In this document: positions 1-64,000 of the stretch, in pieces
Numbering within the stretch: the first letter of the stretch is position 1
Layout of the letters: each line of letters begins with the position of its first letter
Assembly: GCF_963677155.1 (NCBI RefSeq)
Contig: NZ_OY781884.1
Span: 4,398,501 to 4,462,500, forward strand
Origin: an uncultured Draconibacterium sp.
GTDB lineage: Bacteria > Bacteroidota > Bacteroidia > Bacteroidales > Prolixibacteraceae
Reading direction: 5' to 3'
Length of the DNA: 64,000 nt
Program-made: the position numbers and the translations under genes
Notes under the pieces: model-generated
The model's database searches: none
The model's input: the letters and a program-made list of their open reading frames with translations, nothing else
Told to the model about the DNA's origin: nothing

Positions 1-56
1 AATAAGATTATAAGTAATCCGAGTAGAATATATTTTTTGCGGTCAAAAACTTTCAT
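1..56 (-). CDS. 5' end of an unidentified gene, cut by the window edge
   Basis: An ATG on the minus strand (54-56) opens a frame of 18 codons to the window edge. It reads as a short charged N-terminus (MKVFDRKK) followed by a leucine/isoleucine-rich stretch, as expected for a signal anchor or first membrane segment. It diverges from mazG, and the 63 bases between the two starts would hold both promoters. Too little is visible to name a family, and it could be a chance reading frame. Confidence 0.35.
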   Translation of the reverse strand, partial: MKVFDRKKYILLGLLIIL

Positions 57-119
57 CTTTATTCTTAATTATACCTTTACCCAAGGATATACACCCGAAA
101 AATAAAAGGTTCAAAGTTT

Positions 120-896
120 ATGCAAAAAAAAGTTGAAGAGTTTAAACGCTTACTGGATATAATGGACGAATTGCGCGAGAAATGTCCGTGGGATAAAAAA
201 CAAACGCTGGAATCGTTACGGAAACTAACGATAGAGGAAACTTACGAATTGGGCGATGCCATTTTGAAAAACGATTTACAAGAGATAAAAAAAGAACTGG
301 GCGACATACTGTTGCATATTGTTTTTTACGCCAAAATCGGTGATGAGAAAGGAGCTTTCGATATTGGCGATGTGCTGGAAGGTATCAATGAAAAACTGGT
401 TTACCGTCATCCGCATATTTTTGGCGATGTTGATGTTGATGGTTCGGCCGATAAAGTTGCTGAAAACTGGGAAGCCTTAAAATTGAAAGAAAAAGGTGGC
501 AACAAACGTGTTCTGGAAGGTGTGCCTGCTGCCATGCCGGCGCTGGTTAAAGCCAACCGTATCCAGGAAAAAGTGCGGGGCGTGGGTTTCGACTGGGAAT
601 ACAAAGAGCAGGTTTGGGATAAAGTGAAGGAAGAGGTTGATGAGTTAAGCGTGGAGATCAATAAAGCCGACAAAGATAAAATGGAGGCAGAATTTGGTGA
701 TTTGCTTTTTGCCGTTGTAAATGCTGCGCGTTTGTACGACATCGATCCGGAAGCTGCGCTGGAACGCACCAATATGAAATTTATAAAACGCTTTAATTAC
801 CTCGAAAGCAAAACACTTTTACAGGGAAAAAGCCTGCATGATATGAGTCTTGCCGAAATGGACGAGATTTGGGAGGAAGCTAAGAAGGAAGAGTAA
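120..896 (+). CDS. mazG: MazG nucleoside triphosphate pyrophosphohydrolase
   Basis: 258 residues, the usual length for the two-domain MazG that hydrolyses (d)NTPs to the monophosphate and pyrophosphate in the cytoplasm, a house-cleaning role. Two MazG repeats are visible. The N-terminal one (about residues 10-115) carries the CPWD motif, EETYEL and ELGDILLH. The C-terminal one carries EEVDEL and EFGDLLFAVVNAAR. The acidic ExxE and ExxD residues that bind magnesium are present in both halves. It stands alone on the plus strand, with a divergent gene upstream. Family assignment is secure; substrate preference cannot be read from sequence. Confidence 0.95.
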   Translation: MQKKVEEFKRLLDIMDELREKCPWDKKQTLESLRKLTIEETYELGDAILKNDLQEIKKELGDILLHIVFYAKIGDEKGAFDIGDVLEGINEKLVYRHPHIFGDVDVDGSADKVAENWEALKLKEKGGNKRVLEGVPAAMPALVKANRIQEKVRGVGFDWEYKEQVWDKVKEEVDELSVEINKADKDKMEAEFGDLLFAVVNAARLYDIDPEAALERTNMKFIKRFNYLESKTLLQGKSLHDMSLAEMDEIWEEAKKEE

Positions 897-1029
897 CAGT
901 TAGGGGAAAAGTAAAAAAGGAAAAGGGCAAAAGGAGAGCAAAGACATGATGACAGTTGGTATCCGGTAATTTTGGAATGTAAGGCAAAAGAGAGAGGCAC
1001 AAAGACAAAAATTAAAATATGAGTTTAAA

Positions 1030-1662
1030 ATGTTAGGAATAGAAAATTACTTAGGATTTATTGCGGCTGGGATTGTATTGAACTTAACTCCGGGAGCAGA
1101 TACGATGTATATTTTAACTCGTAGTATATCACAAGGTCGAAAAGCTGGAATTTATTCTGTACTTGGGATAACCACAGGTGGATTGGTTCATACTATTTTT
1201 GCGTCATTTGGATTATCAATCATTTTAGCTAAATCAGCTACAGCTTTTGCAATTGTAAAATATGTAGGCGTAGCTTATCTTGTATATTTAGGTGTAAAAA
1301 TGATAGTTGACAAGAAAAACTCATTTGCGGATAATTCTGCAAAAACGGAGCAGATTGATCTGAGAAAAATCTATCGGCAAGGAGTATTTACAAATGTGTT
1401 AAATCCTAAAGTTGCTTTATTCTTTTTGGCATTTCTACCTCAATTTATAAATACTGATAACGCCGCCGGGACTTTGCCATTTCTTATTCTTGGAGTTACG
1501 TTTATGATGACAGGAACTTTATGGTGTTTATTTTTAGCTTACGCAGCTTCATTGATTACAAAAACATTAAGGGAAAATGATAAGATTGGGATAATTCTGC
1601 AAAAAGTAAGTGGATTTATTTTTATCGGATTAGGATTTAGACTATTGACGCAGAAACAATAA
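1030..1662 (+). CDS. LysE/RhtB family amino-acid exporter
   Basis: 210 residues with about six hydrophobic segments. The N-terminal signature LNLTPGADTMYILTRS and the internal NPKVALFFLAFLPQF are typical of the LysE/RhtB family of inner-membrane efflux proteins for amino acids and related small molecules. The 133-base gap after mazG and the inverted repeat just after its stop suggest a separate transcription unit. Its codon use looks more AT-rich than mazG, so with the following DUF3781 gene it may be accessory material; this is inference. The substrate is unknown. Confidence 0.9.
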   Translation: MLGIENYLGFIAAGIVLNLTPGADTMYILTRSISQGRKAGIYSVLGITTGGLVHTIFASFGLSIILAKSATAFAIVKYVGVAYLVYLGVKMIVDKKNSFADNSAKTEQIDLRKIYRQGVFTNVLNPKVALFFLAFLPQFINTDNAAGTLPFLILGVTFMMTGTLWCLFLAYAASLITKTLRENDKIGIILQKVSGFIFIGLGFRLLTQKQ

Positions 1663-1674
1663 AAATGTTCTGTT

Positions 1675-1771
1675 GCACTGTGTAGTAGGCTAATTCGATA
1701 ATTATTCAGGTTTCTAATCTTCTCAAACGGCGAGTGGTTTGCCAGCAAATTACTACACAATGTGTTAGTGC
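1675..1771. repeat. Bulged imperfect inverted repeat between convergent genes
   Basis: GCACTGTGTAGTA at 1675-1687 pairs in two blocks with TACTACAC (1751-1758) and AGTGC (1767-1771). Eight unpaired bases sit on one side, and a small inner hairpin lies around TTTGCCAGCAAA. It lies between the convergent LysE and DUF3781 genes. It has no T-run, so it is not an obvious terminator. The bulged long-arm layout resembles recombination sites of cassette systems, but no attC core boxes can be matched. Confidence 0.5.
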
Positions 1772-1784
1772 TAATACAATTCGT

Positions 1785-2042
1785 TTAATTTAGTTTATCT
1801 GCGGTAATAATTCTAAAAGTGTGGCTATTAATTGTAAGCCTAACCTCACGTGTTTTATTGGTAATGTAAATATTTTTACCTTTTTGGTGAAAGCCGGATT
1901 CTTCGGTTTCATTTATAATGGAGCGAACCATTTCTTCGATTTTGTCGTTGGAAAGCTCAATATTTAGTTTCTTATTTATTCTACCATAAACAAGATCAGT
2001 GTAACAAATTTTCTCTGCTATTTTATTTTTTACACTTTTCAT
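1785..2042 (-). CDS. DUF3781 family small protein
   Basis: 85 residues, with a short charged N-terminus, the segment ICYTDLVYGRINKKL, and a C-terminal strand-rich part ending TINSHTFRIITADKL. From memory this matches DUF3781, a family of about 80 residues with no known function; such genes often sit in variable regions. There is no signal peptide or membrane segment, so it should be cytoplasmic. It is convergent with the LysE gene and followed upstream by the flavoprotein gene. The family name is recalled, not searched. Confidence 0.75.
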   Translation of the reverse strand: MKSVKNKIAEKICYTDLVYGRINKKLNIELSNDKIEEMVRSIINETEESGFHQKGKNIYITNKTREVRLTINSHTFRIITADKLN

Positions 2043-2099
2043 AAATCTTTGACAGAGTTTTTAATATTCAATCTTCCTTCAAATCAATTCAATTGTCAA

Positions 2100-2678
2100 T
2101 CAATAAGTTGCAACCTTCTTCATCAACCAACTCATATTCTCGGCTAGCGTTCGAATAGTGTTAATGCCTTCTTCATCCTGGAGTACATCTCCCTGGTTTT
2201 TACCGAAAGCAAAGTTCCAGTAGCTTGAACCCGGAACGATCATCTGGTTGATCAGGAAAAAGCGATTCATGGCATCGAAAGTAGGCAATGCACCACCTCG
2301 GCGCACTGAAATTAATCCTGCACCAACTTTACGTTTTAGCAAATGACCGTTACCGCGTGTAACGTAACCGGTCACATCCATTAGGGCTTTTATTTCAGTG
2401 CTTACATCAGCAAAGTAAACGGGAGTACCCAAAATAATACCGTCGGCTTCAATCATTTTTTCGATGCAAAGATTTAGCAGATCATTTTTTATGTGGCATC
2501 TCCGATCTTGAATTTCTCGACATTTTCCGCAAGCCGTACAACCGTGAACCGGTTTATTTCCCAGCTGAATAACTTCGGTTTCTATTCCTTCCGACCGAAA
2601 GATCTTAAATGTTTCTTCTATTAAAATCGATGTATTTCCGTTGCGTCGAGGGCTTCCGTTAATGGCTACTACTTTCAT
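2100..2678 (-). CDS. NAD(P)H-dependent FMN reductase / iron-sulfur flavoprotein-like
   Basis: 192 residues from the ATG at 2678. An upstream in-frame start would add 29 low-complexity residues, but MKVVAINGSPRRNGNT is the canonical start of the flavodoxin-like fold, whose GSPRxxGNT loop binds the FMN phosphate. The segment CTACGKC, with a further cysteine soon after, resembles the compact cluster motif of iron-sulfur flavoproteins. GTPVYFADVSTEIKALMD is the second FMN-contacting loop. It probably transfers electrons from NAD(P)H to small acceptors in the cytoplasm; the physiological partner is unknown. It lies downstream of the DUF4159 gene and may be cotranscribed with it. Confidence 0.85.
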   Translation of the reverse strand: MKVVAINGSPRRNGNTSILIEETFKIFRSEGIETEVIQLGNKPVHGCTACGKCREIQDRRCHIKNDLLNLCIEKMIEADGIILGTPVYFADVSTEIKALMDVTGYVTRGNGHLLKRKVGAGLISVRRGGALPTFDAMNRFFLINQMIVPGSSYWNFAFGKNQGDVLQDEEGINTIRTLAENMSWLMKKVATY

Positions 2679-2730
2679 GAAAAAAATTGTTGAATTGCTA
2701 AACTGTTCAATTGTATAACTGCTAAACTGT

Positions 2731-3384
2731 TTATTGTCCGAATACGTAGGCGATAATATTGGCACCCATTTTCAGTGCTTTCTGGCGCAGCTCTTCCGGA
2801 TCGTTGTGTACGTCGATATCTTCCCAACCATCGCCCAAATCGGTTTCGTAAGTGTATAGACAAACCAGCCGGTCGTCCACAAATAATCCAAAAGCCTGTG
2901 GTGGTTTATTGTCGTGCTCGTGTATTTTCGGAATACCTTCCTTAAAATCGTATTTCTGATGAAAAATTTCGTGCGATGGTGGTAATTCAACAAACTCCTG
3001 ATCGGGGAAAACCTTTTTCATTTCGCGTCGGATATATTCATCCAGTCCGTAATTATCGTCGATGTGTAAAAAACCTCCACCTTCAAGATAAACACGCAAG
3101 TTCATCGCGTCGCTTTCCGATAAAATAATGTTGCCGTGCCCGGTTAAGTGCACAAAAGGGAAATTAAACAACTCGGGGCTGCCAATTTCAATAGTCGATG
3201 GTTCAGGATTTATGTTGGTGTGCAGATTTTCGTTACAAAACTCAATGAGGTTGGGTAGGGCAGTAGGATCGGAATACCAGTCGCCGCCGCCATTGTATTT
3301 CAGCAAAGCAATTTTTACACTGCTGCTTTGTGCGGCAGATCCAAGTGTAAAAAGCAGAAACAGGAACAGAAATGCAGTTCTCAT
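2731..3384 (-). CDS. Exported DUF4159 domain protein
   Basis: 217 residues. A clear signal peptide (about residues 1-19, ending GSAAQ) precedes a DUF4159 domain with YNGGGDWYSDPTALPNL near the start and the conserved LTGHGNIILSE and GGFLHIDDN segments. The last two resemble the glutamine-amidotransferase-like fold in which this domain is classed. Expected in the periplasm; the function is unknown. Related genes often accompany MoxR and von Willebrand-type aerotolerance genes, but none of those are present here. Confidence 0.85.
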   Translation of the reverse strand: MRTAFLFLFLLFTLGSAAQSSSVKIALLKYNGGGDWYSDPTALPNLIEFCNENLHTNINPEPSTIEIGSPELFNFPFVHLTGHGNIILSESDAMNLRVYLEGGGFLHIDDNYGLDEYIRREMKKVFPDQEFVELPPSHEIFHQKYDFKEGIPKIHEHDNKPPQAFGLFVDDRLVCLYTYETDLGDGWEDIDVHNDPEELRQKALKMGANIIAYVFGQ

Positions 3385-3465
3385 TCGTTAAAATTTTTCG
3401 AAAAATACGATTCCTTACCGAGACGAAAAAATACAACAGAAACCAATTGCTGATTGGCGACAATA

Positions 3466-5229
3466 TTAACTTTCCATTGCTCCCCGCATTAATAAATCAA
3501 GGGCTTTGTTTAACGACCCGGCAGCTGTTATTTCTCCCGAGTTTACAAAGAAAATTTCATCAGCACTTTCGATGGTGTTTAGCCGGTGTGCAATAATAAC
3601 TTTTGACGTTGATGCTGGCAGGTTATTGATGATTGTTTCCAATTGTTGTTCGGTAACCGTGTCGATATTTGCCGTAGCCTCGTCGAGAATCAGTAATTCC
3701 GGCTTTCTTAAAATGGCACGCATAAAAGCAATTAGCTGTTTTTGCCCCAGGCTAATTCCGTCACCTGTCATTTGTATAGGCGTTTCCAAACCACTATCAA
3801 AACGTTGCAGCAAACTTCCCAGTCCGGCTTCTTCAAGCGAATTGCGCAGCTCTTCATTGCTTAAAGCTGTCATTGCTTCATTACCATATAAGATGTTTTC
3901 GCGTACCGTGCCCGAGAATAAAATTGGGTCTTGAAGAATTACCCCGATTTTTGCTGTTCTTTCAGCTGCATCGTATGATTTTATGTCTTTCCCATCCAAA
4001 AGAATTGTTCCTTTTGTGGCATCGTATAAACGGGCAATCAAAGATGCAGTAGTTGTTTTTCCTCCACCTGTAGGCCCGATAAAAGCATAGGTTTTTCCGC
4101 GCTCTAAATCAAAGTTAACCTTGTGAAGCACCTCTTTGCCGTTCGGGTAGCAAAACGAAACATCGTTAAAATGTACCAGTGCGTTGCTTTGTTGTGTTTC
4201 CGTTTCTGTTGCAACCTCCAAATTACTTTCAAGCGAAAGTAAATACGAGATGCGATCCCATGCTGCCAAAGCTTGTTGAAAGTTTGCCCAAAGTATGGCC
4301 AGTTGGCGTAAGGGGTTATAAAAGTTCATCACATAAGCAATAAAACTTATCAGCAAACCAACGCTGAAATTTCCCTGTATGATGAGGTATATACCCAGCG
4401 CCAAAACAATCAGTTGCCCAAGGTTGGCGGCAAAAGTATAAATAGGATTGAGGATAGTGTTGGCAATTCCGGCATAAACCGATTGCTTATAGTTTTCTTC
4501 GTTTGCCGCAGTAAAACGTTTTCTGAAATAGTCGCGACGGTTAAAAGCAACCACTACTTTAAAATTGGCCAGGCTTTCCTGTATTTCGGCAGAAAGATTG
4601 CCCAAACTTTTTAAGCTGGCCTCGTTTTTTCTGCGTATCCACGGCGAAATAATTCTGGTGAAAATCAAAAGAAACAGGGCAGGTGAGAGTGCTGCCAATC
4701 CCAGTGGCAGGTTGATTACCAGAAGCAGAATCCCTGCACCGGTCATGGTAATTATGCCGCCAATAAAACGCATCAGCGATTGCGAAAAAAACTCGTTTAC
4801 TTTTTGTGTGTCGTTGTTGATACGCGATATCAGATCGCCCGATTTATTTTGGTTAAAAAAGTCGAGCGGCAGTTCCTGCAATTTATGAAATACCGAATTG
4901 CGGAGGCTGTACAACATCCGTTGCCCAATGCCGCCCATCATTATCATTTGAGCATAATTCACAAAAAAGGCAACCACATACATTGTCAGCAAAATTCCGG
5001 CAAAAAGCAGAATTCCGTGGTAATCTTTGGTTTGCACATAATGGTCTACCGTATACCCTATGATGTATGCGCCAGCCAGACTTAATGCAGCATTTAAAGC
5101 AATTGCTGCAAAAGCGATGATTAGGTTGCGCCGTTCGCCACTGATAATCGCCACCAGTTTCTTTAATGATTTCAGAAACGGAAGCTTCTTTTCTTTTTTA
5201 TCGGGTGTGCGGTTCAGATTATAATTCAT
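3466..5229 (-). CDS. ABC exporter half-transporter, catalytic-site subunit
   Basis: 587 residues: a six-helix type I exporter membrane domain (about 35-330) and a nucleotide-binding domain (about 350-580). Walker A is GPTGGGKT (385-392), Walker B is LLILDE with catalytic Glu517, and the switch His is His548. The signature is degenerate, ISLGQ (492-496) instead of LSGGQ. The start overlaps the end of the next gene (5219-6967) by 11 bases, so the two are translationally coupled and should form a heterodimer in the inner membrane. The substrate (lipid, drug or peptide) is not predictable. Confidence 0.93.
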   Translation of the reverse strand: MNYNLNRTPDKKEKKLPFLKSLKKLVAIISGERRNLIIAFAAIALNAALSLAGAYIIGYTVDHYVQTKDYHGILLFAGILLTMYVVAFFVNYAQMIMMGGIGQRMLYSLRNSVFHKLQELPLDFFNQNKSGDLISRINNDTQKVNEFFSQSLMRFIGGIITMTGAGILLLVINLPLGLAALSPALFLLIFTRIISPWIRRKNEASLKSLGNLSAEIQESLANFKVVVAFNRRDYFRKRFTAANEENYKQSVYAGIANTILNPIYTFAANLGQLIVLALGIYLIIQGNFSVGLLISFIAYVMNFYNPLRQLAILWANFQQALAAWDRISYLLSLESNLEVATETETQQSNALVHFNDVSFCYPNGKEVLHKVNFDLERGKTYAFIGPTGGGKTTTASLIARLYDATKGTILLDGKDIKSYDAAERTAKIGVILQDPILFSGTVRENILYGNEAMTALSNEELRNSLEEAGLGSLLQRFDSGLETPIQMTGDGISLGQKQLIAFMRAILRKPELLILDEATANIDTVTEQQLETIINNLPASTSKVIIAHRLNTIESADEIFFVNSGEITAAGSLNKALDLLMRGAMES

Positions 5230-6967
5230 AGTGGCTTGTACTTTTTTGTGAGTTATAAATCTGAATATATTCGGGAGAATTTTCCTTCAAACTTTCGTGT
5301 TTTCCCGATGCTACCACTTCGCCTTCCATAAGAAGAATAATCTGGTCGAATCCGGTAACCGGCGCTATTTTCTGAGTGATGGAAAGTAGCGTAAGCTCCG
5401 GATAATTTTTATGAATATTAGCCAGAATTTTATCCTCGGTTTTTCGGTCAACCCGCGAAGTAAAATCATCGAGCAAAAGAATTTTAGGATTTAGTGCCAG
5501 TGCGCGCGCCAGCATAATACGTTGTTTCTGTCCGCCCGAAAGACTGGTTCCCCGCTCCGAAACGATCGTGTTTAAACCGTCGGGCAAGGTTTTTATAAAA
5601 TCAGCCAGTTCTGCCGTAGCAATGGCTTTGTTTAAATCTTTATCCGAAACCTGGTCGTTAAAGGCAATGTTTTCACGCAGGCTCATATTAAAAATCACAT
5701 TATCCTGAAAAACAAACCCAAGTTGTCGGTTTAAAACTTCAGTAGAGTAATCTTTAACCGGAATATTGTCGATGGTGATCGAACCGGAATCCGGCGGTAT
5801 AAGATTGGTAAGCAAATAAAGCAACTGACTTTTTCCGGCAGCTGTTGGTCCGATAATTGCCGTTTTGCTTCCGGCTTTTATATCGAACGAAATATTCTTA
5901 AGAACCGGTTTTTTGTCAAAGCTTAGTGTAATATTTTGAAGTTTAATATCTCCTGATATATCTGTTTCCACAGTGCCGTTATCAACCGGCGGCGGAGCAT
6001 CCAAAATCTGTCTGATTCTGTTGTAAGAAGCCGTTGCCGAGGCAATAATATTACTCATAAATCCAATCATCATAATAGGAAAGATTAACATCATTACGTA
6101 GCTGTTAAAAGCTGCAAAATTACCCAGCGAAAGGGTGTCCATAACCACATAATGCCCGCCAAGTGCCAGAATGATGACAATGGCAAAGTTGGCCACAAAT
6201 GTAACAATGGGAATGAGTACCGAGAACATGCGAACAATGGCAAGTCCCAAATCGCGCGATTCAACATTCTTTTCTGCAAACTTGAGAATTTCGGGTTGTT
6301 GCGAGTTTAAAACCCGGATAAGTGCTGAGCCCAGAATACTTTCGTTTATAACACGGTTGAGGGAGTCGATCACCTCGCGGCTAAGTTTAAAAAGTACTTT
6401 TACTTTTTTGAATACAATGTAAAATGCCACCGACAAAATAGGTACGATGGTGAGTACTGCCAGCGCCAGTTTCCAATTAATCGAAATCAGCAGAACTGCT
6501 ACCCCAAAAATGATGAACAACGATGAAATAATGGAAACAAATGCCTGCGATACAAACATTTTTACCGAATCCATATCGGAAGTGAGGTTGGTTAAAAGTT
6601 TCGAAGGATTGGCTTTTAAAATGAATGAATAACTCTGTTTCGAAATCTTGTCTGATAATTTATTGCGCAGATCTTTGGCAACTCTTTCGGCAGCTAATGT
6701 TTGTACAACCCCCTGAAGCAAGGTGAAAATAAATATTCCGAGAGCTGCCAGAACAAATTCGGTGATAATTGTTTTTGCATCAAATTGATTAGCCGTAAAT
6801 GAGTCGATCCCGCGCGCAATAATTCGCGGAATAAGTAAGTTGATCCCGCTGCCGGCAAGTGCCATTATTATTAATATGGCTACAAGTGCTTTGTATGGTC
6901 CCAGCACCCGAAACAGGCCTGCCCGCTGTTTTCCTTCTGTTCCTTTTTTACTTTGGGTTTTGCGCAT
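5219..6967 (-). CDS. ABC exporter half-transporter, degenerate-site subunit
   Basis: 582 residues with the same layout as its partner: membrane domain about 25-325, then the ATPase domain. Walker A GPTAAGKS (373-380) and signature LSGGQ (476-480) are normal. The Walker B region reads ILLLDD, so the catalytic Glu is Asp501, and the switch His position is Gln532. First gene of the two-gene operon. The pattern is that of heterodimeric exporters such as TM287/288 or BmrCD, where one ATP site is non-hydrolytic. Confidence 0.93.
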   Translation of the reverse strand: MRKTQSKKGTEGKQRAGLFRVLGPYKALVAILIIMALAGSGINLLIPRIIARGIDSFTANQFDAKTIITEFVLAALGIFIFTLLQGVVQTLAAERVAKDLRNKLSDKISKQSYSFILKANPSKLLTNLTSDMDSVKMFVSQAFVSIISSLFIIFGVAVLLISINWKLALAVLTIVPILSVAFYIVFKKVKVLFKLSREVIDSLNRVINESILGSALIRVLNSQQPEILKFAEKNVESRDLGLAIVRMFSVLIPIVTFVANFAIVIILALGGHYVVMDTLSLGNFAAFNSYVMMLIFPIMMIGFMSNIIASATASYNRIRQILDAPPPVDNGTVETDISGDIKLQNITLSFDKKPVLKNISFDIKAGSKTAIIGPTAAGKSQLLYLLTNLIPPDSGSITIDNIPVKDYSTEVLNRQLGFVFQDNVIFNMSLRENIAFNDQVSDKDLNKAIATAELADFIKTLPDGLNTIVSERGTSLSGGQKQRIMLARALALNPKILLLDDFTSRVDRKTEDKILANIHKNYPELTLLSITQKIAPVTGFDQIILLMEGEVVASGKHESLKENSPEYIQIYNSQKSTSHYEL

Positions 6968-7178
6968 CTTAAAAATTGTGGTGCAAATCTACCCATTTAT
7001 AACCGTTTACTCTCCAAAATGATTAATCGGATGCCTATAAATTATAAAATTTTTAGATGTGATTTTTGTAATATGCATAAAATCAGGAGTTTATTGAGTG
7101 TTGTTTTTGGGCTAAAACAGATGAGTGTTGAAGTCTTTTTGCTTTTTTGTTAAGGTGTTGCCGCCGGATATTTTGTCT

Positions 7179-7226
7179 AAAGAAAGTGGGAATCCATTGT
7201 TCCCAATTCGGAATCCCGCTTTCTTT
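7179..7226 (-). terminator. Long stem-loop after the MacB-like permease gene
   Basis: Arms 7179-7195 and 7210-7226 form a 17-base-pair stem with one mismatch and one wobble, starting 16 bases past the stop of the permease gene. There is no strong U-run, so it may stabilise the mRNA 3' end rather than act as a classical intrinsic terminator. Confidence 0.4.
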
Positions 7227-7241
7227 AAATTTTCTTTTGTA

Positions 7242-9611
7242 TTATTCGTAACGTAATGCTTCTACGGGGTTACGGGTTGCAGCTTTATAACTCTGCACCG
7301 AAACGGTTAACAACGCAATAGCAATAGAAAGAATACCTGCCAGTGCAAATATCCACCAATGAAGCTCGGTTTGGTAAGCAAAGTTTTGTAGCCAACTGCT
7401 CATTACATACCATGCCAGCGGCGATGCAATTACAAACGAAATAAGTACCCATTTGATAAAATCTTTATTGAGCATAGACAGAATTTGCGAAACTTTTGAT
7501 CCGTTTACTTTGCGAATGCCGATTTCTTTTCGCTTTCGTTCGATGGCAAAAACCGATAGACCAAACAAACCTATGCAGGCAATAAATATGGCAACAAACG
7601 AAAAATATTGGAACAGTCCTGATATACGAAGTTCTGCATTATACATTTCTTGCAGCCGCTGGTCAAAAAAGCCAATTTCAATATTGGAGTCAGGAATAAT
7701 TGTTTTCCAGTTTTCCTTTATAGCTGCAAGCGTTTGACTAAAATTTTCGGGTCTTATCCGCATAATCAAAACATCGGGATTGTCGTTTAACGGTAGCATC
7801 ACCATGGGCTCAATTCCGGTGCGTAACGACTCGAAATGAAAATCTTTTGTTACGCCTACAATTCGTGCTCTGTCTCCGCCATTTCTGCCAAAGTATTTCT
7901 GAATAGGATCAGTCATTTTCATCCGTCTAATGGCTTCCTGATTAAGGATCACTTCGTTTGAAAATTCACTTTCACTGTCTTCTGTTAACTCAGTGGATGG
8001 CGAAAAGCTTTGTCCTTCAGCCATTGAGATTCCAAGTGTTTTGAAATATTCACGGTCAACATGCATGGCGCAAATCAGTACTTTGTTTTCCGGATCTTTG
8101 CCTTGCCAGTCGTAACCCCACGATGAGTTGCCGCCCCAAAACGGAAGTTTGTCTGTTTTGGTAAGGCTCTCTACGCCGCTAATATTTTTTAGCGATGCCG
8201 AAAGCGCTTCGTGTTTTGTTTTTGTCGCATCATCAAGATTAATGTAAACCAGGTTATTCTGGTTATACCCTAAATCGTAATTATTGATGAATTTTAGTTG
8301 CGAATTCACTGCTATGGTGCAAATAATCAGCATGATTGATAATGTAAATTGAACAACCACCAGCAGGCTTCTGAAACTTATTCGGTTGGCACTTTTCCGG
8401 GCAGCTTTTTTTAATACCCGCGCCGGAGCAAACGATGAAATGTACAACGAGGGGTAAGCTACGGATAAAACGAGCGTGGTCAGGATCGTACCAATCAGCA
8501 TTAAAATAAGGTATCTGTTACCCAATAACGACAAGGAAATATGTTTATCAGAAAGTTGCCCAAAAAGCGGAGTAAAAACGAGCACCAAAACAGCTCCTAA
8601 AACGATACTAATTGCAATCATCAATCCTTTTTCGTAAAAAAACTGCGATGTCAGATTTATTTTTGTAGCCCCCAAAACTTTGCGGATTCCAACTTCAGGC
8701 CGGCGTGTTTCAGAGCTGGCGGTTGAAGAGTTTACAAAGTTGATAGAGGCAATAAGAACAATAATAAGGGCAATGGCCAAAAACTGGTAAATGTATTGTA
8801 TGCGGTTGTTTTCTCCGGAGAAAGAGTACAAATGACGTTTGGCATACGGAAACAGGTAAATGGCTGTTTCCTGTCCTTTTTCCTTTAGAAAACCGGTTAG
8901 TTTGCTTTCCAGTTCATTGGTGTCGGTGCCTTTGCTAAGCAGTAAACAGGTGAAGGGCCAGTTGTTTCCCCAGCGTGTGAGATCGGCTCCCAGTTGTTCG
9001 GCTAATTTTATTGATGCCAAAATATCAAACTGTGTAGATGAATGGTCTTTGGGATAATCGATTATCGCTCCAACTGTTAAGTTGTAGCTCCCGTAAATAG
9101 TCAGTGTTTTACCAATAGGCGATTCATTGGGGAAGAATAATTGGGCAATTTTTGGTGTGATCAAAATTTTGTCGGGAGCTTCAATGGCATTTAAATCTCC
9201 TTCAATAAGTTCGAACGAAAAAACATTCGTAAATTCCTTGTCGGCTATGGTAAGGCTTATGTCTTTATATTCGGTAGTTTCGTATTTTACGGGCAAACCG
9301 CCAAGATTGGAATATGTGGTGGCGTTCTCAATTTCAGGATAGGTTTGTTTTAATTCGTTAGCCAAAGGAAAAGGCGTACATCCGGTATACAGATCCTGCC
9401 CATCGGAATAAACTTGATGTTCGTAAACCTGGTACATCTGACCAAGGTTGGCGTTATATTTGTCGAAACTGAGTTCGTCAACCACCCAAAAAAGAATGAG
9501 TGTTGTAACTGCAATCCCGATGGCCACACCACCAATATTTAAGAATGAAAAGAATTTGTTTTTCAGGATATTTCTCCACCCCAATCTGAGGTTGCGTTTA
9601 AATTCGGACAT
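7242..9611 (-). CDS. MacB/FtsX-type ABC transporter permease
   Basis: 789 residues, the large double-module permease form common in Bacteroidota. One N-terminal helix (about 20-44) precedes a periplasmic MacB core-type domain. A FtsX-like block follows with RRPEVGIRKVLGAT, then a second periplasmic domain and a second FtsX block with RKRKEIGIRKVNGS and closing helices; about eight helices in total. The repeated GIRKV-G motifs are the coupling helices that contact the ATPase. It is transcribed 72 bases after the ATPase gene. The family moves lipoproteins, peptides or antibiotics or performs mechanotransmission; the substrate here is unknown. Confidence 0.9.
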   Translation of the reverse strand: MSEFKRNLRLGWRNILKNKFFSFLNIGGVAIGIAVTTLILFWVVDELSFDKYNANLGQMYQVYEHQVYSDGQDLYTGCTPFPLANELKQTYPEIENATTYSNLGGLPVKYETTEYKDISLTIADKEFTNVFSFELIEGDLNAIEAPDKILITPKIAQLFFPNESPIGKTLTIYGSYNLTVGAIIDYPKDHSSTQFDILASIKLAEQLGADLTRWGNNWPFTCLLLSKGTDTNELESKLTGFLKEKGQETAIYLFPYAKRHLYSFSGENNRIQYIYQFLAIALIIVLIASINFVNSSTASSETRRPEVGIRKVLGATKINLTSQFFYEKGLMIAISIVLGAVLVLVFTPLFGQLSDKHISLSLLGNRYLILMLIGTILTTLVLSVAYPSLYISSFAPARVLKKAARKSANRISFRSLLVVVQFTLSIMLIICTIAVNSQLKFINNYDLGYNQNNLVYINLDDATKTKHEALSASLKNISGVESLTKTDKLPFWGGNSSWGYDWQGKDPENKVLICAMHVDREYFKTLGISMAEGQSFSPSTELTEDSESEFSNEVILNQEAIRRMKMTDPIQKYFGRNGGDRARIVGVTKDFHFESLRTGIEPMVMLPLNDNPDVLIMRIRPENFSQTLAAIKENWKTIIPDSNIEIGFFDQRLQEMYNAELRISGLFQYFSFVAIFIACIGLFGLSVFAIERKRKEIGIRKVNGSKVSQILSMLNKDFIKWVLISFVIASPLAWYVMSSWLQNFAYQTELHWWIFALAGILSIAIALLTVSVQSYKAATRNPVEALRYE

Positions 9612-9683
9612 GGTTATTGTTTTTGGTTTTTATGTTGTTCAATCCTATTTTATTGGAGTTGATGTATGTAAACAACCAGATGT

Positions 9684-10382
9684 TTAAAGCATTATTTCTC
9701 CCAATTCTTTTTTTACCTCCTGGGTGATTACCATTCCGTCGAAAAGGTTGATAACGCGGTGGGCATATTCCGAATCGCGAAGTGAGTGGGTTACCATAAC
9801 AATTGTGGTTCCTTCCTGGTTAAGCTCTGTGAGAAGCTGCATCACTTCCAGTCCGTTTTTTGAATCGAGGTTACCGGTGGGCTCATCGGCCAAAATAAGT
9901 TTTGGGTTGGCTACCACTGCACGGGCAATGGCTACACGTTGTTGCTGACCACCGGAAAGTTGTTGGGGAAAATGTTTTTTTCGGTGACCGATTTTCATTC
10001 TACTCAACACTTCTTCAACGCGCTCTTTACGTTCGCGCGCTTTCATTTTTAAATAAATAAGCGGAAGCTCAACGTTTTCAAAAACGGTTAACTCATCAAT
10101 CAGGTTAAAACTCTGAAATACAAAACCAATGTTCCCTTTTCTAAGCATGGTTCGGTTGCGTTCTTTCAGTTGTCCAACTTCCTCATTGTCGAAAAAATAC
10201 TTGCCTGATGTTGGATTATCAAGAAGACCAATAATATTTAGTAATGTTGATTTTCCGCAGCCGGAAGGCCCCATTACGGCTACAAATTCGCCGTTTTTAA
10301 CATGCACATTGACGTTGTTTAACGCACTGGTTTCAATTTCATCAGTTCGAAAAACTTTAGAAAGGTCGTTTGTCTTAATCAT
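9684..10382 (-). CDS. MacB/LolD-type ABC transporter ATP-binding protein
   Basis: 232 residues, a stand-alone ATPase of the MacB/LolD/FtsE group. Walker A is GPSGCGKST (38-46), signature LSGGQQQR starts at 142, Walker B is LILADE (162-167) and the switch His is His199. The ADEPTGNLD segment is typical of this group. It is the first gene of an operon with the large permease. No membrane-fusion protein or outer-membrane channel lies nearby, so a complete tripartite pump is not encoded here. Confidence 0.95.
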   Translation of the reverse strand: MIKTNDLSKVFRTDEIETSALNNVNVHVKNGEFVAVMGPSGCGKSTLLNIIGLLDNPTSGKYFFDNEEVGQLKERNRTMLRKGNIGFVFQSFNLIDELTVFENVELPLIYLKMKARERKERVEEVLSRMKIGHRKKHFPQQLSGGQQQRVAIARAVVANPKLILADEPTGNLDSKNGLEVMQLLTELNQEGTTIVMVTHSLRDSEYAHRVINLFDGMVITQEVKKELGEIML

Positions 10383-10531
10383 TGTTTATGGCTTTTGTTC
10401 GTTATAAAAAGTTGATTTGCTTTTTTATTAAGACGATACAAAATGCCACACGTTACAATAACCTTGTAAAAAGTACTACAAGCCTATAAAAAGTGACGTG
10501 AGATTAACCGGCCTGAGCCACAGGATATTGA

Positions 10532-11374
10532 CTATTCCTGCGGAGTAAGCGGTGTTGTAGGATCGTTGCGCTCGGCAAGATTGAAATACTGAAATACCTG
10601 AAATGTAAACGGAATAATCAATAAAACAGTAGTTATAACCGATGAAATAGCTGTTAATATCCAATACCAATTAGGATAATCTGCCGGATTCGTAACCTCC
10701 GTAGAAAAGATATTTGATGAAACGCCCATTATCATCGAAGGAATAGATAGTACAATGCCAATCGCATACACAATAACTACGGCAATCAAGTTGATCAAAA
10801 GTGTACTCCACCAGCTTGAATTTACCAGTTTCCAAGAGCGACTCATGGCATCGCTAATTCCTTTTTTCTCGAAAATAAGGATGAAAACAATCAACGAAAA
10901 AGTATTGGCAAAATACAATCCGGGGAGAAGACACATCATGGCACCGAAAAATACGATGATTACAAAGATGAGGTTGGCCCCGAGTGCCAGCAAGCTATTA
11001 GAGAAAAACTTTGAACTGATATCGGAAAGTTGAAAATTTCCTTTCCCGTGTTTTATGTAGGCTTCAATGTAGCTGTAGTAAGTGCCCATTAACAGCGACT
11101 GCACAAAAAGGCCAAAAAACATAAACATAAAAAGATTCAGGTAGAAAGGCCCAATGTCGGCCATAAGACTTTCGGGATTAGTGAGGTCGAACTGACTTAA
11201 CACATTACGCTGAAAATAAACCTGCACACCTGCATATAAAATAACAAAGGGCAAAACATAAATGCCAATCATCCGAAAGATCGGCTTTGCTTCTTGTTTT
11301 AAAAAATCAAATGAATCGGAAATTACAACGCCAAGGTCGCGCTGTTTGCGAAAACGGATATCTTTTTGTTTCAT
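10532..11374 (-). CDS. Conserved multi-pass membrane protein of unknown function
   Basis: 280 residues with about six hydrophobic helices, a short basic N-terminus and a polar C-terminal tail rich in proline and threonine. The helix pattern, with a central GANLIFVIIVFFGAMMCLLPG and an amphipathic SWKLVNSSWW stretch, resembles the membrane domain seen beside glycerophosphodiesterases and in YciC-like proteins; this likeness is a weak recollection. It lies 14 bases downstream of the glycosyltransferase gene, so it is probably the last gene of that operon. No catalytic motif seen. Confidence 0.7.
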   Translation of the reverse strand: MKQKDIRFRKQRDLGVVISDSFDFLKQEAKPIFRMIGIYVLPFVILYAGVQVYFQRNVLSQFDLTNPESLMADIGPFYLNLFMFMFFGLFVQSLLMGTYYSYIEAYIKHGKGNFQLSDISSKFFSNSLLALGANLIFVIIVFFGAMMCLLPGLYFANTFSLIVFILIFEKKGISDAMSRSWKLVNSSWWSTLLINLIAVVIVYAIGIVLSIPSMIMGVSSNIFSTEVTNPADYPNWYWILTAISSVITTVLLIIPFTFQVFQYFNLAERNDPTTPLTPQE

Positions 11375-11388
11375 GAAATAATAGGTCT

Positions 11389-12345
11389 TTACTCAAATGT
11401 CTTTACATCAATTTGATATTTGTTACGGTCGCTCGAACTTCTCGATACTAATTCGCCAAGGAATCCGGCCAGAAAAAACTGAGCTCCGATTATCATCGAT
11501 GTTAAAGCAATATAAAAATAGGGGCTGTCGGTAACTAAATGTCCGGTAATGCCGTGGTTTAGCTGAATAATCTTTTGAACTCCAAGATATGTGGCAGAGG
11601 CAAAACCAATAATAAAAATAAGGGCACCCAAAATACCAAAAAAGTGCATGGGGCGTTTTACAAAGCGCGAAATAAACATTACGGAAAGTAAATCAAGCGG
11701 GCCACGAATAAAACGTTCGAGCCCGAACTTGGTTACTCCGTATTTTCGCTCGGCATGAACAACCACTTTTTCGCCAATATTTTTGTAGCCGGCCCATTTT
11801 GCCAGAACCGGAATATAGCGGTGCATTTCGCCGTAAACTTCAATGCTTTTTATAACGTTTTTACGATAAGCTTTCAGGCCGCAGTTCATATCGTGCAGCT
11901 TAATTCCGCTCATTCGCCGAACGGTCCAGTTGTATAATTTACTGGGCAGGTTTTTTGTAAGAACCGGGTCGAAACGTTTTTTCTTCCAGCCCGAAACCAA
12001 ATCGAAACCATCTTCTTTAATCATCCGGTATAGTTCCGGAATTTCATCGGGGCTGTCTTGCAAATCGGCATCCATGGTAATTACCACATCGCCTTGCACA
12101 GCTTCGAAACCGCAATATAATGCGGCAGACTTTCCATAATTACGCCTGAACTTAATTCCTTTTATACACGAATTCTCTTTCTGAAGTTGTTCTACCACTT
12201 CCCACGAGTTGTCGAGACTACCGTCGTCGATAAGCATAACTTCGTAGGAGAAGTTATTCCCGTCCATCACCTTCTTTATCCATGCCGTCAACTCGGGCAG
12301 AGACTCTTCCTCGTTAAACAAGGGAATAACTACGGAAATATCCAT
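11389..12345 (-). CDS. Family 2 glycosyltransferase, GtrB/DPM1-like, membrane anchored
   Basis: 318 residues. A GT2 domain (about 1-225) starts with SVVIPLFNEEESL, with the nucleotide-binding IDDGSLDNS and the metal-binding DADLQD. Two C-terminal transmembrane helices follow (about 232-258 and 275-300), the GtrB/ArnC/polyprenyl-phosphate mannose synthase layout. It probably transfers a sugar to a polyprenyl phosphate on the cytoplasmic face of the membrane. It lies between a DUF4199 gene upstream (21 bases) and a membrane protein downstream, all on the same strand. The sugar is unknown. Confidence 0.92.
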   Translation of the reverse strand: MDISVVIPLFNEEESLPELTAWIKKVMDGNNFSYEVMLIDDGSLDNSWEVVEQLQKENSCIKGIKFRRNYGKSAALYCGFEAVQGDVVITMDADLQDSPDEIPELYRMIKEDGFDLVSGWKKKRFDPVLTKNLPSKLYNWTVRRMSGIKLHDMNCGLKAYRKNVIKSIEVYGEMHRYIPVLAKWAGYKNIGEKVVVHAERKYGVTKFGLERFIRGPLDLLSVMFISRFVKRPMHFFGILGALIFIIGFASATYLGVQKIIQLNHGITGHLVTDSPYFYIALTSMIIGAQFFLAGFLGELVSRSSSDRNKYQIDVKTFE

Positions 12346-12366
12346 TAAAAACGCTTTTGTATATAA

Positions 12367-12918
12367 TTAATATGAATCTTCAACTTTCTTTTTAACAATT
12401 GCGGCAACAATAAGCGAAATTATGCCACCTCCAATTATACCAGAAAGGGCTGCCTGTCGCAATGTTTTAGCAATAGTAGGAATTTCTTTAAACTTTTCCA
12501 TTGCCTGGTCGATACTTGCATCAGGAATACCACGGCTTTCCATAAATTCCAGGGTTTTTTGCTGCATACTTGCCATCAGGTTCTCCATATAATCGGGAGC
12601 AATAAAACTGTGGAATATATAGGTATAAATAACCAAAATTACAGTTGAAACAATTGTTACCAGCATAAGAAACTTAAAAGCTTCAGTAAAACTAATGTAG
12701 CCTTCAAATTCTTTATTACGATAATTTTTCGCGAAAATGAACAGTATAACAAAAGATATTACAAAGGATAAAAGGGCAACGATTAGAGAACCAAAAAGGC
12801 CTAATGATTCCATGATACCACCGGCCCAAATAACTACATTAAGGAAAATAGAAATTAAAGCGGAATAAAGCCCATAGGTTAAAGATGATTTTAGCAAGGG
12901 TGATGATTTTTGTTCCAT
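12367..12918 (-). CDS. DUF4199 family membrane protein
   Basis: 183 residues with four hydrophobic segments (about 12-33, 38-62, 80-105 and 155-175) and an extended helical region between the third and fourth. The layout matches DUF4199, a Bacteroidota family of unknown function that is often encoded directly upstream of a GT2 glycosyltransferase, as here. It is the first gene of the minus-strand operon with the glycosyltransferase and the membrane protein. A role in envelope glycan work is inferred from that context only. Confidence 0.82.
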   Translation of the reverse strand: MEQKSSPLLKSSLTYGLYSALISIFLNVVIWAGGIMESLGLFGSLIVALLSFVISFVILFIFAKNYRNKEFEGYISFTEAFKFLMLVTIVSTVILVIYTYIFHSFIAPDYMENLMASMQQKTLEFMESRGIPDASIDQAMEKFKEIPTIAKTLRQAALSGIIGGGIISLIVAAIVKKKVEDSY

Positions 12919-13155
12919 GATGTTTGAATTAATTAAAGGTTTGACAAATATAAATGATTTTTTGGAGCATTTGCGTAAAACAATGTATAGTTATATAACG
13001 GTTTTGGGCTTGCTTTTTTCACATAATTTCTAAAAATGTTGGGATTGCTCTGTGTGGCTAAAAAAAATGCGTAAATTTTTTCATTCAGTTGTATTTCATT
13101 TTCAATCTGATAAGTAGTTCTTTTACGTTTAAAATTACGTGACAGAACGATTTTG

Positions 13156-13186
13156 TTTGGCGGACGAACAAAATTTTCTACTTTTG
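13156..13186 (+). promoter_or_regulatory. Bacteroidota-type promoter of the SRP RNA gene
   Basis: TTTG at 13156-13159 and TACTTTTG at 13179-13186, 19 bases apart, match the Bacteroidota consensus TTTG / TAnnTTTG. The expected transcription start, a few bases downstream, falls at the first base of the SRP RNA stem. Confidence 0.72.
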
Positions 13187-13187
13187 T

Positions 13188-13291
13188 CGCCGGGTAAGTC
13201 CTGTGCGACCAGCTCCCGCCGAATCCCCCCAGGGTCGGAAGGCAGCAAGGGTAGGCGGTTGTAGCGGTGCGACACAGGTAGCTTACCCACT
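13188..13291 (+). ncRNA. ffs: Bacterial signal recognition particle RNA (4.5S type)
   Basis: The apical domain carries the near-invariant GGTCGGAAGGCAGCAAGGGT (13233-13252) that binds Ffh. The flanks pair: GGGTAAG at 13192-13198 with CTTACCC at 13282-13288, and CCTGTGCGACC with GGTGCGACACAGG. Length is about 100 nucleotides, the small eubacterial form without an Alu domain. A run of six T at 13291-13296 follows the closing stem and should terminate transcription. It acts with Ffh in cotranslational membrane targeting. Confidence 0.93.
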
Positions 13292-13425
13292 TTTTTCGAA
13301 AAGAAAAAGCGTTCAGAAAAGTGGTGAAAAGTTTAAAAAGGGTATTGCAGAATTAAAAATTAATTCTTTCCTTTGCACCCGCTGATTTGAAACAGCAACG
13401 TTCTAACAAAAGATTGAAATAATAA

Positions 13426-13499
13426 GCCGAATTAGCTCAGTTGGCCAGAGCACGTGATTTGTAATCTCGGGGTCCCCAGTTCGAATCTGGGATTCGGCT
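13426..13499 (+). tRNA. tRNA-Thr (anticodon TGT), copy 1
   Basis: A 74-base cloverleaf: acceptor GCCGAAT/ATTCGGC with discriminator T, D stem GCTC/GAGC, T stem CCCAG/CTGGG with TTCGAAT loop, anticodon TGT in loop TTTGTAA. The anticodon stem CGTGA/TCTCG has a central T-T mismatch. CCA is not encoded. Confidence 0.95.
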
Positions 13500-13515
13500 C
13501 ATTTAAAGATATTTA

Positions 13516-13597
13516 GGGAAGATACCGAAGCGGTCAAACGGGGCAGACTGTAAATCTGTTGGCTCAGCCTTCGTAGGTTCGAATCCTGCTCTTCCCA
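13516..13597 (+). tRNA. tRNA-Tyr (anticodon GTA), copy 1
   Basis: An 82-base class II tRNA with long variable arm: acceptor GGGAAGA/TCTTCCC, discriminator A, anticodon GTA in loop CTGTAAA, T loop TTCGAAT. No complete CCA is encoded (ACAAG follows). Confidence 0.95.
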
Positions 13598-13599
13598 CA

Positions 13600-13632
13600 A
13601 GGGAATAACTAAACAAGTTGTTCCCTTTTTTT
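13600..13632 (+). terminator. Intrinsic terminator after tRNA unit 1
   Basis: GGGAATAAC (13601-13609) pairs with GTTGTTCCC (13617-13625) around a short A-rich loop, followed by seven T. Confidence 0.8.
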
Positions 13633-13700
13633 ATGGTTTTTTATCTTTTGCAGACGCTGATTTAAAACAGCCACGTTCTAAAAATATTTTGAAACAATTA

Positions 13701-13774
13701 GCCGAATTAGCTCAGCTGGCCAGAGCACGTGATTTGTAATCTCGGGGTCCCCAGTTCGAATCTGGGATTCGGCT
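13701..13774 (+). tRNA. tRNA-Thr (anticodon TGT), copy 2
   Basis: Differs from copy 1 by a single base in the D loop (CAGCTGG for CAGTTGG). The same T-T mismatch in the anticodon stem is kept. Second half of the 275-base tandem duplication. Confidence 0.95.
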
Positions 13775-13789
13775 CATTTAAAATACTTT

Positions 13790-13871
13790 GGGAAGATACC
13801 GAAGCGGTCAAACGGGGCAGACTGTAAATCTGTTGGCTCAGCCTTCGTAGGTTCGAATCCTGCTCTTCCCA
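13790..13871 (+). tRNA. tRNA-Tyr (anticodon GTA), copy 2
   Basis: Identical to copy 1 over the mature tRNA. Here the genome continues ACCA after the acceptor stem, so a CCA is present at the 3' end, unlike copy 1. Confidence 0.95.
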
Positions 13872-13880
13872 CCAAGAAAA

Positions 13881-13909
13881 AGCTCGTCATTTTATGGCGG
13901 GCTTTTTTC
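13881..13909 (+). terminator. Intrinsic terminator after tRNA unit 2
   Basis: AGCTCGTCA (13881-13889) pairs over nine positions (with G-T wobbles) with TGGCGGGCT, followed by a T-run. Unrelated to the hairpin of unit 1. Confidence 0.75.
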
Positions 13910-14080
13910 ATTTTCTTGCTAACGAGATAGTGCTTCCTAATTTGCCCTATTTTTAACAACCTGTAGTTGAGTATTCTATTGGATCAATGAAATGATATAG
14001 ACTCTTCATCCTGTTTGGGAATAATCATTTAAAGGGAGTTGTTAAACTGACGGTTTAAATCGGTTATATGTTTTAACGTT

Positions 14081-15199
14081 TTACACCGGGAAAATAAGGA
14101 TCGGAATATTTGTTTTGGCCACTAGCGGCGCTATCAAATCTGTATGGAAAAATTTATATAATCCGGAATGTTTTGCTTTCGAGAGCGAAATAATGTCGAT
14201 GTTCTTTTTGTCAATAAATTCTTCGATTCCTTTAAGCAGATCATTACTTTCGAAAAGTTCACACCTGATTCGGTATTCGCTGTAATCTCTTTTAAGCATG
14301 GCATTTAACTCGTTCACTTTCTCTTCATGTTGTTTGTTGTTATTTATATCGAAATGAACACAATAGATCTTTTTCTTAAGGGGCTGTAGTAGTTTTAGGA
14401 GTTTGTTTAAGGATGAATTGTCAGATTCGTAAAAGTCGGTTGTGTACAGTACGTTTATTTCCTCTTTTCCTTTAAAGACTGCCGATAAAGGGACGGCCAG
14501 AACCGCTTGTTGTGATTGCTCAATTACCCGAATCAGCGTTTTTCCCAGGAATTCACCATCGGTGTGTTTAGAGGAACGTGTTCCCATTAAAATGATATCG
14601 GGATTGTAGCGTTTACATGCTGCCGTAATTACATTTTCCGGTGTTCCCTTTAACATTCGGTAGTGAAGTTTTACTGCATTAAAAAGTTTGGTGGGTACTT
14701 GTTTTTTTAGTTCCCGGCTAAAGTCTACCAATTTTTGTTGAGCCTTTTTATGCGCTTCTTTTTGCTCCATCCGAACGTACTTTTCCCACGAAGCGGTATG
14801 GCGGCTGGGGTCATTAAAATTCGGATCGGGATAAACGTATAAAACTTTTATCTCTGCATTTTCTTTTAATGCCAGCCCAATGGCATATTTGCACAAATCA
14901 ATGCAATCCTCGCTTAGTTTTACCGGAAGTAGAATTTTTCGTTGGTTGGCAAAGTTTTCATCGTTTTTAACCTTGTCAAGGTCATACTCTTTATGAAGTT
15001 GTAAAAGCCGTTCAATGGCTTTCTCCGACTGCTGTGCCTTAACTTTTAGAAGCACTTCGTCGGGATTGTATTGCTCACCCGGTGTCATTTTATCGTTGGT
15101 GAAAAATACTTCAACTCCTATTTCTTCCAGTTTATCTTTTACAAAAGAGCCCAGTTGAGGAGTCGAAATTCTAAGTATAGTTATTAATTGATTTTCCAT
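14081..15199 (-). CDS. Universal stress protein with N-terminal DUF2007-like domain
   Basis: 372 residues. About 1-70 (LRISTPQLGSFVKDKLEEIGVEVFF) resembles the DUF2007 signal-transducing-type domain. A UspA domain follows (about 88-240) with RKILLPVKLSEDC at its start and ILMGTRSSKHTDGEFLGKT as the nucleotide-binding-type G-rich loop. A second, more divergent UspA-like half (about 245-372) has only a weak loop. Cytoplasmic, probably stress responsive. It is second in a two-gene operon, 25 bases after another universal stress gene. Confidence 0.85.
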   Translation of the reverse strand: MENQLITILRISTPQLGSFVKDKLEEIGVEVFFTNDKMTPGEQYNPDEVLLKVKAQQSEKAIERLLQLHKEYDLDKVKNDENFANQRKILLPVKLSEDCIDLCKYAIGLALKENAEIKVLYVYPDPNFNDPSRHTASWEKYVRMEQKEAHKKAQQKLVDFSRELKKQVPTKLFNAVKLHYRMLKGTPENVITAACKRYNPDIILMGTRSSKHTDGEFLGKTLIRVIEQSQQAVLAVPLSAVFKGKEEINVLYTTDFYESDNSSLNKLLKLLQPLKKKIYCVHFDINNNKQHEEKVNELNAMLKRDYSEYRIRCELFESNDLLKGIEEFIDKKNIDIISLSKAKHSGLYKFFHTDLIAPLVAKTNIPILIFPV

Positions 15200-15224
15200 A
15201 GCTACTCCATTTTATTTTGCAGGT

Positions 15225-16094
15225 TTATATGGCATCCAAATCGTATTTTTGAGTTACTCCGCCAACGGTAAAAACCGGTTTTTTACAACCATGAACGATA
15301 GCCGAAACAAATTTGCCAATTTTTTTACCCGTAAACCTCGACTCATGGTGTGTACGTATCATTACCATTCCGGCATTTATTTCTTCAATATAGTTTAGTA
15401 TTGCGGTGTGGGGCTGTTTGTCGTGAACTTTTAAAATCGTCACTTCACATTCCACTCCACGTTTTTCAAGCATCTTTCTAATTTTATCGGCATTTTTGTA
15501 GGCTAAGCTGGTTCGCTCGTTAATGTTTATGCGCAATGCCGAAACAATGTGGATTTTTGCTTTCAGCTGTTTAGCAAAAAATGTTACCCAGTACAATCGC
15601 TTTTTGGTGTGTAGCAAAATATCAATTGGCACAACAATTCTTTTTATTTCATTTATTGGATACTCCTTGTTCACTGATAGAACCGGGCAGTACGATTTGC
15701 TAATATATCGGCTCACATCAGCCGGTGTTAGATGCTCATTATTGGCATGTTTGCTCTTGTCAATCATTACAAAATCGTAACCTCCGCGCTCCGATTCAGC
15801 AATCAGCGTATTGACTATTTTTCCCCAGCCAATTCTTAAAATTATGTTATTAGGAATATCGGTTCCCAGGCTGTTTTTTACAAATTCGGTAAATTTCTCC
15901 AGGGCTTTTTGGTGGCGAATCTGGTTTCGTTTCGACTTTGGATTATGAAATATTGCTGGTCCCGTTCTTATAACATCAAGAAGGAAGATACGCATATTTA
16001 ATGCATTGGAAAAAAACAAGGCTTGCTTTAAAATGCTTTCTCCATCACGGTTTTGAGGGATGTGTGTAAGAATACTATTCGTTTTGTAATTCAT
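15225..16094 (-). CDS. Universal stress protein, tandem UspA domains
   Basis: 289 residues with two UspA-like halves (about 1-145 and 146-280). The first starts NSILTHIPQNRDGESILKQAL and the second IKRIVVPIDILLHTKKRL. The C-terminal half keeps IRTHHESRFTGKKIGKFVSAIVH, in the place of the usual G-2x-G-9x-G(S/T) loop but altered, so ATP binding is doubtful. First gene of the operon with the 372-residue stress protein. The 165 bases upstream hold its promoter; no clear motif was found. Confidence 0.85.
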   Translation of the reverse strand: MNYKTNSILTHIPQNRDGESILKQALFFSNALNMRIFLLDVIRTGPAIFHNPKSKRNQIRHQKALEKFTEFVKNSLGTDIPNNIILRIGWGKIVNTLIAESERGGYDFVMIDKSKHANNEHLTPADVSRYISKSYCPVLSVNKEYPINEIKRIVVPIDILLHTKKRLYWVTFFAKQLKAKIHIVSALRININERTSLAYKNADKIRKMLEKRGVECEVTILKVHDKQPHTAILNYIEEINAGMVMIRTHHESRFTGKKIGKFVSAIVHGCKKPVFTVGGVTQKYDLDAI

Positions 16095-16259
16095 AGATAT
16101 TCTTGTTAAAAGTTGTATCCCAATGTAATAAGTGAACCGCTGTTGACTTTCGTTTTTGTTCTTATATATACGAAAACGGGAGAATTAGTTACACAATAAT
16201 GACCAATAACATATAAAACAATGATGTTAAGGTGGGGAGTTAAAATCGCTGAAAAGTCC

Positions 16260-17162
16260 TTAGCGCGATTTATTTTTACGAACTACCAGAACGGCACCAA
16301 TAAATACCAGTGTGGCACCAATAATTGTAATAGCCGAAAACCGCTCGTGTTCTACCCACGAAACATTGAGTTTGGTTAAAATTCCCATGGTAATAAAAGT
16401 TATCATCGGGTTTAAAATGATGATGATACTTACTTTATTGGCTTCGGTGTATTTTAGTGCTTTTCCGAGGCAGGTATAGGCTATAAAGGTGTTGGCTCCT
16501 AGAAACATAAGAAGTAACCACCAGGCCCAGCTTAGTTCAAATAAGGGACGAAATTCAACAAAAGGAATGTACAATAGCGATGGAAGCCCGAATAACACCA
16601 GGTTCAGGCTGTCGACCGAATAAGTACGAACCAGTTTTTTTTGCAAAATGGCATAAACCGACCAGGCAACGGCACCTGAAATGGTTAGCAGAATTCCGAG
16701 TTGGTAGGTGTCGGCACTTTCGAAAAAGGCCTGCAACTGGTCGCGGTAGAAAAACGAAAATCCGAATATGGCAATTGAAAATCCAATGACCTGGTTTCGG
16801 AGCAGTTTTTCTTTAAATATAAGAAAGCCAGCAATAGCTAAAATGAGCGGGCCGGTTTGTATAAAAAGTTGCGCGTTGCTGGGAGTTGTGTGATGAATAC
16901 CTAACATATACCCCATGTAGTTCCACGAAAGCGCCAACGCTGCAATAATCAAAAAAAGGGGAGGTTTTACAAGAATTTTGAACGATGACGGGGTTTTATA
17001 AGCCTGCCAAATGGAGAGCATAATAAAAGCTACCACAAAACGAATCCAAACCACGGTAACCGGATTTACCTCGCGCACGGCTACTTTTAAGGCGATGGCT
17101 AAAAAGCCCCAAAAGAAAGCTGTTATTGCTGCGTAAACGATTCCTTTTGCGTGGTTTTGCAT
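16260..17162 (-). CDS. EamA/DMT-superfamily transporter
   Basis: 300 residues with ten hydrophobic helices in two EamA repeats: one begins AAITAFFWGFLAIALKVAVREV, the second LLTISGAVAWSVYAILQKKLV. These are inner-membrane carriers of the drug/metabolite superfamily, often for amino acids, nucleosides or metabolites. I place the start at 17162, not at the upstream ATG (17189), because that ATG lies inside the terminator hairpin of pheT. Separate transcription from pheT is therefore likely. Confidence 0.88.
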   Translation of the reverse strand: MQNHAKGIVYAAITAFFWGFLAIALKVAVREVNPVTVVWIRFVVAFIMLSIWQAYKTPSSFKILVKPPLFLIIAALALSWNYMGYMLGIHHTTPSNAQLFIQTGPLILAIAGFLIFKEKLLRNQVIGFSIAIFGFSFFYRDQLQAFFESADTYQLGILLTISGAVAWSVYAILQKKLVRTYSVDSLNLVLFGLPSLLYIPFVEFRPLFELSWAWWLLLMFLGANTFIAYTCLGKALKYTEANKVSIIIILNPMITFITMGILTKLNVSWVEHERFSAITIIGATLVFIGAVLVVRKNKSR

Positions 17163-17178
17163 AAATAACAAGTGTTTT

Positions 17179-17210
17179 AAAACAAACATCCCGGAAAGTT
17201 ATCCGGGATG
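17179..17210 (-). terminator. Intrinsic terminator of pheT
   Basis: On the minus strand CATCCCGGA (17210-17202) pairs perfectly with TCCGGGATG (17095 series, plus positions 17187-17195), followed by TTTGTTTT. It lies 27 bases beyond the pheT stop. Confidence 0.82.
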
Positions 17211-17236
17211 CAAGGTAATATATATGTGGTGAATCT

Positions 17237-19687
17237 TTAGCGTAATTCAGCACCAAAATCCCGATCAAAAGCCATAATTAGCTTTTGCATTGTTTTGTCA
17301 ATCTGCTTGTCTTTTAGGGTTTTGTTATCGTCGCGTAGGATGAAACTCACCGCATACGATTTTTTGCCTTCAGGTACACCTTTTCCTTCGTAAACGTCAA
17401 ACAAGTCAACTTCGCGCAGTAACTGCCGCTCCATTTTAAAGGCCGTTTCTTTCAGTTGACTGAATTTGACTGATTTGTCGAGCAGTAAAGCCAAATCACG
17501 ACGAACAGCCGGGAATTTAGGTAACTCGTTAAACAGTACTTTATGTTGTTTATGCGCTTTAAATACACTGTCCCAGTTGAAATCGGCATAATAAACCGGA
17601 TTCTCAATCTCAAATTTTTTCAGCCATTTTCCTGCAACAATTCCTAATTTCAGCACCACTTTATTGTTGTGAGTGTAAGCCAGTGCCTCGCTGAATAACT
17701 CGTCTTCACAATCATCAACCTGCATGTCGTCAATAGATAATCCAAGGCGCTTCAGAATATTTTCAGCATACGATTTTAAGCCGTAGAACGATGCTGCTGC
17801 TTCTTTCATTGTCCAGCTTTCAGCCTCTTTGTTACCGGTTACAAATAATCCAAGGTGACTTTCTTCCCAGTAATTATTGGCTGGCTGGTCTTTTAGCTGC
17901 GTTCCTTTATAAAAGTAGGTGTTTCCGAATTCGTAAACCTTCAGGTTTTTATTCTGGCGGTTTGCGTTGTAGGCAATACATTCCAATCCTCCGAATAACA
18001 AGGTTTGGCGCATTCCGTTTAAGTCGGCACTTAGTGGATTCAGTATTTTTACCGATTGCTCGTCTTTGTACTGTTCCAAACTTTCGTAGTAACTCGATTT
18101 TGTCAACGAGTTCGACCAGATTTCGTTAAAACCCTGAGATGTTAACATTTCTGCAACCAGGTTTTTAACGCTGTCGGGATTTGGTTTGTCGGCAGTTTGC
18201 AACGACGATTTTACCTGCGTTGGAATTTCAATGTTGTTGTAACCGTAAATTCTCAAAATTTCTTCAATTACATCGGCTTCGCGTTTTACATCAACACGGT
18301 AGGCCGGAACAAGCAATTCCAAACCGTTTTCGTTTTCGCTTTCAATTTTAATTTCCAGCGATTCCAGAATGCTTTTTACAGCATCAGCGCCCAGATCTTT
18401 TCCTATTAAACGCGTGATGTTTGCAAACGAAACACTCACGTTAAAATCTTCAATCGGATTTGGGTAAATATCAATAATGTCGGAAGAAATAGTTCCTCCG
18501 GCAATTTCTTTAATTAATAATGCGGCACGTTTAAGCGCGTAAATTTGCCCGTTCGGATCAACGCCGCGCTCGAAACGGAACGATGCATCAGTGTTCAACC
18601 CATGACGGCGGGCAGTTTTACGAATATAAACCGGATCGAAATAGGCACTTTCTAAAAACACATTTCTTGTTGTTTCTTTCATGCCCGATTTCATTCCTCC
18701 GAAAACACCTCCAATACACATGGCTTCTTCGGTGTTGCAAATCATCAGGTCGTTTTCGTCCAGTTCGCGTTCCACTTCATCAAGCGTAGTGAACTTTGTT
18801 TTTGTAGGCAAGGTTTTTACGATCACTTTTCCGCCGGTAATTTCATCGGCATCAAAAGCGTGCAATGGCTGAGCAGTTTCGAATAACACGTAATTGGTAA
18901 TGTCAACCACGTTGTTTATCGGGGTTAAGCCAATCATTTTTAATCGGTTCTGCAACCACTCCGGCGATTCTTTAACTTCAACGCCGGAAATAGTTAGCGC
19001 AGTATAACGCGGACAAGCTTCAGTATTTTCAACTTCTATCGGAATAACCAAATCGTTGTTGTCAACTTTGAAGTCGTCAACCGATGGTTTTGTATATTCG
19101 ATTTCCTGTGTCTTCTTCAAAAAGGCGGCCAAATCGCGGGCTGCTCCAATAAACGAAGCGCCATCAATACGGTTTGGTGTAAGATCGATTTCAATTATCC
19201 AATCCGATTCTACATTGAAATAATCTTTTGCCGGTGTTCCCACTTTTGCATGAGGATCCAAAACCATAATTCCGTCGTGACTTTGTCCCAAGCCAATTTC
19301 ATCTTCGGCGCAAATCATTCCCATCGACACTTCGCTACGGATTTTCGATTTTTTGATTTTAAATTCCTGGTCGCCATCATAAAGCGTAGTTCCAACGGTA
19401 GCCACAACCACTTTTTGTCCGGCAGCTACGTTTGGCGCACCACAAACAATTGGCAACACTTCTTCGGCGCCAACATTTACAGTTGTTTTGCTTAAATGAT
19501 CTGAATTGGGGTGTGGTTCGCAGGTAATAACTTCGCCAATTACCAATCCTGCCAAACCTCCTTTAATGGTTTCAACCTCTTCTAAACCGCCAACTTCCAA
19601 ACCGGTTTGCGTTAAAATATCGCAAATCTCCCGGGGCGATTGTTCCAGTTTAATGTAATCTTTTAACCAGGAATATGAAATCTTCAT
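17237..19687 (-). CDS. pheT: Phenylalanyl-tRNA synthetase beta subunit
   Basis: 816 residues from the ATG at 19687 (MKISYSWLKDYI, the family's usual start); a longer frame adds nine unlikely residues. Domains in order: N-terminal B1, the EMAP-II-like tRNA-binding domain (about 40-150), B3/B4 editing region, B5 domain (YPNP to RIYGYNNIEIP), the catalytic-like core, and the C-terminal ferredoxin-fold anticodon-binding domain starting FNELPKFPAVRRDLALLLDK. It charges tRNA-Phe with PheS, which is not adjacent here. Transcribed alone with its own terminator. Confidence 0.97.
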   Translation of the reverse strand: MKISYSWLKDYIKLEQSPREICDILTQTGLEVGGLEEVETIKGGLAGLVIGEVITCEPHPNSDHLSKTTVNVGAEEVLPIVCGAPNVAAGQKVVVATVGTTLYDGDQEFKIKKSKIRSEVSMGMICAEDEIGLGQSHDGIMVLDPHAKVGTPAKDYFNVESDWIIEIDLTPNRIDGASFIGAARDLAAFLKKTQEIEYTKPSVDDFKVDNNDLVIPIEVENTEACPRYTALTISGVEVKESPEWLQNRLKMIGLTPINNVVDITNYVLFETAQPLHAFDADEITGGKVIVKTLPTKTKFTTLDEVERELDENDLMICNTEEAMCIGGVFGGMKSGMKETTRNVFLESAYFDPVYIRKTARRHGLNTDASFRFERGVDPNGQIYALKRAALLIKEIAGGTISSDIIDIYPNPIEDFNVSVSFANITRLIGKDLGADAVKSILESLEIKIESENENGLELLVPAYRVDVKREADVIEEILRIYGYNNIEIPTQVKSSLQTADKPNPDSVKNLVAEMLTSQGFNEIWSNSLTKSSYYESLEQYKDEQSVKILNPLSADLNGMRQTLLFGGLECIAYNANRQNKNLKVYEFGNTYFYKGTQLKDQPANNYWEESHLGLFVTGNKEAESWTMKEAAASFYGLKSYAENILKRLGLSIDDMQVDDCEDELFSEALAYTHNNKVVLKLGIVAGKWLKKFEIENPVYYADFNWDSVFKAHKQHKVLFNELPKFPAVRRDLALLLDKSVKFSQLKETAFKMERQLLREVDLFDVYEGKGVPEGKKSYAVSFILRDDNKTLKDKQIDKTMQKLIMAFDRDFGAELR

Positions 19688-19914
19688 TTTGTAATCAATT
19701 TTTTTGAATCGCACAAAAGTACTGATTTTTATAACATATACATAAGCAGGTTTCTGCTAATCACAAAGAATTAAAACTTGAAGTAGTGTTCTTCCCGAAA
19801 ATCAGACAAAAGCAATGCTAATCAATCCAAAAACTTGAATTCTGTCATTTAGGAATGGTGCGAAAAGTATTATCTTGCGCTGCTTATTTCGAAAAAATCA
19901 CAAATAATAATAAA

Positions 19915-22035
19915 ATGAAAAAACTGCTATTTTTTGTTTTTATCCTGGGTTTGGTGGTCACATCGTGCCAAACACAGAAAAAAGAAAGTACAAGTAACAT
20001 GGAGAATCCGTTTTTTAAGGAATGGAACACACCATTTGGTGTTCCACCGTTTGATCAGATTAAAAACGAACATTTTCGCCCTGCATTTGCAGAGGGAATG
20101 CGTTTGCATAAAAAAGAAATTGATGCAATTGTAAACAACCCGGAAGAGCCAACTTTTGAAAATACCTTGATGGCGTTGGATAAATCTGGGACATTTTTGA
20201 ATCGGGTAAGTAATGTGTTTAGTAATTTAAGTGGAGCGAATACCAACGATAGCATTCAGGCTATTGAAAAAGATATCGAGCCGCAATTATCGGCACACTA
20301 CGACGATATCAACCTGAATGAAGGTTTGTTTAAGCGTGTAAAAGCCGTTTACGAGCAACGCGACAATCTTGATTTGACAACTGAAGAAGCTCGTTTTCTG
20401 GAGAAAAAATACAAATCGTTTGTACGTGGTGGTGCTGAACTTCCGGCCGATAAGAAGGCGCGTATGCGCGAAATTAACGGCGAATTGGCAACGCTTTCAG
20501 TTCAATTTGGTGAACACGTATTGAAAGATAACAACGCTTTTAAACTGGTTATTGAAGATGAGGCTGATCTGGAAGGTTTGCCAGCGTCTGCTGTTTCTGC
20601 TGCTGCAGCAACTGCAAAAGAAGAAGGGCAGGAGGGAAAATGGATTTTCACCATTAGCCGCCCGAGTTTGTATCCGTTTCTTACCTATTCGCCAAACCGT
20701 GCTTTGCGCGAGAAGCTGTACAAAGGTTACATCATGAAAGGCGACAATGGCAATGAGTACGACAATAATAAAACCGTAGCCCGAATTGTTGAACTACGCA
20801 GTGAACGTGCAAAATTGTTTGGTTACAACAACCATGCAGAATATATTCTGGCCGAAAACATGGCAAAAAATCCTGAAAATGTGTACGATATTTTAACTCA
20901 GGTTTGGGAGAAAGCTTTGCCGGTAGCTAAACAAGAGTTGGTTGACATGCAGGCTATTGCCGACAAAGAAGGCGACAATATTAAAATTCAGGGCTGGGAC
21001 TGGTGGTACTATGCCGAGAAAGTTCGCCAGGAAAGATATGCATTGAGCGAAGAAGATGTAAAACCATACTTTCAGGTGGATAACGTACAGAAAGGTATTT
21101 TTACATTAGCGAATAAGCTTTACGGAATCACATTTACGGAAAGAACTGATTTGCCCAAATACCATAAAGACGGAAAAGTATTTGAAGTGAAAGAAGCTGA
21201 TGGTACACCAGTTGGTATTTTTTACACCGACTATTTTGCACGCCCAAGTAAACGGGGCGGTGCATGGATGAGCTCTTTTCGTAAACAGGAAATGGTGGAT
21301 GGCAAAAATGTACTTCCGATAATTACAAACGTTTGTAATTTTCCGGCTCCAACAGAAGATATGCCATCGTTATTGAGCTTAGACCAGGTTACAACAATGT
21401 TCCATGAGTTTGGACACGGATTGCACGGTTTGCTTTCAAAATGCGAAACAAGAACATTGTCGGGAACTTCGGTAGCGCGCGATTTTGTAGAGCTGCCATC
21501 GCAAATTATGGAAAACTGGGCTTTTGAACCTGAAATGCTGGCATTGTATGCAAAACACTATAAAACCGGTGACGTAATTCCTGACGAATTGGTAGAGAAA
21601 ATCAACAATGCAGCGCACTTTAACCAGGGATTTGCGACGGTTGAATTTTTGGCCGCCGGGTTGTTAGATATGGATTTCCATACCTTAAATGAAGTTGATC
21701 CGAATATGGATGTTGAAGCATTTGAAAAAGCGTCGATGGATAAATACGGATTGATTCCGCAAATTGCTCCACGTTACCGCAGTACTTACTTCTCTCATAT
21801 TTTCAATGGAGGTTATTCTTCAGGCTACTATGCTTATTTGTGGGCCGAAGTATTGGATAAAGATGCTTTCCAGGCATTCAAAGAAAATGGTTTGTTTGAC
21901 AAAGCAACTGCTGCTTCATTTCGCGAAAATGTATTGTCGAAAGGTGGATCAGATGATCCGATGAAACTTTATCTGCAGTTCCGCGGTAAAGAACCGGGAA
22001 TTGAGCCATTGCTGAAAGGCAGAGGATTGATGTAG
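19915..22035 (+). CDS. dcp: M3 family metallopeptidase lipoprotein (dipeptidyl carboxypeptidase-like)
   Basis: 706 residues from the ATG at 19915. The start gives a lipoprotein signal peptide (MKKLLFFVFILGLVVTSC), so the enzyme should be anchored in the envelope; an upstream frame start would bury it. The zinc site HEFGH is in TTMFHEFGHGLHGL, with the downstream Glu in FVELPSQIMENW, as in M3 oligopeptidases and Dcp. The all-helical cap fills the first 400 residues. It removes C-terminal dipeptides or cleaves short peptides. Single-gene unit with a terminator. Confidence 0.92.
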   Translation: MKKLLFFVFILGLVVTSCQTQKKESTSNMENPFFKEWNTPFGVPPFDQIKNEHFRPAFAEGMRLHKKEIDAIVNNPEEPTFENTLMALDKSGTFLNRVSNVFSNLSGANTNDSIQAIEKDIEPQLSAHYDDINLNEGLFKRVKAVYEQRDNLDLTTEEARFLEKKYKSFVRGGAELPADKKARMREINGELATLSVQFGEHVLKDNNAFKLVIEDEADLEGLPASAVSAAAATAKEEGQEGKWIFTISRPSLYPFLTYSPNRALREKLYKGYIMKGDNGNEYDNNKTVARIVELRSERAKLFGYNNHAEYILAENMAKNPENVYDILTQVWEKALPVAKQELVDMQAIADKEGDNIKIQGWDWWYYAEKVRQERYALSEEDVKPYFQVDNVQKGIFTLANKLYGITFTERTDLPKYHKDGKVFEVKEADGTPVGIFYTDYFARPSKRGGAWMSSFRKQEMVDGKNVLPIITNVCNFPAPTEDMPSLLSLDQVTTMFHEFGHGLHGLLSKCETRTLSGTSVARDFVELPSQIMENWAFEPEMLALYAKHYKTGDVIPDELVEKINNAAHFNQGFATVEFLAAGLLDMDFHTLNEVDPNMDVEAFEKASMDKYGLIPQIAPRYRSTYFSHIFNGGYSSGYYAYLWAEVLDKDAFQAFKENGLFDKATAASFRENVLSKGGSDDPMKLYLQFRGKEPGIEPLLKGRGLM

Positions 22036-22064
22036 AAAAATAAGTTCTATCAGTAGATATAGAG

Positions 22065-22096
22065 AAAGGTCGCCAATGGCGGCCTTTTTTGTTTTT
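22065..22096 (+). terminator. Intrinsic terminator after the M3 peptidase gene
   Basis: AAAGGTCGCC pairs with GGCGGCCTTT around the loop AAT, followed by TTTTTGTTTTT. Confidence 0.85.
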
Positions 22097-22106
22097 GATG
22101 AAAAAA

Positions 22107-22124
22107 ATTACATCGAGATGTAAT
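22107..22124. promoter_or_regulatory. Perfect palindrome upstream of the sigma-factor operon
   Basis: ATTACATC-GA-GATGTAAT: 8-base arms around two bases. It ends 21 bases before the TAACTTTG element, that is, over the -33 region, where a regulator would control access of RNA polymerase. Confidence 0.5.
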
Positions 22125-22145
22125 GCTTTTATAACGGGCGCGTCT

Positions 22146-22153
22146 TAACTTTG
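22146..22153 (+). promoter_or_regulatory. -7 promoter element of the ECF sigma operon
   Basis: TAACTTTG matches TAnnTTTG exactly, 29 bases before the start codon of the sigma gene. No TTTG is present at the proper -33 distance; the palindrome occupies that place. Confidence 0.55.
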
Positions 22154-22182
22154 AAAACAAGCAAAAAAAAACAAAGGAGCAC

Positions 22183-22728
22183 ATGGTTGCCAAAGATTTT
22201 AAAACAAGTGTACTACCGGTTAGTAATAAGCTGCTTCGCTTTGCAACGCACTTTTTACACGACGAAGACCTGGCACGGGATGTGGTGCAGGATGTGTTCC
22301 TGAAGTTATGGCAACGAAAGGAAACGCTAGACGAAGTAGAAAACATTGAGGCCTTTGCCATGCGAATGACCCGGAACCGGTGCCTTGATGTGATTAGAGC
22401 AAACAAAACCGTTCCGATAGATGAAGACACAGACCGAAGATTAAAGGCGAAAACGATAGACGTTCATTCAAAAGTTGAGTTAGGTGAGTCGGCAAAGCAA
22501 ATTGAAATGCTGATAGGGCAACTGCCCGAATTGCAGCAAAATGTAATGCACATGCGAGACATCGAACAGCTCTCGTACGATGAAATTGCAGAGGCCACCG
22601 GGCTACAGCGAAATGCGATAAGGGTAAACCTTTCGAGAGCACGAAAAAAAGTGCGTGATGAATATTTAAAAATGAATAGAAATGATGGAAACACAAGAAA
22701 TACTACGATTACTGCAACGCTACTTTGA
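22183..22728 (+). CDS. ECF (sigma-70 family) RNA polymerase sigma factor
   Basis: 181 residues. Region 2 (about 20-90) includes DEDLARDVVQDVFLKLWQ and the DNA-melting MRMTRNRCLDVIR. Region 4 (about 110-165) includes LPELQQNVMHMRDIEQLSYDEIAEATG and a helix-turn-helix ending LSRARKKVRDEY. AAAGGAG stands just before the ATG. The 3' end overlaps the next gene by 44-47 bases, giving translational coupling to a membrane protein that is the likely anti-sigma factor. The -7 element and palindrome upstream suggest regulation of the operon. Confidence 0.93.
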   Translation: MVAKDFKTSVLPVSNKLLRFATHFLHDEDLARDVVQDVFLKLWQRKETLDEVENIEAFAMRMTRNRCLDVIRANKTVPIDEDTDRRLKAKTIDVHSKVELGESAKQIEMLIGQLPELQQNVMHMRDIEQLSYDEIAEATGLQRNAIRVNLSRARKKVRDEYLKMNRNDGNTRNTTITATLL

Positions 22729-23251
22729 TGGCGAAACCAACGAGACTGAAGAGCAACAACTGAATGCCTATTTTCAGTCGGGACAGGTAGCTGAAGAGTT
22801 GGTAGAGTACACTGAATTTTTCGGAGGTATATCAGAGTTGGCAGGAACAGTTGATGATCCGACCATTGAAGAGGATGTAATGGATTACATTCTGGAAAAC
22901 GAGCACCGCGATAAAACAAAATACCTCACCATGTGGAAAATGGTTACTGGAATTGCCGCATCAGTAATCATTGTGTTGGGTGGTTTCCTGTTCTACCAGG
23001 AACAGCAAAAGCCTTTTGACGATACGTTTAAAAATCCGGAAGAAGCTTATGCATACGCAGCTAAAACACTACAGTTTGTTGGCAGTAAATACAACCAGGG
23101 ATTGGCGCACTTATCAGAGTTTGAGAAACTAAGAAAAGGAAGTGAACCCGTTAAAAAAGCCACCGAGCCCGTAGTTGAGTTTTACGAGGGAATTGAAAGA
23201 ATAGAAGCAACCGAAGCAAGTAGCCCGTTGCAGGACATCGACAGTCTGTAA
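22682..23251 (+). CDS. Putative membrane-bound anti-sigma factor
   Basis: 189 residues. The cytoplasmic N-terminal part (about 1-80) holds RYFDGETNETEEQQLNAYF, a segment typical of small regulatory proteins paired with ECF sigma factors in Bacteroidota. One transmembrane helix follows (about 88-105, GIAASVIIVLGGFLF), then an extracytoplasmic tail of about 80 residues with no recognised domain. No zinc-binding HxxxCxxC is present. It starts within the sigma gene (ATG at 22682 or 22685). The anti-sigma role is inferred from topology and position. Confidence 0.7.
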   Translation: MMETQEILRLLQRYFDGETNETEEQQLNAYFQSGQVAEELVEYTEFFGGISELAGTVDDPTIEEDVMDYILENEHRDKTKYLTMWKMVTGIAASVIIVLGGFLFYQEQQKPFDDTFKNPEEAYAYAAKTLQFVGSKYNQGLAHLSEFEKLRKGSEPVKKATEPVVEFYEGIERIEATEASSPLQDIDSL

Positions 23252-23362
23252 CAAGCTAACAGCTTCGACTAAAGATAAAGCATTCAGAAAAGATGTAGTT
23301 GGCGCGCAGTCTGCAAATTCTGAGTGGAAACAAAAAGTACAGATAAATAAAAAACGAATATC

Positions 23363-23863
23363 ATGAAGAAGTTATTATTGATTCTAGCAGTTGTATTGCC
23401 CATGGCAGTGCTTGCACAAAAAAGCCCGGTTGACAAGCTCTTCGAAAAATATGCCAACCAAAAAGGAATGACTACCGTAAATATTTCGGGTAAACTTCTG
23501 GGATTCGCTGCCCAGATTGAAACAGGCGACAAAGACACTCAGGAATTATTGTCAGGATTAAACGGAGTTAGAATTTTATCGGTTGAAGATGACGCTTTAA
23601 ATGAAAAACTGGATTTTTACAAAGAACTGGAAGCTGATGGTTTTTTCAAAAACAATGATTTTGAAGTGTTGATGGAAGTAACCGAAGACGATGAAATTGT
23701 TCGTTTCCTGGCACGCGATGCCGGTAATGGAAAGATATCAGATCTCATTCTTGTAGTAGGCGGAGATGATAATGCGCTGATCAGTATCAGTGGAATAATC
23801 GATCCGCAAAGTATAGGTAAGATTACTAAAGCTATTAATGTTGATGTAGGTGATTTTGAATAA
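23363..23863 (+). CDS. Exported DUF4252 domain protein
   Basis: 166 residues with a signal peptide (about 1-18, VLPMAVLAQ). The remainder matches the DUF4252 pattern: SPVDKLFEKYANQKGMTTVNISGKLL, a middle FYKELEADGFF, and EVTEDDEIVRFLARDAGNGKISDLILVVGG. Probably periplasmic; the function is unknown. DUF4252 genes commonly follow ECF sigma/anti-sigma genes in Bacteroidota, as here (111 bases after the anti-sigma-like gene), so it may be a regulon member or signalling accessory. Confidence 0.88.
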   Translation: MKKLLLILAVVLPMAVLAQKSPVDKLFEKYANQKGMTTVNISGKLLGFAAQIETGDKDTQELLSGLNGVRILSVEDDALNEKLDFYKELEADGFFKNNDFEVLMEVTEDDEIVRFLARDAGNGKISDLILVVGGDDNALISISGIIDPQSIGKITKAINVDVGDFE

Positions 23864-23893
23864 TTGGGTTTACTATTGGATCTAACCATAGCA

Positions 23894-23926
23894 TAAAAAA
23901 ATCCGGGCAAAACCCGGATTTTTTTA
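23894..23926. terminator. Bidirectional intrinsic terminator
   Basis: AAAAAAATCCGGG/CCCGGATTTTTTT forms a perfect stem around AAAA-type loop bases. It can serve the plus-strand sigma operon and the convergent minus-strand Nif3-like gene. Confidence 0.88.
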
Positions 23927-23941
23927 TGCTTTAATAAATGG

Positions 23942-23967
23942 TCACACTGAGCGAAGTCGAAGTGTGA
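23942..23967. repeat. Short palindromic intergenic repeat
   Basis: TCACACT (23942-23948) and AGTGTGA (23961-23967) flank GAGCGAAGTCGA. Motifs of the type CTGAGCGAAGTCGAAGTG are, from memory, dispersed in Bacteroidota intergenic regions. Confidence 0.5.
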
Positions 23968-23993
23968 TTACAATTCGTAATTATTTACAGGAA

Positions 23994-24839
23994 TTAGAAG
24001 GTTATAAAATTGGCCTTATTCTCAATAAAATGAATAGGCACACCCTTAACAAAACCTTTTAACCACTCTGCACAATAATCCATGCCGGCCTCTTCTGATT
24101 TTATATGGCCAACAAAAATAACAGCTTTGTTTTTTTCCAGCGTCACAGCATCATTAGCATATAGGTAGGTTTCCCATTCGGTGGCTTCGCCGGCAACCAT
24201 CACTTCAACTTCGGGCATATTTAGCATTTGAATCTGGCGAGCACCACCAGGAGCACCAACAGCCAGGCCAACTTTTGTAAATTTCATTTCGGGGTTGCCA
24301 ATCACACGAACAGTTTGTAGATCCAATTGGTCTTTTAATTCACGCGCAAAGTTCGCTAATTGTTTCTCTGGCATACTATATAATGTACCGCCATTGTTAA
24401 CGGCAAAATTCTTCCAACCCAGTTTTTCAATCATTCCGGCATAAATCCCATCCGGTTGAGTCATGTGAATATGATCATGAAACCGGAATACAACTAACTT
24501 ATGGTCTTCAATAAATTTGCGCTTTTCTTTATAAACCGGGTTGTTTGCATAAGCTTCAGTTTCATCAAGGTGGTTGTAGAAAATGGGTTCGTGGGTGATA
24601 ATAAAGTTGCAATTCATCTCAACTGCCTTTTGCAGGGTACGCATATCGGCAAACATACAAACGGCAATACCTTTTATTTCGGTATCAGGATTACCAGCTT
24701 TAAAGACATCAACAGTGTTTTCGGTCCAATCGCAGGTAACGTTTTCTTTCATTAGGTTTATTACCGAGCGGGGAGTTGTGCTATTTTGGGCGAGTGTCCA
24801 AAATGGAATAAGCAATACGAAAAGCAAAAGTTTTTTCAT
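23994..24839 (-). CDS. Nif3/YqfO-like dinuclear metal protein with signal peptide
   Basis: 281 residues. The first 17 form a typical signal peptide (LLLFVLLIPFWTLAQ), unusual because Nif3-like proteins are normally cytoplasmic. Candidate metal ligands are visible: ITHEPIF (family HHPxxF), FRFHDHIHMTQPDG, and near the end FVGHIKSEEAG (family GHxxSE). The family binds two divalent metals and is grouped with GTP cyclohydrolase I type 2, but the activity is not settled. It is monocistronic and convergent with the sigma operon. Confidence 0.82.
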   Translation of the reverse strand: MKKLLLFVLLIPFWTLAQNSTTPRSVINLMKENVTCDWTENTVDVFKAGNPDTEIKGIAVCMFADMRTLQKAVEMNCNFIITHEPIFYNHLDETEAYANNPVYKEKRKFIEDHKLVVFRFHDHIHMTQPDGIYAGMIEKLGWKNFAVNNGGTLYSMPEKQLANFARELKDQLDLQTVRVIGNPEMKFTKVGLAVGAPGGARQIQMLNMPEVEVMVAGEATEWETYLYANDAVTLEKNKAVIFVGHIKSEEAGMDYCAEWLKGFVKGVPIHFIENKANFITF

Positions 24840-24996
24840 CGGTTTTAATTTTTAATGGTATTGATGTCATTAAAAGTAAATAATTTTATCGGTAGTGGTG
24901 CTGCATACCTGCTATTGCTGGTGTAAAACATAGATATTGTTCAATATAACTAAATAGAAAGCAACAATAGTTGCACACATTTTATGTTGTATAAAA

Positions 24997-25004
24997 TAGT
25001 TTTG
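24997..25004 (+). promoter_or_regulatory. Candidate distal -7 element of the vor operon
   Basis: TAGTTTTG matches TAnnTTTG. The -33 element is weak (TTGC at 24971). Transcription from here would give a leader of about 165 bases containing the hairpin at 25097-25125. Confidence 0.4.
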
Positions 25005-25096
25005 TCAAGAGAGTAGAAACTCAAAATAATTTACGGTGATAAAATTCGAATCTGAAAGAAAAAAACCATTAAAAATTAAGAACTCAAACCGGTTGT

Positions 25097-25133
25097 TATA
25101 AAAGTCTGATAAGCTGACTTTTATAGGTTTTTT
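25097..25133 (+). terminator. Terminator-like hairpin in the vor operon leader
   Basis: TATAAAAGTC (25097-25106) and GACTTTTATA (25116-25125) form a perfect 10-base-pair stem followed by GGTTTTTT. It lies 44 bases before the first gene and no plus-strand gene ends upstream, so it could be an attenuator. A TAATTTTG element at 25150-25157 could restart transcription after it. Confidence 0.55.
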
Positions 25134-25176
25134 ACGTTGTTCAGATTATTAATTTTGTTATAAAATCATTAGAAAA

Positions 25177-25404
25177 ATGGCAAAAGTAAAAGGAGCAGTT
25201 GTTGTTGATAAGGAAGGCTGCAAAGGCTGCAGTCTATGTGTGGAAGCTTGTCCGCACGATGTATTGGCATTGCACAAAGAGGTAAACAGCAAAGGGTATC
25301 ATTACTCTTATATGGAGAATCCTGATGCCTGTATTGGATGTGCCAATTGTGGTGTTGTTTGTCCGGATACGTGCATAACGATTTACCGTGCAAAAGCCAG
25401 TTAG
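25177..25404 (+). CDS. Two-cluster ferredoxin, delta subunit of 2-oxoacid:ferredoxin oxidoreductase
   Basis: 75 residues with two [4Fe-4S] motifs: CKGCSLCVEACP and CIGCANCGVVCP. It is the first gene of an operon encoding delta, alpha, beta and gamma subunits and should pass electrons from the alpha/beta core to free ferredoxin in the cytoplasm. The alpha frame could start within its 3' end (25388) but probably starts at 25448. Confidence 0.92.
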   Translation: MAKVKGAVVVDKEGCKGCSLCVEACPHDVLALHKEVNSKGYHYSYMENPDACIGCANCGVVCPDTCITIYRAKAS

Positions 25405-25447
25405 GAAAGGATTAATCAACAACGAATCGACAATTAAAAAATTAGAT

Positions 25448-26569
25448 ATGGGAGAATTGAGATTAATGAAAGGAAACGAGGTGTTGGCCGAGGCTGCCAT
25501 CCGCTGCGGATGTGACGGTTATTTTGGCTATCCCATAACGCCTCAGTCGGAAGTGATGGAAACACTTATGGCACGCCAACCCTGGAACGAAACAGGAATG
25601 ACGGTATTACAAGCCGAAAGTGAAGTTGCTTCGATAAATATGGTGTACGGTGCTGCGGCTACCGGAAAAAAGGTAATGACTTCTTCTTCAAGTCCGGGTA
25701 TTAGCCTTATGGCCGAAGGAATTTCGTATATCGCCGGAGCCGAGTTGCCTTGCTTAATTGTAAACGTACAACGTGGCGGCCCCGGATTGGGTACGATTCA
25801 GCCATCGCAGGCCGATTATTTCCAAAGCGTAAAAGGTGGTGGTCATGGCGACTATAAAATGATAGTTTTGGCACCTGCATCCGTTCAGGAAATGAACGAC
25901 TTTGTTGATCTTGGTTTCGAGCTCGCTTTTAAATACCGCAATCCGGCAATGATTTTAGCAGATGGAGCCATTGGTCAGATGATGGAAAAAGTAGAGCTGG
26001 CCGACCAAAAACGACGCTGGACAAAAGAAGAAATTGCAGAAATGAGCGGCGACTGGGCAACCATCGGAAAACCAAAGAGCCGCAAAAAGAATATTGTTAC
26101 TTCGCTGGAAATGGATTCTGACAAAATGGAAGAAAACAACCGTCGTTTCCAGGAGAAGTACCGTAAGATGGAAGAGGAGGAGGTGCGTTACGAAGCCATT
26201 CAATGCGACGATGCAGAATTCATAATTGTTGCATTTGGAACTTCGGCACGTGTTTGCCAAAAGGCAGTGGAAATTGCCCGTGCAAAAGGATTAAAAGTTG
26301 GTTTGCTTCGTCCGATTACATTGTTCCCGTTTCCTAAAAAAGCCATACAGGAACTGGCGCGCAAAGCCAAAGGTTTCCTTTCGGTTGAAATGAGTGCCGG
26401 ACAAATGGTAGAAGATATTAAACTGTCGGTTTACGAGGCAGGCAGTAATGCCCGTGTTAACCATTTTGGTCGTATGGGAGGAATTATCCCTACACCAACA
26501 GAGGTGGTTGATGCATTAGAAGATAAATTTTCATGGGAGTTGAGTTATGGAGTTAAACGTAGTTACTAA
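25448..26569 (+). CDS. vorB: 2-oxoacid:ferredoxin oxidoreductase alpha subunit (VorB/KorA type)
   Basis: 373 residues from the ATG at 25448 (MGELRLMKGNEVLAEAAIR); an upstream start would add 20 residues atypical of the family. Domain I carries GYPITPQSEVMETL, and the EVASINMVYGAAATGKKVMT region is the pyrimidine-binding part. The C-terminal domain II begins about residue 255 (FIIVAFGTSARVCQKAVE). It works with the beta subunit, which binds thiamine diphosphate, to oxidise a 2-oxoacid and CoA to acyl-CoA, CO2 and reduced ferredoxin. Sequence resembles the branched-chain (Vor) and 2-oxoglutarate (Kor) groups; substrate not decidable by eye. Confidence 0.9.
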   Translation: MGELRLMKGNEVLAEAAIRCGCDGYFGYPITPQSEVMETLMARQPWNETGMTVLQAESEVASINMVYGAAATGKKVMTSSSSPGISLMAEGISYIAGAELPCLIVNVQRGGPGLGTIQPSQADYFQSVKGGGHGDYKMIVLAPASVQEMNDFVDLGFELAFKYRNPAMILADGAIGQMMEKVELADQKRRWTKEEIAEMSGDWATIGKPKSRKKNIVTSLEMDSDKMEENNRRFQEKYRKMEEEEVRYEAIQCDDAEFIIVAFGTSARVCQKAVEIARAKGLKVGLLRPITLFPFPKKAIQELARKAKGFLSVEMSAGQMVEDIKLSVYEAGSNARVNHFGRMGGIIPTPTEVVDALEDKFSWELSYGVKRSY

Positions 26570-26582
26570 ACCGGAGGAGATT

Positions 26583-27368
26583 ATGGATATTAAAGAAATA
26601 ATTAAGCCGGAAAATCTGGTTTATCAGAAGTCGGAATTACTAAACGACGATATTATGCACTATTGCCCGGGGTGTTCTCATGGTGTAGTTCATAAAATTA
26701 TGGCTGAACTGATTGAGGAAATGGGCCTTCAGGAAAAAACCGTTGGTATTGCGCCTGTAGGTTGTGCCGTTTTTGCTTACAATTATATTGATATCGATTG
26801 GCAGGAGGCTGCGCATGGTCGTGCACCTGCAGTGGCAACCGGTGTTGCCCGTGTAAACCCTGATAATTTTGTTTTTACCTACCAGGGCGATGGCGACCTT
26901 GCATCGATTGGAGCAGCAGAAATAATGCATGCCTGTAACCGTGGCGAAAATATTCTTGTGATTTTCATAAATAACGGAATTTACGGAATGACCGGTGGAC
27001 AAATGGCACCAACAACACTGGAAGGAATGGTAACAGCTACTACTCCTTATGGACGTAATGTTGATTTGAATGGTTATCCAATGAAAATCACCAACCTGAT
27101 TGCACAGTTACCCGGAACATCGTATGTTACACGCCAGGCGGTGCACACTGCGGCTACGGCTCGTAAATGCAAACGATCACTGAAGAAAGCCATTCAAAAC
27201 GTACTGGATAAAAAAGGAACTTCCTTTGTTGAGGTGGTTTCAACCTGTAACTCAGGTTGGAAAATGAGTCCGGTGGAAGCCAATAAATGGATGGATGAGA
27301 ATATGATTCCATACTATCCGTTGGGCGATTTGAAAGACAGTGTAAAAGGTGAACATTCGGAAAATTAG
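26583..27368 (+). CDS. 2-oxoacid:ferredoxin oxidoreductase beta subunit, thiamine diphosphate binding
   Basis: 261 residues from the ATG at 26583, preceded by a strong ribosome site GGAGGAGA at 26572-26579; the frame is open to an earlier ATG at 26547 that overlaps the alpha gene. CPGCSHG near the N-terminus is the cluster/ThDP-associated cysteine motif. GDGDLASIGAAEIMHACNRGENILVIFINN is the ThDP-Mg binding motif, followed by YGMTGGQMAPTT. Catalytic core with VorB. Third gene of the operon. Confidence 0.92.
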   Translation: MDIKEIIKPENLVYQKSELLNDDIMHYCPGCSHGVVHKIMAELIEEMGLQEKTVGIAPVGCAVFAYNYIDIDWQEAAHGRAPAVATGVARVNPDNFVFTYQGDGDLASIGAAEIMHACNRGENILVIFINNGIYGMTGGQMAPTTLEGMVTATTPYGRNVDLNGYPMKITNLIAQLPGTSYVTRQAVHTAATARKCKRSLKKAIQNVLDKKGTSFVEVVSTCNSGWKMSPVEANKWMDENMIPYYPLGDLKDSVKGEHSEN

Positions 27369-27410
27369 TAGTTAAGCATTTTGGCATTAACACATTAAAG
27401 CATTGAAATT

Positions 27411-27962
27411 ATGACAGAAGAAATGATAATTGCCGGATTTGGAGGACAAGGTGTACTTTCAATGGGTAAAATTCTGGCTTATTCGGGGATTATGGAAGAC
27501 AAGGAAGTTACCTGGTTCCCGTCGTATGGACCTGAAATGCGTGGCGGAACTGCCAACGTAACTGTTATTGTTAGCGATACCCGCATCAGTTCGCCTATTT
27601 TGCAGGAGTTTGATACCGCCATTATTCTGAACCAGCAGAGTATGGACAAATTCGAAACAGCTGTAAAACCCGGTGGAACTTTATTGTACGATCCGAATGG
27701 AGTCATCAATCCGCCAACACGTACTGATATCAACATTTTTAAAGTTGAAGCCACAAAAACGGCTGTTGAAATGGGAAATCCAAAAGTGTTTAATATGATC
27801 GTTTTTGGAAGTTACCTGAAAGTTCGCCCGATCCTCTCGCTAGATAACGTGGAAAAAGGACTGGAGAAGTCACTCCCGGAACGTTACCACAAGTTAATTC
27901 CGCTAAATCTGGAGGCTATAAAAAAAGGGCAGGAGATTGTGGAAGATATCCAACTTGTTTAA
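27411..27962 (+). CDS. 2-oxoacid:ferredoxin oxidoreductase gamma subunit
   Basis: 183 residues, a stand-alone gamma domain: IAGFGGQGVLSMGKILAYSG at the start, PSYGPEMRGGTANVTVIVSD in the middle, and NMIVFGSYLKV toward the end. It binds the CoA-side region of the alpha/beta core and completes the four-subunit enzyme. It lies 42 bases after the beta gene and is followed by a terminator, so it ends the operon. Confidence 0.93.
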   Translation: MTEEMIIAGFGGQGVLSMGKILAYSGIMEDKEVTWFPSYGPEMRGGTANVTVIVSDTRISSPILQEFDTAIILNQQSMDKFETAVKPGGTLLYDPNGVINPPTRTDINIFKVEATKTAVEMGNPKVFNMIVFGSYLKVRPILSLDNVEKGLEKSLPERYHKLIPLNLEAIKKGQEIVEDIQLV

Positions 27963-27984
27963 GAGATAAACTCAGCATATTAAA

Positions 27985-28035
27985 GAAAAAATCCGATCTG
28001 TATATGTTATAGACTTATACGGATCGGATTCTTTA
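27985..28035. terminator. Bidirectional terminator after the vor operon
   Basis: Fifteen-base-pair stem: 27990-28004 (AATCCGATCTGTATA) with 28016-28030 (TATACGGATCGGATT), flanked by A- and T-rich runs. It can also end the convergent PEGA lipoprotein operon. Confidence 0.7.
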
Positions 28036-28084
28036 TAAACAGGCCTGTGTCAATTGATACGGACACGTATCCTTGTATTGTGCC

Positions 28085-28552
28085 TTAATTGGCTCTTTCA
28101 AGTTGAGCTATCTTTTCCCAGCTCGGATCAATATCGAGTGAAACCGCCATATATATATCCTTTCCATCTGTCTTGAATACTGTTTCACCATCGAGGTGAG
28201 CATGTAAATCCTCAGGAGTTAATTTGTATATCGCCCCGGTAATAGGATCAATTATTAGCCCGATTAATCCCCCAATCAGAATATTTCCGATGTACCAGGC
28301 ATTAAATTCTTTGGTAAGTAACGTTTCATATGGCTGGTAACCTTCCAGTTGAATTAAAACATTGTATTCCTGATTCCTTTTAAGATTTTTCTCAACCGGT
28401 GTTTTTCCAACATCAACTCCATTTATATATACATCAGCCGAACTTGGAGTGGAGGAAATTGTAATGTTCTGACGTGATCCCGAAATAATTGTAGCACAAG
28501 AGGAAAATAACAATGCAGCTACAACTGATAATGCTAAAATTGATTTTTTCAT
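28085..28552 (-). CDS. PEGA-domain lipoprotein
   Basis: 155 residues. Lipoprotein signal peptide with lipobox FSSC at about residue 19. A PEGA domain (about 30-85) contains ISSTPSSADVYINGVDVGKTPVEKNL and EGYQPYE. A hydrophobic glycine-rich stretch (GNILIGGLIGLIIDPITGAIY) follows and may be membrane-associated. PEGA domains are beta-sandwich modules of surface or periplasmic proteins; the role is unknown. It lies 16 bases after a second lipoprotein gene, forming a two-gene operon. Confidence 0.85.
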   Translation of the reverse strand: MKKSILALSVVAALLFSSCATIISGSRQNITISSTPSSADVYINGVDVGKTPVEKNLKRNQEYNVLIQLEGYQPYETLLTKEFNAWYIGNILIGGLIGLIIDPITGAIYKLTPEDLHAHLDGETVFKTDGKDIYMAVSLDIDPSWEKIAQLERAN

Positions 28553-28568
28553 TGATTTAATTTTTATA

Positions 28569-28958
28569 TTAATCTAAGGTTAATTGATATTGTGGTAATT
28601 TTGTTACGTCTCCGTCGTACTTGTAAAGCTCAATTTTCAGCCGATAACAGCTACTCAATAAGTCAGGTGCTTTTTTTTCGACTACTTTAACAATATTCGC
28701 GCCATTCTCGCGGGCTTGCATTTGCGCTCTGTTCATTAAACTATTAAAACTGCAATCGGTAGAAAAGCCTGAATCCTGAAATCTTAAGTCTCCAACTTTT
28801 ATTGCCCCTTCTGGCAAGCTATGATGTACATCAAGCAAAGCAATTTTATCTTCTGCCTGAAGTGCAGGTTGTTTATTAATCAGATTAGTTGTGATTTTTG
28901 GACTGCAAGCGGATAGTACGATTGTTCCTATCAGTACAATTAATATTTTTATTTTCAT
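28569..28958 (-). CDS. Small lipoprotein of unknown function
   Basis: 129 residues with a lipoprotein signal peptide (lipobox LSAC at about residue 18). The mature part has IALLDVHHSLPEGAIKVGDLRF, two or three cysteines (CSF, SSCYRLKIELYK) that could form a disulfide, and QMQARENGANIVKVVE. The cysteine and strand pattern is loosely like the RcsF fold, but I would not name it. First gene of the operon with the PEGA lipoprotein. Confidence 0.75.
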   Translation of the reverse strand: MKIKILIVLIGTIVLSACSPKITTNLINKQPALQAEDKIALLDVHHSLPEGAIKVGDLRFQDSGFSTDCSFNSLMNRAQMQARENGANIVKVVEKKAPDLLSSCYRLKIELYKYDGDVTKLPQYQLTLD

Positions 28959-29218
28959 TAGTTTATGTTTTATTATTTTGAAAATCGAAATTCTAACTGT
29001 GATAAAATATTTTTGTTTGGCGTTTGATGCGTAATTCTCTTACTGTTATTGTTTTGTGTCTCTTGCCTTACAGCACTTTATTCCGCAATAAATCTAAGAA
29101 TAATTTTTATTTGTTACGATCTGGAGAAGAGTAATTATGAACATAAGGGGGGAATTGAATTTCTTATTCAAAAAACTGAAATATGCATTTGAATAGATTA
29201 GTAAAACCAATAAATACA

Positions 29219-29245
29219 AGCCTTTCATTTTGTTAATGGAGGGCT
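29219..29245. terminator. Hairpin after the TPR histidine kinase gene
   Basis: AGCCTTTCAT/ATGGAGGGCT stem around TTTGTTA, followed on the plus strand by TTTTGTTTT. It lies 7 bases past the stop of the minus-strand kinase gene. The T-run is on the plus side, so its direction is unclear. Confidence 0.4.
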
Positions 29246-29252
29246 TTTTGTT

Positions 29253-31460
29253 TTAGTAAAACCAATTCCGTGTTTCCTCGATATTTGGAAATGTTAATTG
29301 AGTTTCTTTTATAACGTTGGGTAAAGTAAACCAAAAAGTAACACCATTCTTTTTCGTCGATTTAACGCCAATCTGTCCGCTGTGTGCTTCTACTGCTATT
29401 TTGCAAAAATTTAATCCCAGACCTGTAGATTTTATGTCCTCGGGTGTGTCATCTTCGGCTTGTTTAAAGTATTCAAAAATTAACTCTTGTTTGCCTTCAG
29501 GTATTGGTGGCCCCGGATTATGAATCTGGATTGATAGCTGCTCCGAATTTAAAAGTTCGATTTTTAGTGTTATTGTTTTATTTGCAGGGGTATATTTTAT
29601 TGCATTGGTTAGTAGATTTACAAATACGCGCTTGATTATTTCGTAATCAACTTTAATTATAAAATCGATATTTAATTCCAGTTTACAACTTAAGTTTCTT
29701 GCTTTTGCCAGAAACGAAACTTCCTCTAATGCCTTTCTTATGACGAAGCCTAACTGAATATTTTCTTTGTGCAATTCCAGTTTCGAATTTTTGTATTTGT
29801 ATACATCAAGCAGGTTATGTATTAAGGTTTGCATGGAATGTCCTGATTGTTGAATAAGTTGATCGAAGGAATCCATGTCTTTCATGGCTTGGTAGTTAAT
29901 AATAACATTTAAAGGGGTTTTTAAATCATGAACTAACATGTTGGTCATGCTTTCCTGAAACTTAGACAGGTTTTTTAATCTGGAGTTTGTTTGTTGAAGT
30001 TTTATTGCCTGTTGTTCTATTTGTTTATTCTTCTCAGCCAGTTTTTTTCGCGAGCGGGCAACAACAAATAATAAAATAACAATTGCCAAAAGTACAATCG
30101 CTAATGCCACTCCTAGTACGATGTATCGTTTTAGTTTGGATTTGTTTAAATCAATCTCATGAGAGAGCTTTATATTCTCGCTTTCGGTGTTTAATAAATT
30201 GTATTTGGCATCAATGGCGGCAATGTTTTTCTCTTTTTCAATATTAAAAATCTGATCTTTATATGCGTTGGCTTTTAGCAAATGGTCGATCGCTTTTTCG
30301 TACTCCTTATTATTCATGTACAAGTTAAAAAGCGAAGAGTGTAGGTTTTGTAAAAAGCTTAAATCTTTTAAATTCTGTGCCAGTTGTAAGGCCTTGGTTA
30401 GTTCTTTTTCTGCTTTTTTAGTGTTCCCTTGCAATAGGTATGTTTGCCCCAACAATGTGCGGGTTCGCGCTTCACCTAATTTATTATTATTAGCTATACG
30501 AATACTTAGTGATTTGTTACCGTAGAAAGAAGCAGAATCAACAAGCCCCTGTTTCTTAAAAATAATTGCAATGTTATTATACAATAGATCAATCCCTTTT
30601 TTTATGTGTGCTTCTTCTTTTAATTGCAGCGATTGACGGTAATGTTCCAATGCTTTATCATATTCCTGAAGGTTTTCGTAAACCAATCCTATATTGTTGT
30701 GAACATACGATTCCCGCACTTTATCATGACGTTTATTTTGAATGGAAAGTGATTTTTCCAGATACTCTAAAGCTTCGTCGGTTTTATCAAGCGATTCGTA
30801 CAATAAACCTATATTGCTGGATACAATGCCAACTGCTTTTAAATCTTTATTTTTTTCGCTAATCTGAAGAGCTTCCTGAAAATACTCCAGTGCGATGCTA
30901 CTATTGTTATGTGCTTTATTCCAAAGCGCCAGGTTGTTAAAAAGTTTTGCCTTTAATTCCGGTTTGCTGGTTTTGTCTATAATTTTCTGAGCTTTAGTAT
31001 ACGAATTGTAGGCCTCAGTATATTTTCCTTTTTTGTAGTAATTATATCCTATTTTATTTAAACTCTCCAATTGTAAATCGTAATTTTTCTCTTCAATCCC
31101 AATATCGTATGCTTTTTGCAGGCAATACATAGAGGAGTCGGAAACTTGATTCTTTCTATATAAGTCGCCAAGTTGAATGTATGATTCAGCAAGTTTTATC
31201 GGAAGTTTATTGTTTTTTGCAATTACCGATGCCTTGCGAATATAGAGGATTGCCGAGTCAATATTTTGAGAAGTATAGATTTCGCCTAGATCTATATAGC
31301 TATCAACCTTGTCGGAAATATCAGAGGTGGAGTTAGCTTGGTAGCGCAGACTGTCAATTTTATTATTTTGTGCAGATGACGAGAATGATGCAAAAACAAA
31401 AGCAATCAGAAGGAGGCAATGTGTTAAATGTACTTTATGTGAAAGCATCCTCTTTCCCAT
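29253..31460 (-). CDS. TPR-repeat sensor histidine kinase
   Basis: 735 residues (an ATG at 31448 is an equally good start). Signal peptide ending FASFSSSAQ, then a periplasmic array of about nine TPR repeats (about 40-400) such as ALEYFQEALQISEKN and ALEHYRQSLQLKEE. One transmembrane helix (about 447-468), a coiled coil, a HisKA domain with MLVHDLKTPLNVI (phospho-acceptor His near 511) and an HATPase domain with NLLTNAIKYTP and STGLGLNF. No response regulator lies next to it, so the partner is encoded elsewhere. Confidence 0.9.
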   Translation of the reverse strand: MGKRMLSHKVHLTHCLLLIAFVFASFSSSAQNNKIDSLRYQANSTSDISDKVDSYIDLGEIYTSQNIDSAILYIRKASVIAKNNKLPIKLAESYIQLGDLYRKNQVSDSSMYCLQKAYDIGIEEKNYDLQLESLNKIGYNYYKKGKYTEAYNSYTKAQKIIDKTSKPELKAKLFNNLALWNKAHNNSSIALEYFQEALQISEKNKDLKAVGIVSSNIGLLYESLDKTDEALEYLEKSLSIQNKRHDKVRESYVHNNIGLVYENLQEYDKALEHYRQSLQLKEEAHIKKGIDLLYNNIAIIFKKQGLVDSASFYGNKSLSIRIANNNKLGEARTRTLLGQTYLLQGNTKKAEKELTKALQLAQNLKDLSFLQNLHSSLFNLYMNNKEYEKAIDHLLKANAYKDQIFNIEKEKNIAAIDAKYNLLNTESENIKLSHEIDLNKSKLKRYIVLGVALAIVLLAIVILLFVVARSRKKLAEKNKQIEQQAIKLQQTNSRLKNLSKFQESMTNMLVHDLKTPLNVIINYQAMKDMDSFDQLIQQSGHSMQTLIHNLLDVYKYKNSKLELHKENIQLGFVIRKALEEVSFLAKARNLSCKLELNIDFIIKVDYEIIKRVFVNLLTNAIKYTPANKTITLKIELLNSEQLSIQIHNPGPPIPEGKQELIFEYFKQAEDDTPEDIKSTGLGLNFCKIAVEAHSGQIGVKSTKKNGVTFWFTLPNVIKETQLTFPNIEETRNWFY

Positions 31461-31614
31461 ATGCTAAGTTCTGGTGTTTATTATAACAGAAACCAATTTA
31501 ATACATAATTTCTATCGGTTTCAAAGATATAATAATTACTTATTTTGCTTGTTCTTCTTGAAAAATGTTCGGTTTTTATGATGTAGAAAAAATATAAATA
31601 CTGTTTTTACAGAA

Positions 31615-31749
31615 TTACAGCAACCTTTTCCTTTGTAAGGAGCTTTCAATGCGTTTGTGATTCGCATCGGATTTGTCTTCAATATCGCGGAACACTTTAT
31701 CTGAAAAGCTCCTTTTAACCAGATCTCTACAGAGGAGGGGAAAGTTCAT
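31615..31749 (-). CDS. Possible small protein of 44 residues
   Basis: ATG at 31749 to TAA at 31615. The product is strongly charged and polar (FSDKVFRDIEDKSDANHKR in its middle, ending QRKRLL) and reads like coding sequence in contrast to its AT-rich surroundings. GGAG stands only about 3 bases before the ATG, too close for a good ribosome site. It may be a small gene, the tail of a decayed gene, or chance. Confidence 0.25.
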   Translation of the reverse strand: MNFPLLCRDLVKRSFSDKVFRDIEDKSDANHKRIESSLQRKRLL

Positions 31750-31770
31750 ACTCCGTGTATAAACGGGTTA

Positions 31771-31800
31771 TTTCCGTAAACCGGAAATTTGCTAAGTTTG
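31771..31800 (+). promoter_or_regulatory. Candidate promoter of the 115-residue gene
   Basis: TTTC at 31771-31774 and TAAGTTTG at 31793-31800, 18 bases apart, fit TTTG / TAnnTTTG. The start codon lies 16 bases after the -7 box, giving a very short leader. Confidence 0.5.
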
Positions 31801-31816
31801 CCGCAAAATTATAACG

Positions 31817-32164
31817 ATGGATATTTCAGGGAGCTGGACATACAACGAAGATTTTGAATACGGAAACTCGGTAGGAGAAGTAGAACTAACACAAAATGGT
31901 AACGACGTAAGCGGCGTATTTTCTTTTACCGAAGCAGTGGAAAACAACTACAGCATTCAGGTTACCGAAAAAGTAAAAGGTACCCTGGCCGACGGAAAAC
32001 TGCTGTTGGAAAGTGTTGAAGTAAAAGCCATTCAAAACGGCCGCGAAATCAGTTACCTGCCCAATACTTTCGAAACACATCGCATTACTGAAACCCAAAT
32101 AATAGGCTCAACCTTCGACAGCGAAAACGTGTGTGGCGTTTTTGTGCTCAAACGGAAAGTTTGA
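31817..32164 (+). CDS. Hypothetical protein, predicted beta-rich
   Basis: 115 residues, no signal peptide or membrane helix. It alternates short polar and hydrophobic stretches (SGSWTYNEDFEYGNSVGEV, NDVSGVFSFTEAV, KVKGTLADGKLLLESVEV, TQIIGSTFDSENVCGVFVLK), as expected of a small beta-barrel or lipocalin-like fold. I do not recognise the family. It lies 57 bases upstream of another unknown gene and may be cotranscribed with it. Confidence 0.65.
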   Translation: MDISGSWTYNEDFEYGNSVGEVELTQNGNDVSGVFSFTEAVENNYSIQVTEKVKGTLADGKLLLESVEVKAIQNGREISYLPNTFETHRITETQIIGSTFDSENVCGVFVLKRKV

Positions 32165-32221
32165 TTTTTTACTTATTCTGCCCTAACTTGCAAGGAAATT
32201 AATCCTTTAAAGTAACAAATC

Positions 32222-32788
32222 ATGGGACTTGAAGATTTTTATAATCTAATCCGTCGGCACGAGGAGATGGAAAAGCTTTACACTAAACGCTACGAGGGAT
32301 TTAGCGGGGAGCTTCCTTCCGCATTAACTTCTGTAGTATTTAAATATTGGCCTGAAATGGCTGAAACCCCGGCTAAATACAAGCCTTTGTTGTTCAACCT
32401 TGGCGAAAAGTATATTGGCGAAATCTGGGAGGAATTCAATTATTGTGACGGTTTAAACAGAAGGGGAGGACCGGTGGCCGAGCTGAATCCGGTACCCACG
32501 ATCGAGGAATTTGAGATTGATTTTGAAAAACATTGCAGGAAGTTAAAAGATACTTTACCTGATAAGGGCGATGAATTTTGGGACGAGATTTGCCGGGAAG
32601 ATTATGAAAGCGATAAAAAGAATCTGCAATTTAAGCTGGCGGTTCACGAAACAATGAAAGCCGTATTTAATAAGTATTATATCGATGATGTTATGGAGTT
32701 CGAGAGCCATATTTTACGATATTTCGAGCGGGGCATGTACCTGATGTGTGCTTTGCAATATGTGGATGAGGTTTATTCGTTGGATTAA
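32222..32788 (+). CDS. Hypothetical acidic cytoplasmic protein
   Basis: 188 residues, rich in Glu, Asp, Tyr and Trp, with no signal peptide, membrane segment or recognised motif. It is predicted mostly helical, with LEDFYNLIRRHEEMEKLYTKRYEG at the start and a long acidic helix-forming middle. The surroundings give no functional clue: an unknown gene upstream and a large signalling kinase 394 bases downstream. Confidence 0.65.
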   Translation: MGLEDFYNLIRRHEEMEKLYTKRYEGFSGELPSALTSVVFKYWPEMAETPAKYKPLLFNLGEKYIGEIWEEFNYCDGLNRRGGPVAELNPVPTIEEFEIDFEKHCRKLKDTLPDKGDEFWDEICREDYESDKKNLQFKLAVHETMKAVFNKYYIDDVMEFESHILRYFERGMYLMCALQYVDEVYSLD

Positions 32789-33182
32789 AACCGGGAGATT
32801 GCTTCAGGCGTTAAGTGCTACTTGTAAAAATTCCGATAGCTGACAATGAACTACCTCGCAGCAAGATGGTTGGGTTAAAAGGAAAAGACTTACTGAGATT
32901 TTATCTAAATTCAAAAGTAAAAGATGTTGTAGTTCCCGGTTTTCCAGATGTGAATAAAAAGTGAAAAAAATAAAAGCCAGCTGTTAACAAGGTTTATATT
33001 GCAGGGCGGGGTTCGGAGCTGCGCCAACTGCGGATTCTCGTTTCGCTGTTCTGTGTTCTTCGGACAGGAATGTTCATCGAAATACCCCGACAACATGTGT
33101 CACCATTCATTGGAAATTAAAATAGCACATCCTATTTAATATTTTTATATTTTAGCTAGTCCCAAAATTATATTTCTGAAAT
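32789..33182. other. Gene-free region before the hybrid kinase
   Basis: 394 bases. A GC-richer patch (about 32990-33090, with CGGGGTTCGGAGCTGCGCCA) stands between AT-rich flanks and may be a remnant of a dispersed repeat. No convincing gene or RNA was found. The kinase promoter must lie here, but no clear motif stands out. Confidence 0.4.
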
Positions 33183-36100
33183 ATGAGTAATGTAGATAAT
33201 CAATTTGTGGTAGGAATTGGTGCATCAGCTGGAGGTTTAGATGCCGTTCAACAATTATTCGACAATCTTCCTGACGATTCAGGAATGTCTTTTGTAATCA
33301 TTCAGCATTTATCGCCCGATTTTAAAAGCCTGATGCCTGAATTATTGGCAAAGCACACCAAAATGAAGATTTTTACGGCAGATGACAACCAAACCATTCA
33401 GCCCAATTGTATCTACCTTAATCAGCGAAGCAAAAATTTGCAACTAAAGGGAAATAAATTAATGCTTTTGGAAAAAGCACCCCGGGGAAATCTAAACCTA
33501 CCGATAGATATCTTTTTTCATTCTCTTGGCGAGGAATTTATGGATAAATCGTTTGGAGTTATTCTTTCAGGCACGGGGTCCGATGGTTCAAGAGGAATAA
33601 AGACCATAAAAGAAGCCGGTGGAACTATTTTGGTTCAGGAACCAAGCTCTGCCCAGTTCGACGGAATGCCCAATTCTGCCATCTCTACCAACCTTACTGA
33701 TTTTGTTTTATCTCCTAAAGAAATAGCAGATAGACTTATTCAGCTAAGCACTAAAAGAATAGACCTTCAGACTATTACCGTGGATTCTGACAGCCACGAA
33801 AAAGCCTTCGATTCAATTCTGGAATTGATTTATAAAAGTTTAGGAATAAATTTCAAAAAATACAAAACTAACACACTGTTACGAAGGATTGAGAAACGGA
33901 TGAATGTTCATAATCTTGAAACTTTGGCTGAATATTACATCTTAATAAAAAATAATCAGAAGGAAAGAGCGGTAGTGTTTCAGGAATTTTTAATTGGTGT
34001 TACCAGTTTTTTCAGAGATACTGAAGCATTTAATATTATTAAGAAAAAAATTATTCCCGCAATTGCGAATGCTAAAACAAAGCAGCACACTTTGCGAATG
34101 TGGGTAGCGGGGTGTTCTACCGGCGAAGAAGTGTATTCCATTGCCATTTTAATGGAAGATTATTTGCGTGCCAATAAATTAAATTTAGACTATAAAATAT
34201 TTGCAACAGATATTGATAAAAAAGCATTACAGATTGCTGGCTTAGGAAATTACACGGTAAACAACATTGTTGAAATAGATAACAAATACCTGGAGGAATA
34301 TTTTTTAAAAGTTGGCGATAGAATTCAAATTGTAAAACGTATCCGCGAAAAAATAGTCTTTTCGTACCACGATGTAACAAAAGATCCTCCATTTATTCGT
34401 ATGGATTTTATTTCATGCCGAAATCTCTTAATCTACTTTAATAATAACACACAAAAAAAGGTATTAAATAATTTTCAATACGCATTAAATAAATCGGCTT
34501 ACCTGTTTCTTGGTTCAAGCGAATCATTGGGGCCGGTAAGTAAATACTTTGAGATAATTGATACGAAATGGAAAATATATAAGAATTTAACGGAAACTAA
34601 GCGCATTCGCGAAGATGAAGATTTCGAAAACGAATCATCGAGTGGCTTGCATTTTTTAAGAGATAGTTATAATAGTAAAGCACTGGACGCAAAAAACGAA
34701 AGTTTGCAGGAATCGCATTACTTTCGATACCTGAGCCAAAAACATGCCCCGACCTCGGTTTTTATCGATAAAGATTACAATATTCTGTTTGTAAGTGGCG
34801 ATTTAAAAGAATGGTTTTCTTATTCCGCTGGTTTATTTCATAACAACCTATTGAAGATTACTGACGTAGAAATAGCGGCCTTAATACGGAATGGAGTACG
34901 ACGCGTAACAAAAGAAAACAAAACTGTAGTTTTTAAAGAGTTAGAATTAAATATTGATAGCGAAACGCGTACGTTTGATTTGTCAGTCGAGAAAATCAAA
35001 AAATTTCATACCGATAAAGACGTCTACCTTATTGAATTTAGTCACATTACTGCCGTTGCTAACGACGATGTTGTAGTAATTAAAGATGATGAATTACCAA
35101 ACTCTTCAAAACAACAAATAGAAGACCTTGAAACGGAATTAAAAGAGAATCGTTCGGAATTACAAAATGTGGTGGAGGAACTGGAAACAAGTAACGAAGA
35201 GCTTCAATCGTCTAACGAAGAGTTGATGTCGTCGAATGAAGAGTTGCAAAGTTCGAACGAAGAACTCCAATCGGTAAACGAAGAATTATATACTGTTAAT
35301 AGTGAATTGCAAGAGAAAAACAAGGAGCTTGAGGCATTGAATGACGATATGAATAACCTATTAAACAGTAATGAGGTAGGTACATTGTTTCTCGATACCC
35401 AATTTAATATCCGAAAGTTTACTCCATCTGTAAAGCATCTTTTCCATCTCGAAGATTCAGATTTAGGACGTTCGATAGTCAGCTTTGCTTCCGAATTTGA
35501 TGATGAATCCCGCCAGTCGATTATTAAAGATTCGAAACTTGCATTGGAGCAACTACAATCGGTTGAAAAAGAAATTCATGATAAAAATGGCAACTGGTTT
35601 TTGGAACGCATAAGTCCATTTATTACTACCCGAAAGAGAATTGAAGGTGTGGTTATTACTTTTATTAATATCGTAAACTTAAAAAATACACAAGAAGAGC
35701 TAAAAGAGAGCAATTATCGTTTACAAACGGCATTAAAAGGAGGCGATATGGCGTGGTGGGAAGTTCATTTGCCGGAGGGGAAAGTGGTATTCAGCCCTCA
35801 AAAAGCAATAATGCTGGGGCGCAAGGCCGACGATTTTAAACACTATACCGATTTTACAAATCTTATCCATCCTGATGATTACCAAGATACAATGAATGCC
35901 TTTAGCGACCACTTGTCGGGGAAAAATCAAAAATATGATTGCGAATACCGCATTAAAAATAGTAAAGGAGAATACCAGTGGTTTCATGATGTGGGACAGG
36001 TATCATCCGACGATGGGGAGAAAAAAATTGTTAGTGGAATTGTTACCGAAATTACCAGTAAAAAGGAAGCCGAACGACATTTATTGGAAGCCCAGCAAAA

Positions 36101-37235
36101 AGCAGAATCTGCTAATGTTTATAAAAACCAGTTTTTGGCCAATATGAGCCACGAAATACGCACACCAATGAATGGTTTGGTTGGTTTTGCAAATTTACTT
36201 AGAGATGACGATTTAAACTCAGAAACAAAAAACAAGTATATCGACATAATTGAAAATAGCTCAAAACAATTACTCAATCTCATTGACGATATTATTGACG
36301 TTTCGAAAATTGAAGCACGGGAATTAAAGATAAACAAGAAACCAAGTAAACTCAGTGACCTGTTTTATGCTACACAATCAACTTTTAGCGAATTAAAAAA
36401 CGAGATAAACAAAGAACAGGTCGAAATTGCTGTTAATATTCCGAAGGAATCTGAAAATCTGGTACTAGATACCGATCCCGACAGATTGCAACAAGTACTT
36501 GTTAATTTGGTGAATAATGCCCTGAAATTTACTGAAAAGGGAAGAATAGAATTTGGGTATAAACAAATTGATGATAAAGTTGCAATATATGTAACGGACG
36601 AAGGAATTGGAATTCCTAATGATAAATTCGATATTATTTTTAATCGATTTGAACAAATAAGAAATGGAAACAATGATTTCAATGAAGGAACAGGCTTGGG
36701 CTTATCCATTTCAAAGGGTATTGTTGAACTACTGGGAGGGAAGCTCCACGTAGAATCTCAGGAATCAATAGGCTCAACTTTTAGTTTCGATTTACCCTAT
36801 ACCGAAGGTTTAATACTGGCAGTTGATGATAACAACAAAACAGAAACTAATACTATTGAGGATAAAACCAAAGACAAAACCATTTTAATTGTTGAAGATG
36901 AGCTTGTTAATGTTGAGTATTTTAAGGCTTTGTTTGCTGGTATGGCCATTAAGTTACATTTTGCCCTAAATGGTCGCGAAGCAATTGAAATTGTTAAAAC
37001 TCAATCGCCAATCGACATTATTTTAATGGATATCCGAATGCCCGATATGGATGGATTTGAGGCTGCAAAGCTAATATTAAAAGGTAAGCCTGATTTTAAG
37101 ATAATTGCACAAACTGCTTACGCCATGGCTGGTGATAAGGAAAAATGCTTGCAAAATGGTTTTGTTGATTATATTTCAAAACCATTAAAAAAAGAAGAGC
37201 TTTTGAATAAAATGGCTCGTTGGATAGGTAATTAA
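33183..37235 (+). CDS. CheB-CheR-PAS hybrid histidine kinase with receiver domain
   Basis: 1350 residues, no membrane helix. CheB methylesterase domain (about 1-190) with Ser in GIGASAGGLDAV, His in IIQHLSPDF and Asp in SGTGSDGSRG. CheR methyltransferase (about 205-470) with GVTSFFRD and the SAM site WVAGCSTGEEVYS. A heptad coiled coil (about 640-720, repeated SNEELQS). Two PAS domains (about 725-960). HisKA with FLANMSHEIRTPMNG, phospho-acceptor His990. HATPase with NNALKFT and GTGLGLSIS. Receiver (about 1235-1350) with phospho-acceptor Asp1283. An orphan, with no chemoreceptor or other che gene nearby. Confidence 0.95.
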   Translation: MSNVDNQFVVGIGASAGGLDAVQQLFDNLPDDSGMSFVIIQHLSPDFKSLMPELLAKHTKMKIFTADDNQTIQPNCIYLNQRSKNLQLKGNKLMLLEKAPRGNLNLPIDIFFHSLGEEFMDKSFGVILSGTGSDGSRGIKTIKEAGGTILVQEPSSAQFDGMPNSAISTNLTDFVLSPKEIADRLIQLSTKRIDLQTITVDSDSHEKAFDSILELIYKSLGINFKKYKTNTLLRRIEKRMNVHNLETLAEYYILIKNNQKERAVVFQEFLIGVTSFFRDTEAFNIIKKKIIPAIANAKTKQHTLRMWVAGCSTGEEVYSIAILMEDYLRANKLNLDYKIFATDIDKKALQIAGLGNYTVNNIVEIDNKYLEEYFLKVGDRIQIVKRIREKIVFSYHDVTKDPPFIRMDFISCRNLLIYFNNNTQKKVLNNFQYALNKSAYLFLGSSESLGPVSKYFEIIDTKWKIYKNLTETKRIREDEDFENESSSGLHFLRDSYNSKALDAKNESLQESHYFRYLSQKHAPTSVFIDKDYNILFVSGDLKEWFSYSAGLFHNNLLKITDVEIAALIRNGVRRVTKENKTVVFKELELNIDSETRTFDLSVEKIKKFHTDKDVYLIEFSHITAVANDDVVVIKDDELPNSSKQQIEDLETELKENRSELQNVVEELETSNEELQSSNEELMSSNEELQSSNEELQSVNEELYTVNSELQEKNKELEALNDDMNNLLNSNEVGTLFLDTQFNIRKFTPSVKHLFHLEDSDLGRSIVSFASEFDDESRQSIIKDSKLALEQLQSVEKEIHDKNGNWFLERISPFITTRKRIEGVVITFINIVNLKNTQEELKESNYRLQTALKGGDMAWWEVHLPEGKVVFSPQKAIMLGRKADDFKHYTDFTNLIHPDDYQDTMNAFSDHLSGKNQKYDCEYRIKNSKGEYQWFHDVGQVSSDDGEKKIVSGIVTEITSKKEAERHLLEAQQKAESANVYKNQFLANMSHEIRTPMNGLVGFANLLRDDDLNSETKNKYIDIIENSSKQLLNLIDDIIDVSKIEARELKINKKPSKLSDLFYATQSTFSELKNEINKEQVEIAVNIPKESENLVLDTDPDRLQQVLVNLVNNALKFTEKGRIEFGYKQIDDKVAIYVTDEGIGIPNDKFDIIFNRFEQIRNGNNDFNEGTGLGLSISKGIVELLGGKLHVESQESIGSTFSFDLPYTEGLILAVDDNNKTETNTIEDKTKDKTILIVEDELVNVEYFKALFAGMAIKLHFALNGREAIEIVKTQSPIDIILMDIRMPDMDGFEAAKLILKGKPDFKIIAQTAYAMAGDKEKCLQNGFVDYISKPLKKEELLNKMARWIGN

Positions 37236-37259
37236 CACCGAAATACGAAAAAGAATATA

Positions 37260-37548
37260 AAATATTGGAACCCCATCTTTTTACTTGCCGGAAAGTCGGG
37301 AATTGCCTTATTCCCGGCAAATACAGCTGCCCCTGAATTTGAGCCAACATCAAAAAATGAGAAAATCGATCATTATGCATTTAACGTAACCAACGAAAAT
37401 TTCGAAAAAGCCAAAAAGCTATACGCTGAACTGGATTTGGATTTTAACATCCATGACCATTATTTCTTTGATTCAATACACCAAAGATCCCGACGAACAC
37501 GCGGTTGAACTGACTACGATTAAAGTAACGAGCAAGAGTTTTAAATAA
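37260..37548 (+). pseudogene. Decayed VOC (glyoxalase-like) gene
   Basis: From about 37266 the frame reads like the interior of a VOC family protein: LLAGKSGIALFPANT, then KIDHYAFNVTNENFEKAKK and DHYFFDS. After the S codon (about 37473) the family sequence continues in another frame as YTKDPDEHAVELTT to a TAA at 37546-37548. Two bases appear lost. The 5' third with the start codon is absent, because the fragment begins right after the kinase stop. Confidence 0.75.
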
Positions 37549-37825
37549 TACAACACTCAAAAGAAACCCAAAACAAAATAATAATCTACCGAAATTCAAC
37601 TGATGAAAGCCGCTCTTTATCTATCAATTTTCTACTCACCCAAGAATGCCAAAATAGTTGTTTTAAAGCGGCTTGCCGATAAGCTTGAATATTCGTTATA
37701 ATAATTTGAACATATAGACAAGTATTGCCAACTGCGTTATATGTACGATTTAAACATGTTGTCTAATTTTGAAACTGGAAGTTGACGCTATTGTCGAATC
37801 GCATTAAAAACTTAAAATAAGAAAT
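37549..37825. other. Degenerate region between VOC remnant and GH127 gene
   Basis: 277 bases with short broken coding-like stretches, for example a 32-codon frame at 37603-37701 (MKAALYLSIFYSPKNAKIV at its start) and a tail reading LKLEVDAIVESH before a TAA near 37800. They may be remnants of one further lost gene; I could not identify it. Confidence 0.35.
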
Positions 37826-40800
37826 ATGAAATTATTAAAGCCGATCGTTGGAATAATACTTGTTTTTTGTGCCTGGGGTATAAATTCAGTATTTGCACAA
37901 AGCGGTGATCAGATTTTAGACGGAATTGGTGAAACCGGATTAATTGCCCGTTATACGTTTGAAGAAAATGTAAAAGACTGGTCGAGAAATAACCTGCATG
38001 GAAACATTGAGGGAATCGGTTACGAATTTATAAACGATGAAATATTCGGCAAAGTAATCTCATTGGCGGGCGACGGAAAAACATATATTACTATTCCCGG
38101 CGAGTTACTGGCAGGCGAGGAGTCAGTAAGTATTTCTGCCTGGGTTTATTTGCGCTCGGCCAAAGCTGGTGCGCCGCTTTTTGATTTTGGCAAAAACAAT
38201 AAATCGACTTTCAGTGCAGCCCCTGAAGGAGAAAATGGTTATGTGGCACAAGTGGGTGATTATACCGCAAGTTCGCCGTCTGCAGCATTGTATAAATGGA
38301 ATCACGTAGTGGTGGTGGTTAATGTTCCTGAAAAAACATTTTCAACTTACCTGAACGCAGAAATGGTTAGCGAAGTAAAAGATGTTAAGGTGGAACTAAA
38401 ACAACTGTTCGATGCCCGTAAAGGCAATAATGATCAGTTTATTATCGGAAAAGCGTTAACCTCAGGAGATGCTTCTATTGATGCAAAACTGCACGATTTT
38501 CGTATTTACCGGATTCCTTTAAGCAAAAGACAAATTGGATGGATTAACTTTAGTGCTTTGCATAAAGAGGAGGCAGAAGAAATGATGCGTAACAAGCAAG
38601 AGCCGGATCTTCCAAAGTTTTCGGAAACAACACCACAGCTTTATACCCAGTATTTAACAGGCGTTCAAACTATTGAGATAGAAACAGAAGTGGGTTTTTT
38701 GCCTCGTTTGCCACGTTTTGTAAAAGGTGTTTACAGCAACGATTTCGAGGGGCCTGAGGTACGTGTGCTTTGGCCTGCCCCTGAAGATAACAGCGAAGTT
38801 AAAAGTGCCGGAAAATATACTGTGACCGGACGAGTTGCCGGAAGCGATATTCAACCTAAAGCAATTGTTACAGTGGTAGAACACGATCACAAACATCATG
38901 CGCCACTCCGCACGTTGGAGGCTTTTGATTTGGATGAGGTACAATTAACTGAAGATTTACATCACCACGAAACAAAATTTGTAGAGAATCGCGATAAATT
39001 CGTTAATGGTTTGTTGGAAACCAATCCTGATGATTTCCTTTACATGTTCCGCAATGCTTTTGGACAGGAACAACCTGCAGGAGCCGAGCCTCTGGGGGGA
39101 TGGGATAGCCAGGAAACAAAACTTCGTGGTCATGCCACCGGCCATTACCTGAGTGCCTTGGCACAGGCTTATTCAAGTACTGCTTACGATGCTGCTATTC
39201 AGGCTAAGTTTGCCGAAAAGATGGAGTACATGGTGAATACGCTGTATGAGTTGTCGCAATTATCGGGAACTCCAAAAATAGCAGGTGGTGAATTTATTGC
39301 TGATCCCCTGGCTATTCCTCCTGGACCGGGAAAGGATGGTTTTGATTCGGACTTAAGCGAAGATGGTATTCGCACCGATTACTGGAACTGGGGCAAGGGA
39401 TTTATTAGTGCTTATCCGCCGGATCAGTTTATTATGCTGGAACACGGCGCAAAATATGGAACCGATAACGATAAAGTTTGGGCACCGTATTATACGTTGC
39501 ACAAAATATTGGCAGGTTTAATGGATGTTTACGAAGTGAGTGGCAACGAAAAAGCGCTAGACATCGTTGAAGGAATGGGCGACTGGGTGTATGCACGTTT
39601 AAGTGTGGTGCCAACCGAAACGCTTATCAGCATTTGGAATACTTACATTGCCGGCGAATTTGGTGGAATGAATGAAGCATTGGCACGATTAAGCCGCCTG
39701 ACCAACGAGTCTCGTTACCTGGAAACAGCAAAGTTATTCGATAACATCCGTGTATTTTTTGGCGATGCCGAACATTCGAACGGACTGGCGAAAAACGTAG
39801 ATCTGTTCCGTGGTTTACATGCCAACCAGCACATTCCGCAAATTATGGGGGCATTGGAAATCTATCGCGATTCGAAGGAGCCGGAATATTTCGATATTGC
39901 TGATAACTTCTGGAATAAAACCACCGGAGATTATATGTACAGTATTGGAGGTGTGGCAGGAGCCCGTAACCCCGCCAATGCCGAATGTTTTACTGCTGAG
40001 CCGGCAACACTTTACGAAAACGGTTTTGCGGTAGGCGGACAGAACGAAACATGTGCAACCTATAACATGCTAAAATTGAGCCGCAATCTGTTTCTGTATA
40101 ATCAGCAAGCCCAATTGATGGATTATTACGAGCGCGGGCTTTACAATCATATTCTGGCGTCGGTTGATAAGCATACTCCTGCAAATACCTACCATGTGCC
40201 TTTGCGTGCCGGTTCGGTAAAGCATTTTACGAATGCGCATATGGACGGTTTTACCTGTTGTAACGGTACGGCTTTGGAGAGCAATACAAAACTTCAGAAC
40301 TCGATTTATTTCCGAAGTGCAAATAACGATGCTTTGTTTGTAAACCTTTATGTACCATCAATTCTGAAATGGACAGATAAGGACATTACCGTTACGCAAA
40401 CAACGGCTTATCCAAAAGAAGACCACACAACATTAACCATCAGCGGTAGTGGCAAATTCGATTTGAATGTGCGTGTACCACACTGGGCTACTGAAGGATT
40501 TTTTGTAACGATTAATGGCAAGAAACAAGATATCACAACTGAACCGGGAACTTACCTTACCATCAGCCGCAAATGGAAAGATGGTGATCAAGTGGAGTTG
40601 CGTATGCCTTTCCATTTTTATTTAGAGCCGGTAATGGATCAGCAAAACGTTGCCAGTTTATTCTACGGACCGGTTTTACTGGCTGCCCAGGAAGACGGAC
40701 CACGAAAAGAGTGGCGTAAAGTAACGTTGGATGCAGAAGATATCAGCAAATCGATTTCCGGTGATCCTGAAAAATTGGAATTTGAGATTGACGGCGTTAC

Positions 40801-40864
40801 CTATAAACCTTTTTACGAAACCTACGGTCGTCATTCGGTATATCTTGATGTAACTTTGAAATAG
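37826..40864 (+). CDS. GH127-type glycoside hydrolase (beta-L-arabinofuranosidase family) with LamG domain
   Basis: 1012 residues. Signal peptide to about residue 24 (NSVFAQ). LamG/concanavalin-like domain (about 35-240), an Ig-like segment (about 275-350), then a GH127 (DUF1680) catalytic domain (about 365-1000). The residues known from HypBA1 align: acid/base Glu725, zinc ligands Glu741 and Cys743 (NETC), and the Cys811-Cys812 pair (FTCCNG) containing the nucleophile. It should release terminal L-arabinofuranose or a related sugar in the periplasm or at the surface. No SusC/SusD pair is nearby, so it is not in a classical polysaccharide utilisation locus. Confidence 0.9.
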   Translation: MKLLKPIVGIILVFCAWGINSVFAQSGDQILDGIGETGLIARYTFEENVKDWSRNNLHGNIEGIGYEFINDEIFGKVISLAGDGKTYITIPGELLAGEESVSISAWVYLRSAKAGAPLFDFGKNNKSTFSAAPEGENGYVAQVGDYTASSPSAALYKWNHVVVVVNVPEKTFSTYLNAEMVSEVKDVKVELKQLFDARKGNNDQFIIGKALTSGDASIDAKLHDFRIYRIPLSKRQIGWINFSALHKEEAEEMMRNKQEPDLPKFSETTPQLYTQYLTGVQTIEIETEVGFLPRLPRFVKGVYSNDFEGPEVRVLWPAPEDNSEVKSAGKYTVTGRVAGSDIQPKAIVTVVEHDHKHHAPLRTLEAFDLDEVQLTEDLHHHETKFVENRDKFVNGLLETNPDDFLYMFRNAFGQEQPAGAEPLGGWDSQETKLRGHATGHYLSALAQAYSSTAYDAAIQAKFAEKMEYMVNTLYELSQLSGTPKIAGGEFIADPLAIPPGPGKDGFDSDLSEDGIRTDYWNWGKGFISAYPPDQFIMLEHGAKYGTDNDKVWAPYYTLHKILAGLMDVYEVSGNEKALDIVEGMGDWVYARLSVVPTETLISIWNTYIAGEFGGMNEALARLSRLTNESRYLETAKLFDNIRVFFGDAEHSNGLAKNVDLFRGLHANQHIPQIMGALEIYRDSKEPEYFDIADNFWNKTTGDYMYSIGGVAGARNPANAECFTAEPATLYENGFAVGGQNETCATYNMLKLSRNLFLYNQQAQLMDYYERGLYNHILASVDKHTPANTYHVPLRAGSVKHFTNAHMDGFTCCNGTALESNTKLQNSIYFRSANNDALFVNLYVPSILKWTDKDITVTQTTAYPKEDHTTLTISGSGKFDLNVRVPHWATEGFFVTINGKKQDITTEPGTYLTISRKWKDGDQVELRMPFHFYLEPVMDQQNVASLFYGPVLLAAQEDGPRKEWRKVTLDAEDISKSISGDPEKLEFEIDGVTYKPFYETYGRHSVYLDVTLK

Positions 40865-40896
40865 TTCACTCACCGCAATTTTTTATATAGAATATG

Positions 40897-40937
40897 AAGA
40901 TCCGGTCTGTTTTAATAAACAGATCGGATCTTTTTGT
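40897..40937 (+). terminator. Intrinsic terminator of the GH127 gene
   Basis: AAGATCCGGTCTGTTT (40897-40912) pairs with AAACAGATCGGATCTT (40917-40932), 16 base pairs with one wobble, followed by TTTTTG-type T-run. Confidence 0.85.
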
Positions 40938-41020
40938 AATGGCATTCGCCATTTGATTTTATAGCCTCACGGACTATGTTTAGGACTAGACAACTTGGGC
41001 GAAAATAGAAATTGTAGGCG

Positions 41021-41054
41021 CAAAAAAAAGCCGCTTCAAAACGAAGCAGCTTTT
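41021..41054 (-). terminator. Intrinsic terminator of nifJ
   Basis: On the minus strand AAAAGCTGCTTC pairs with GAAGCGGCTTTT (one mismatch), followed by a run of eight T. It lies 23 bases past the nifJ stop. Confidence 0.8.
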
Positions 41055-41076
41055 CTATATCGCGTTGAAAAAGTTT

Positions 41077-44000
41077 CTATTCTTCTCCTTCTTCAGCTTT
41101 TGAATAATCCATAGCTGCCATACGTTGGTACGAAGCGTAACGCCATTTTGCGTTATCTTCAGCAGCAGCAAACAATTCATCAGCTTCAGCAGGGAACGAT
41201 TTCTTCAATGAAGTATAACGAACCTCGCCGTTCAGGAAGTCTTGGAATTGGCTCCATTCCGGTGCTTTCGAATCCAATTGGAATGGGTTTTTACCTTCTT
41301 CTTCCAATAGTGGATTGTAGCGGAATAAGTGCCAGTATCCTGATGAAACTGCTTTTTTCTCCTCTTCCTGAGTACGTCCCATGCTGGCACGCAATCCGTG
41401 GTTGATACATGGAGAATAAGCAATAATAATTGATGGTCCAGGATAAGCTTCTGCTTCTTTCAGTGCTTTAAAGTACTGCGACTGGTTAGCTCCCATGGCT
41501 ACTTGTGCAACGTATACGTAACCGTAGCTCATCATCATAGCGCCAAGGTCTTTTTTACGAACTTTTTTACCCGATGCAGCAAATTTAGCTACCGCGCCAA
41601 CTGGTGTTGATTTAGACGACTGACCACCGGTGTTAGAGTAAACCTCGGTATCCATTACCAATACGTTTACATCTTCGCCGCTTGCCATTACGTGATCTAA
41701 ACCACCGTAACCAATGTCGTATGCCCATCCGTCACCACCGAATACCCAAATCGATTTTTTAACCAGGTATTGTTTTAATGATAGGATGTCTTTAGCATAT
41801 TGGCTGTCGCTTTCTTTAATAACATCCAGTACTTTGTTGGTTGCAACAACCGAACCTGCAGCTATATCTTTTTTCTCCAGCCATTCGCCAAATACTTCTT
41901 TCTCAGCGTCAGAAGCACCATTTGAAAGGGCAGTAGTCATAATTTCTGCAATACGATCGCGTTGTGCGCTAACACCTTCAGCAAAACCAAAACCGTATTC
42001 GGCGTTGTCTTCGAAGAGTGAGTTAGCCCAGGCCGGACCGTGACCAGACTCTTTGTGTTTACAGTATGGAGTTGATGGAGCAGAACCACCGTAGATTGAA
42101 GAACAACCTGTAGCGTTGGCAACCATCATACGCTCGCCGTAAAGCTGAGTGATCAGTTTAATGTATGGAGTTTCACCACAACCTGCACAAGCTCCCGAGA
42201 ACTCGAACAATGGCTGAGCGAACTGTGAATTTTTAACTGATTTTGTTTTGTCAACAACAGTTTCTTTAACAGTAACTTTTTTGTCCATAAAGTCCCAACG
42301 ACCAACTTCAGCTTGTTGTGTTGCAAGTGGCTTCATTACAAGCGACTTCTCTTTCGATGGACAAACATCGGCACAGTTACCACAACCAGTACAGTCGAGT
42401 GGCGATACCTGGATACGGAAATTCAATCCACCAAATACTTTTGCCGGAGTTGCTGTTTTTGTTTCGGTTCCTGCAGGCGCTGCTTCAACCTCTTCTTCTG
42501 TCATTAGGAACGGACGAATAGCTGCGTGAGGACAAACGTAAGCACACTGGTTACACTGAATACAGTTTTCCACCTGCCATTCAGGAACGTTTACTGCGAT
42601 ACCACGTTTTTCGTAAGCTGCTGTTCCAAGTGGGAACTGACCATCTTCTGAACCTGCGAAAGTAGAAACAGGAAGATCATCTCCTTTTTGTGCGTTGATT
42701 ACGTCAACCACATTTGTAATGTATTCCGGACGATCGGTAGCTACTGCTTCTTCTTCAGCAACAACAATGTCTTTCCATTCAGCAGGAACTTCAACTTTTA
42801 CTACGTTTTTACCACCGGCGTCAACCGCTGCGTAGTTCATGTTTACAATGTGCTCTCCTTTTTTACCATACGATTTTACAATGGCAGCTTTCATTTGCTC
42901 AACAGCCATTTCGTAAGGAATTACTCCAGTAATTTTAAAGAAAGCCGATTGCATGATGGTGTTGGTACGAGTTCCCAAGCCAATCTCTTCACCCAGTTTT
43001 GTACCGTTGATGATGTAGAAATTGATTTCGTTTTCGGCCAAATATTTCTTCATTACATCAGGCAACTGTTTTTTGGTTTCTTCTGCATCGTTAATAGAGT
43101 TCAGCAAGAAAGAACCACCTTTTTTCAGGCCTTTAAGCACGTCGTACATATTAACATATGCCGGAACGTGACAAGCAACAAAGTCAGGTGTTGTAACAAG
43201 GTAAGTTGATCGGATTGGTTTATCCCCGAAGCGTAAGTGTGAACAAGTGAAACCTCCCGACTTTTTCGAGTCGTACTGGAAGTATCCCTGACATGATTTA
43301 TCTGTTGCGTCACCAATAATTTTAATCGAGTTTTTGTTTGCACCAACAGTACCGTCAGAACCCAAACCGTAGAATTTAGCCTGGTAAGTTCCTTCTGGAG
43401 TCATGTTGATTTCTTCTTTCAATGGAAGTGATTTGAATGTCACATCGTCAACGATACCAATTGTGAAGTTGCCTTTTGGCTCTTTCATTTCAAGGTTTTC
43501 GTAAACCGAAAGAATTTGAGATGGAGTAGTATCTTTTGATCCTAAACCATAACGACCACCGACAATTACAGGTGCCTCTTCTTTTCCGTAGAATTGCGAT
43601 TGAATATCAAGGAATAATGGCTCTCCGGTTGATCCTGGTTCAGCAGCACGGTCTAAAACAGCAATACGTTTTACTGAATCAGGTAATGCTTCAACAAAGT
43701 GTTTTGCTGAGAATGGACGGAATAAGTGTACCGACATTAAACCAACTTTTTTGCCTTGAGCAGTTAAGTAGTCGATGGTTTCTTTAATGGTTTCAGTAAC
43801 CGAACCCATTGCAATAATGATGTTTTCAGCATCAGGTGCACCGTAATAAGTGAAAGGACGGTATTTTCTACCTGTAATTTTGCTGATTTCATCCATATAA
43901 TCAGCTACGATATCAGGAACTGCATCGTAAAATTTGTTTGCTGATTCTTTTGCCTGAAAGAAAATATCAGGGTTTTGAGCTGTTCCGCGGGTTACAGGAT

Positions 44001-44640
44001 TTTCAGGATTTAACGCACGATTGCGGAATTCCTGAAGAGCTTCCTGGTCAACCAATGGAATAATGTCTTCCTGATCGATCGCTTCAATTTTCTGAATTTC
44101 GTGTGAGGTACGGAATCCGTCGAAGAAAGCCAGGAAAGGAACTCTTGATTTAAGTGTAGCCAGGTGAGCAACACCTGCAAGGTCCATTTCTTCCTGTACT
44201 GAACCCGCAGCCAACATTGCAAAACCTGTTTGACGGGCAGCGTAAACATCGCTGTGGTCGCCAAAAATCGATAATGCGTGACCGGCTAAGGCACGTGCAC
44301 TTACGTGAAATACGGTTGGTAATAACTCACCTGCAATTTTGTACATGTTAGGGATCATTAATAATAAACCCTGTGATGCAGTGTAAGTAGAAGTTAAGGC
44401 ACCCGATTGCAGCGCTCCGTGAACAGCACCGGCAGCACCGGCTTCACTTTGCATTTCTGCCAAACGTACAGGGCGACCAAACATATTTTTCTTTCCAAAA
44501 GCAGCCCATTCATCAACGTACTCTGCCATGGTTGACGACGGAGTGATCGGATAAATACAAGCGACTTCGCTGAACATGTAACTCATATACGCTGCAGCGT
44601 AGTTTCCGTCACATGTTACCATCTTTTTTTGCTTTGCCAT
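41077..44640 (-). CDS. nifJ: Pyruvate:ferredoxin (flavodoxin) oxidoreductase
   Basis: 1187 residues, the full length of the single-chain enzyme. Domain I starts GNYAAAYMSYMFSEVACIYPITPSS. The gamma-like domain lies about 420-640 with GLGSDGTVGANKNS. Two [4Fe-4S] motifs follow near 691 (CIQCNQCAYVCP) and 751 (CTGCGNCADVCP). The ThDP domain (about 820-1187) has the cluster cysteines in CAGCGETPY and the ThDP motif near 968 (GGDGWAYDIGYGG). It oxidises pyruvate and CoA to acetyl-CoA, CO2 and reduced ferredoxin in the cytoplasm, feeding Rnf encoded 2 kb away. It has its own terminator, but its promoter may lie before the AAA ATPase gene. Confidence 0.97.
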   Translation of the reverse strand: MAKQKKMVTCDGNYAAAYMSYMFSEVACIYPITPSSTMAEYVDEWAAFGKKNMFGRPVRLAEMQSEAGAAGAVHGALQSGALTSTYTASQGLLLMIPNMYKIAGELLPTVFHVSARALAGHALSIFGDHSDVYAARQTGFAMLAAGSVQEEMDLAGVAHLATLKSRVPFLAFFDGFRTSHEIQKIEAIDQEDIIPLVDQEALQEFRNRALNPENPVTRGTAQNPDIFFQAKESANKFYDAVPDIVADYMDEISKITGRKYRPFTYYGAPDAENIIIAMGSVTETIKETIDYLTAQGKKVGLMSVHLFRPFSAKHFVEALPDSVKRIAVLDRAAEPGSTGEPLFLDIQSQFYGKEEAPVIVGGRYGLGSKDTTPSQILSVYENLEMKEPKGNFTIGIVDDVTFKSLPLKEEINMTPEGTYQAKFYGLGSDGTVGANKNSIKIIGDATDKSCQGYFQYDSKKSGGFTCSHLRFGDKPIRSTYLVTTPDFVACHVPAYVNMYDVLKGLKKGGSFLLNSINDAEETKKQLPDVMKKYLAENEINFYIINGTKLGEEIGLGTRTNTIMQSAFFKITGVIPYEMAVEQMKAAIVKSYGKKGEHIVNMNYAAVDAGGKNVVKVEVPAEWKDIVVAEEEAVATDRPEYITNVVDVINAQKGDDLPVSTFAGSEDGQFPLGTAAYEKRGIAVNVPEWQVENCIQCNQCAYVCPHAAIRPFLMTEEEVEAAPAGTETKTATPAKVFGGLNFRIQVSPLDCTGCGNCADVCPSKEKSLVMKPLATQQAEVGRWDFMDKKVTVKETVVDKTKSVKNSQFAQPLFEFSGACAGCGETPYIKLITQLYGERMMVANATGCSSIYGGSAPSTPYCKHKESGHGPAWANSLFEDNAEYGFGFAEGVSAQRDRIAEIMTTALSNGASDAEKEVFGEWLEKKDIAAGSVVATNKVLDVIKESDSQYAKDILSLKQYLVKKSIWVFGGDGWAYDIGYGGLDHVMASGEDVNVLVMDTEVYSNTGGQSSKSTPVGAVAKFAASGKKVRKKDLGAMMMSYGYVYVAQVAMGANQSQYFKALKEAEAYPGPSIIIAYSPCINHGLRASMGRTQEEEKKAVSSGYWHLFRYNPLLEEEGKNPFQLDSKAPEWSQFQDFLNGEVRYTSLKKSFPAEADELFAAAEDNAKWRYASYQRMAAMDYSKAEEGEE

Positions 44641-44698
44641 CTTTATTCGTCTTTAATTTATTTAGTTTAAAATTGATATTTTAATCTTGATTCAGAAT

Positions 44699-45880
44699 CT
44701 AGTACAGGAACCCGAAAAGCCATAAAGGAATTTTGTTTCCCTCGCCAACCTCAATCACATCGGAGGCAGCGAAAATTCCTTTTTCTGGTTTTAGTTTTCG
44801 TCCGCCAACATTGAATTTATATTTTCCGTTGACGCAGAAATCGGCAACCGGCGATTTTGCCAGCTGGCATACATAGCCTACCTGGTTATAAAAGAACGTT
44901 TGTCTCACTGTAGCTTTATCGTAATTATTCGGAGCAATAGCGTTTAGCAGGTTGGTATTTTGCATGTACACTTTGTCCGGTTTTTTCATCTGGTCATCAT
45001 CACTTCCACCGTTTTCATAAAGCAGGTTAATGAGTCGTGCGTGTTTCAAATATTTCAGATAATTCATAATTGTTGCGCGCGACGTTTCAACCGAAGTAGC
45101 TAATTTACTAACATTTGGAGTAAATGGCGTTTCTGAAGCAATGATGTGCAACAGCTTTCTGAGTTTTGGAAGATATTTAAATTCAATTTGGTTAATATAT
45201 GGAACATCAATCTCAAGTGCCAGGTTGATATTCTTTAATAACTTGTCGATATAAAAATTCGGATCGTGAATGTAGTAGGGGAAATAACCGCATCGTAAAT
45301 AATCGTCGAAATACGCCAGTGGTCGGATTTCTTCAACCACTTTCTGGGCAATTTCAATGTGGTTTTTCAGTATTTCCTCTAAAGTGTATGTTTTAAAACT
45401 GCTTCCTGTTTCATGATTCAGGTACTCGCGAAACGATAATCCTTCGAGGTGGTAAATGCTGGCCATTCCTTCCAGATCAGGATTATCCTCGGTAATACGC
45501 AACACTGGCGATGACGTGAAAATGATCTTCAGCTCAGGAATTTCATCCAGACATTTACGCAAATCAGCCGACCAATCAGGGTATTTTTGTATCTGATCGA
45601 GTAACAATACTTTCCCTCCGCGTTTTGCAAATTCGTCGGCAAAAGAACTGATCTTACGTTTGGTGAAATAAAAATTATTCAGATTAAGATACAGAACTTC
45701 GTTGCTATCGGGGTGATACTTCTTTATATAGTCGAGCAAAAATGTTGTTTTTCCAACACTCCTGAATCCTTTGATACAGATAAGCCTCTGGTTCCAATCG
45801 ACATTGTTCATCAGCTCTCTCTGGATGGTATCTTTTGAACCCTGAAGTAATGACTTATGTACTTGTTGAAAAAATTCCAA
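44699..45880 (-). CDS. AAA family ATPase with DUF4143 domain
   Basis: 393 residues. P-loop GFRSVGKTT near residue 40; the Walker B segment reads VLLLDQIQKYPDW, with Gln where the family normally has catalytic Glu (DEIQ). The C-terminal half has the DUF4143 winged-helix-like part (TSVETSRATIMNYLKYLKHARLI). Proteins of this type are ATPases of unclear role, sometimes joined to toxin-like or restriction functions. No partner gene is adjacent; it lies 58 bases upstream of nifJ on the same strand. Confidence 0.87.
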   Translation of the reverse strand: MEFFQQVHKSLLQGSKDTIQRELMNNVDWNQRLICIKGFRSVGKTTFLLDYIKKYHPDSNEVLYLNLNNFYFTKRKISSFADEFAKRGGKVLLLDQIQKYPDWSADLRKCLDEIPELKIIFTSSPVLRITEDNPDLEGMASIYHLEGLSFREYLNHETGSSFKTYTLEEILKNHIEIAQKVVEEIRPLAYFDDYLRCGYFPYYIHDPNFYIDKLLKNINLALEIDVPYINQIEFKYLPKLRKLLHIIASETPFTPNVSKLATSVETSRATIMNYLKYLKHARLINLLYENGGSDDDQMKKPDKVYMQNTNLLNAIAPNNYDKATVRQTFFYNQVGYVCQLAKSPVADFCVNGKYKFNVGGRKLKPEKGIFAASDVIEVGEGNKIPLWLFGFLY

Positions 45881-46026
45881 TGTTTCCGATTTTAGATTAA
45901 ATTGAGTTTGTAGATTTTGTAATCTCTACATAGCAAATTTAATAAATTTGTGTAAGGTCTGCTTGTTTATTTTATCTCTATGATAAAAATCATAAATGGT
46001 TAATATTGGGTTAATCTAGAACTAAC

Positions 46027-46599
46027 TTACACTAAGCCAGAGAATCCCATAAAAGCCATTGCAAGAATTCCTGCTGCGATTAAGGCAATTGGAGTACCTT
46101 TTAACCCTTTTGGCACATTCTGCAAATCGAGGTGCTCGCGAATACCGGCAAAGATGATCAGTGCCAACCCAAAACCAATGGCATGCGAGGTTGAAAATAT
46201 TACGCCTTCCAACAGGTTGAACTCGTTTTGCACGGTAAGAATTGCAACACCTAAAATAGCACAGTTGGTTGTAATAAGCGGAAGGAAAATTCCCAGTGCC
46301 TGGTAGAGTGGAGGACTTACTTTTTTCAGAATAATCTCCACCATTTGTACCAACGATGCGATGACTAAAATAAAGGCTATGGTTTGTAAAAATCCTAATC
46401 CGAATTTTTCCAACACATAGTTTTGTATCAGGTAAGTTACAATTGTTGCCAGAATCATTACAAAGGCAACAGCGCCGGTCATACCAATACCGGTCGACAC
46501 TTTTTTGGAAACTCCCAAAAACGGGCAGATTCCCAAAAACTGCATTAAAACAATGTTGTTTACAAGTATGGCGCCTATTACAATTACTAAATAGTTCAT
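46027..46599 (-). CDS. rnfA: Rnf electron transport complex subunit A
   Basis: 190 residues, six transmembrane helices. The start carries NNIVLMQFLGICPFLGVSKK, the conserved cluster-binding cysteine region shared by RnfA and RnfE, and the central TTNCAILGVAIL gives the second one. An excellent ribosome site (GGAGGA) precedes the ATG. Last gene of the rnf operon. With RnfE it forms the membrane core that holds an Fe-S centre and passes electrons across the membrane. Confidence 0.95.
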   Translation of the reverse strand: MNYLVIVIGAILVNNIVLMQFLGICPFLGVSKKVSTGIGMTGAVAFVMILATIVTYLIQNYVLEKFGLGFLQTIAFILVIASLVQMVEIILKKVSPPLYQALGIFLPLITTNCAILGVAILTVQNEFNLLEGVIFSTSHAIGFGLALIIFAGIREHLDLQNVPKGLKGTPIALIAAGILAMAFMGFSGLV

Positions 46600-46610
46600 C
46601 TTCTATCCTC

Positions 46611-47195
46611 CTAATTCTTTTTCATTCGGTTGATCAATGCAATCAGGTATCCCAAAACAATAAATGCTCCGGGTGCCAGCACAAATACAAGAGTTACGTA
46701 ATTCTCGGGGTAAATGGTAATGTTGAATAATTTACCGCTTCCGAGAATTTCTCTGATACTTCCCAGTAAAACCAGGGCGAAAGTAAATCCTAAACCAATT
46801 CCAAGCCCATCGATAGCTGAAGAGCCAACATTGTTTTTTGAGGCGAAAGCTTCGGCGCGACCTAATACAATACAGTTTACCACGATTAACGGAATAAACA
46901 AGCCGAGGCTTTTGTACAATGCAGGAACAAAAGCCTGCATCAACAATTGTACTACCGTAACAAATGCGGCAATAATTACAATAAAACTCGGAATTCTAAC
47001 TTTTTCAGGAATAACATTTTTTACCAACGAGATAACGATGTTCGACATCATTAAAACAAATGTTGTTGCAAGTCCCATTCCCAGTCCGTTAATGGCCGAT
47101 GATGTTACCCCAAGAGTAGGGCACATTCCGAGTACCAGAACAAATACCGGATTTTCCTTTATAAAACCTTTTGTAAAATTTTTCCACTGATTCAT
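46611..47195 (-). CDS. rnfE: Rnf electron transport complex subunit E
   Basis: 194 residues, six helices. [28 protein letters not shown] at the N-terminus and [20 protein letters not shown] in the middle are diagnostic for RnfE. It is homologous to RnfA and inserted in inverted topology. It lies 11 bases upstream of rnfA and 9 after rnfG in a tight operon. Confidence 0.95.
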
Positions 47196-47204
47196 AACAC
47201 GAAA

Positions 47205-47807
47205 TTATTGTCCGGAATCTCCGGTGGTTTTATGGTTTTCGTAAGTACTGTATGCTCTTCTTAATGCATCAAGAAAAGCGCGTGAGCTAATTGTAGAGGC
47301 AGTAATCGCGTCAATGTCTCCACCATCTTTCGATACGGTAAAATTGGTCGTTTCAGGGTTTTTCCCGATTACATATTGATTTGGTTTTTCCGGATTGTTG
47401 AACCAAACCGTCATTTTTGATCCTAACCCGGGAGTTTCGGCATGTTCCAAAACGGAGTACCCCGAAAAGTTACCGTCTTTATCAATACCAGCCATAATGG
47501 AAATGAATCCGCTAAAACCACTTTTTGTATAGGTTTTTATAGCTGTTCCAACCAATTCGCCATTTTTATAGGCTGGGAAGAATTCCAGAGAGTCTTGTCC
47601 TTCTCCCGGACTAAAGACCATTGTTTCTCCCAACTCGTCAAATTCGGGCAATACTGTTTTTATTGCTTCGGTTTGTGCTTTTAATTTTGCCACTTCGATA
47701 GGGCCTTTTGTAAAATCGTATACAAAACCCAAAACTGCCGCAGCAATACCTGTTACCAGAACAAGTGTAAGCACCATATTTATAAAACTCGATTCTCGTT
47801 TTGCCAT
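47205..47807 (-). CDS. rnfG: Rnf complex subunit G (covalent FMN)
   Basis: 200 residues from the ATG at 47807 (MAKRESSF), which has GGAGGA 8 bases upstream; a TTG further upstream is not needed. One N-terminal membrane anchor (about 12-32), then an FMN-binding domain on the outer face. The C-terminal DAITASTISSRAF corresponds to the S/T-GAT-type flavinylation motif, with a Thr to carry FMN. GLGSKM in the middle is conserved. It starts 1 base after the rnfD stop. Confidence 0.94.
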   Translation of the reverse strand: MAKRESSFINMVLTLVLVTGIAAAVLGFVYDFTKGPIEVAKLKAQTEAIKTVLPEFDELGETMVFSPGEGQDSLEFFPAYKNGELVGTAIKTYTKSGFSGFISIMAGIDKDGNFSGYSVLEHAETPGLGSKMTVWFNNPEKPNQYVIGKNPETTNFTVSKDGGDIDAITASTISSRAFLDALRRAYSTYENHKTTGDSGQ

Positions 47808-47808
47808 T

Positions 47809-48786
47809 TTACTGTCCTCCAAATCGTTTAGGTTTAATATACATATTGATCAGCGGCACAAACGCATTCATAATCAGAATTGCGAACGAAATTCCTTCGG
47901 GGTAAGCGCCAAACATACGAATGGAGATGGTGATCAACCCAATTCCAATACCGTAAATCAATTGTCCTTTTCCGGTCATTGGAGAAGTTACCATATCGGT
48001 TGCCATAAATATGGCTCCCAACATTAAACCTCCCGTAAAAATATGGTAAACCGGGTTTACATACATCTCAGGATTTACCATCCAGAAAATACCCGAAACA
48101 ACCAAAACAGTGAGTATAATCGATACCGGCGTTTGCCAGGTAATCACTTTTTTCCACAGCATGTAAAGTCCGCCTATAATCAGTAAAATTGCTGAAATTT
48201 CACCCAGCGATCCCTGGTTTAACCCAATAGCCATATCGCTTAGGTCGGGTAGTCCTTTAAGTTGCGAAACCGGGATTCCGTTTTTAATTCCTTCTTTGAT
48301 TACAGCCAGTGGTGTTGCTGCCGATACCGCATCGATACCCGAAGTTCGTATTGCCGGCCACGATGTCATTTGTACCGGGAACGAGATCAACAGGAAAACC
48401 CTGCCTACCAAAGCCGGGTTAAAAACGTTCGATCCTAAACCTCCAAACGATAGTTTCCCAACTCCCATGGCTGCAATGGCACCAATAATAATGATCCACC
48501 AGGGAAGACTTGCGGGCACATTAAATGCTAAAAGTACTCCGGTAATTAAGGCTGAACCATCGGTAATACTGGGCTTAACATTCATAATATATTTTTGAAT
48601 GAGGAATTCGATCGCCAAACAGGACAGGACTGAAATTAATCCAACCCGAACGGCATCGAGGCCAAACATATAAATACCCCAGATCATGGCCGGAATCATC
48701 GCATAAACCACCCGAAGCATAATCTTCTGGGTTGATTCGCTCGAATGAACGTGCGGTGATGGTGAAACTGTTAATAATTTACTCAT
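47809..48786 (-). CDS. rnfD: Rnf complex subunit D (covalent FMN, membrane)
   Basis: 325 residues with about nine helices. DAVSAATPLAVIKEG holds the Thr that carries covalent FMN (family motif SGATPL). LSFGGLGSNVFNPALVGRVFLLISFP and MATDMVTSPMTGKGQLIYGIGIG are diagnostic for RnfD/NqrB. It is separated from rnfC by 122 bases that contain a palindromic repeat, the only large gap in the operon. Confidence 0.95.
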   Translation of the reverse strand: MSKLLTVSPSPHVHSSESTQKIMLRVVYAMIPAMIWGIYMFGLDAVRVGLISVLSCLAIEFLIQKYIMNVKPSITDGSALITGVLLAFNVPASLPWWIIIIGAIAAMGVGKLSFGGLGSNVFNPALVGRVFLLISFPVQMTSWPAIRTSGIDAVSAATPLAVIKEGIKNGIPVSQLKGLPDLSDMAIGLNQGSLGEISAILLIIGGLYMLWKKVITWQTPVSIILTVLVVSGIFWMVNPEMYVNPVYHIFTGGLMLGAIFMATDMVTSPMTGKGQLIYGIGIGLITISIRMFGAYPEGISFAILIMNAFVPLINMYIKPKRFGGQ

Positions 48787-48818
48787 TACTCAGTTGTTTG
48801 TTTTTCTTTTCTTTTTGT

Positions 48819-48897
48819 CATTTCTACGACGAAGGAGGAGAAATCTCTACCAAGATTGAGACAGATTCCTCTGTGGTTCCTTCTTCGGAATGACAAA
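48819..48897. repeat. Palindromic intergenic repeat inside the rnf operon
   Basis: TGTCATTTCTACGACGAAGGAGGA at the left pairs imperfectly with TCCTTCTTCGGAATGACA at the right, enclosing GAAATCTCTACCAAGATTGAGACAG. From memory, elements of this form (TCATTTCGACGAAGGAGG...) are dispersed in Bacteroidota. Transcribed, it would fold into a long hairpin between rnfC and rnfD. Confidence 0.7.
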
Positions 48898-48908
48898 TGG
48901 TTTGATTT

Positions 48909-50240
48909 TTATTTTTTACGTGAACGAATCATCGCTCCAACTTTTCCTTTTCCAAAACGGATGTAATCGAGCAGCGGACGGCTTGACGGACAAGTGTAAC
49001 TGCATGAGCCACATTCAATACAATCCATTATGCGTTCGTTTTCTGCACGATCGAAAATTTGTTTTTCACCCAATGTCATCAGCAGGTAAGGTTCCAGTCC
49101 CATTGGGCAAACCGATGTACAACGCGAGCAGCGAATACAGGCTTGTATTTCTTCGCGTTTACTTTCCTCTTCCTGCATCAGAAGAAGTCCTGAAGTTCCT
49201 TTTGTTACCGGAACATCGAGCGATGCAATGGCGCGTCCCATCATTGGGCCACCACTTATAATTTTTCCTGTATTTTCAGGAAGACCGCCGGCAGCTTCAA
49301 GCAACTCGGATGTCGCAGTACCAACACGTACCATAAAATTCGATGGTTTTTCAACGCCTTTTCCGGTTACGGTAACCACGCGTTCAACCAATGGCTTATT
49401 TTTCTGAATGGCTTCGTAAACGGCAAAAGCAGTACCGACATTACTTACCACTGCACCAACTGCAATAGGCAAGGCGCCCGAAGGAACTTCTTTTCCTGTA
49501 ACAGCATTGATGAGTTGTTTTTCGCCTCCCTGCGGGTATTGTACTTTAAGTGGCTGAACGCTCACTCCTGTATACGCAGAACATTTCTCATTCAGCAGTT
49601 TAATGGCATCGGGCTTGTTATTTTCAATACCGATAACTGCTTTGTCAACGCCCATTGCTTTCATCAGCAACTGGATTCCCACCATTATTTCGTCGGCTTT
49701 TTCAAGCATCAAACGGTGATCCGAAGTGAGGTAAGGTTCGCACTCTACGCCGTTAATCAACAGCACTTCTGCTTTCATTCCTTTTGGCGGAACCAGTTTC
49801 ACGTGGGTAGGGAAGGTTGCACCACCCAAACCAACGATTCCGGCTTCCTGAATCTTTTTCACGATTTCAGATCCGTCAACGGAAATTTCTTTTACCAAAT
49901 CTTCCGAACGGTCAATGCTTTCTTCCCATTCATCGCCTTCAACAGCGATAAAAATGCCTTGTTTGGGATAACCCGAACTGTCGGCTGAAAAATCGACCTT
50001 GGTAACTTTTCCCGATACCGATGAATGGATATTTGTAGAAACAAAACTGCTGCTTTGTGCAATTACCTGTCCTACTTTAACCTCGTCGCCTTTTTTTACT
50101 ACCGGAGTGGCCGGCGCACCAATGTGCTGAGCTACCGGAATAAACACTGTTTTTGGAAGTGGCAGAACCTCAATCTTTTTATCTTTCGATAATTTATTTT
50201 CGGGAGGATGTACTCCGCCAATTTTGAACGTCTTCAACAT
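48909..50240 (-). CDS. rnfC: Rnf complex subunit C (NADH/flavin and Fe-S)
   Basis: 443 residues. GGVHPPENK at the start, the flavin/NADH-binding Rossmann-like region (GIVGLGGATFPTHVK), an SLBB domain, and two [4Fe-4S] motifs near the C-terminus (CIRCSRCTSVCP and CIECGSCSYTCP). Peripheral cytoplasmic subunit that reduces NAD+. The length is typical of the short Bacteroidota form without the long C-terminal repeats of enterobacteria. The stop is followed by the repeat before rnfD. Confidence 0.95.
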   Translation of the reverse strand: MLKTFKIGGVHPPENKLSKDKKIEVLPLPKTVFIPVAQHIGAPATPVVKKGDEVKVGQVIAQSSSFVSTNIHSSVSGKVTKVDFSADSSGYPKQGIFIAVEGDEWEESIDRSEDLVKEISVDGSEIVKKIQEAGIVGLGGATFPTHVKLVPPKGMKAEVLLINGVECEPYLTSDHRLMLEKADEIMVGIQLLMKAMGVDKAVIGIENNKPDAIKLLNEKCSAYTGVSVQPLKVQYPQGGEKQLINAVTGKEVPSGALPIAVGAVVSNVGTAFAVYEAIQKNKPLVERVVTVTGKGVEKPSNFMVRVGTATSELLEAAGGLPENTGKIISGGPMMGRAIASLDVPVTKGTSGLLLMQEEESKREEIQACIRCSRCTSVCPMGLEPYLLMTLGEKQIFDRAENERIMDCIECGSCSYTCPSSRPLLDYIRFGKGKVGAMIRSRKK

Positions 50241-50246
50241 CCTGTA

Positions 50247-51113
50247 TTAATTTACTGGTTCAGTTTCTTTTTTTACTTCTGGTTTCACTTTCCGCGGAGG
50301 GAAGTTCTCTTCGATGATTGCACCTGTTGGGCAAACTGCTACACATTTACGGCACAGTTTACACTTGTCGGAATCAATGTATGCCAGATTGTTTTCCATT
50401 ACAATAGCATCAAACGGACATTCTTTGAAACACTTACTGCACCCGATACAAGCTACCTTACAAGCTTTACGCGCTACTCCTCCCTTATCCTGGTTGCGAC
50501 ACGATACCACAACCTTCCGGTTTTTAGGCATCTTTTTGCGTAACTCTATAAGGTTTTTCGGACAAGCATCAACGCAGGCTCCACAGGCCACACATTTATC
50601 GTCGATAATTTCCGGGATTCCGGTTTCGGGATGCATTACAATGGCATCGAAATCGCAGGCATCATAACAATCGCCGTAACCTAAACAGCCAAACTGGCAC
50701 CCGGATTCGCCGCTGTAAACCGATGATGCGATAGCGCAGGTAGTTGCCCCATCGAAACTACTGGTTTTCGGGCGTTGATCGCAGGTGCCGTTACAACGAA
50801 TGTAAGCCACACGCGGATCTTTTTTGACGGCTTCAAGCCCCAGGATCGAAGCCACGTTGTTCATGGTTTGGTTTCCGCCAACCGGACAGTTTAAATCGCC
50901 TAGTTCGCTGGCTTTAACACAGGCTTCGGCAAAAGCTCTACATCCTGCATAGCCACAACCTCCACAGTTAGCTCCCGGCAATGCTTCGTCAACATCGTCG
51001 ATGCGCGGATCTTCAACAACTTTGAATTTCTGTGCCACAAAATATAGAATTACCGCTGCTGCGGCGCCAATTACGGCTAATGTGACAATTGTATATACAA
51101 CAGTGATACTCAT
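50247..51113 (-). CDS. rnfB: Rnf complex subunit B (ferredoxin-like)
   Basis: 288 residues. One N-terminal membrane helix, the cluster domain LPGANCGGCGYAGCRAFAEAC (about 45-65), then a run of [4Fe-4S] motifs: CATC-like region about 130-165, CVACGACVDACP, CIGCSKCFKECP and CKLCRKCVAVCP. It is the entry point for electrons from ferredoxin. It lies 6 bases upstream of rnfC and 1 base after rseC. Confidence 0.95.
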   Translation of the reverse strand: MSITVVYTIVTLAVIGAAAAVILYFVAQKFKVVEDPRIDDVDEALPGANCGGCGYAGCRAFAEACVKASELGDLNCPVGGNQTMNNVASILGLEAVKKDPRVAYIRCNGTCDQRPKTSSFDGATTCAIASSVYSGESGCQFGCLGYGDCYDACDFDAIVMHPETGIPEIIDDKCVACGACVDACPKNLIELRKKMPKNRKVVVSCRNQDKGGVARKACKVACIGCSKCFKECPFDAIVMENNLAYIDSDKCKLCRKCVAVCPTGAIIEENFPPRKVKPEVKKETEPVN

Positions 51114-51114
51114 T

Positions 51115-51522
51115 TTATTCAGCGTTTTCTTCGAGTTCGAATTTCAATACTTTTTTTAATAAATGCCTAAAAAAATATAATGTTATATAGTATGGTACAA
51201 GAATGAATAAGGAGAGGAGCCCCGATTTTAGTTCGTCACCGGTAACTTCTAAGGCGATAATCAGGGTGGACAAAACAACAAAAAACGGAACTACATAGCC
51301 CCAGGTAAGTGCAGTAAAGCCTTTTGATTGTTTAAAAAGAATGGTAACCTCGTCGCCAATTTTGTAGTTGCCTTTATATTCGGTAACCTCAATTTCCTTG
51401 TCCTGGAAATCGGAAACTGAACAGGCGCCCTGTGCGTGACAAGTTGAGCAGGCCGACTGGCTTACAATATTCACAGTAAGCGAAGCATCTTTTATTGCTT
51501 TAACAAATCCCTTATGTCGAAT
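51115..51522 (-). CDS. rseC: RseC/MucC-type SoxR-reducing system protein with unusual start
   Basis: 119 residues from the first ordinary start, a GTG at 51474. Two C-terminal membrane helices, and four cysteines in ACSTCHAQGACS, the RseC pattern. But family-like coding (HKGFVKAIKDASLTVNIVSQ) continues upstream to 51522, and no ATG, GTG or TTG occurs between there and the in-frame TAG. The codon at 51522 is ATT, a rare start. The limits given include this extension. It is the first gene of the rnf operon, its usual partner in Bacteroidota, probably linked to electron transfer or maturation. Confidence 0.85.
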   Translation of the reverse strand: MRHKGFVKAIKDASLTVNIVSQSACSTCHAQGACSVSDFQDKEIEVTEYKGNYKIGDEVTILFKQSKGFTALTWGYVVPFFVVLSTLIIALEVTGDELKSGLLSLFILVPYYITLYFFRHLLKKVLKFELEENAE

Positions 51523-51812
51523 TGTAGATTCCGTAGCTGTAAATTTTGCTATTTGCAGATGGCAAAACTATATAATAAATTGAATCTCCATATGACAAAA
51601 AAACAATTTTTCTGAAAATATCACTATTTATAAGTAGTCTAATTTAGTTTGTTGAACGTTTCGATAATTAGTTCGAAAAAGAGAGAAAATGTTTTCTTAA
51701 ATTAAGTTCAGATTAAAATTGTAAAGTGTTCTTAAATGTATGGTTTGTGTTGCTAAAGAATAGCTGTCCAATTGTTTAGTGATCATTTTTCTTTGAAAAA
51801 ATGAAAGTGAAA
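51523..51812. other. AT-rich intergenic region between rseC and the KefB remnant
   Basis: 290 bases, strongly AT-rich, containing the rnf promoter region. No gene, hairpin or repeat of merit was found. Confidence 0.5.
51563..51570 (-). promoter_or_regulatory. -7 element upstream of rseC-rnf operon
   Basis: On the minus strand TAGTTTTG fits TAnnTTTG, about 40 bases before the ATT at 51522. A CAAA (TTTG on the minus strand) lies at 51596-51599, farther than the usual spacing, so the -33 element is uncertain. Confidence 0.4.
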
Positions 51813-51950
51813 CTATTTCTCTTTTTTCGCTTCATCTTTCAGCGAATCCACATCCCATGCACAATCTGAATCGTGTATAGAATAGTTTTTCTCGGCCTGT
51901 AGTGTTTCTTTTACCTGTTCCTCAAAGCGACGGGTTTCCTGAATAAATTT
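51813..51950 (-). pseudogene. Duplicated 3' end of the KefB-like antiporter gene
   Basis: Encodes the last 45 residues plus stop of the antiporter at 56238-58130. The block 51829-51950 matches 56254-56375 at 120 of 122 positions with no gaps (differences at 51891 and 51921). The last 16 bases, including the stop, are similar but diverged (ends KKEK instead of KKES). There is no start, and the homology breaks off 5 bases before the stop of the methyltransferase remnant. Confidence 0.9.
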
Positions 51951-51955
51951 TGGGG

Positions 51956-52513
51956 TTACACTTTCTTTACGATCCAGACTTCCTGTTCAAGACTGTATCT
52001 TCTCGGATCTGTTATGTGCTCGACTATCTCAAACTTCTGTAAAAGTTTATTTTTAATAAATTGGGACGGGTGGTACGCCAGAAAATGTTTCTTCCCTTCT
52101 TTGATATTTCCCCGAATGACAATATCTCCATTATTGTATTGCAATAGTTCTGTTTTCAGTAAACGGTTTTACATAATTCTCCATGAGTTGTAAAAATCAG
52201 GATTCCGTCTTTTTTTAATATCCGGTAAAGCTCATTTATCCATGCATAATGCATCGTTTCCGATAGATGCATAAAAATGGAGATGGCATGAATTTCACCC
52301 AACTGATAATAGTGTTGCCAATTAATGTGGTTATAGGCATCAAAAGCCAAACTTTTTGGAGGTGTTATGAAATTTGGATTTTGGCATTTAAATTCACTGT
52401 TTTGTTTTCGGTTCTTTGGTACATGGATAACAAAGAAGGCTGAATTTAATAGCTGCATTAGGTCTAATTTTCGTAGAACTGACTTGATGCGTTCTTTTAA
52501 AGTTATTTTTCAT
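51956..52513 (-). pseudogene. Broken SAM-dependent methyltransferase gene
   Basis: Coding continues from an ATG at 52513 only if one extra A in its poly-A run is ignored: then ITLKERIKSVLRKLDL... through VPKNRKQNSEFK and TPPKSLAFDAYNH. The glycine-rich SAM motif I expected next is missing, and the sequence jumps to HAISIFMHLSE and LYRILKKDGILIFTTHGE. The frame then breaks again (one base lost near 52160), and LLQYNNGD...EVWIVKK follows to a TAA at 51956. Two frameshifts and a core deletion make it inactive. The family resembles methyltransferases of polysaccharide or surface-glycan loci. Confidence 0.75.
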
Positions 52514-52614
52514 TGTTATATATATCATTCTCGAACTAAGTTTTTTTTAGGAGGTTTTTAAAGTTAATCAAAAAAACTGCTAACAACCTGTCTATAACCG
52601 GGGACATCTTTATT

Positions 52615-54552
52615 TCATTGATTTTTGTTAATTATAACTTCAAATGTACTTCCTTTTTCAACTTCAAAATTATCATAAATAGTTAAGCTATTAGTTATAT
52701 CAAGAAACACATTTGAACCGTTAATAATTTTAACAGAACCATGGAATTGACCACCAATATCATCACTATTTATTGATATGTTGTAACCAGATATATATTG
52801 GCTATTACTTAGGAGCTCATTTTGAAGAAAAACATCAACCAAGGCATTATCTATAGTTACAGGTGGACTAGATGGGCCACTGATTAATGCATTAAATTCA
52901 ACTTTATTTACGCCAGAAGCTTGAAAAATATTTGATTTATATAGTGTATAAGAACTTGTTGATGAAGGAGTGAAAGTTCCGATTGAATTACTTCCGACTG
53001 TTAATTGTAAAGTTATTAAACCCGAAACATTCTGTGTAATCAAAGACTTTTTGGCCATAAAAGAAATTGAATAAAAACGATTGCTTGAGAAACTCATTTG
53101 TTGGCTGATTTTATTTCCCTCGTGAAGAAAAGCAGCTTGAATGCCATCTGGAACTTGATATCCTCCATTAAAGACGGAACTATAAAGGTTACAAACTCCT
53201 CCTCCTGCAAAAGTCCAAAAGGACTGCGTTAAACTCGGGGTGTAATAGTAATAATTCTCCTGAGCGATTGGGGATTCGAAACTATAGTTTCGAAATCTTC
53301 CTTCAGTTGATGACGTCGATACTGTTAATATTGGACTTGTACTATTCACTTTAGTTATTGGATCCTGAATCTTTATCTCTATATCATAAATTGTTGAGGA
53401 AGATAGTCCCGATATAGTATAAGATGTTGATGTTGTCGATCCTATATTCTTACCATCGATGTAAATATCATATGTTTGATTCATCAATGGAGCAGTCCAG
53501 GATAAATCTATCGAATTGAACGATATATTTGTAGCAACAAGATTTTTAGGCGAATTATTGTGTATTGCAACTATTTTATTTCTAATGTTTGAAATATTGT
53601 CTATAACTAAATGATAGTCGAACTCATAAACTGATTCTTTTTTTAATTTTTCAAATTTAACAGCGGCAAGATATGATGTCTCAGCATCGTAGGATTCTTT
53701 ATTTTCTGCACCGACCATGCCTTCCGAAAACTGGTGCGCATTAGGGCAATAAACTGCAAGTCCCCAGTTATTATTATCTAAAAAGGCAATCCAGTCTTCG
53801 TCGGAGTAGCGTATCCCCCAACCACTATTTGGATTCCCAGGATCTTTCACTGTATAAGCAGAGTAAGAGATTGGGCTGTTTAAGTTAAATGGAGAACTCC
53901 CCTCGTAGTAACATAGCTTATGTAACGAAGTGATTAATAAGATGGCGGGAATTTCCTGAGGTAAAAATCTATCTTCACCATAAATATTGTCGGTTCTATT
54001 GCACGTCAATTTTCCATGAACTGAGATTGTATTTCCATCTAAAGTAGTCCATTGTTCAATAGTTGCTTCAGCCGGCATATTAGGCATGTCGTACAACATT
54101 GGAATACACTTGGTATAAATGGTATTTCCGGTTTTGTTATAGCTGATTAGTTGCGAATTATTTGAGAAACTGTCACCAGTTTGAACTGGATTCCATCGAA
54201 AAGGAGACCATGTTGGATTTTGTCCTTCACTAAGTCTGTTAACAGCTTCTCCTGCCCAAAATGATGGTGTGATATATCTTCCATTGTCAGAGGTGTTTAC
54301 AAGGTTTCTTGTGTTAGTAGATTTCGAGATGTAACTTATTACTCCTCCTCTATCTTTATCTAACTTCACCTTTAAGTTACTACTGGTTAATTCTATAAAA
54401 TTATTTTGCGAATTCGCATAATTTATTGCTATAAATAAGGTTGAGTAAATTACGAGAGTAATTCTTACTTTAAAAATCGATTTTGCAATAATCGTTAGGT
54501 TTTTTAGTAATGGATTAACAAGTATTGTTGAAATAAAGGTTATTTGTTTCAT
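52615..54552 (-). CDS. Secreted multidomain protein with FN3 domain, AT-rich
   Basis: 645 residues. An N-terminal hydrophobic stretch (about 28-48, ending NYANSQ) is a signal peptide; the true start may be an internal one. Residues about 50-330 form a large beta-rich domain with RGGVISYISKS, FWAGEAVNRLSEGQNPTWSPFRWNPVQ, like galactose-mutarotase-type folds in sugar-active proteins. An FN3 domain (about 338-412), a jelly-roll-like module (about 418-575) and a C-terminal piece like the 3-coathanger stack domain (SLTIYDNFEVEKGSTF) follow. AT-rich, within the island. The function may be carbohydrate binding. Confidence 0.75.
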   Translation of the reverse strand: MKQITFISTILVNPLLKNLTIIAKSIFKVRITLVIYSTLFIAINYANSQNNFIELTSSNLKVKLDKDRGGVISYISKSTNTRNLVNTSDNGRYITPSFWAGEAVNRLSEGQNPTWSPFRWNPVQTGDSFSNNSQLISYNKTGNTIYTKCIPMLYDMPNMPAEATIEQWTTLDGNTISVHGKLTCNRTDNIYGEDRFLPQEIPAILLITSLHKLCYYEGSSPFNLNSPISYSAYTVKDPGNPNSGWGIRYSDEDWIAFLDNNNWGLAVYCPNAHQFSEGMVGAENKESYDAETSYLAAVKFEKLKKESVYEFDYHLVIDNISNIRNKIVAIHNNSPKNLVATNISFNSIDLSWTAPLMNQTYDIYIDGKNIGSTTSTSYTISGLSSSTIYDIEIKIQDPITKVNSTSPILTVSTSSTEGRFRNYSFESPIAQENYYYYTPSLTQSFWTFAGGGVCNLYSSVFNGGYQVPDGIQAAFLHEGNKISQQMSFSSNRFYSISFMAKKSLITQNVSGLITLQLTVGSNSIGTFTPSSTSSYTLYKSNIFQASGVNKVEFNALISGPSSPPVTIDNALVDVFLQNELLSNSQYISGYNISINSDDIGGQFHGSVKIINGSNVFLDITNSLTIYDNFEVEKGSTFEVIINKNQ

Positions 54553-54740
54553 TATTTTACAAAATTGAAAAGTTTTAATGTGTTGATCCTTCTGTTAATA
54601 TTTCTCGACATAATTGGAATCAATATTTTCACTATTCCTGAAATTTTCGTATTCTTTTTTATGTTAAGATATTATTGTGGGAAATAAATCGATAAACATG
54701 ATTGTGTTTTTAGATTTAACTCTGGGCATTAATTGATGAT

Positions 54741-55856
54741 TTATTGTGTCAATAACATCCGTTTAGTATCAACAATGTTTCCGTCAACCATCAGGCTATA
54801 CAAATACATGCCTGCCTTAAATTCATTTCCGTATATGGTTTCGCTTCCATTGCCTTTTTGATAGATATTTATGGTTTTTAGCAATGTGCCAGTCATATTA
54901 AATATATGTAATTGTGCGCTTGTTGCCTGTTGGGGTATTTCGAATTTTATTGTTGTTTGAGACGAGAAAGGATTAGGACTGTTTTGGTAGAGTTTGGCGG
55001 CACTAATGTTGTCGTTAATTTCAATACCTGTAATCGAAGCACTTTTTGTGTCTCCGTTTTTTGCACAACAATCATTTTCCAATGTTTCTATCCGGGCTTC
55101 CAGTTCTTTAATTGCTTCAACAAGCACTGGGATAATTCCAATGTAATCAACACTTAGGAATCCGGAGGAATCTTCTTCTACTAATTCGGGAAATACTTTT
55201 TGAAGATCCTGAGCAACAAAACCGATTCTTGTTTTCTCTGCTAGTGCAGCTTCGTATTTTGCTTTTTGTTTTTTATATTCTTCCTGTGACTTTTTTTCCT
55301 TTTCAGAAGCCTGACCTTCTGCATTAAGAGTTGTTATTTTATCTTTTTTAGGTAAAAGGTTATAGCTTACTCCATCTACTTTCTTTAAGAGCGCTAGCGA
55401 ACTATCTAATTTTTTTATATTTGTTTTTAGCCTTTTGTCTGAAGTAACCGTGAAGCTATTGGCAAGAATACTGCAATTAAAGGTGAACCTGTTGTTATTC
55501 GAGTATTTGTAATATCCAACAACTTCTCCATAGTCACGGGTTAGATAGATTCCTTTTTTTCCATGTAATTGCATGATATCGGAATCTATATTTGTCCCAT
55601 ACTCTCCCAGAAATACATTTCCACCATGCATGGCTATTCGTCCATAATCTCCAATAGCCAGTCTCCCATTGGTTAGCATCGTTCCATAAGTTCCATAAAC
55701 AATTGCGGCAACCTCGCCATTGGCATCATCAGCAGGGCGGTCGCCATTAATTACTACTGTTCCGTCTTGTCTTACTTTTAACGCTTGTGCATTTGTTTTA
55801 GTTGATGAAGCTGTTACTAGTAGGAATATTAAAATTGATATTGTATAATTTTTCAT
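54741..55856 (-). CDS. Surface protein with peptidase S74 chaperone domain and T9SS tail
   Basis: 371 residues. Signal peptide (about 1-23), a repetitive beta-rich stalk (about 25-135, YGTYGTML, GRLAIGDYGRIAMHGG), then the S74 intramolecular chaperone domain (about 137-265) starting SDKRLKTNIKKL with GFVAQDLQKVFPELV and VDYIGIIPVLVEAIKEL. A Lys/Glu-rich insert lies about 170-210. The end (about 288-371, LYQNSPNPFSSQTTIKF to DTKRMLLTQ) is a type A T9SS sorting signal. S74 domains assemble trimeric fibres and cleave themselves, so this is probably a surface-anchored fibre. Island gene, 188 bases upstream of the 645-residue gene. Confidence 0.85.
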   Translation of the reverse strand: MKNYTISILIFLLVTASSTKTNAQALKVRQDGTVVINGDRPADDANGEVAAIVYGTYGTMLTNGRLAIGDYGRIAMHGGNVFLGEYGTNIDSDIMQLHGKKGIYLTRDYGEVVGYYKYSNNNRFTFNCSILANSFTVTSDKRLKTNIKKLDSSLALLKKVDGVSYNLLPKKDKITTLNAEGQASEKEKKSQEEYKKQKAKYEAALAEKTRIGFVAQDLQKVFPELVEEDSSGFLSVDYIGIIPVLVEAIKELEARIETLENDCCAKNGDTKSASITGIEINDNISAAKLYQNSPNPFSSQTTIKFEIPQQATSAQLHIFNMTGTLLKTINIYQKGNGSETIYGNEFKAGMYLYSLMVDGNIVDTKRMLLTQ

Positions 55857-56237
55857 TTTTATTGAATTTTATTTAATGATATTTTTGTAATTGCTTAAAA
55901 GGATTCCCCTCGCTGCCAGACGAAAACCTTTGCCTCCTCGTGTGGGGAATAACGGGGAGGCATTTAGCCTATTTTAATTTGGAAGAATGTGTGAATGGTT
56001 ATCATGGTTGTTAATCGTTTTTGGTGGCTGCAATAGTTCCGATATTACAGGGTTTGTTTTCAAATATAAAAAGAAGTTATGTTTAACGCAAGTGATGGAT
56101 TCGTTTTTTTACAATATGATTGAATTATAGTAAGTTGGATGGGGTGGCGTAGTTTGTTGGTTCCAGTCTGTTAAAAAGGTTGACGTGTTCAGACCTTAAA
56201 GGTTTCAAAAACGTTTAAGGTCTGGTTAATAGTTGGT
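55857..56237. other. Intergenic region at the right edge of the island
   Basis: 381 bases. It contains a GC-rich stem-loop at 55932-55961 (GCCTCCTCG/CGGGGAGGC) and a palindrome at 56190-56224. No gene was found. The kefB 3' end lies directly to the right. Confidence 0.5.
56190..56224. repeat. Palindromic stem-loop downstream of the antiporter gene
   Basis: CAGACCTTAAA pairs perfectly with TTTAAGGTCTG around GGTTTCAAAAACG. It lies 13 bases past the KefB stop, but without a T-run on the minus strand. Possibly a dispersed palindromic repeat. Confidence 0.55.
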
Positions 56238-58130
56238 TTATGATTCCTTTTTTGCTTCATCTTTCAGCGAATCCACATCCCATGCACAATCTGAATCGTG
56301 TATAGAATAGTTTTTTTCGGCCTGTAGTGTTTCTTTTACCTGTTCTTCAAAGCGACGGGTTTCCTGAATAAATTTGCTTTGGTCTTCCAGCCAGTGTTGG
56401 TAAAGTTCTTCGGTTACCTGGTGTTCGTGGTGTTTAAAAGTACGTGTGGCGCGGTAGGCTTCATATTTCGAAAATCCCAATTCAACCAGAGCGTTGTTAC
56501 CTAACTCTGCTGCCGAGTGGAAGTTCTCGCGTTGTACTTTGTTGATATTTAAATTCAGGTATTCAAATACATGAAATATATCGTTGGCACGCGCCAGTAT
56601 TTTTACGTGCGGGTATTTTTTGCGCACAACTTCAGCAACTTTCAACGCATTTTCATGTTCGGCCATACTTAATATAAGTAAGCGGGCTTTTTCAATTCCG
56701 GCTTTTTCGAGCATGGTAGGGCGTGTAATATCACCAAAATACAGCTTGAAACCATATTTACGCAGCGTTTCAACATTCGATGGGTTGTTATCAAGGATGG
56801 TAACTTTTATTCCATTGGCTATAAGAATTCGTCCAACTGTTAATCCAAAGCGTCCAAATCCGGCAAGAATTACCGGAGTTTCTTCATCTTCAATCTCGTC
56901 ATATTCCTGTTTGTTTTGCCAGCGTGCCAAAATCGGGCTCACTGCTTTGTCGTTAAAAATTAGCAGCAGTGGAGAAATTGCCATCGATAAGGTAACCACC
57001 AGCAGCAACATTCCTGAAGTTTGCTCGTCGAACAGTTTGTTTTGTTTCGAGAAGGATATGAGAACAAAAGCAAATTCGCTGGCCTGGGCGAGTAAAAACG
57101 CAAAAAGAAACTCGAACCCTTTTTTTAGCCTGAATATTCGTCCTAAAATTAAAAGAACTACAAATTTTATAACTATTAAAAGCAACACAAAACCAATAAT
57201 CAACCAGGGATTTTCAATCAGCAAATTAAAATTTATACCGGCACCAACGGAAATAAAAAAGAGTCCGAGCAGTAAGCCCTTAAACGGATCTATAGTCGTT
57301 TCCAACTCGTGGCGGTATTCGCTGTCGGCTAAAACCACACCGGCAATAAAGGTTCCCAGTGCCGGAGACAGCCCAATGGCATCCATACCCAGCGCAATGC
57401 CAATAACCATAAGTAGTGCCAATGCTACAAAAACCTCGTGTAAACCTGTTTCGGCAACTAAACGAAAAATATGACGTGCAGCAAAACGACCAATAATTAC
57501 CATAACTGTAATGGCGCCGATAATTATTAATAGTTGCAGCCAGCCGGGTAACTGAGCTACCTGTCCAATGCTTTCTATCGAGGTGTCGGAAAGAGCAGCT
57601 GGAGTTCCAAGAGTTGCAATAAGAGGCAGTAATGCAAGAATTGGAATGACTGCCATATCCTGAAACAGTAAGACCGAAAAAGCTGAACGGCCTGCAATAT
57701 TGCGCATTAATCCTTTTTCGCTTAAAGTTTGCAGTACAATTGCTGTTGACGAAAGCGCAAGAATGAGCCCTATGGCAACTGCACGGTTTAGCTGAAAGTT
57801 AAAAAACAAGGCAACACCAGTAATAATTCCGGCAGTTATGAGTACTTGCAAGCCTCCCAATCCGAAAATGTTACGCCGCATTTTCCATAATAGTTTAGGC
57901 TCCAGTTCCAGCCCAATAATAAAAAGCATAAGCACAACTCCAAACTCGGCAAAGTGCATAACCTCTCCGGCTTCGTTCCCTACCAATCGTAAAACAAAAG
58001 GGCCAATAATGATTCCGGCAAGCAGGTAGCCCAGTACTGAGCCAAGACCCAGTTTTTTGGCGATTGGAACAGAAACAACGGTTGCTCCAAGGTAAATTAA
58101 TGCGTTTAAAAAGAATTCCTGATTATGCAT
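56238..58130 (-). CDS. KefB/CPA2-type monovalent cation:proton antiporter with TrkA-N domain
   Basis: 630 residues from the ATG at 58130, which overlaps the stop of the oxidoreductase gene by 8 bases (GATGCATAA). A Na+/H+-exchanger-like membrane domain (about 1-385, twelve or so helices, LFIIGLELEPKLLWKMR, ALSSTAIVLQTLSEKG) precedes a TrkA-N/RCK domain (about 405-525) with the nucleotide site VILAGFGRFGLTVGRIL, then a helical tail. In E. coli such systems release K+ upon binding of glutathione conjugates; here the ligand is unknown. Its last 45 codons are duplicated at 51813. Confidence 0.92.
   Translation of the reverse strand: MHNQEFFLNALIYLGATVVSVPIAKKLGLGSVLGYLLAGIIIGPFVLRLVGNEAGEVMHFAEFGVVLMLFIIGLELEPKLLWKMRRNIFGLGGLQVLITAGIITGVALFFNFQLNRAVAIGLILALSSTAIVLQTLSEKGLMRNIAGRSAFSVLLFQDMAVIPILALLPLIATLGTPAALSDTSIESIGQVAQLPGWLQLLIIIGAITVMVIIGRFAARHIFRLVAETGLHEVFVALALLMVIGIALGMDAIGLSPALGTFIAGVVLADSEYRHELETTIDPFKGLLLGLFFISVGAGINFNLLIENPWLIIGFVLLLIVIKFVVLLILGRIFRLKKGFEFLFAFLLAQASEFAFVLISFSKQNKLFDEQTSGMLLLVVTLSMAISPLLLIFNDKAVSPILARWQNKQEYDEIEDEETPVILAGFGRFGLTVGRILIANGIKVTILDNNPSNVETLRKYGFKLYFGDITRPTMLEKAGIEKARLLILSMAEHENALKVAEVVRKKYPHVKILARANDIFHVFEYLNLNINKVQRENFHSAAELGNNALVELGFSKYEAYRATRTFKHHEHQVTEELYQHWLEDQSKFIQETRRFEEQVKETLQAEKNYSIHDSDCAWDVDSLKDEAKKES
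56254..56375 (-). repeat. Direct repeat, copy B (inside the antiporter gene)
   Basis: Second copy of the 122-base repeat whose first copy is 51829-51950; same orientation, 4425 bases apart, two mismatches. It forms the C-terminal coding end of the intact antiporter gene. Confidence 0.9.
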
Positions 58131-58719
58131 CGTGCTCAATTATTTCGTTCATGTATTCCATCGAATTCAGGCGTTCAGTTTCAATTTTGTTATCGCGAAG
58201 CAACTTTATTACCGATTTGTAATCGTCGGCATACTTTTTTATCTGATTGCCGTTCAGTGTATGCGAACCATGTACAACAAAAGGTGGCAGGTTTGTCATT
58301 CGGCAAAGACTCGCCGACTGTATAAAAGGTGCCAGAAACTGGTTTATAGTGTACCGGTTTTTTCCATCGGCACTGTATACTTCTTTTCTTCCGCCGGTTG
58401 AAATGCACGACATGGCCCATTTCCCTTCCAATGCCCGTCCGTGTGTGCCATATGCAAAACCATGTTGCAGCACCAAATCCATCCATTCTTTGATAAGAGC
58501 CGGAGCACTGTACCAGTAAAACGGATGGTGCCAGATAATGATATCGTGCTCGGTCAATAGTTTTTGCTCAACAGGTACATCAATAAAAAAATCGGGATAC
58601 TTTTCATACAAATTATTAATGGTAACGCCTTCCAAATCTTTTATTGCTTCTATTAGTGTTTTGTTGATAAGCGACTTTTGAAAGGCCGGATGTGCAAAAA
58701 GTATTAATATTTTTTTCAT
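58123..58719 (-). CDS. KefF/MdaB-like NAD(P)H:quinone oxidoreductase, antiporter partner
   Basis: 198 residues with a flavodoxin-like fold: KKILILFAHPAFQKSLINK at the start, HHPFYWYSAPALIKEWMDLVLQHGFAYG in the middle, and SCISTGGRKEVYS. It matches the KefF/KefG group that binds FMN and activates the adjacent KefC/KefB channel. The overlapping, translationally coupled gene order with the antiporter is the same as for kefF-kefC of E. coli. Cytoplasmic, attached to the antiporter. First gene of the two-gene operon. Confidence 0.9.
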   Translation of the reverse strand: MKKILILFAHPAFQKSLINKTLIEAIKDLEGVTINNLYEKYPDFFIDVPVEQKLLTEHDIIIWHHPFYWYSAPALIKEWMDLVLQHGFAYGTHGRALEGKWAMSCISTGGRKEVYSADGKNRYTINQFLAPFIQSASLCRMTNLPPFVVHGSHTLNGNQIKKYADDYKSVIKLLRDNKIETERLNSMEYMNEIIEHDA

Positions 58720-58842
58720 CTGCTCGAACTGTTTTGTGGCAATTTACTGAATAAATTTATGAAACATAAATAAACTAAATTATAGAAGTGGTTACAAATT
58801 TCTTATTTTTATAATCTTATATGAAATCATAAAACTCAGAAC

Positions 58843-61800
58843 GTGAAAAAGTTTATTATCCCCTTGTTTTTTCTGCTTCTTATTGTTGTTTCATGCAAAG
58901 AAAATAACAAAACAAATGTTGCCCCAGAAGTGGAATTTGCGCATTATGTACAAGCATATACCAGTGGTGTAATTTCCAGTAGAACAACAATCTCAGTATA
59001 CCTGACTAAACCAGTGGAGTTGAATGGCCCGGTAGGCGAACTCTTCGAGTTTGAACCAAACATAAAGGGAGAAACCGTACAGGTTGGCGATCGCATGTTT
59101 GAGTTTCGGTCTTCTGAGCCGCTAAAACAAGGTACTGAATACGAAGCCAGATTTTTCCTGGGAAAGGTAATGAACGTAAAAACCGATTTGCAGGAAATGC
59201 CATTCCGGTTTTCAACGGTGCCGCAGTCGTTTACTGTTACGGTTGAAGGTTTAACGAACTATGAGAATTTAGGAGCAACCCAGATGCAGTTAAACGGTTA
59301 TGTTTTAACTGCCGATGTTGCCGAGGCTCTGGCTGTTGAAAACATACTGACAACCCGTTTGGACGGCGAAGAACTGCCCGTAACCTGGAATCACGAAACA
59401 GGCGGACGTAAACACTTTTTTACTGTCGATAGTATTTCCCGCTTGCAAGATGATGCCGGGAAGCTTGAAGTTAAATGGGATGGACGTTTGCTTGATATAG
59501 ATGATGCCGGAATGAAAGAACTTGAAGTTCCTGCATTAAGCGATTTTAAAGTACTTGAGGCAAATGTGGTTCAGCAACCCGAACAATGTGTGAATATTCG
59601 TTTTTCGGATGCGCTGCTAAAAACTCAGGATCTGAACGGTTTGATTGAGTTGGATAATAGCCGTGATTTAAGATTTGAATTGGATGGTAACCTGATTAAA
59701 ATTTGGACTGATAAACGAATTACCGGTGAAGTAAATTTAACTGTTCACAAAGGAATTAAAAGTAGCAATTATGCACGTCTGAAATCGGGAGAAAACTTTT
59801 TGCTGCAATTTACGAATGCTGAACCAAAGGTGAGGTTATTGGGGAAAGGTGTAATTGTTCCGCAAAGTGAGTCGATGATTTTTCCATTTGAAGCTATCAG
59901 CTTAAATGCTGTTGATGTACGGATTATACAGATTTTTAAAGATAATGTTGCTCAGTTTTTTCAGGACAATAGTATTGATGGAAACGCCAGTTTAAAACAA
60001 GTTGGACGTTTAGTCTACGAAAAAAAGATTGATCTCTATTCTGATGAATCAATTAATTATAACAACTGGAACACCTTTAAAATTGATCTGGCCAAAATGA
60101 TAGATATTGAGCAAGGAGCCATTTATAGAGTGGAGTTGCGTTTTCGCAAAGAGTATTCGTTATACGATTGCCCTGATAACGAAACGGACGAAAGTCTACA
60201 GGAAACAGATTTTAACCAGAAGGAAGACTATCAAAACAATTGGGATACTCCCGGCTGGTACAGCACGTACTATTATCCCGAGGGGTATCGTTGGAGCGAA
60301 CGTGATAATCCATGCCACGTTTCATATTACAATTACGATCGGTTTGTTAGCAAAAATATTATGGCTTCGCAATTGGGGATTGTAGCCAAAGAAGGAAAAA
60401 ATCACCGAATGTTTTTTGCTGTCTCCAATTTGTTAAATACAGCTCAGGAAAGCGATGTTGATTTGAAGCTATACAACTTTCAACATCAGCTAATTGAAAG
60501 TGTAAAAACTGATGCGCGAGGTTTGGCAGAAGTGGACTTAAAGAAAAAACCATTTTTGCTGATTGCTCAAAAAGGAAATCAGTTTGGCTATTTGCGTTTG
60601 GATGATGGAACTTCGCTATCGGTAAGTAATTTTAATGTTTCAGGACAGGAAATAACCGATGGAATGAAAGGCTTTATTTATGGAGAGCGCGATGTTTGGC
60701 GTCCCGGCGATACGTTGTTTCTCAACTTTATTTTGGAGACAAATGCTGCCCGTCCCGAGAATCATCCGGTAATTTTTAGTCTGATTAACCCAAAAGATCA
60801 ACAGGTAGAACGACGTGTTGTAACCAACAACGAAAATGGATTTTACCAGTTAACAACAACTACCGAAAAAGATGCACCAACCGGAAACTGGCGCGCAGAA
60901 GTTCAGGTTGGTAACAGCCGGTTTTCTAAACGGGTAAAAATTGAAACAATAAAACCCAATCGGTTAAAAATTGATATTGATCTGCCCGAAGACAAAGTGC
61001 TTGATGAAAGTAATAAAGTAGTACCGATTACAGCTAGTTGGTTGCACGGTAGCCCCGCAAAATCGCTAAAAGCAAAAGTTGAGGTAATGTTGGCTAAAAC
61101 CAATACAACATTTGAAGATTATCAAAACTACACATTTACCGATCCGGCAACAAGTTATGCACAAAAAGAGCAAACCATTTTTGATGGAAAACTGAACGAA
61201 GCCGGAAAAGCAAAAGTTCCTTTCGTATTGGAAGGATTGGATAATGCACCGGGAATGCTGAATGTTTGGTTTACATCGCGGGTGTTCGAAAGTGGAGGAG
61301 ATTTTAGTACATCGATAAGCAATGCTAAATATTCTCCTTTCGAATCGTATGTTGGTGTGCGAATGCCTGAATCGGACGATAACTGGTACACCACCGATAC
61401 CGATTATTTACCGGAGATTGTTACGGTAGACAAAAATGGAAAACCGGTTTCTGGAGATGACTTGGAAGTGCGCTTGTATAAAATCAACTGGCGCTGGTGG
61501 TGGGAGTCGGGTTCTGAAAACCTGGCACATTACGTTTCGGGACGATATTATCAGCCGGTGAGTAATTGGAATATTTCCGATGCGAAACACAAGTCGCAAA
61601 TAAAACTCAATGTAAAATACAACGATTGGCAAGACAATGGCCGGTACTTTTTGTGGGTGAAAGACAACACTTCGGGGCATTCTACCGGAATTACTTTTTA
61701 CATGTCGAAATGGGGAAGTTGGCGCTCGGATGGAATGGAGCAGGGGGCAACTATGCTTAGTGTGCGAACTGATAAAGAAAAATACAATGTGGGTGACGAT

Positions 61801-64000
61801 ATTGAAGTAATTATTCCATCGTCGAAAGCGGGAAAAGCACTGGTGAGCCTTGAGAATGGAACCGAAGTGATGGATATGTTTTGGGTAGAAACGACCGATA
61901 AAGAAACGCGTTTCACGCTAAAAGCCAACAAGAAAATGGCTCCCAATTTTTATGTGAATGTAAGTTTGATTCAGGCTTACGAAAACACCGAAAATGATGC
62001 TCCTTTGCGGCTTTATGGTATAATTCCTGTAAAAGTTGAAGACCCGGAAACTATTCTTCAGCCTCAGATTAAAACTCAAAAAGAGATTGAACCGGAAACG
62101 AATTATAAGGTGGAAGTATCGGAGAAAAACGGTAAAAAAATGACTTACACACTTGCCATTGTTGATGAAGGTTTGTTGGGCCTAACCAATTATAAAACAC
62201 CAAATCCACACTACTCGTTTTATCAGCGCGAAGCGTTGGGCGTTAAAACCTGGGATATGTACGATTATGTGGTTGGAGCTTATGGAGCCCGCCTTGAAAA
62301 AGCCTTTGCAGTTGGTGGTGACGGAAGTTTGGTAGAAACGGATAAAAAAGAGGCCAACCGTTTCAAACCAGTTGTGCAGTTTGCAGGGCCTTTTACGCTG
62401 GAAGCCGGAAAAACCCAAAAACACGAATTTGAAATGCCCAATTATATTGGTGCGGTTCGTATGATGGTTGTGGCCGGAAACCAGGGTGCTTATGGTGCTA
62501 ACGAAATTTCGGTGCCGGTGCGTAAAGGACTGATGTTGTTGGCAACGGTTCCGCGAAAGTTGGCGCCACTTGAAACATTTGATCTTCCGGTTGATGTGTT
62601 TGCCATGAAAGATAATGTGAAAAATGTTTCAGTTTCAGTAAAAACAAATGAGTTGTTTGAGGTTGTAGGCAACAACGAGAACTCCATTCAATTTGCTGAA
62701 AATGGTGAGAAAATGACCTTCTTTAAATTGAAGGTAAAAGATGACATTGGGGTTGGTAAAATTGTTGTTGAAGCAAAATCCGGCAACGAACGCGCCACTT
62801 ATGAAGTTGAGGTTGATGTACGGAATCCGAATTTGCAGGTTGTTAAACAAGATGCAAAACTGGTTCCTGGTAACCAAAACTGGACTTGTGATTTGCAGTC
62901 GCCGGGTACTCCGGGTACAAATGAAGCCTGGGTTGAAATTTCAGGATTTCCTCCATTAAATCTCGCAAAACATTTGGATTACCTGATACAATATCCTCAC
63001 GGTTGTGTGGAACAAGTTACTTCATCGGTTTTTCCGCAATTGTTTCTGGGACAGTTAACCGACTTAACCGCCGATCAGAAATTGGAAATAGAGGACAATG
63101 TACGTAAGGCACTGGTAAAATTGCAGTCGTACCAACTGGGGAGTGGCGGATTTAGTTACTGGCCCGGATCGGCATACGTTAACAGCTGGGCAACAAGTTA
63201 CGTCGGGCACTTTATTTTAATGGCAGAAAAGGCCGGTTATTCACTTCCATTTGGCTTAAAGAATAAATGGCTGCGCTATCAGCAATCGGAGGCAAGGAAT
63301 TGGAAAGGTAATCAACATTTCGAGTATTATTCGCAATCGCGAAACTATGATTTAATACAGGCCTATCGTTTGTATACTCTGGCTTTGGCCGGAAGTCCTG
63401 ATATGGGGGCAATGAACCGTTTGCGTGAAAAAGGCAACAAAGCGTCAGATGTTACCTGGCGCCTGGCATCGGCTTATATTCTTGCTGGTAAAAAGGATGC
63501 TGCCGAACAATTGGTTACCAATATAAGTACCGAAGTAAAAGATTACCGCGAATTTGGCGGCACTTTTGGTTCGTCGTTACGCGATAAAGCGATGTTGCTT
63601 GATGCATTAACCTTGCTTAAGGATCAGGAAAATGCTTTTGAAATGTTGAAATCGATATCCGACGAGTTGAACAGCCGCGACTGGCTGAGTACACAAACAG
63701 CTGCATGGTGTTTGTATGCTGCTGCGCGCTTCTCGGAAGAATTTTATAACGATGGTAACGAAACCGCATTCGAACTAACACTAAATGGAAAGAAACAACA
63801 ATTACGCACAAAAATTCCGGTAGTTAGAATTCCGGTAGAGAATGGTACGGTAGATAAGGTTAATGTTGAATTTGAAAACAAAGGAAGCAGTGCAACTTAT
63901 GTAAGAGTTGTTGCAAAAGGAGTTCCATCGGGTATCGATTCGGTTTCTTCATCAGCTAACCTGGTTATGAATGTGAAATATGTGGATAGTGCGAACAAAA
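58843..64000 (+). CDS. Alpha-2-macroglobulin family lipoprotein, partial at window end
   Basis: The frame opens with GTG at 58843 and is unbroken for 1719 codons to the window edge; there is no ATG nearby that keeps the signal peptide. A lipoprotein signal (FFLLLIVVSC, lipobox at residues 16-19) is followed by MG-type beta domains, a bait-like region, the ANRFKP...FAGPFTLEAG alpha-2-macroglobulin domain, and the thioester motif GCVEQ (residues 1387-1391: Cys1388, Gln1391) at the start of the helical TED domain. It probably traps proteases in the periplasm. In many bacteria pbpC follows; this would lie beyond the window. Confidence 0.93.
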   Translation, partial: MKKFIIPLFFLLLIVVSCKENNKTNVAPEVEFAHYVQAYTSGVISSRTTISVYLTKPVELNGPVGELFEFEPNIKGETVQVGDRMFEFRSSEPLKQGTEYEARFFLGKVMNVKTDLQEMPFRFSTVPQSFTVTVEGLTNYENLGATQMQLNGYVLTADVAEALAVENILTTRLDGEELPVTWNHETGGRKHFFTVDSISRLQDDAGKLEVKWDGRLLDIDDAGMKELEVPALSDFKVLEANVVQQPEQCVNIRFSDALLKTQDLNGLIELDNSRDLRFELDGNLIKIWTDKRITGEVNLTVHKGIKSSNYARLKSGENFLLQFTNAEPKVRLLGKGVIVPQSESMIFPFEAISLNAVDVRIIQIFKDNVAQFFQDNSIDGNASLKQVGRLVYEKKIDLYSDESINYNNWNTFKIDLAKMIDIEQGAIYRVELRFRKEYSLYDCPDNETDESLQETDFNQKEDYQNNWDTPGWYSTYYYPEGYRWSERDNPCHVSYYNYDRFVSKNIMASQLGIVAKEGKNHRMFFAVSNLLNTAQESDVDLKLYNFQHQLIESVKTDARGLAEVDLKKKPFLLIAQKGNQFGYLRLDDGTSLSVSNFNVSGQEITDGMKGFIYGERDVWRPGDTLFLNFILETNAARPENHPVIFSLINPKDQQVERRVVTNNENGFYQLTTTTEKDAPTGNWRAEVQVGNSRFSKRVKIETIKPNRLKIDIDLPEDKVLDESNKVVPITASWLHGSPAKSLKAKVEVMLAKTNTTFEDYQNYTFTDPATSYAQKEQTIFDGKLNEAGKAKVPFVLEGLDNAPGMLNVWFTSRVFESGGDFSTSISNAKYSPFESYVGVRMPESDDNWYTTDTDYLPEIVTVDKNGKPVSGDDLEVRLYKINWRWWWESGSENLAHYVSGRYYQPVSNWNISDAKHKSQIKLNVKYNDWQDNGRYFLWVKDNTSGHSTGITFYMSKWGSWRSDGMEQGATMLSVRTDKEKYNVGDDIEVIIPSSKAGKALVSLENGTEVMDMFWVETTDKETRFTLKANKKMAPNFYVNVSLIQAYENTENDAPLRLYGIIPVKVEDPETILQPQIKTQKEIEPETNYKVEVSEKNGKKMTYTLAIVDEGLLGLTNYKTPNPHYSFYQREALGVKTWDMYDYVVGAYGARLEKAFAVGGDGSLVETDKKEANRFKPVVQFAGPFTLEAGKTQKHEFEMPNYIGAVRMMVVAGNQGAYGANEISVPVRKGLMLLATVPRKLAPLETFDLPVDVFAMKDNVKNVSVSVKTNELFEVVGNNENSIQFAENGEKMTFFKLKVKDDIGVGKIVVEAKSGNERATYEVEVDVRNPNLQVVKQDAKLVPGNQNWTCDLQSPGTPGTNEAWVEISGFPPLNLAKHLDYLIQYPHGCVEQVTSSVFPQLFLGQLTDLTADQKLEIEDNVRKALVKLQSYQLGSGGFSYWPGSAYVNSWATSYVGHFILMAEKAGYSLPFGLKNKWLRYQQSEARNWKGNQHFEYYSQSRNYDLIQAYRLYTLALAGSPDMGAMNRLREKGNKASDVTWRLASAYILAGKKDAAEQLVTNISTEVKDYREFGGTFGSSLRDKAMLLDALTLLKDQENAFEMLKSISDELNSRDWLSTQTAAWCLYAAARFSEEFYNDGNETAFELTLNGKKQQLRTKIPVVRIPVENGTVDKVNVEFENKGSSATYVRVVAKGVPSGIDSVSSSANLVMNVKYVDSANK

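Follow-up and report, generated by a model that had tools for sequence, protein, structure and literature searches.

A duplicated kefB 3' end around a cargo island in an uncultured Draconibacterium, and its possible origin by ordinary recombination

In the genome of an uncultured Draconibacterium sp. a kefB-type antiporter gene has its final 138 nt present twice in the same direction, the second copy (copy B) lying 4,425 bp from the first along the minus strand, with an AT-rich cargo island between the two. Comparison with relatives suggests that ordinary recombination at a variable slot, and not a dedicated mobile element, placed the island there. It is a clean natural example that a duplicated gene end around an island need not mean an integrase element, with empty sites and shared slot DNA that allow both readings to be weighed, and the comparison further marks out the interval from kefB to the rnf genes as a variable cargo slot of Draconibacterium/Maribellus. 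The case is tidy yet fairly ordinary. A limited literature search found no paper on Draconibacterium genomic islands, a statement that extends to that search only.

The window referred to below is the whole stretch of DNA that was analysed, 64,000 nucleotides from the single contig NZ_OY781884.1 (positions 4,398,501 to 4,462,500, assembly GCF_963677155.1). It was compared within a set of 61 genomes including its own, 37 of them of one genus (Draconibacterium/Maribellus) and 24 of the same order, the relatives including Draconibacterium orientale, D. sediminis, D. mangrovi, D. aestuarii and several Maribellus.

Table 1. Features of the kefB-rseC region, in the order in which the minus strand reads them (positions within the window)
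Feature	Position	Strand	Remarks
kefB-type antiporter gene, intact	56238..58139	-	633 aa; PF00999 E 7e-57, PF02254 E 1e-22
Copy A, the kefB 3' end in use	56238..56375	-	last codons and downstream DNA differ from native type
Inverted repeat, terminator-like hairpin; dispersed genus repeat	56190..56224	.	matches in 7/7 genomes searched
Leader DNA, homologous to kefB-downstream DNA of D. aestuarii (G007)	55967..56071	-	78% over 105-110 bp
S74 chaperone-of-endosialidase protein, T9SS type A sorting tail	54741..55856	-	best relative G012, 63% (40/60 relatives searched)
Secreted-type protein with an FN3 domain, a mutarotase-like beta-sandwich at the N-terminus (model) and a weak 3-coathanger sorting domain at the C-terminus	52615..54552	-	
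Decayed class I methyltransferase remnant, frameshifted, natural C-terminus	51951..52458	-	homologue in G050
Novel joint	51950..51951	.	5 bp past methyltransferase stop, fused to the kefB codon opening the last 46 (stop included)
Copy B, the native kefB 3' end, displaced and without start	51813..51950	-	followed by native kefB-rseC spacer
Native kefB-rseC spacer, conserved region upstream of rseC	51544..51812	-	aligned with 12 empty-site relatives
rseC reading frame, first gene of downstream rnf group	51115..51543	-	PF04246 E 7e-21

The two copies of the kefB end

Copies A and B differ at 2 positions in the first 122 nt (120/122 equal), at 4 in the first 131 nt (127/131 equal) and at 8 over the 138 nt, and each has its own stop, copy A ending ...KKES-TAA and copy B ...KKEK-TAG. 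The match between them has an E value of 1.6e-57 in the genome of 5.27 Mb, which is far beyond chance, and no third copy of the kefB tail was found in that genome, a single contig of 5,268,975 bp. The original prediction, made from the letters of the window, had reported a kefB 3' end doubled in the same orientation, with a separate stop in each copy; alignment of both copies confirms the observation, and its repeat coordinates and count of 120 of 122 were exact.

The native kefB-rseC spacer of the relatives aligns beside copy B, therefore copy B is the native end. Ten of the 12 empty-site relatives align closely with this spacer and two (G036 and G003) near rseC only, and copy B itself aligns over all 138 columns with the close relatives G030, G024, G013 and G002. 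The alignment of copy A spans 137 columns only with G036 and G003, in which the gene ends QS-stop; against the ten closest relatives it breaks off earlier. As copy B is native, copy A and its downstream DNA would be the newcomer or a hybrid. Copy A looks non-native because its QS/ES-type end is common to G036 and G003 and because the leader that follows it is matched, at E<=1e-5 in the 60 other genomes, only in the slot of D. aestuarii. The alignments thus show two versions of the locus in tandem, first a filled one and then an empty one, connected by a single novel joint: the kefB end and its cargo (copy A, leader, secreted-protein genes and methyltransferase remnant), then copy B, native spacer and rnf. 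The joint is absent from all 12 aligned relatives.

Copies A and B (127/131) are closer to each other than either is to any sampled relative, which calls for a very closely related donor of copy A or for later gene conversion between the copies; the kefB orthologues of the 12 closest relatives are 92-98% identical. At the four sites at which A and B differ the relative G029 reads B, B, A, A and other relatives are mixed; this BBAA pattern is what one crossover with a G029-like donor would produce, four sites being too few for proof.

A screen for comparable repeats covered 860 kb of the 5.27 Mb (800 kb plus the window, less approximately 4 kb of overlap) and gave 56 direct-repeat rows at a threshold of at least 88% and at least 80 bp, 200-20,000 bp apart. 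Five cases, namely four pairs other than kefB and a multi-copy family, were read closely, with the others judged by length, spacing and multiplicity, and on this basis no short gene-end repeat flanking unrelated DNA was recognised in the 860 kb other than the kefB pair.

A variable slot between kefB and rseC

The kefB tail was matched as DNA in 23 of the 61 genomes, and twice in the window's own genome alone. In 21 of the 22 relatives the match is at the kefB end, in the other (G035) it is a 26-bp match on another contig, and 38 of the 60 relatives gave no match. Neither the tail DNA search nor a full-length protein search, which was sensitive enough to recover copy B in its own genome, found a second kefB tail in the 36 other genomes of the genus. 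Thirty loci were examined, of which 29 (all of the genus) have both the kefB end and rseC, with 7 of the 36 genus relatives giving none.

The distance from kefB to rseC, taken from tblastn ends, is 126 to 540 bp in 24 of the 29 relatives and 1.1-3.6 kb in the other five (G007, G032, G004, G020 and G028). The site is empty in all 12 of the closest relatives, a single kefB end lying approximately 280 bp from rseC-rnf; it had been proposed originally that genomes with a single kefB end beside rnf and no island be looked for, and these are such genomes. In the window rseC is listed with a GTG start at 51474, and its homology reaches further 5'.

The five filled slots hold partly common and partly different genes, a 240-aa gene being common to G007, G032 and G004 and a T9SS-like protein, judged by eye, to G020 and G032, and no duplicated kefB end was found in any of the five. 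With genes shared among these filled slots and no second kefB end in them, the stretch from kefB to rseC is therefore a slot of variable, changing cargo in Draconibacterium/Maribellus. The same gene pair flanks different cargo in relatives, as is expected of a hotspot, with 5 of 29 slots filled. In this it is like the hotspots without mobile elements described by Oliveira et al. 2017 (PMC5635113), which carry variable cargo between fixed genes, no recombinase having been found here, and for which that paper proposes recombination in the flanking core genes as the means of exchange. Unlike those hotspots, where the double homologous recombination proposed would leave no repeat, here a 131-bp gene end is doubled on one side.

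Two parts of the island are related to slot DNA elsewhere. At E<=1e-5 the leader has a single match in the 60 other genomes (best 12 candidates or fewer per genome), within the kefB-rseC interval of D. aestuarii G007, where the kefB upstream of it is unduplicated; it lies 167 nt after the kefB stop here and 140 nt after it in G007, in the same orientation. G001 also matches better than 1e-5, but at the neighbouring stretch 55875-55961, with no S74 gene listed alongside. In Maribellus sediminis (G020) the kefB-rseC interval holds a decayed relative of the S74 gene's C-terminal part, the sole one of three S74 matches in that genome stronger than 1e-20, and nearer relatives of the gene than this slot relative are found in G012, G016 and G021.

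The whole island as a unit was not found by DNA search among 40 relatives (24 of the 36 genus relatives and 16 of the order, best 7 candidates or fewer per genome); in that search the longest piece elsewhere was 1,005 bp at 65% in G012, belonging to the S74 gene. A plasmid collection searched with the island gave no match. In a midpoint-rooted FastTree of KefB, RnfB and RnfC from 28 genomes this lineage is placed among 12 empty-slot genomes, and within its clade of 13 it would be the only one filled. The nearest relative shifts along kefB, rseC and rnf when these are compared in 200-bp windows.

Origin of the arrangement

We give an even chance to the proposal that a circularised fragment with a filled version of the locus was added to an empty one by a single crossover of the Campbell type. 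The donor, a close relative whose slot was filled, would have supplied a fragment comprising the last 131 bp of kefB and about 4.3 kb of cargo, and ligation of its ends to a circle would have given the joint between the methyltransferase stop and kefB. A single RecA-type crossover in the 131 bp of the kefB end could then integrate the circle. The outcome would be a kefB that is whole, with the end and downstream DNA of the donor, the native end and spacer being pushed past the cargo. An integrase would be unnecessary, and recombination between the two repeats would bring back the empty site.

The single crossover is favoured because the site is empty in the 12 closest relatives with the native spacer beside copy B, because this lineage appears as the only filled one in its clade, because the end and flank of copy A look non-native, because the M. 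sediminis slot contains the decayed relative of an island gene and the occupants of other slots share genes, and because neither the island ORFs scanned nor a PF00589 search of the window gave a recombinase. As in Campbell-type integration, direct repeats of the crossover region flank the insert and the flanks are otherwise unchanged. Against it, in no searched genome does the island stand complete next to one A-type kefB end, the shared leader is short (105 bp at 78%), copies A and B are closer to each other than to any sampled relative, and the states at the four difference sites are mixed across the relatives other than G029.

A similar outcome is known from E. coli that had received a linearised plasmid bearing a gene end, where 56 of 60 clones gave a PCR product diagnostic of a duplicated gene end (Amarir-Bouhram et al., PMC3240628). 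The duplicated ends were 109-950 bp in the 14 clones sequenced, and its authors ascribe the duplication to a single crossover with a circular molecule, most likely recircularised. There, as here, a gene-end duplication flanks the insert (109-950 bp there, 131-138 bp here), although there the insert was a laboratory plasmid brought in by conjugation and here it is natural cargo. The same authors suggest that in naturally transformable species incoming DNA may be kept from circularising or be taken up as single strands, which would count against the single-crossover model if entry was by transformation.

The nearest rival is homology-facilitated illegitimate recombination (HFIR) or some other illegitimate joint on one side, by which a linear filled-slot fragment or a sister chromosome recombined in kefB and was joined end-to-end with the kefB of an empty slot, 46 codons short of the end of that gene. 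One illegitimate joint (51950/51951) and one homologous exchange would explain everything, and the 3' regions found displaced at Vibrio T6SS clusters and rhs loci are proposed to have arisen by HFIR (PMC5361080). Like the island, these loci have a new 3' module beside a conserved region with the old 3' part moved downstream; unlike it, they keep an immunity gene or orphaned 3' region in the cases that paper describes, where here a 46-codon antiporter remnant is left. However, deletion is the predicted outcome of HFIR, and the 4 clones of that kind in the E. coli study did carry deletions, with the duplications there ascribed to circles and single crossover (PMC3240628). For HFIR to duplicate, the joint has to be upstream of the end of the anchor. 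We consider this explanation unlikely.

The original prediction had taken the arrangement as the mark of an integrative element. Under this reading an integrase targeting the kefB 3' end inserted the island and rebuilt the gene end, with the integrase later lost or never present. Such 3'-end integration would give the geometry seen, with a repeat on either side, a rebuilt gene, a displaced native end and a clean empty site in the relatives, and islands with integrases are documented at the 3' ends of trmE and yicC (PMC8409611). Those elements are likewise inserted at a gene 3' end with repeats on both sides, but as described there they encode an integrase (SGI1 also an excisionase), and none was found here. 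No recombinase domain was found in the three island ORFs scanned with Pfam, and of 13 PF00589 matches genome-wide none is in the window, the nearest being about 92 kb from the island; the genome-wide search was for PF00589.

Nor were the same ends found at other sites of this genome, or the same element as a unit in the 40 relatives searched for it. The original suggestion to look for other elements ending in the same sequence gave none when the 138-base sequence was searched in the 61 genomes, and there is no second tail of such kind in the 60 others. The leader matches DNA downstream of an unduplicated kefB in D. aestuarii, therefore the DNA just past copy A does not look like an element end. 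The five other filled slots are also without a kefB-end repeat. What stands of the original interpretation is insertion at the kefB 3' end, with copy A rebuilt, copy B displaced and the site empty in 12 of 12 closest relatives, together with its remark that no integrase is visible; the integrative element itself is not supported, and we regard it as improbable. The aside in the prediction that the element may have been captured passively is nearest to the result reached here.

A tandem duplication of the kefB end, or of kefB followed by deletion, with cargo later inserted between the copies, was the rival that the prediction itself had named. It would account for a direct repeat of the same orientation and phase, but no tandem kefB or kefB end was found among the genus members searched (some assemblies being fragmentary), the last codons and downstream DNA of copy A are of another type than those of copy B, and two events plus an insertion exactly at the copy boundary are demanded, which makes it very improbable. 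An assembly artefact fusing the haplotypes of two strains would produce literally two locus versions in tandem, but it is barely credible in a single-contig assembly of 5.27 Mb that is 99.99% complete and 0.34% contaminated, in which a 131-bp repeat should be shorter than the reads.

A bolder extension of the single-crossover proposal, to which we attach little credence, is that the island is a recombinase-free cassette with the kefB end as a portable homology arm, its cargo circulating at the slot by host RecA alone. If true, such a cassette could enter any relative by single crossover at kefB and leave via the 131-bp repeat, and kefB and the DNA upstream of rseC-rnf would stay intact on its entry.

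Cargo of the island

The island has a GC content of 34.0%, against 41.9% for kefB and 42.6% for the region 46027-51543. Domain search, reading frames and this GC content uphold the original description of a broken methyltransferase and two AT-rich genes for secreted proteins. An Rfam search across the island gave no match, and the four tRNAs of the window are none of them near it.

That the hairpin downstream of kefB ties the island specifically to the 240-aa gene found in other slots was considered and is ruled out, as the hairpin belongs to a dispersed repeat family, with 2-14 matches per genome at E<=1 in the 7 genomes, weak in several. The sole relative of the 240-aa gene found in this genome is distant (28%) and about 1.5 Mb away.

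The methyltransferase remnant keeps its own stop codon, which lies 5 bp ahead of copy B, and a 45-aa stretch of it matches at 64% a homologue in G050 that is intact (296 aa), the C-termini being alike. Its name rests on appearance and on this homologue, Pfam giving no match on the 100-aa piece.

The C-terminus of the FN3 protein matches GCX_COOH at 15.8 bits, under the cut-off of 26. Its N-terminal domain has relatives of approximately 320-340 aa at other loci in G001, G007, G017 and G022 (40 of the 60 relatives searched), on three of which Pfam gave no match. The structural model of this part is of modest confidence (mean pLDDT 64) and superposes poorly (rmsd about 6-12), and a fold search with it gave as top matches the alpha-mannosidases Bl_Man38A-C, followed by a beta-galactosidase and galactose mutarotases, which points to a probable resemblance to the mutarotase-like sandwich of sugar-active enzymes. 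The conclusions on the origin of the island do not depend on this model. From the T9SS-type C-termini and this mutarotase-like model, the cargo would therefore be surface or secreted carbohydrate-related proteins. The periplasmic domain of YidC was also among the first ten matches of the fold search.

The kefB-rseC interval and its surroundings

The interval between the kefB-type antiporter gene and the rseC-rnf genes holds other cargo in several relatives, with a 240-aa protein common to three of them (D. aestuarii, G032 and G004). Some of the slot proteins in relatives have ends that, judged by eye, are T9SS-like, and a slot protein of Maribellus sediminis carries what we take to be an HExxH motif. 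The hairpin close to the kefB 3' end is a member of a dispersed inverted repeat, which at E<=1 has 14 matches, weak to strong, in D. orientale and 8 in a further relative, G029; within the D. aestuarii slot a 33-bp piece of a hairpin is present twice, the two being 94% alike.

The closest relative varies across flavodoxin, kefB, rseC and rnf, being for example G030 over most of kefB and D. orientale, G024 or G034 in parts of rseC and rnf, and this sequence comparison suggests recombination between species.

Features in the window, the remainder of its genome (contig C1) and relatives' genomes
Feature	Position	Loci
Nearest-relative comparison	window 46000-58900	
Dispersed hairpin	window 56190-56224	
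tRNA-Thr/tRNA-Tyr tandem duplication	window 13369-13872	
Palindrome array 1	C1 4305-4339 kb, outside window	L236-L237
Palindrome array 2	C1 1151-1167 kb, outside window	L253-L254
Slots with other cargo	G007 (D. aestuarii), G032, G004, G020 (M. sediminis), G028	L055, L057, L059, L060, L061

Integron-like arrays

In both arrays numerous imperfect palindromes of 125-150 bp separate small single ORFs. Their ends are TAACGG... at one side and ...GTGTTA or TTTGTTA at the other, and presumably they resemble integron attC sites. Array 2 is adjoined by a tyrosine recombinase that scores 222 bits against NCBIfam NF040815 (XerA/integron integrase; cut-off 220) and, in the profile comparison, falls below the cut-off of TIGR02249. 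This may be an unusual chromosomal integron, because the IntegronFinder 2.0 paper (PMC9024848) names Salinibacter ruber as its sole complete integron within Bacteroidetes proper.

Elsewhere, the tandem copies of the tRNA pair are 93.5% identical over 230 bp.
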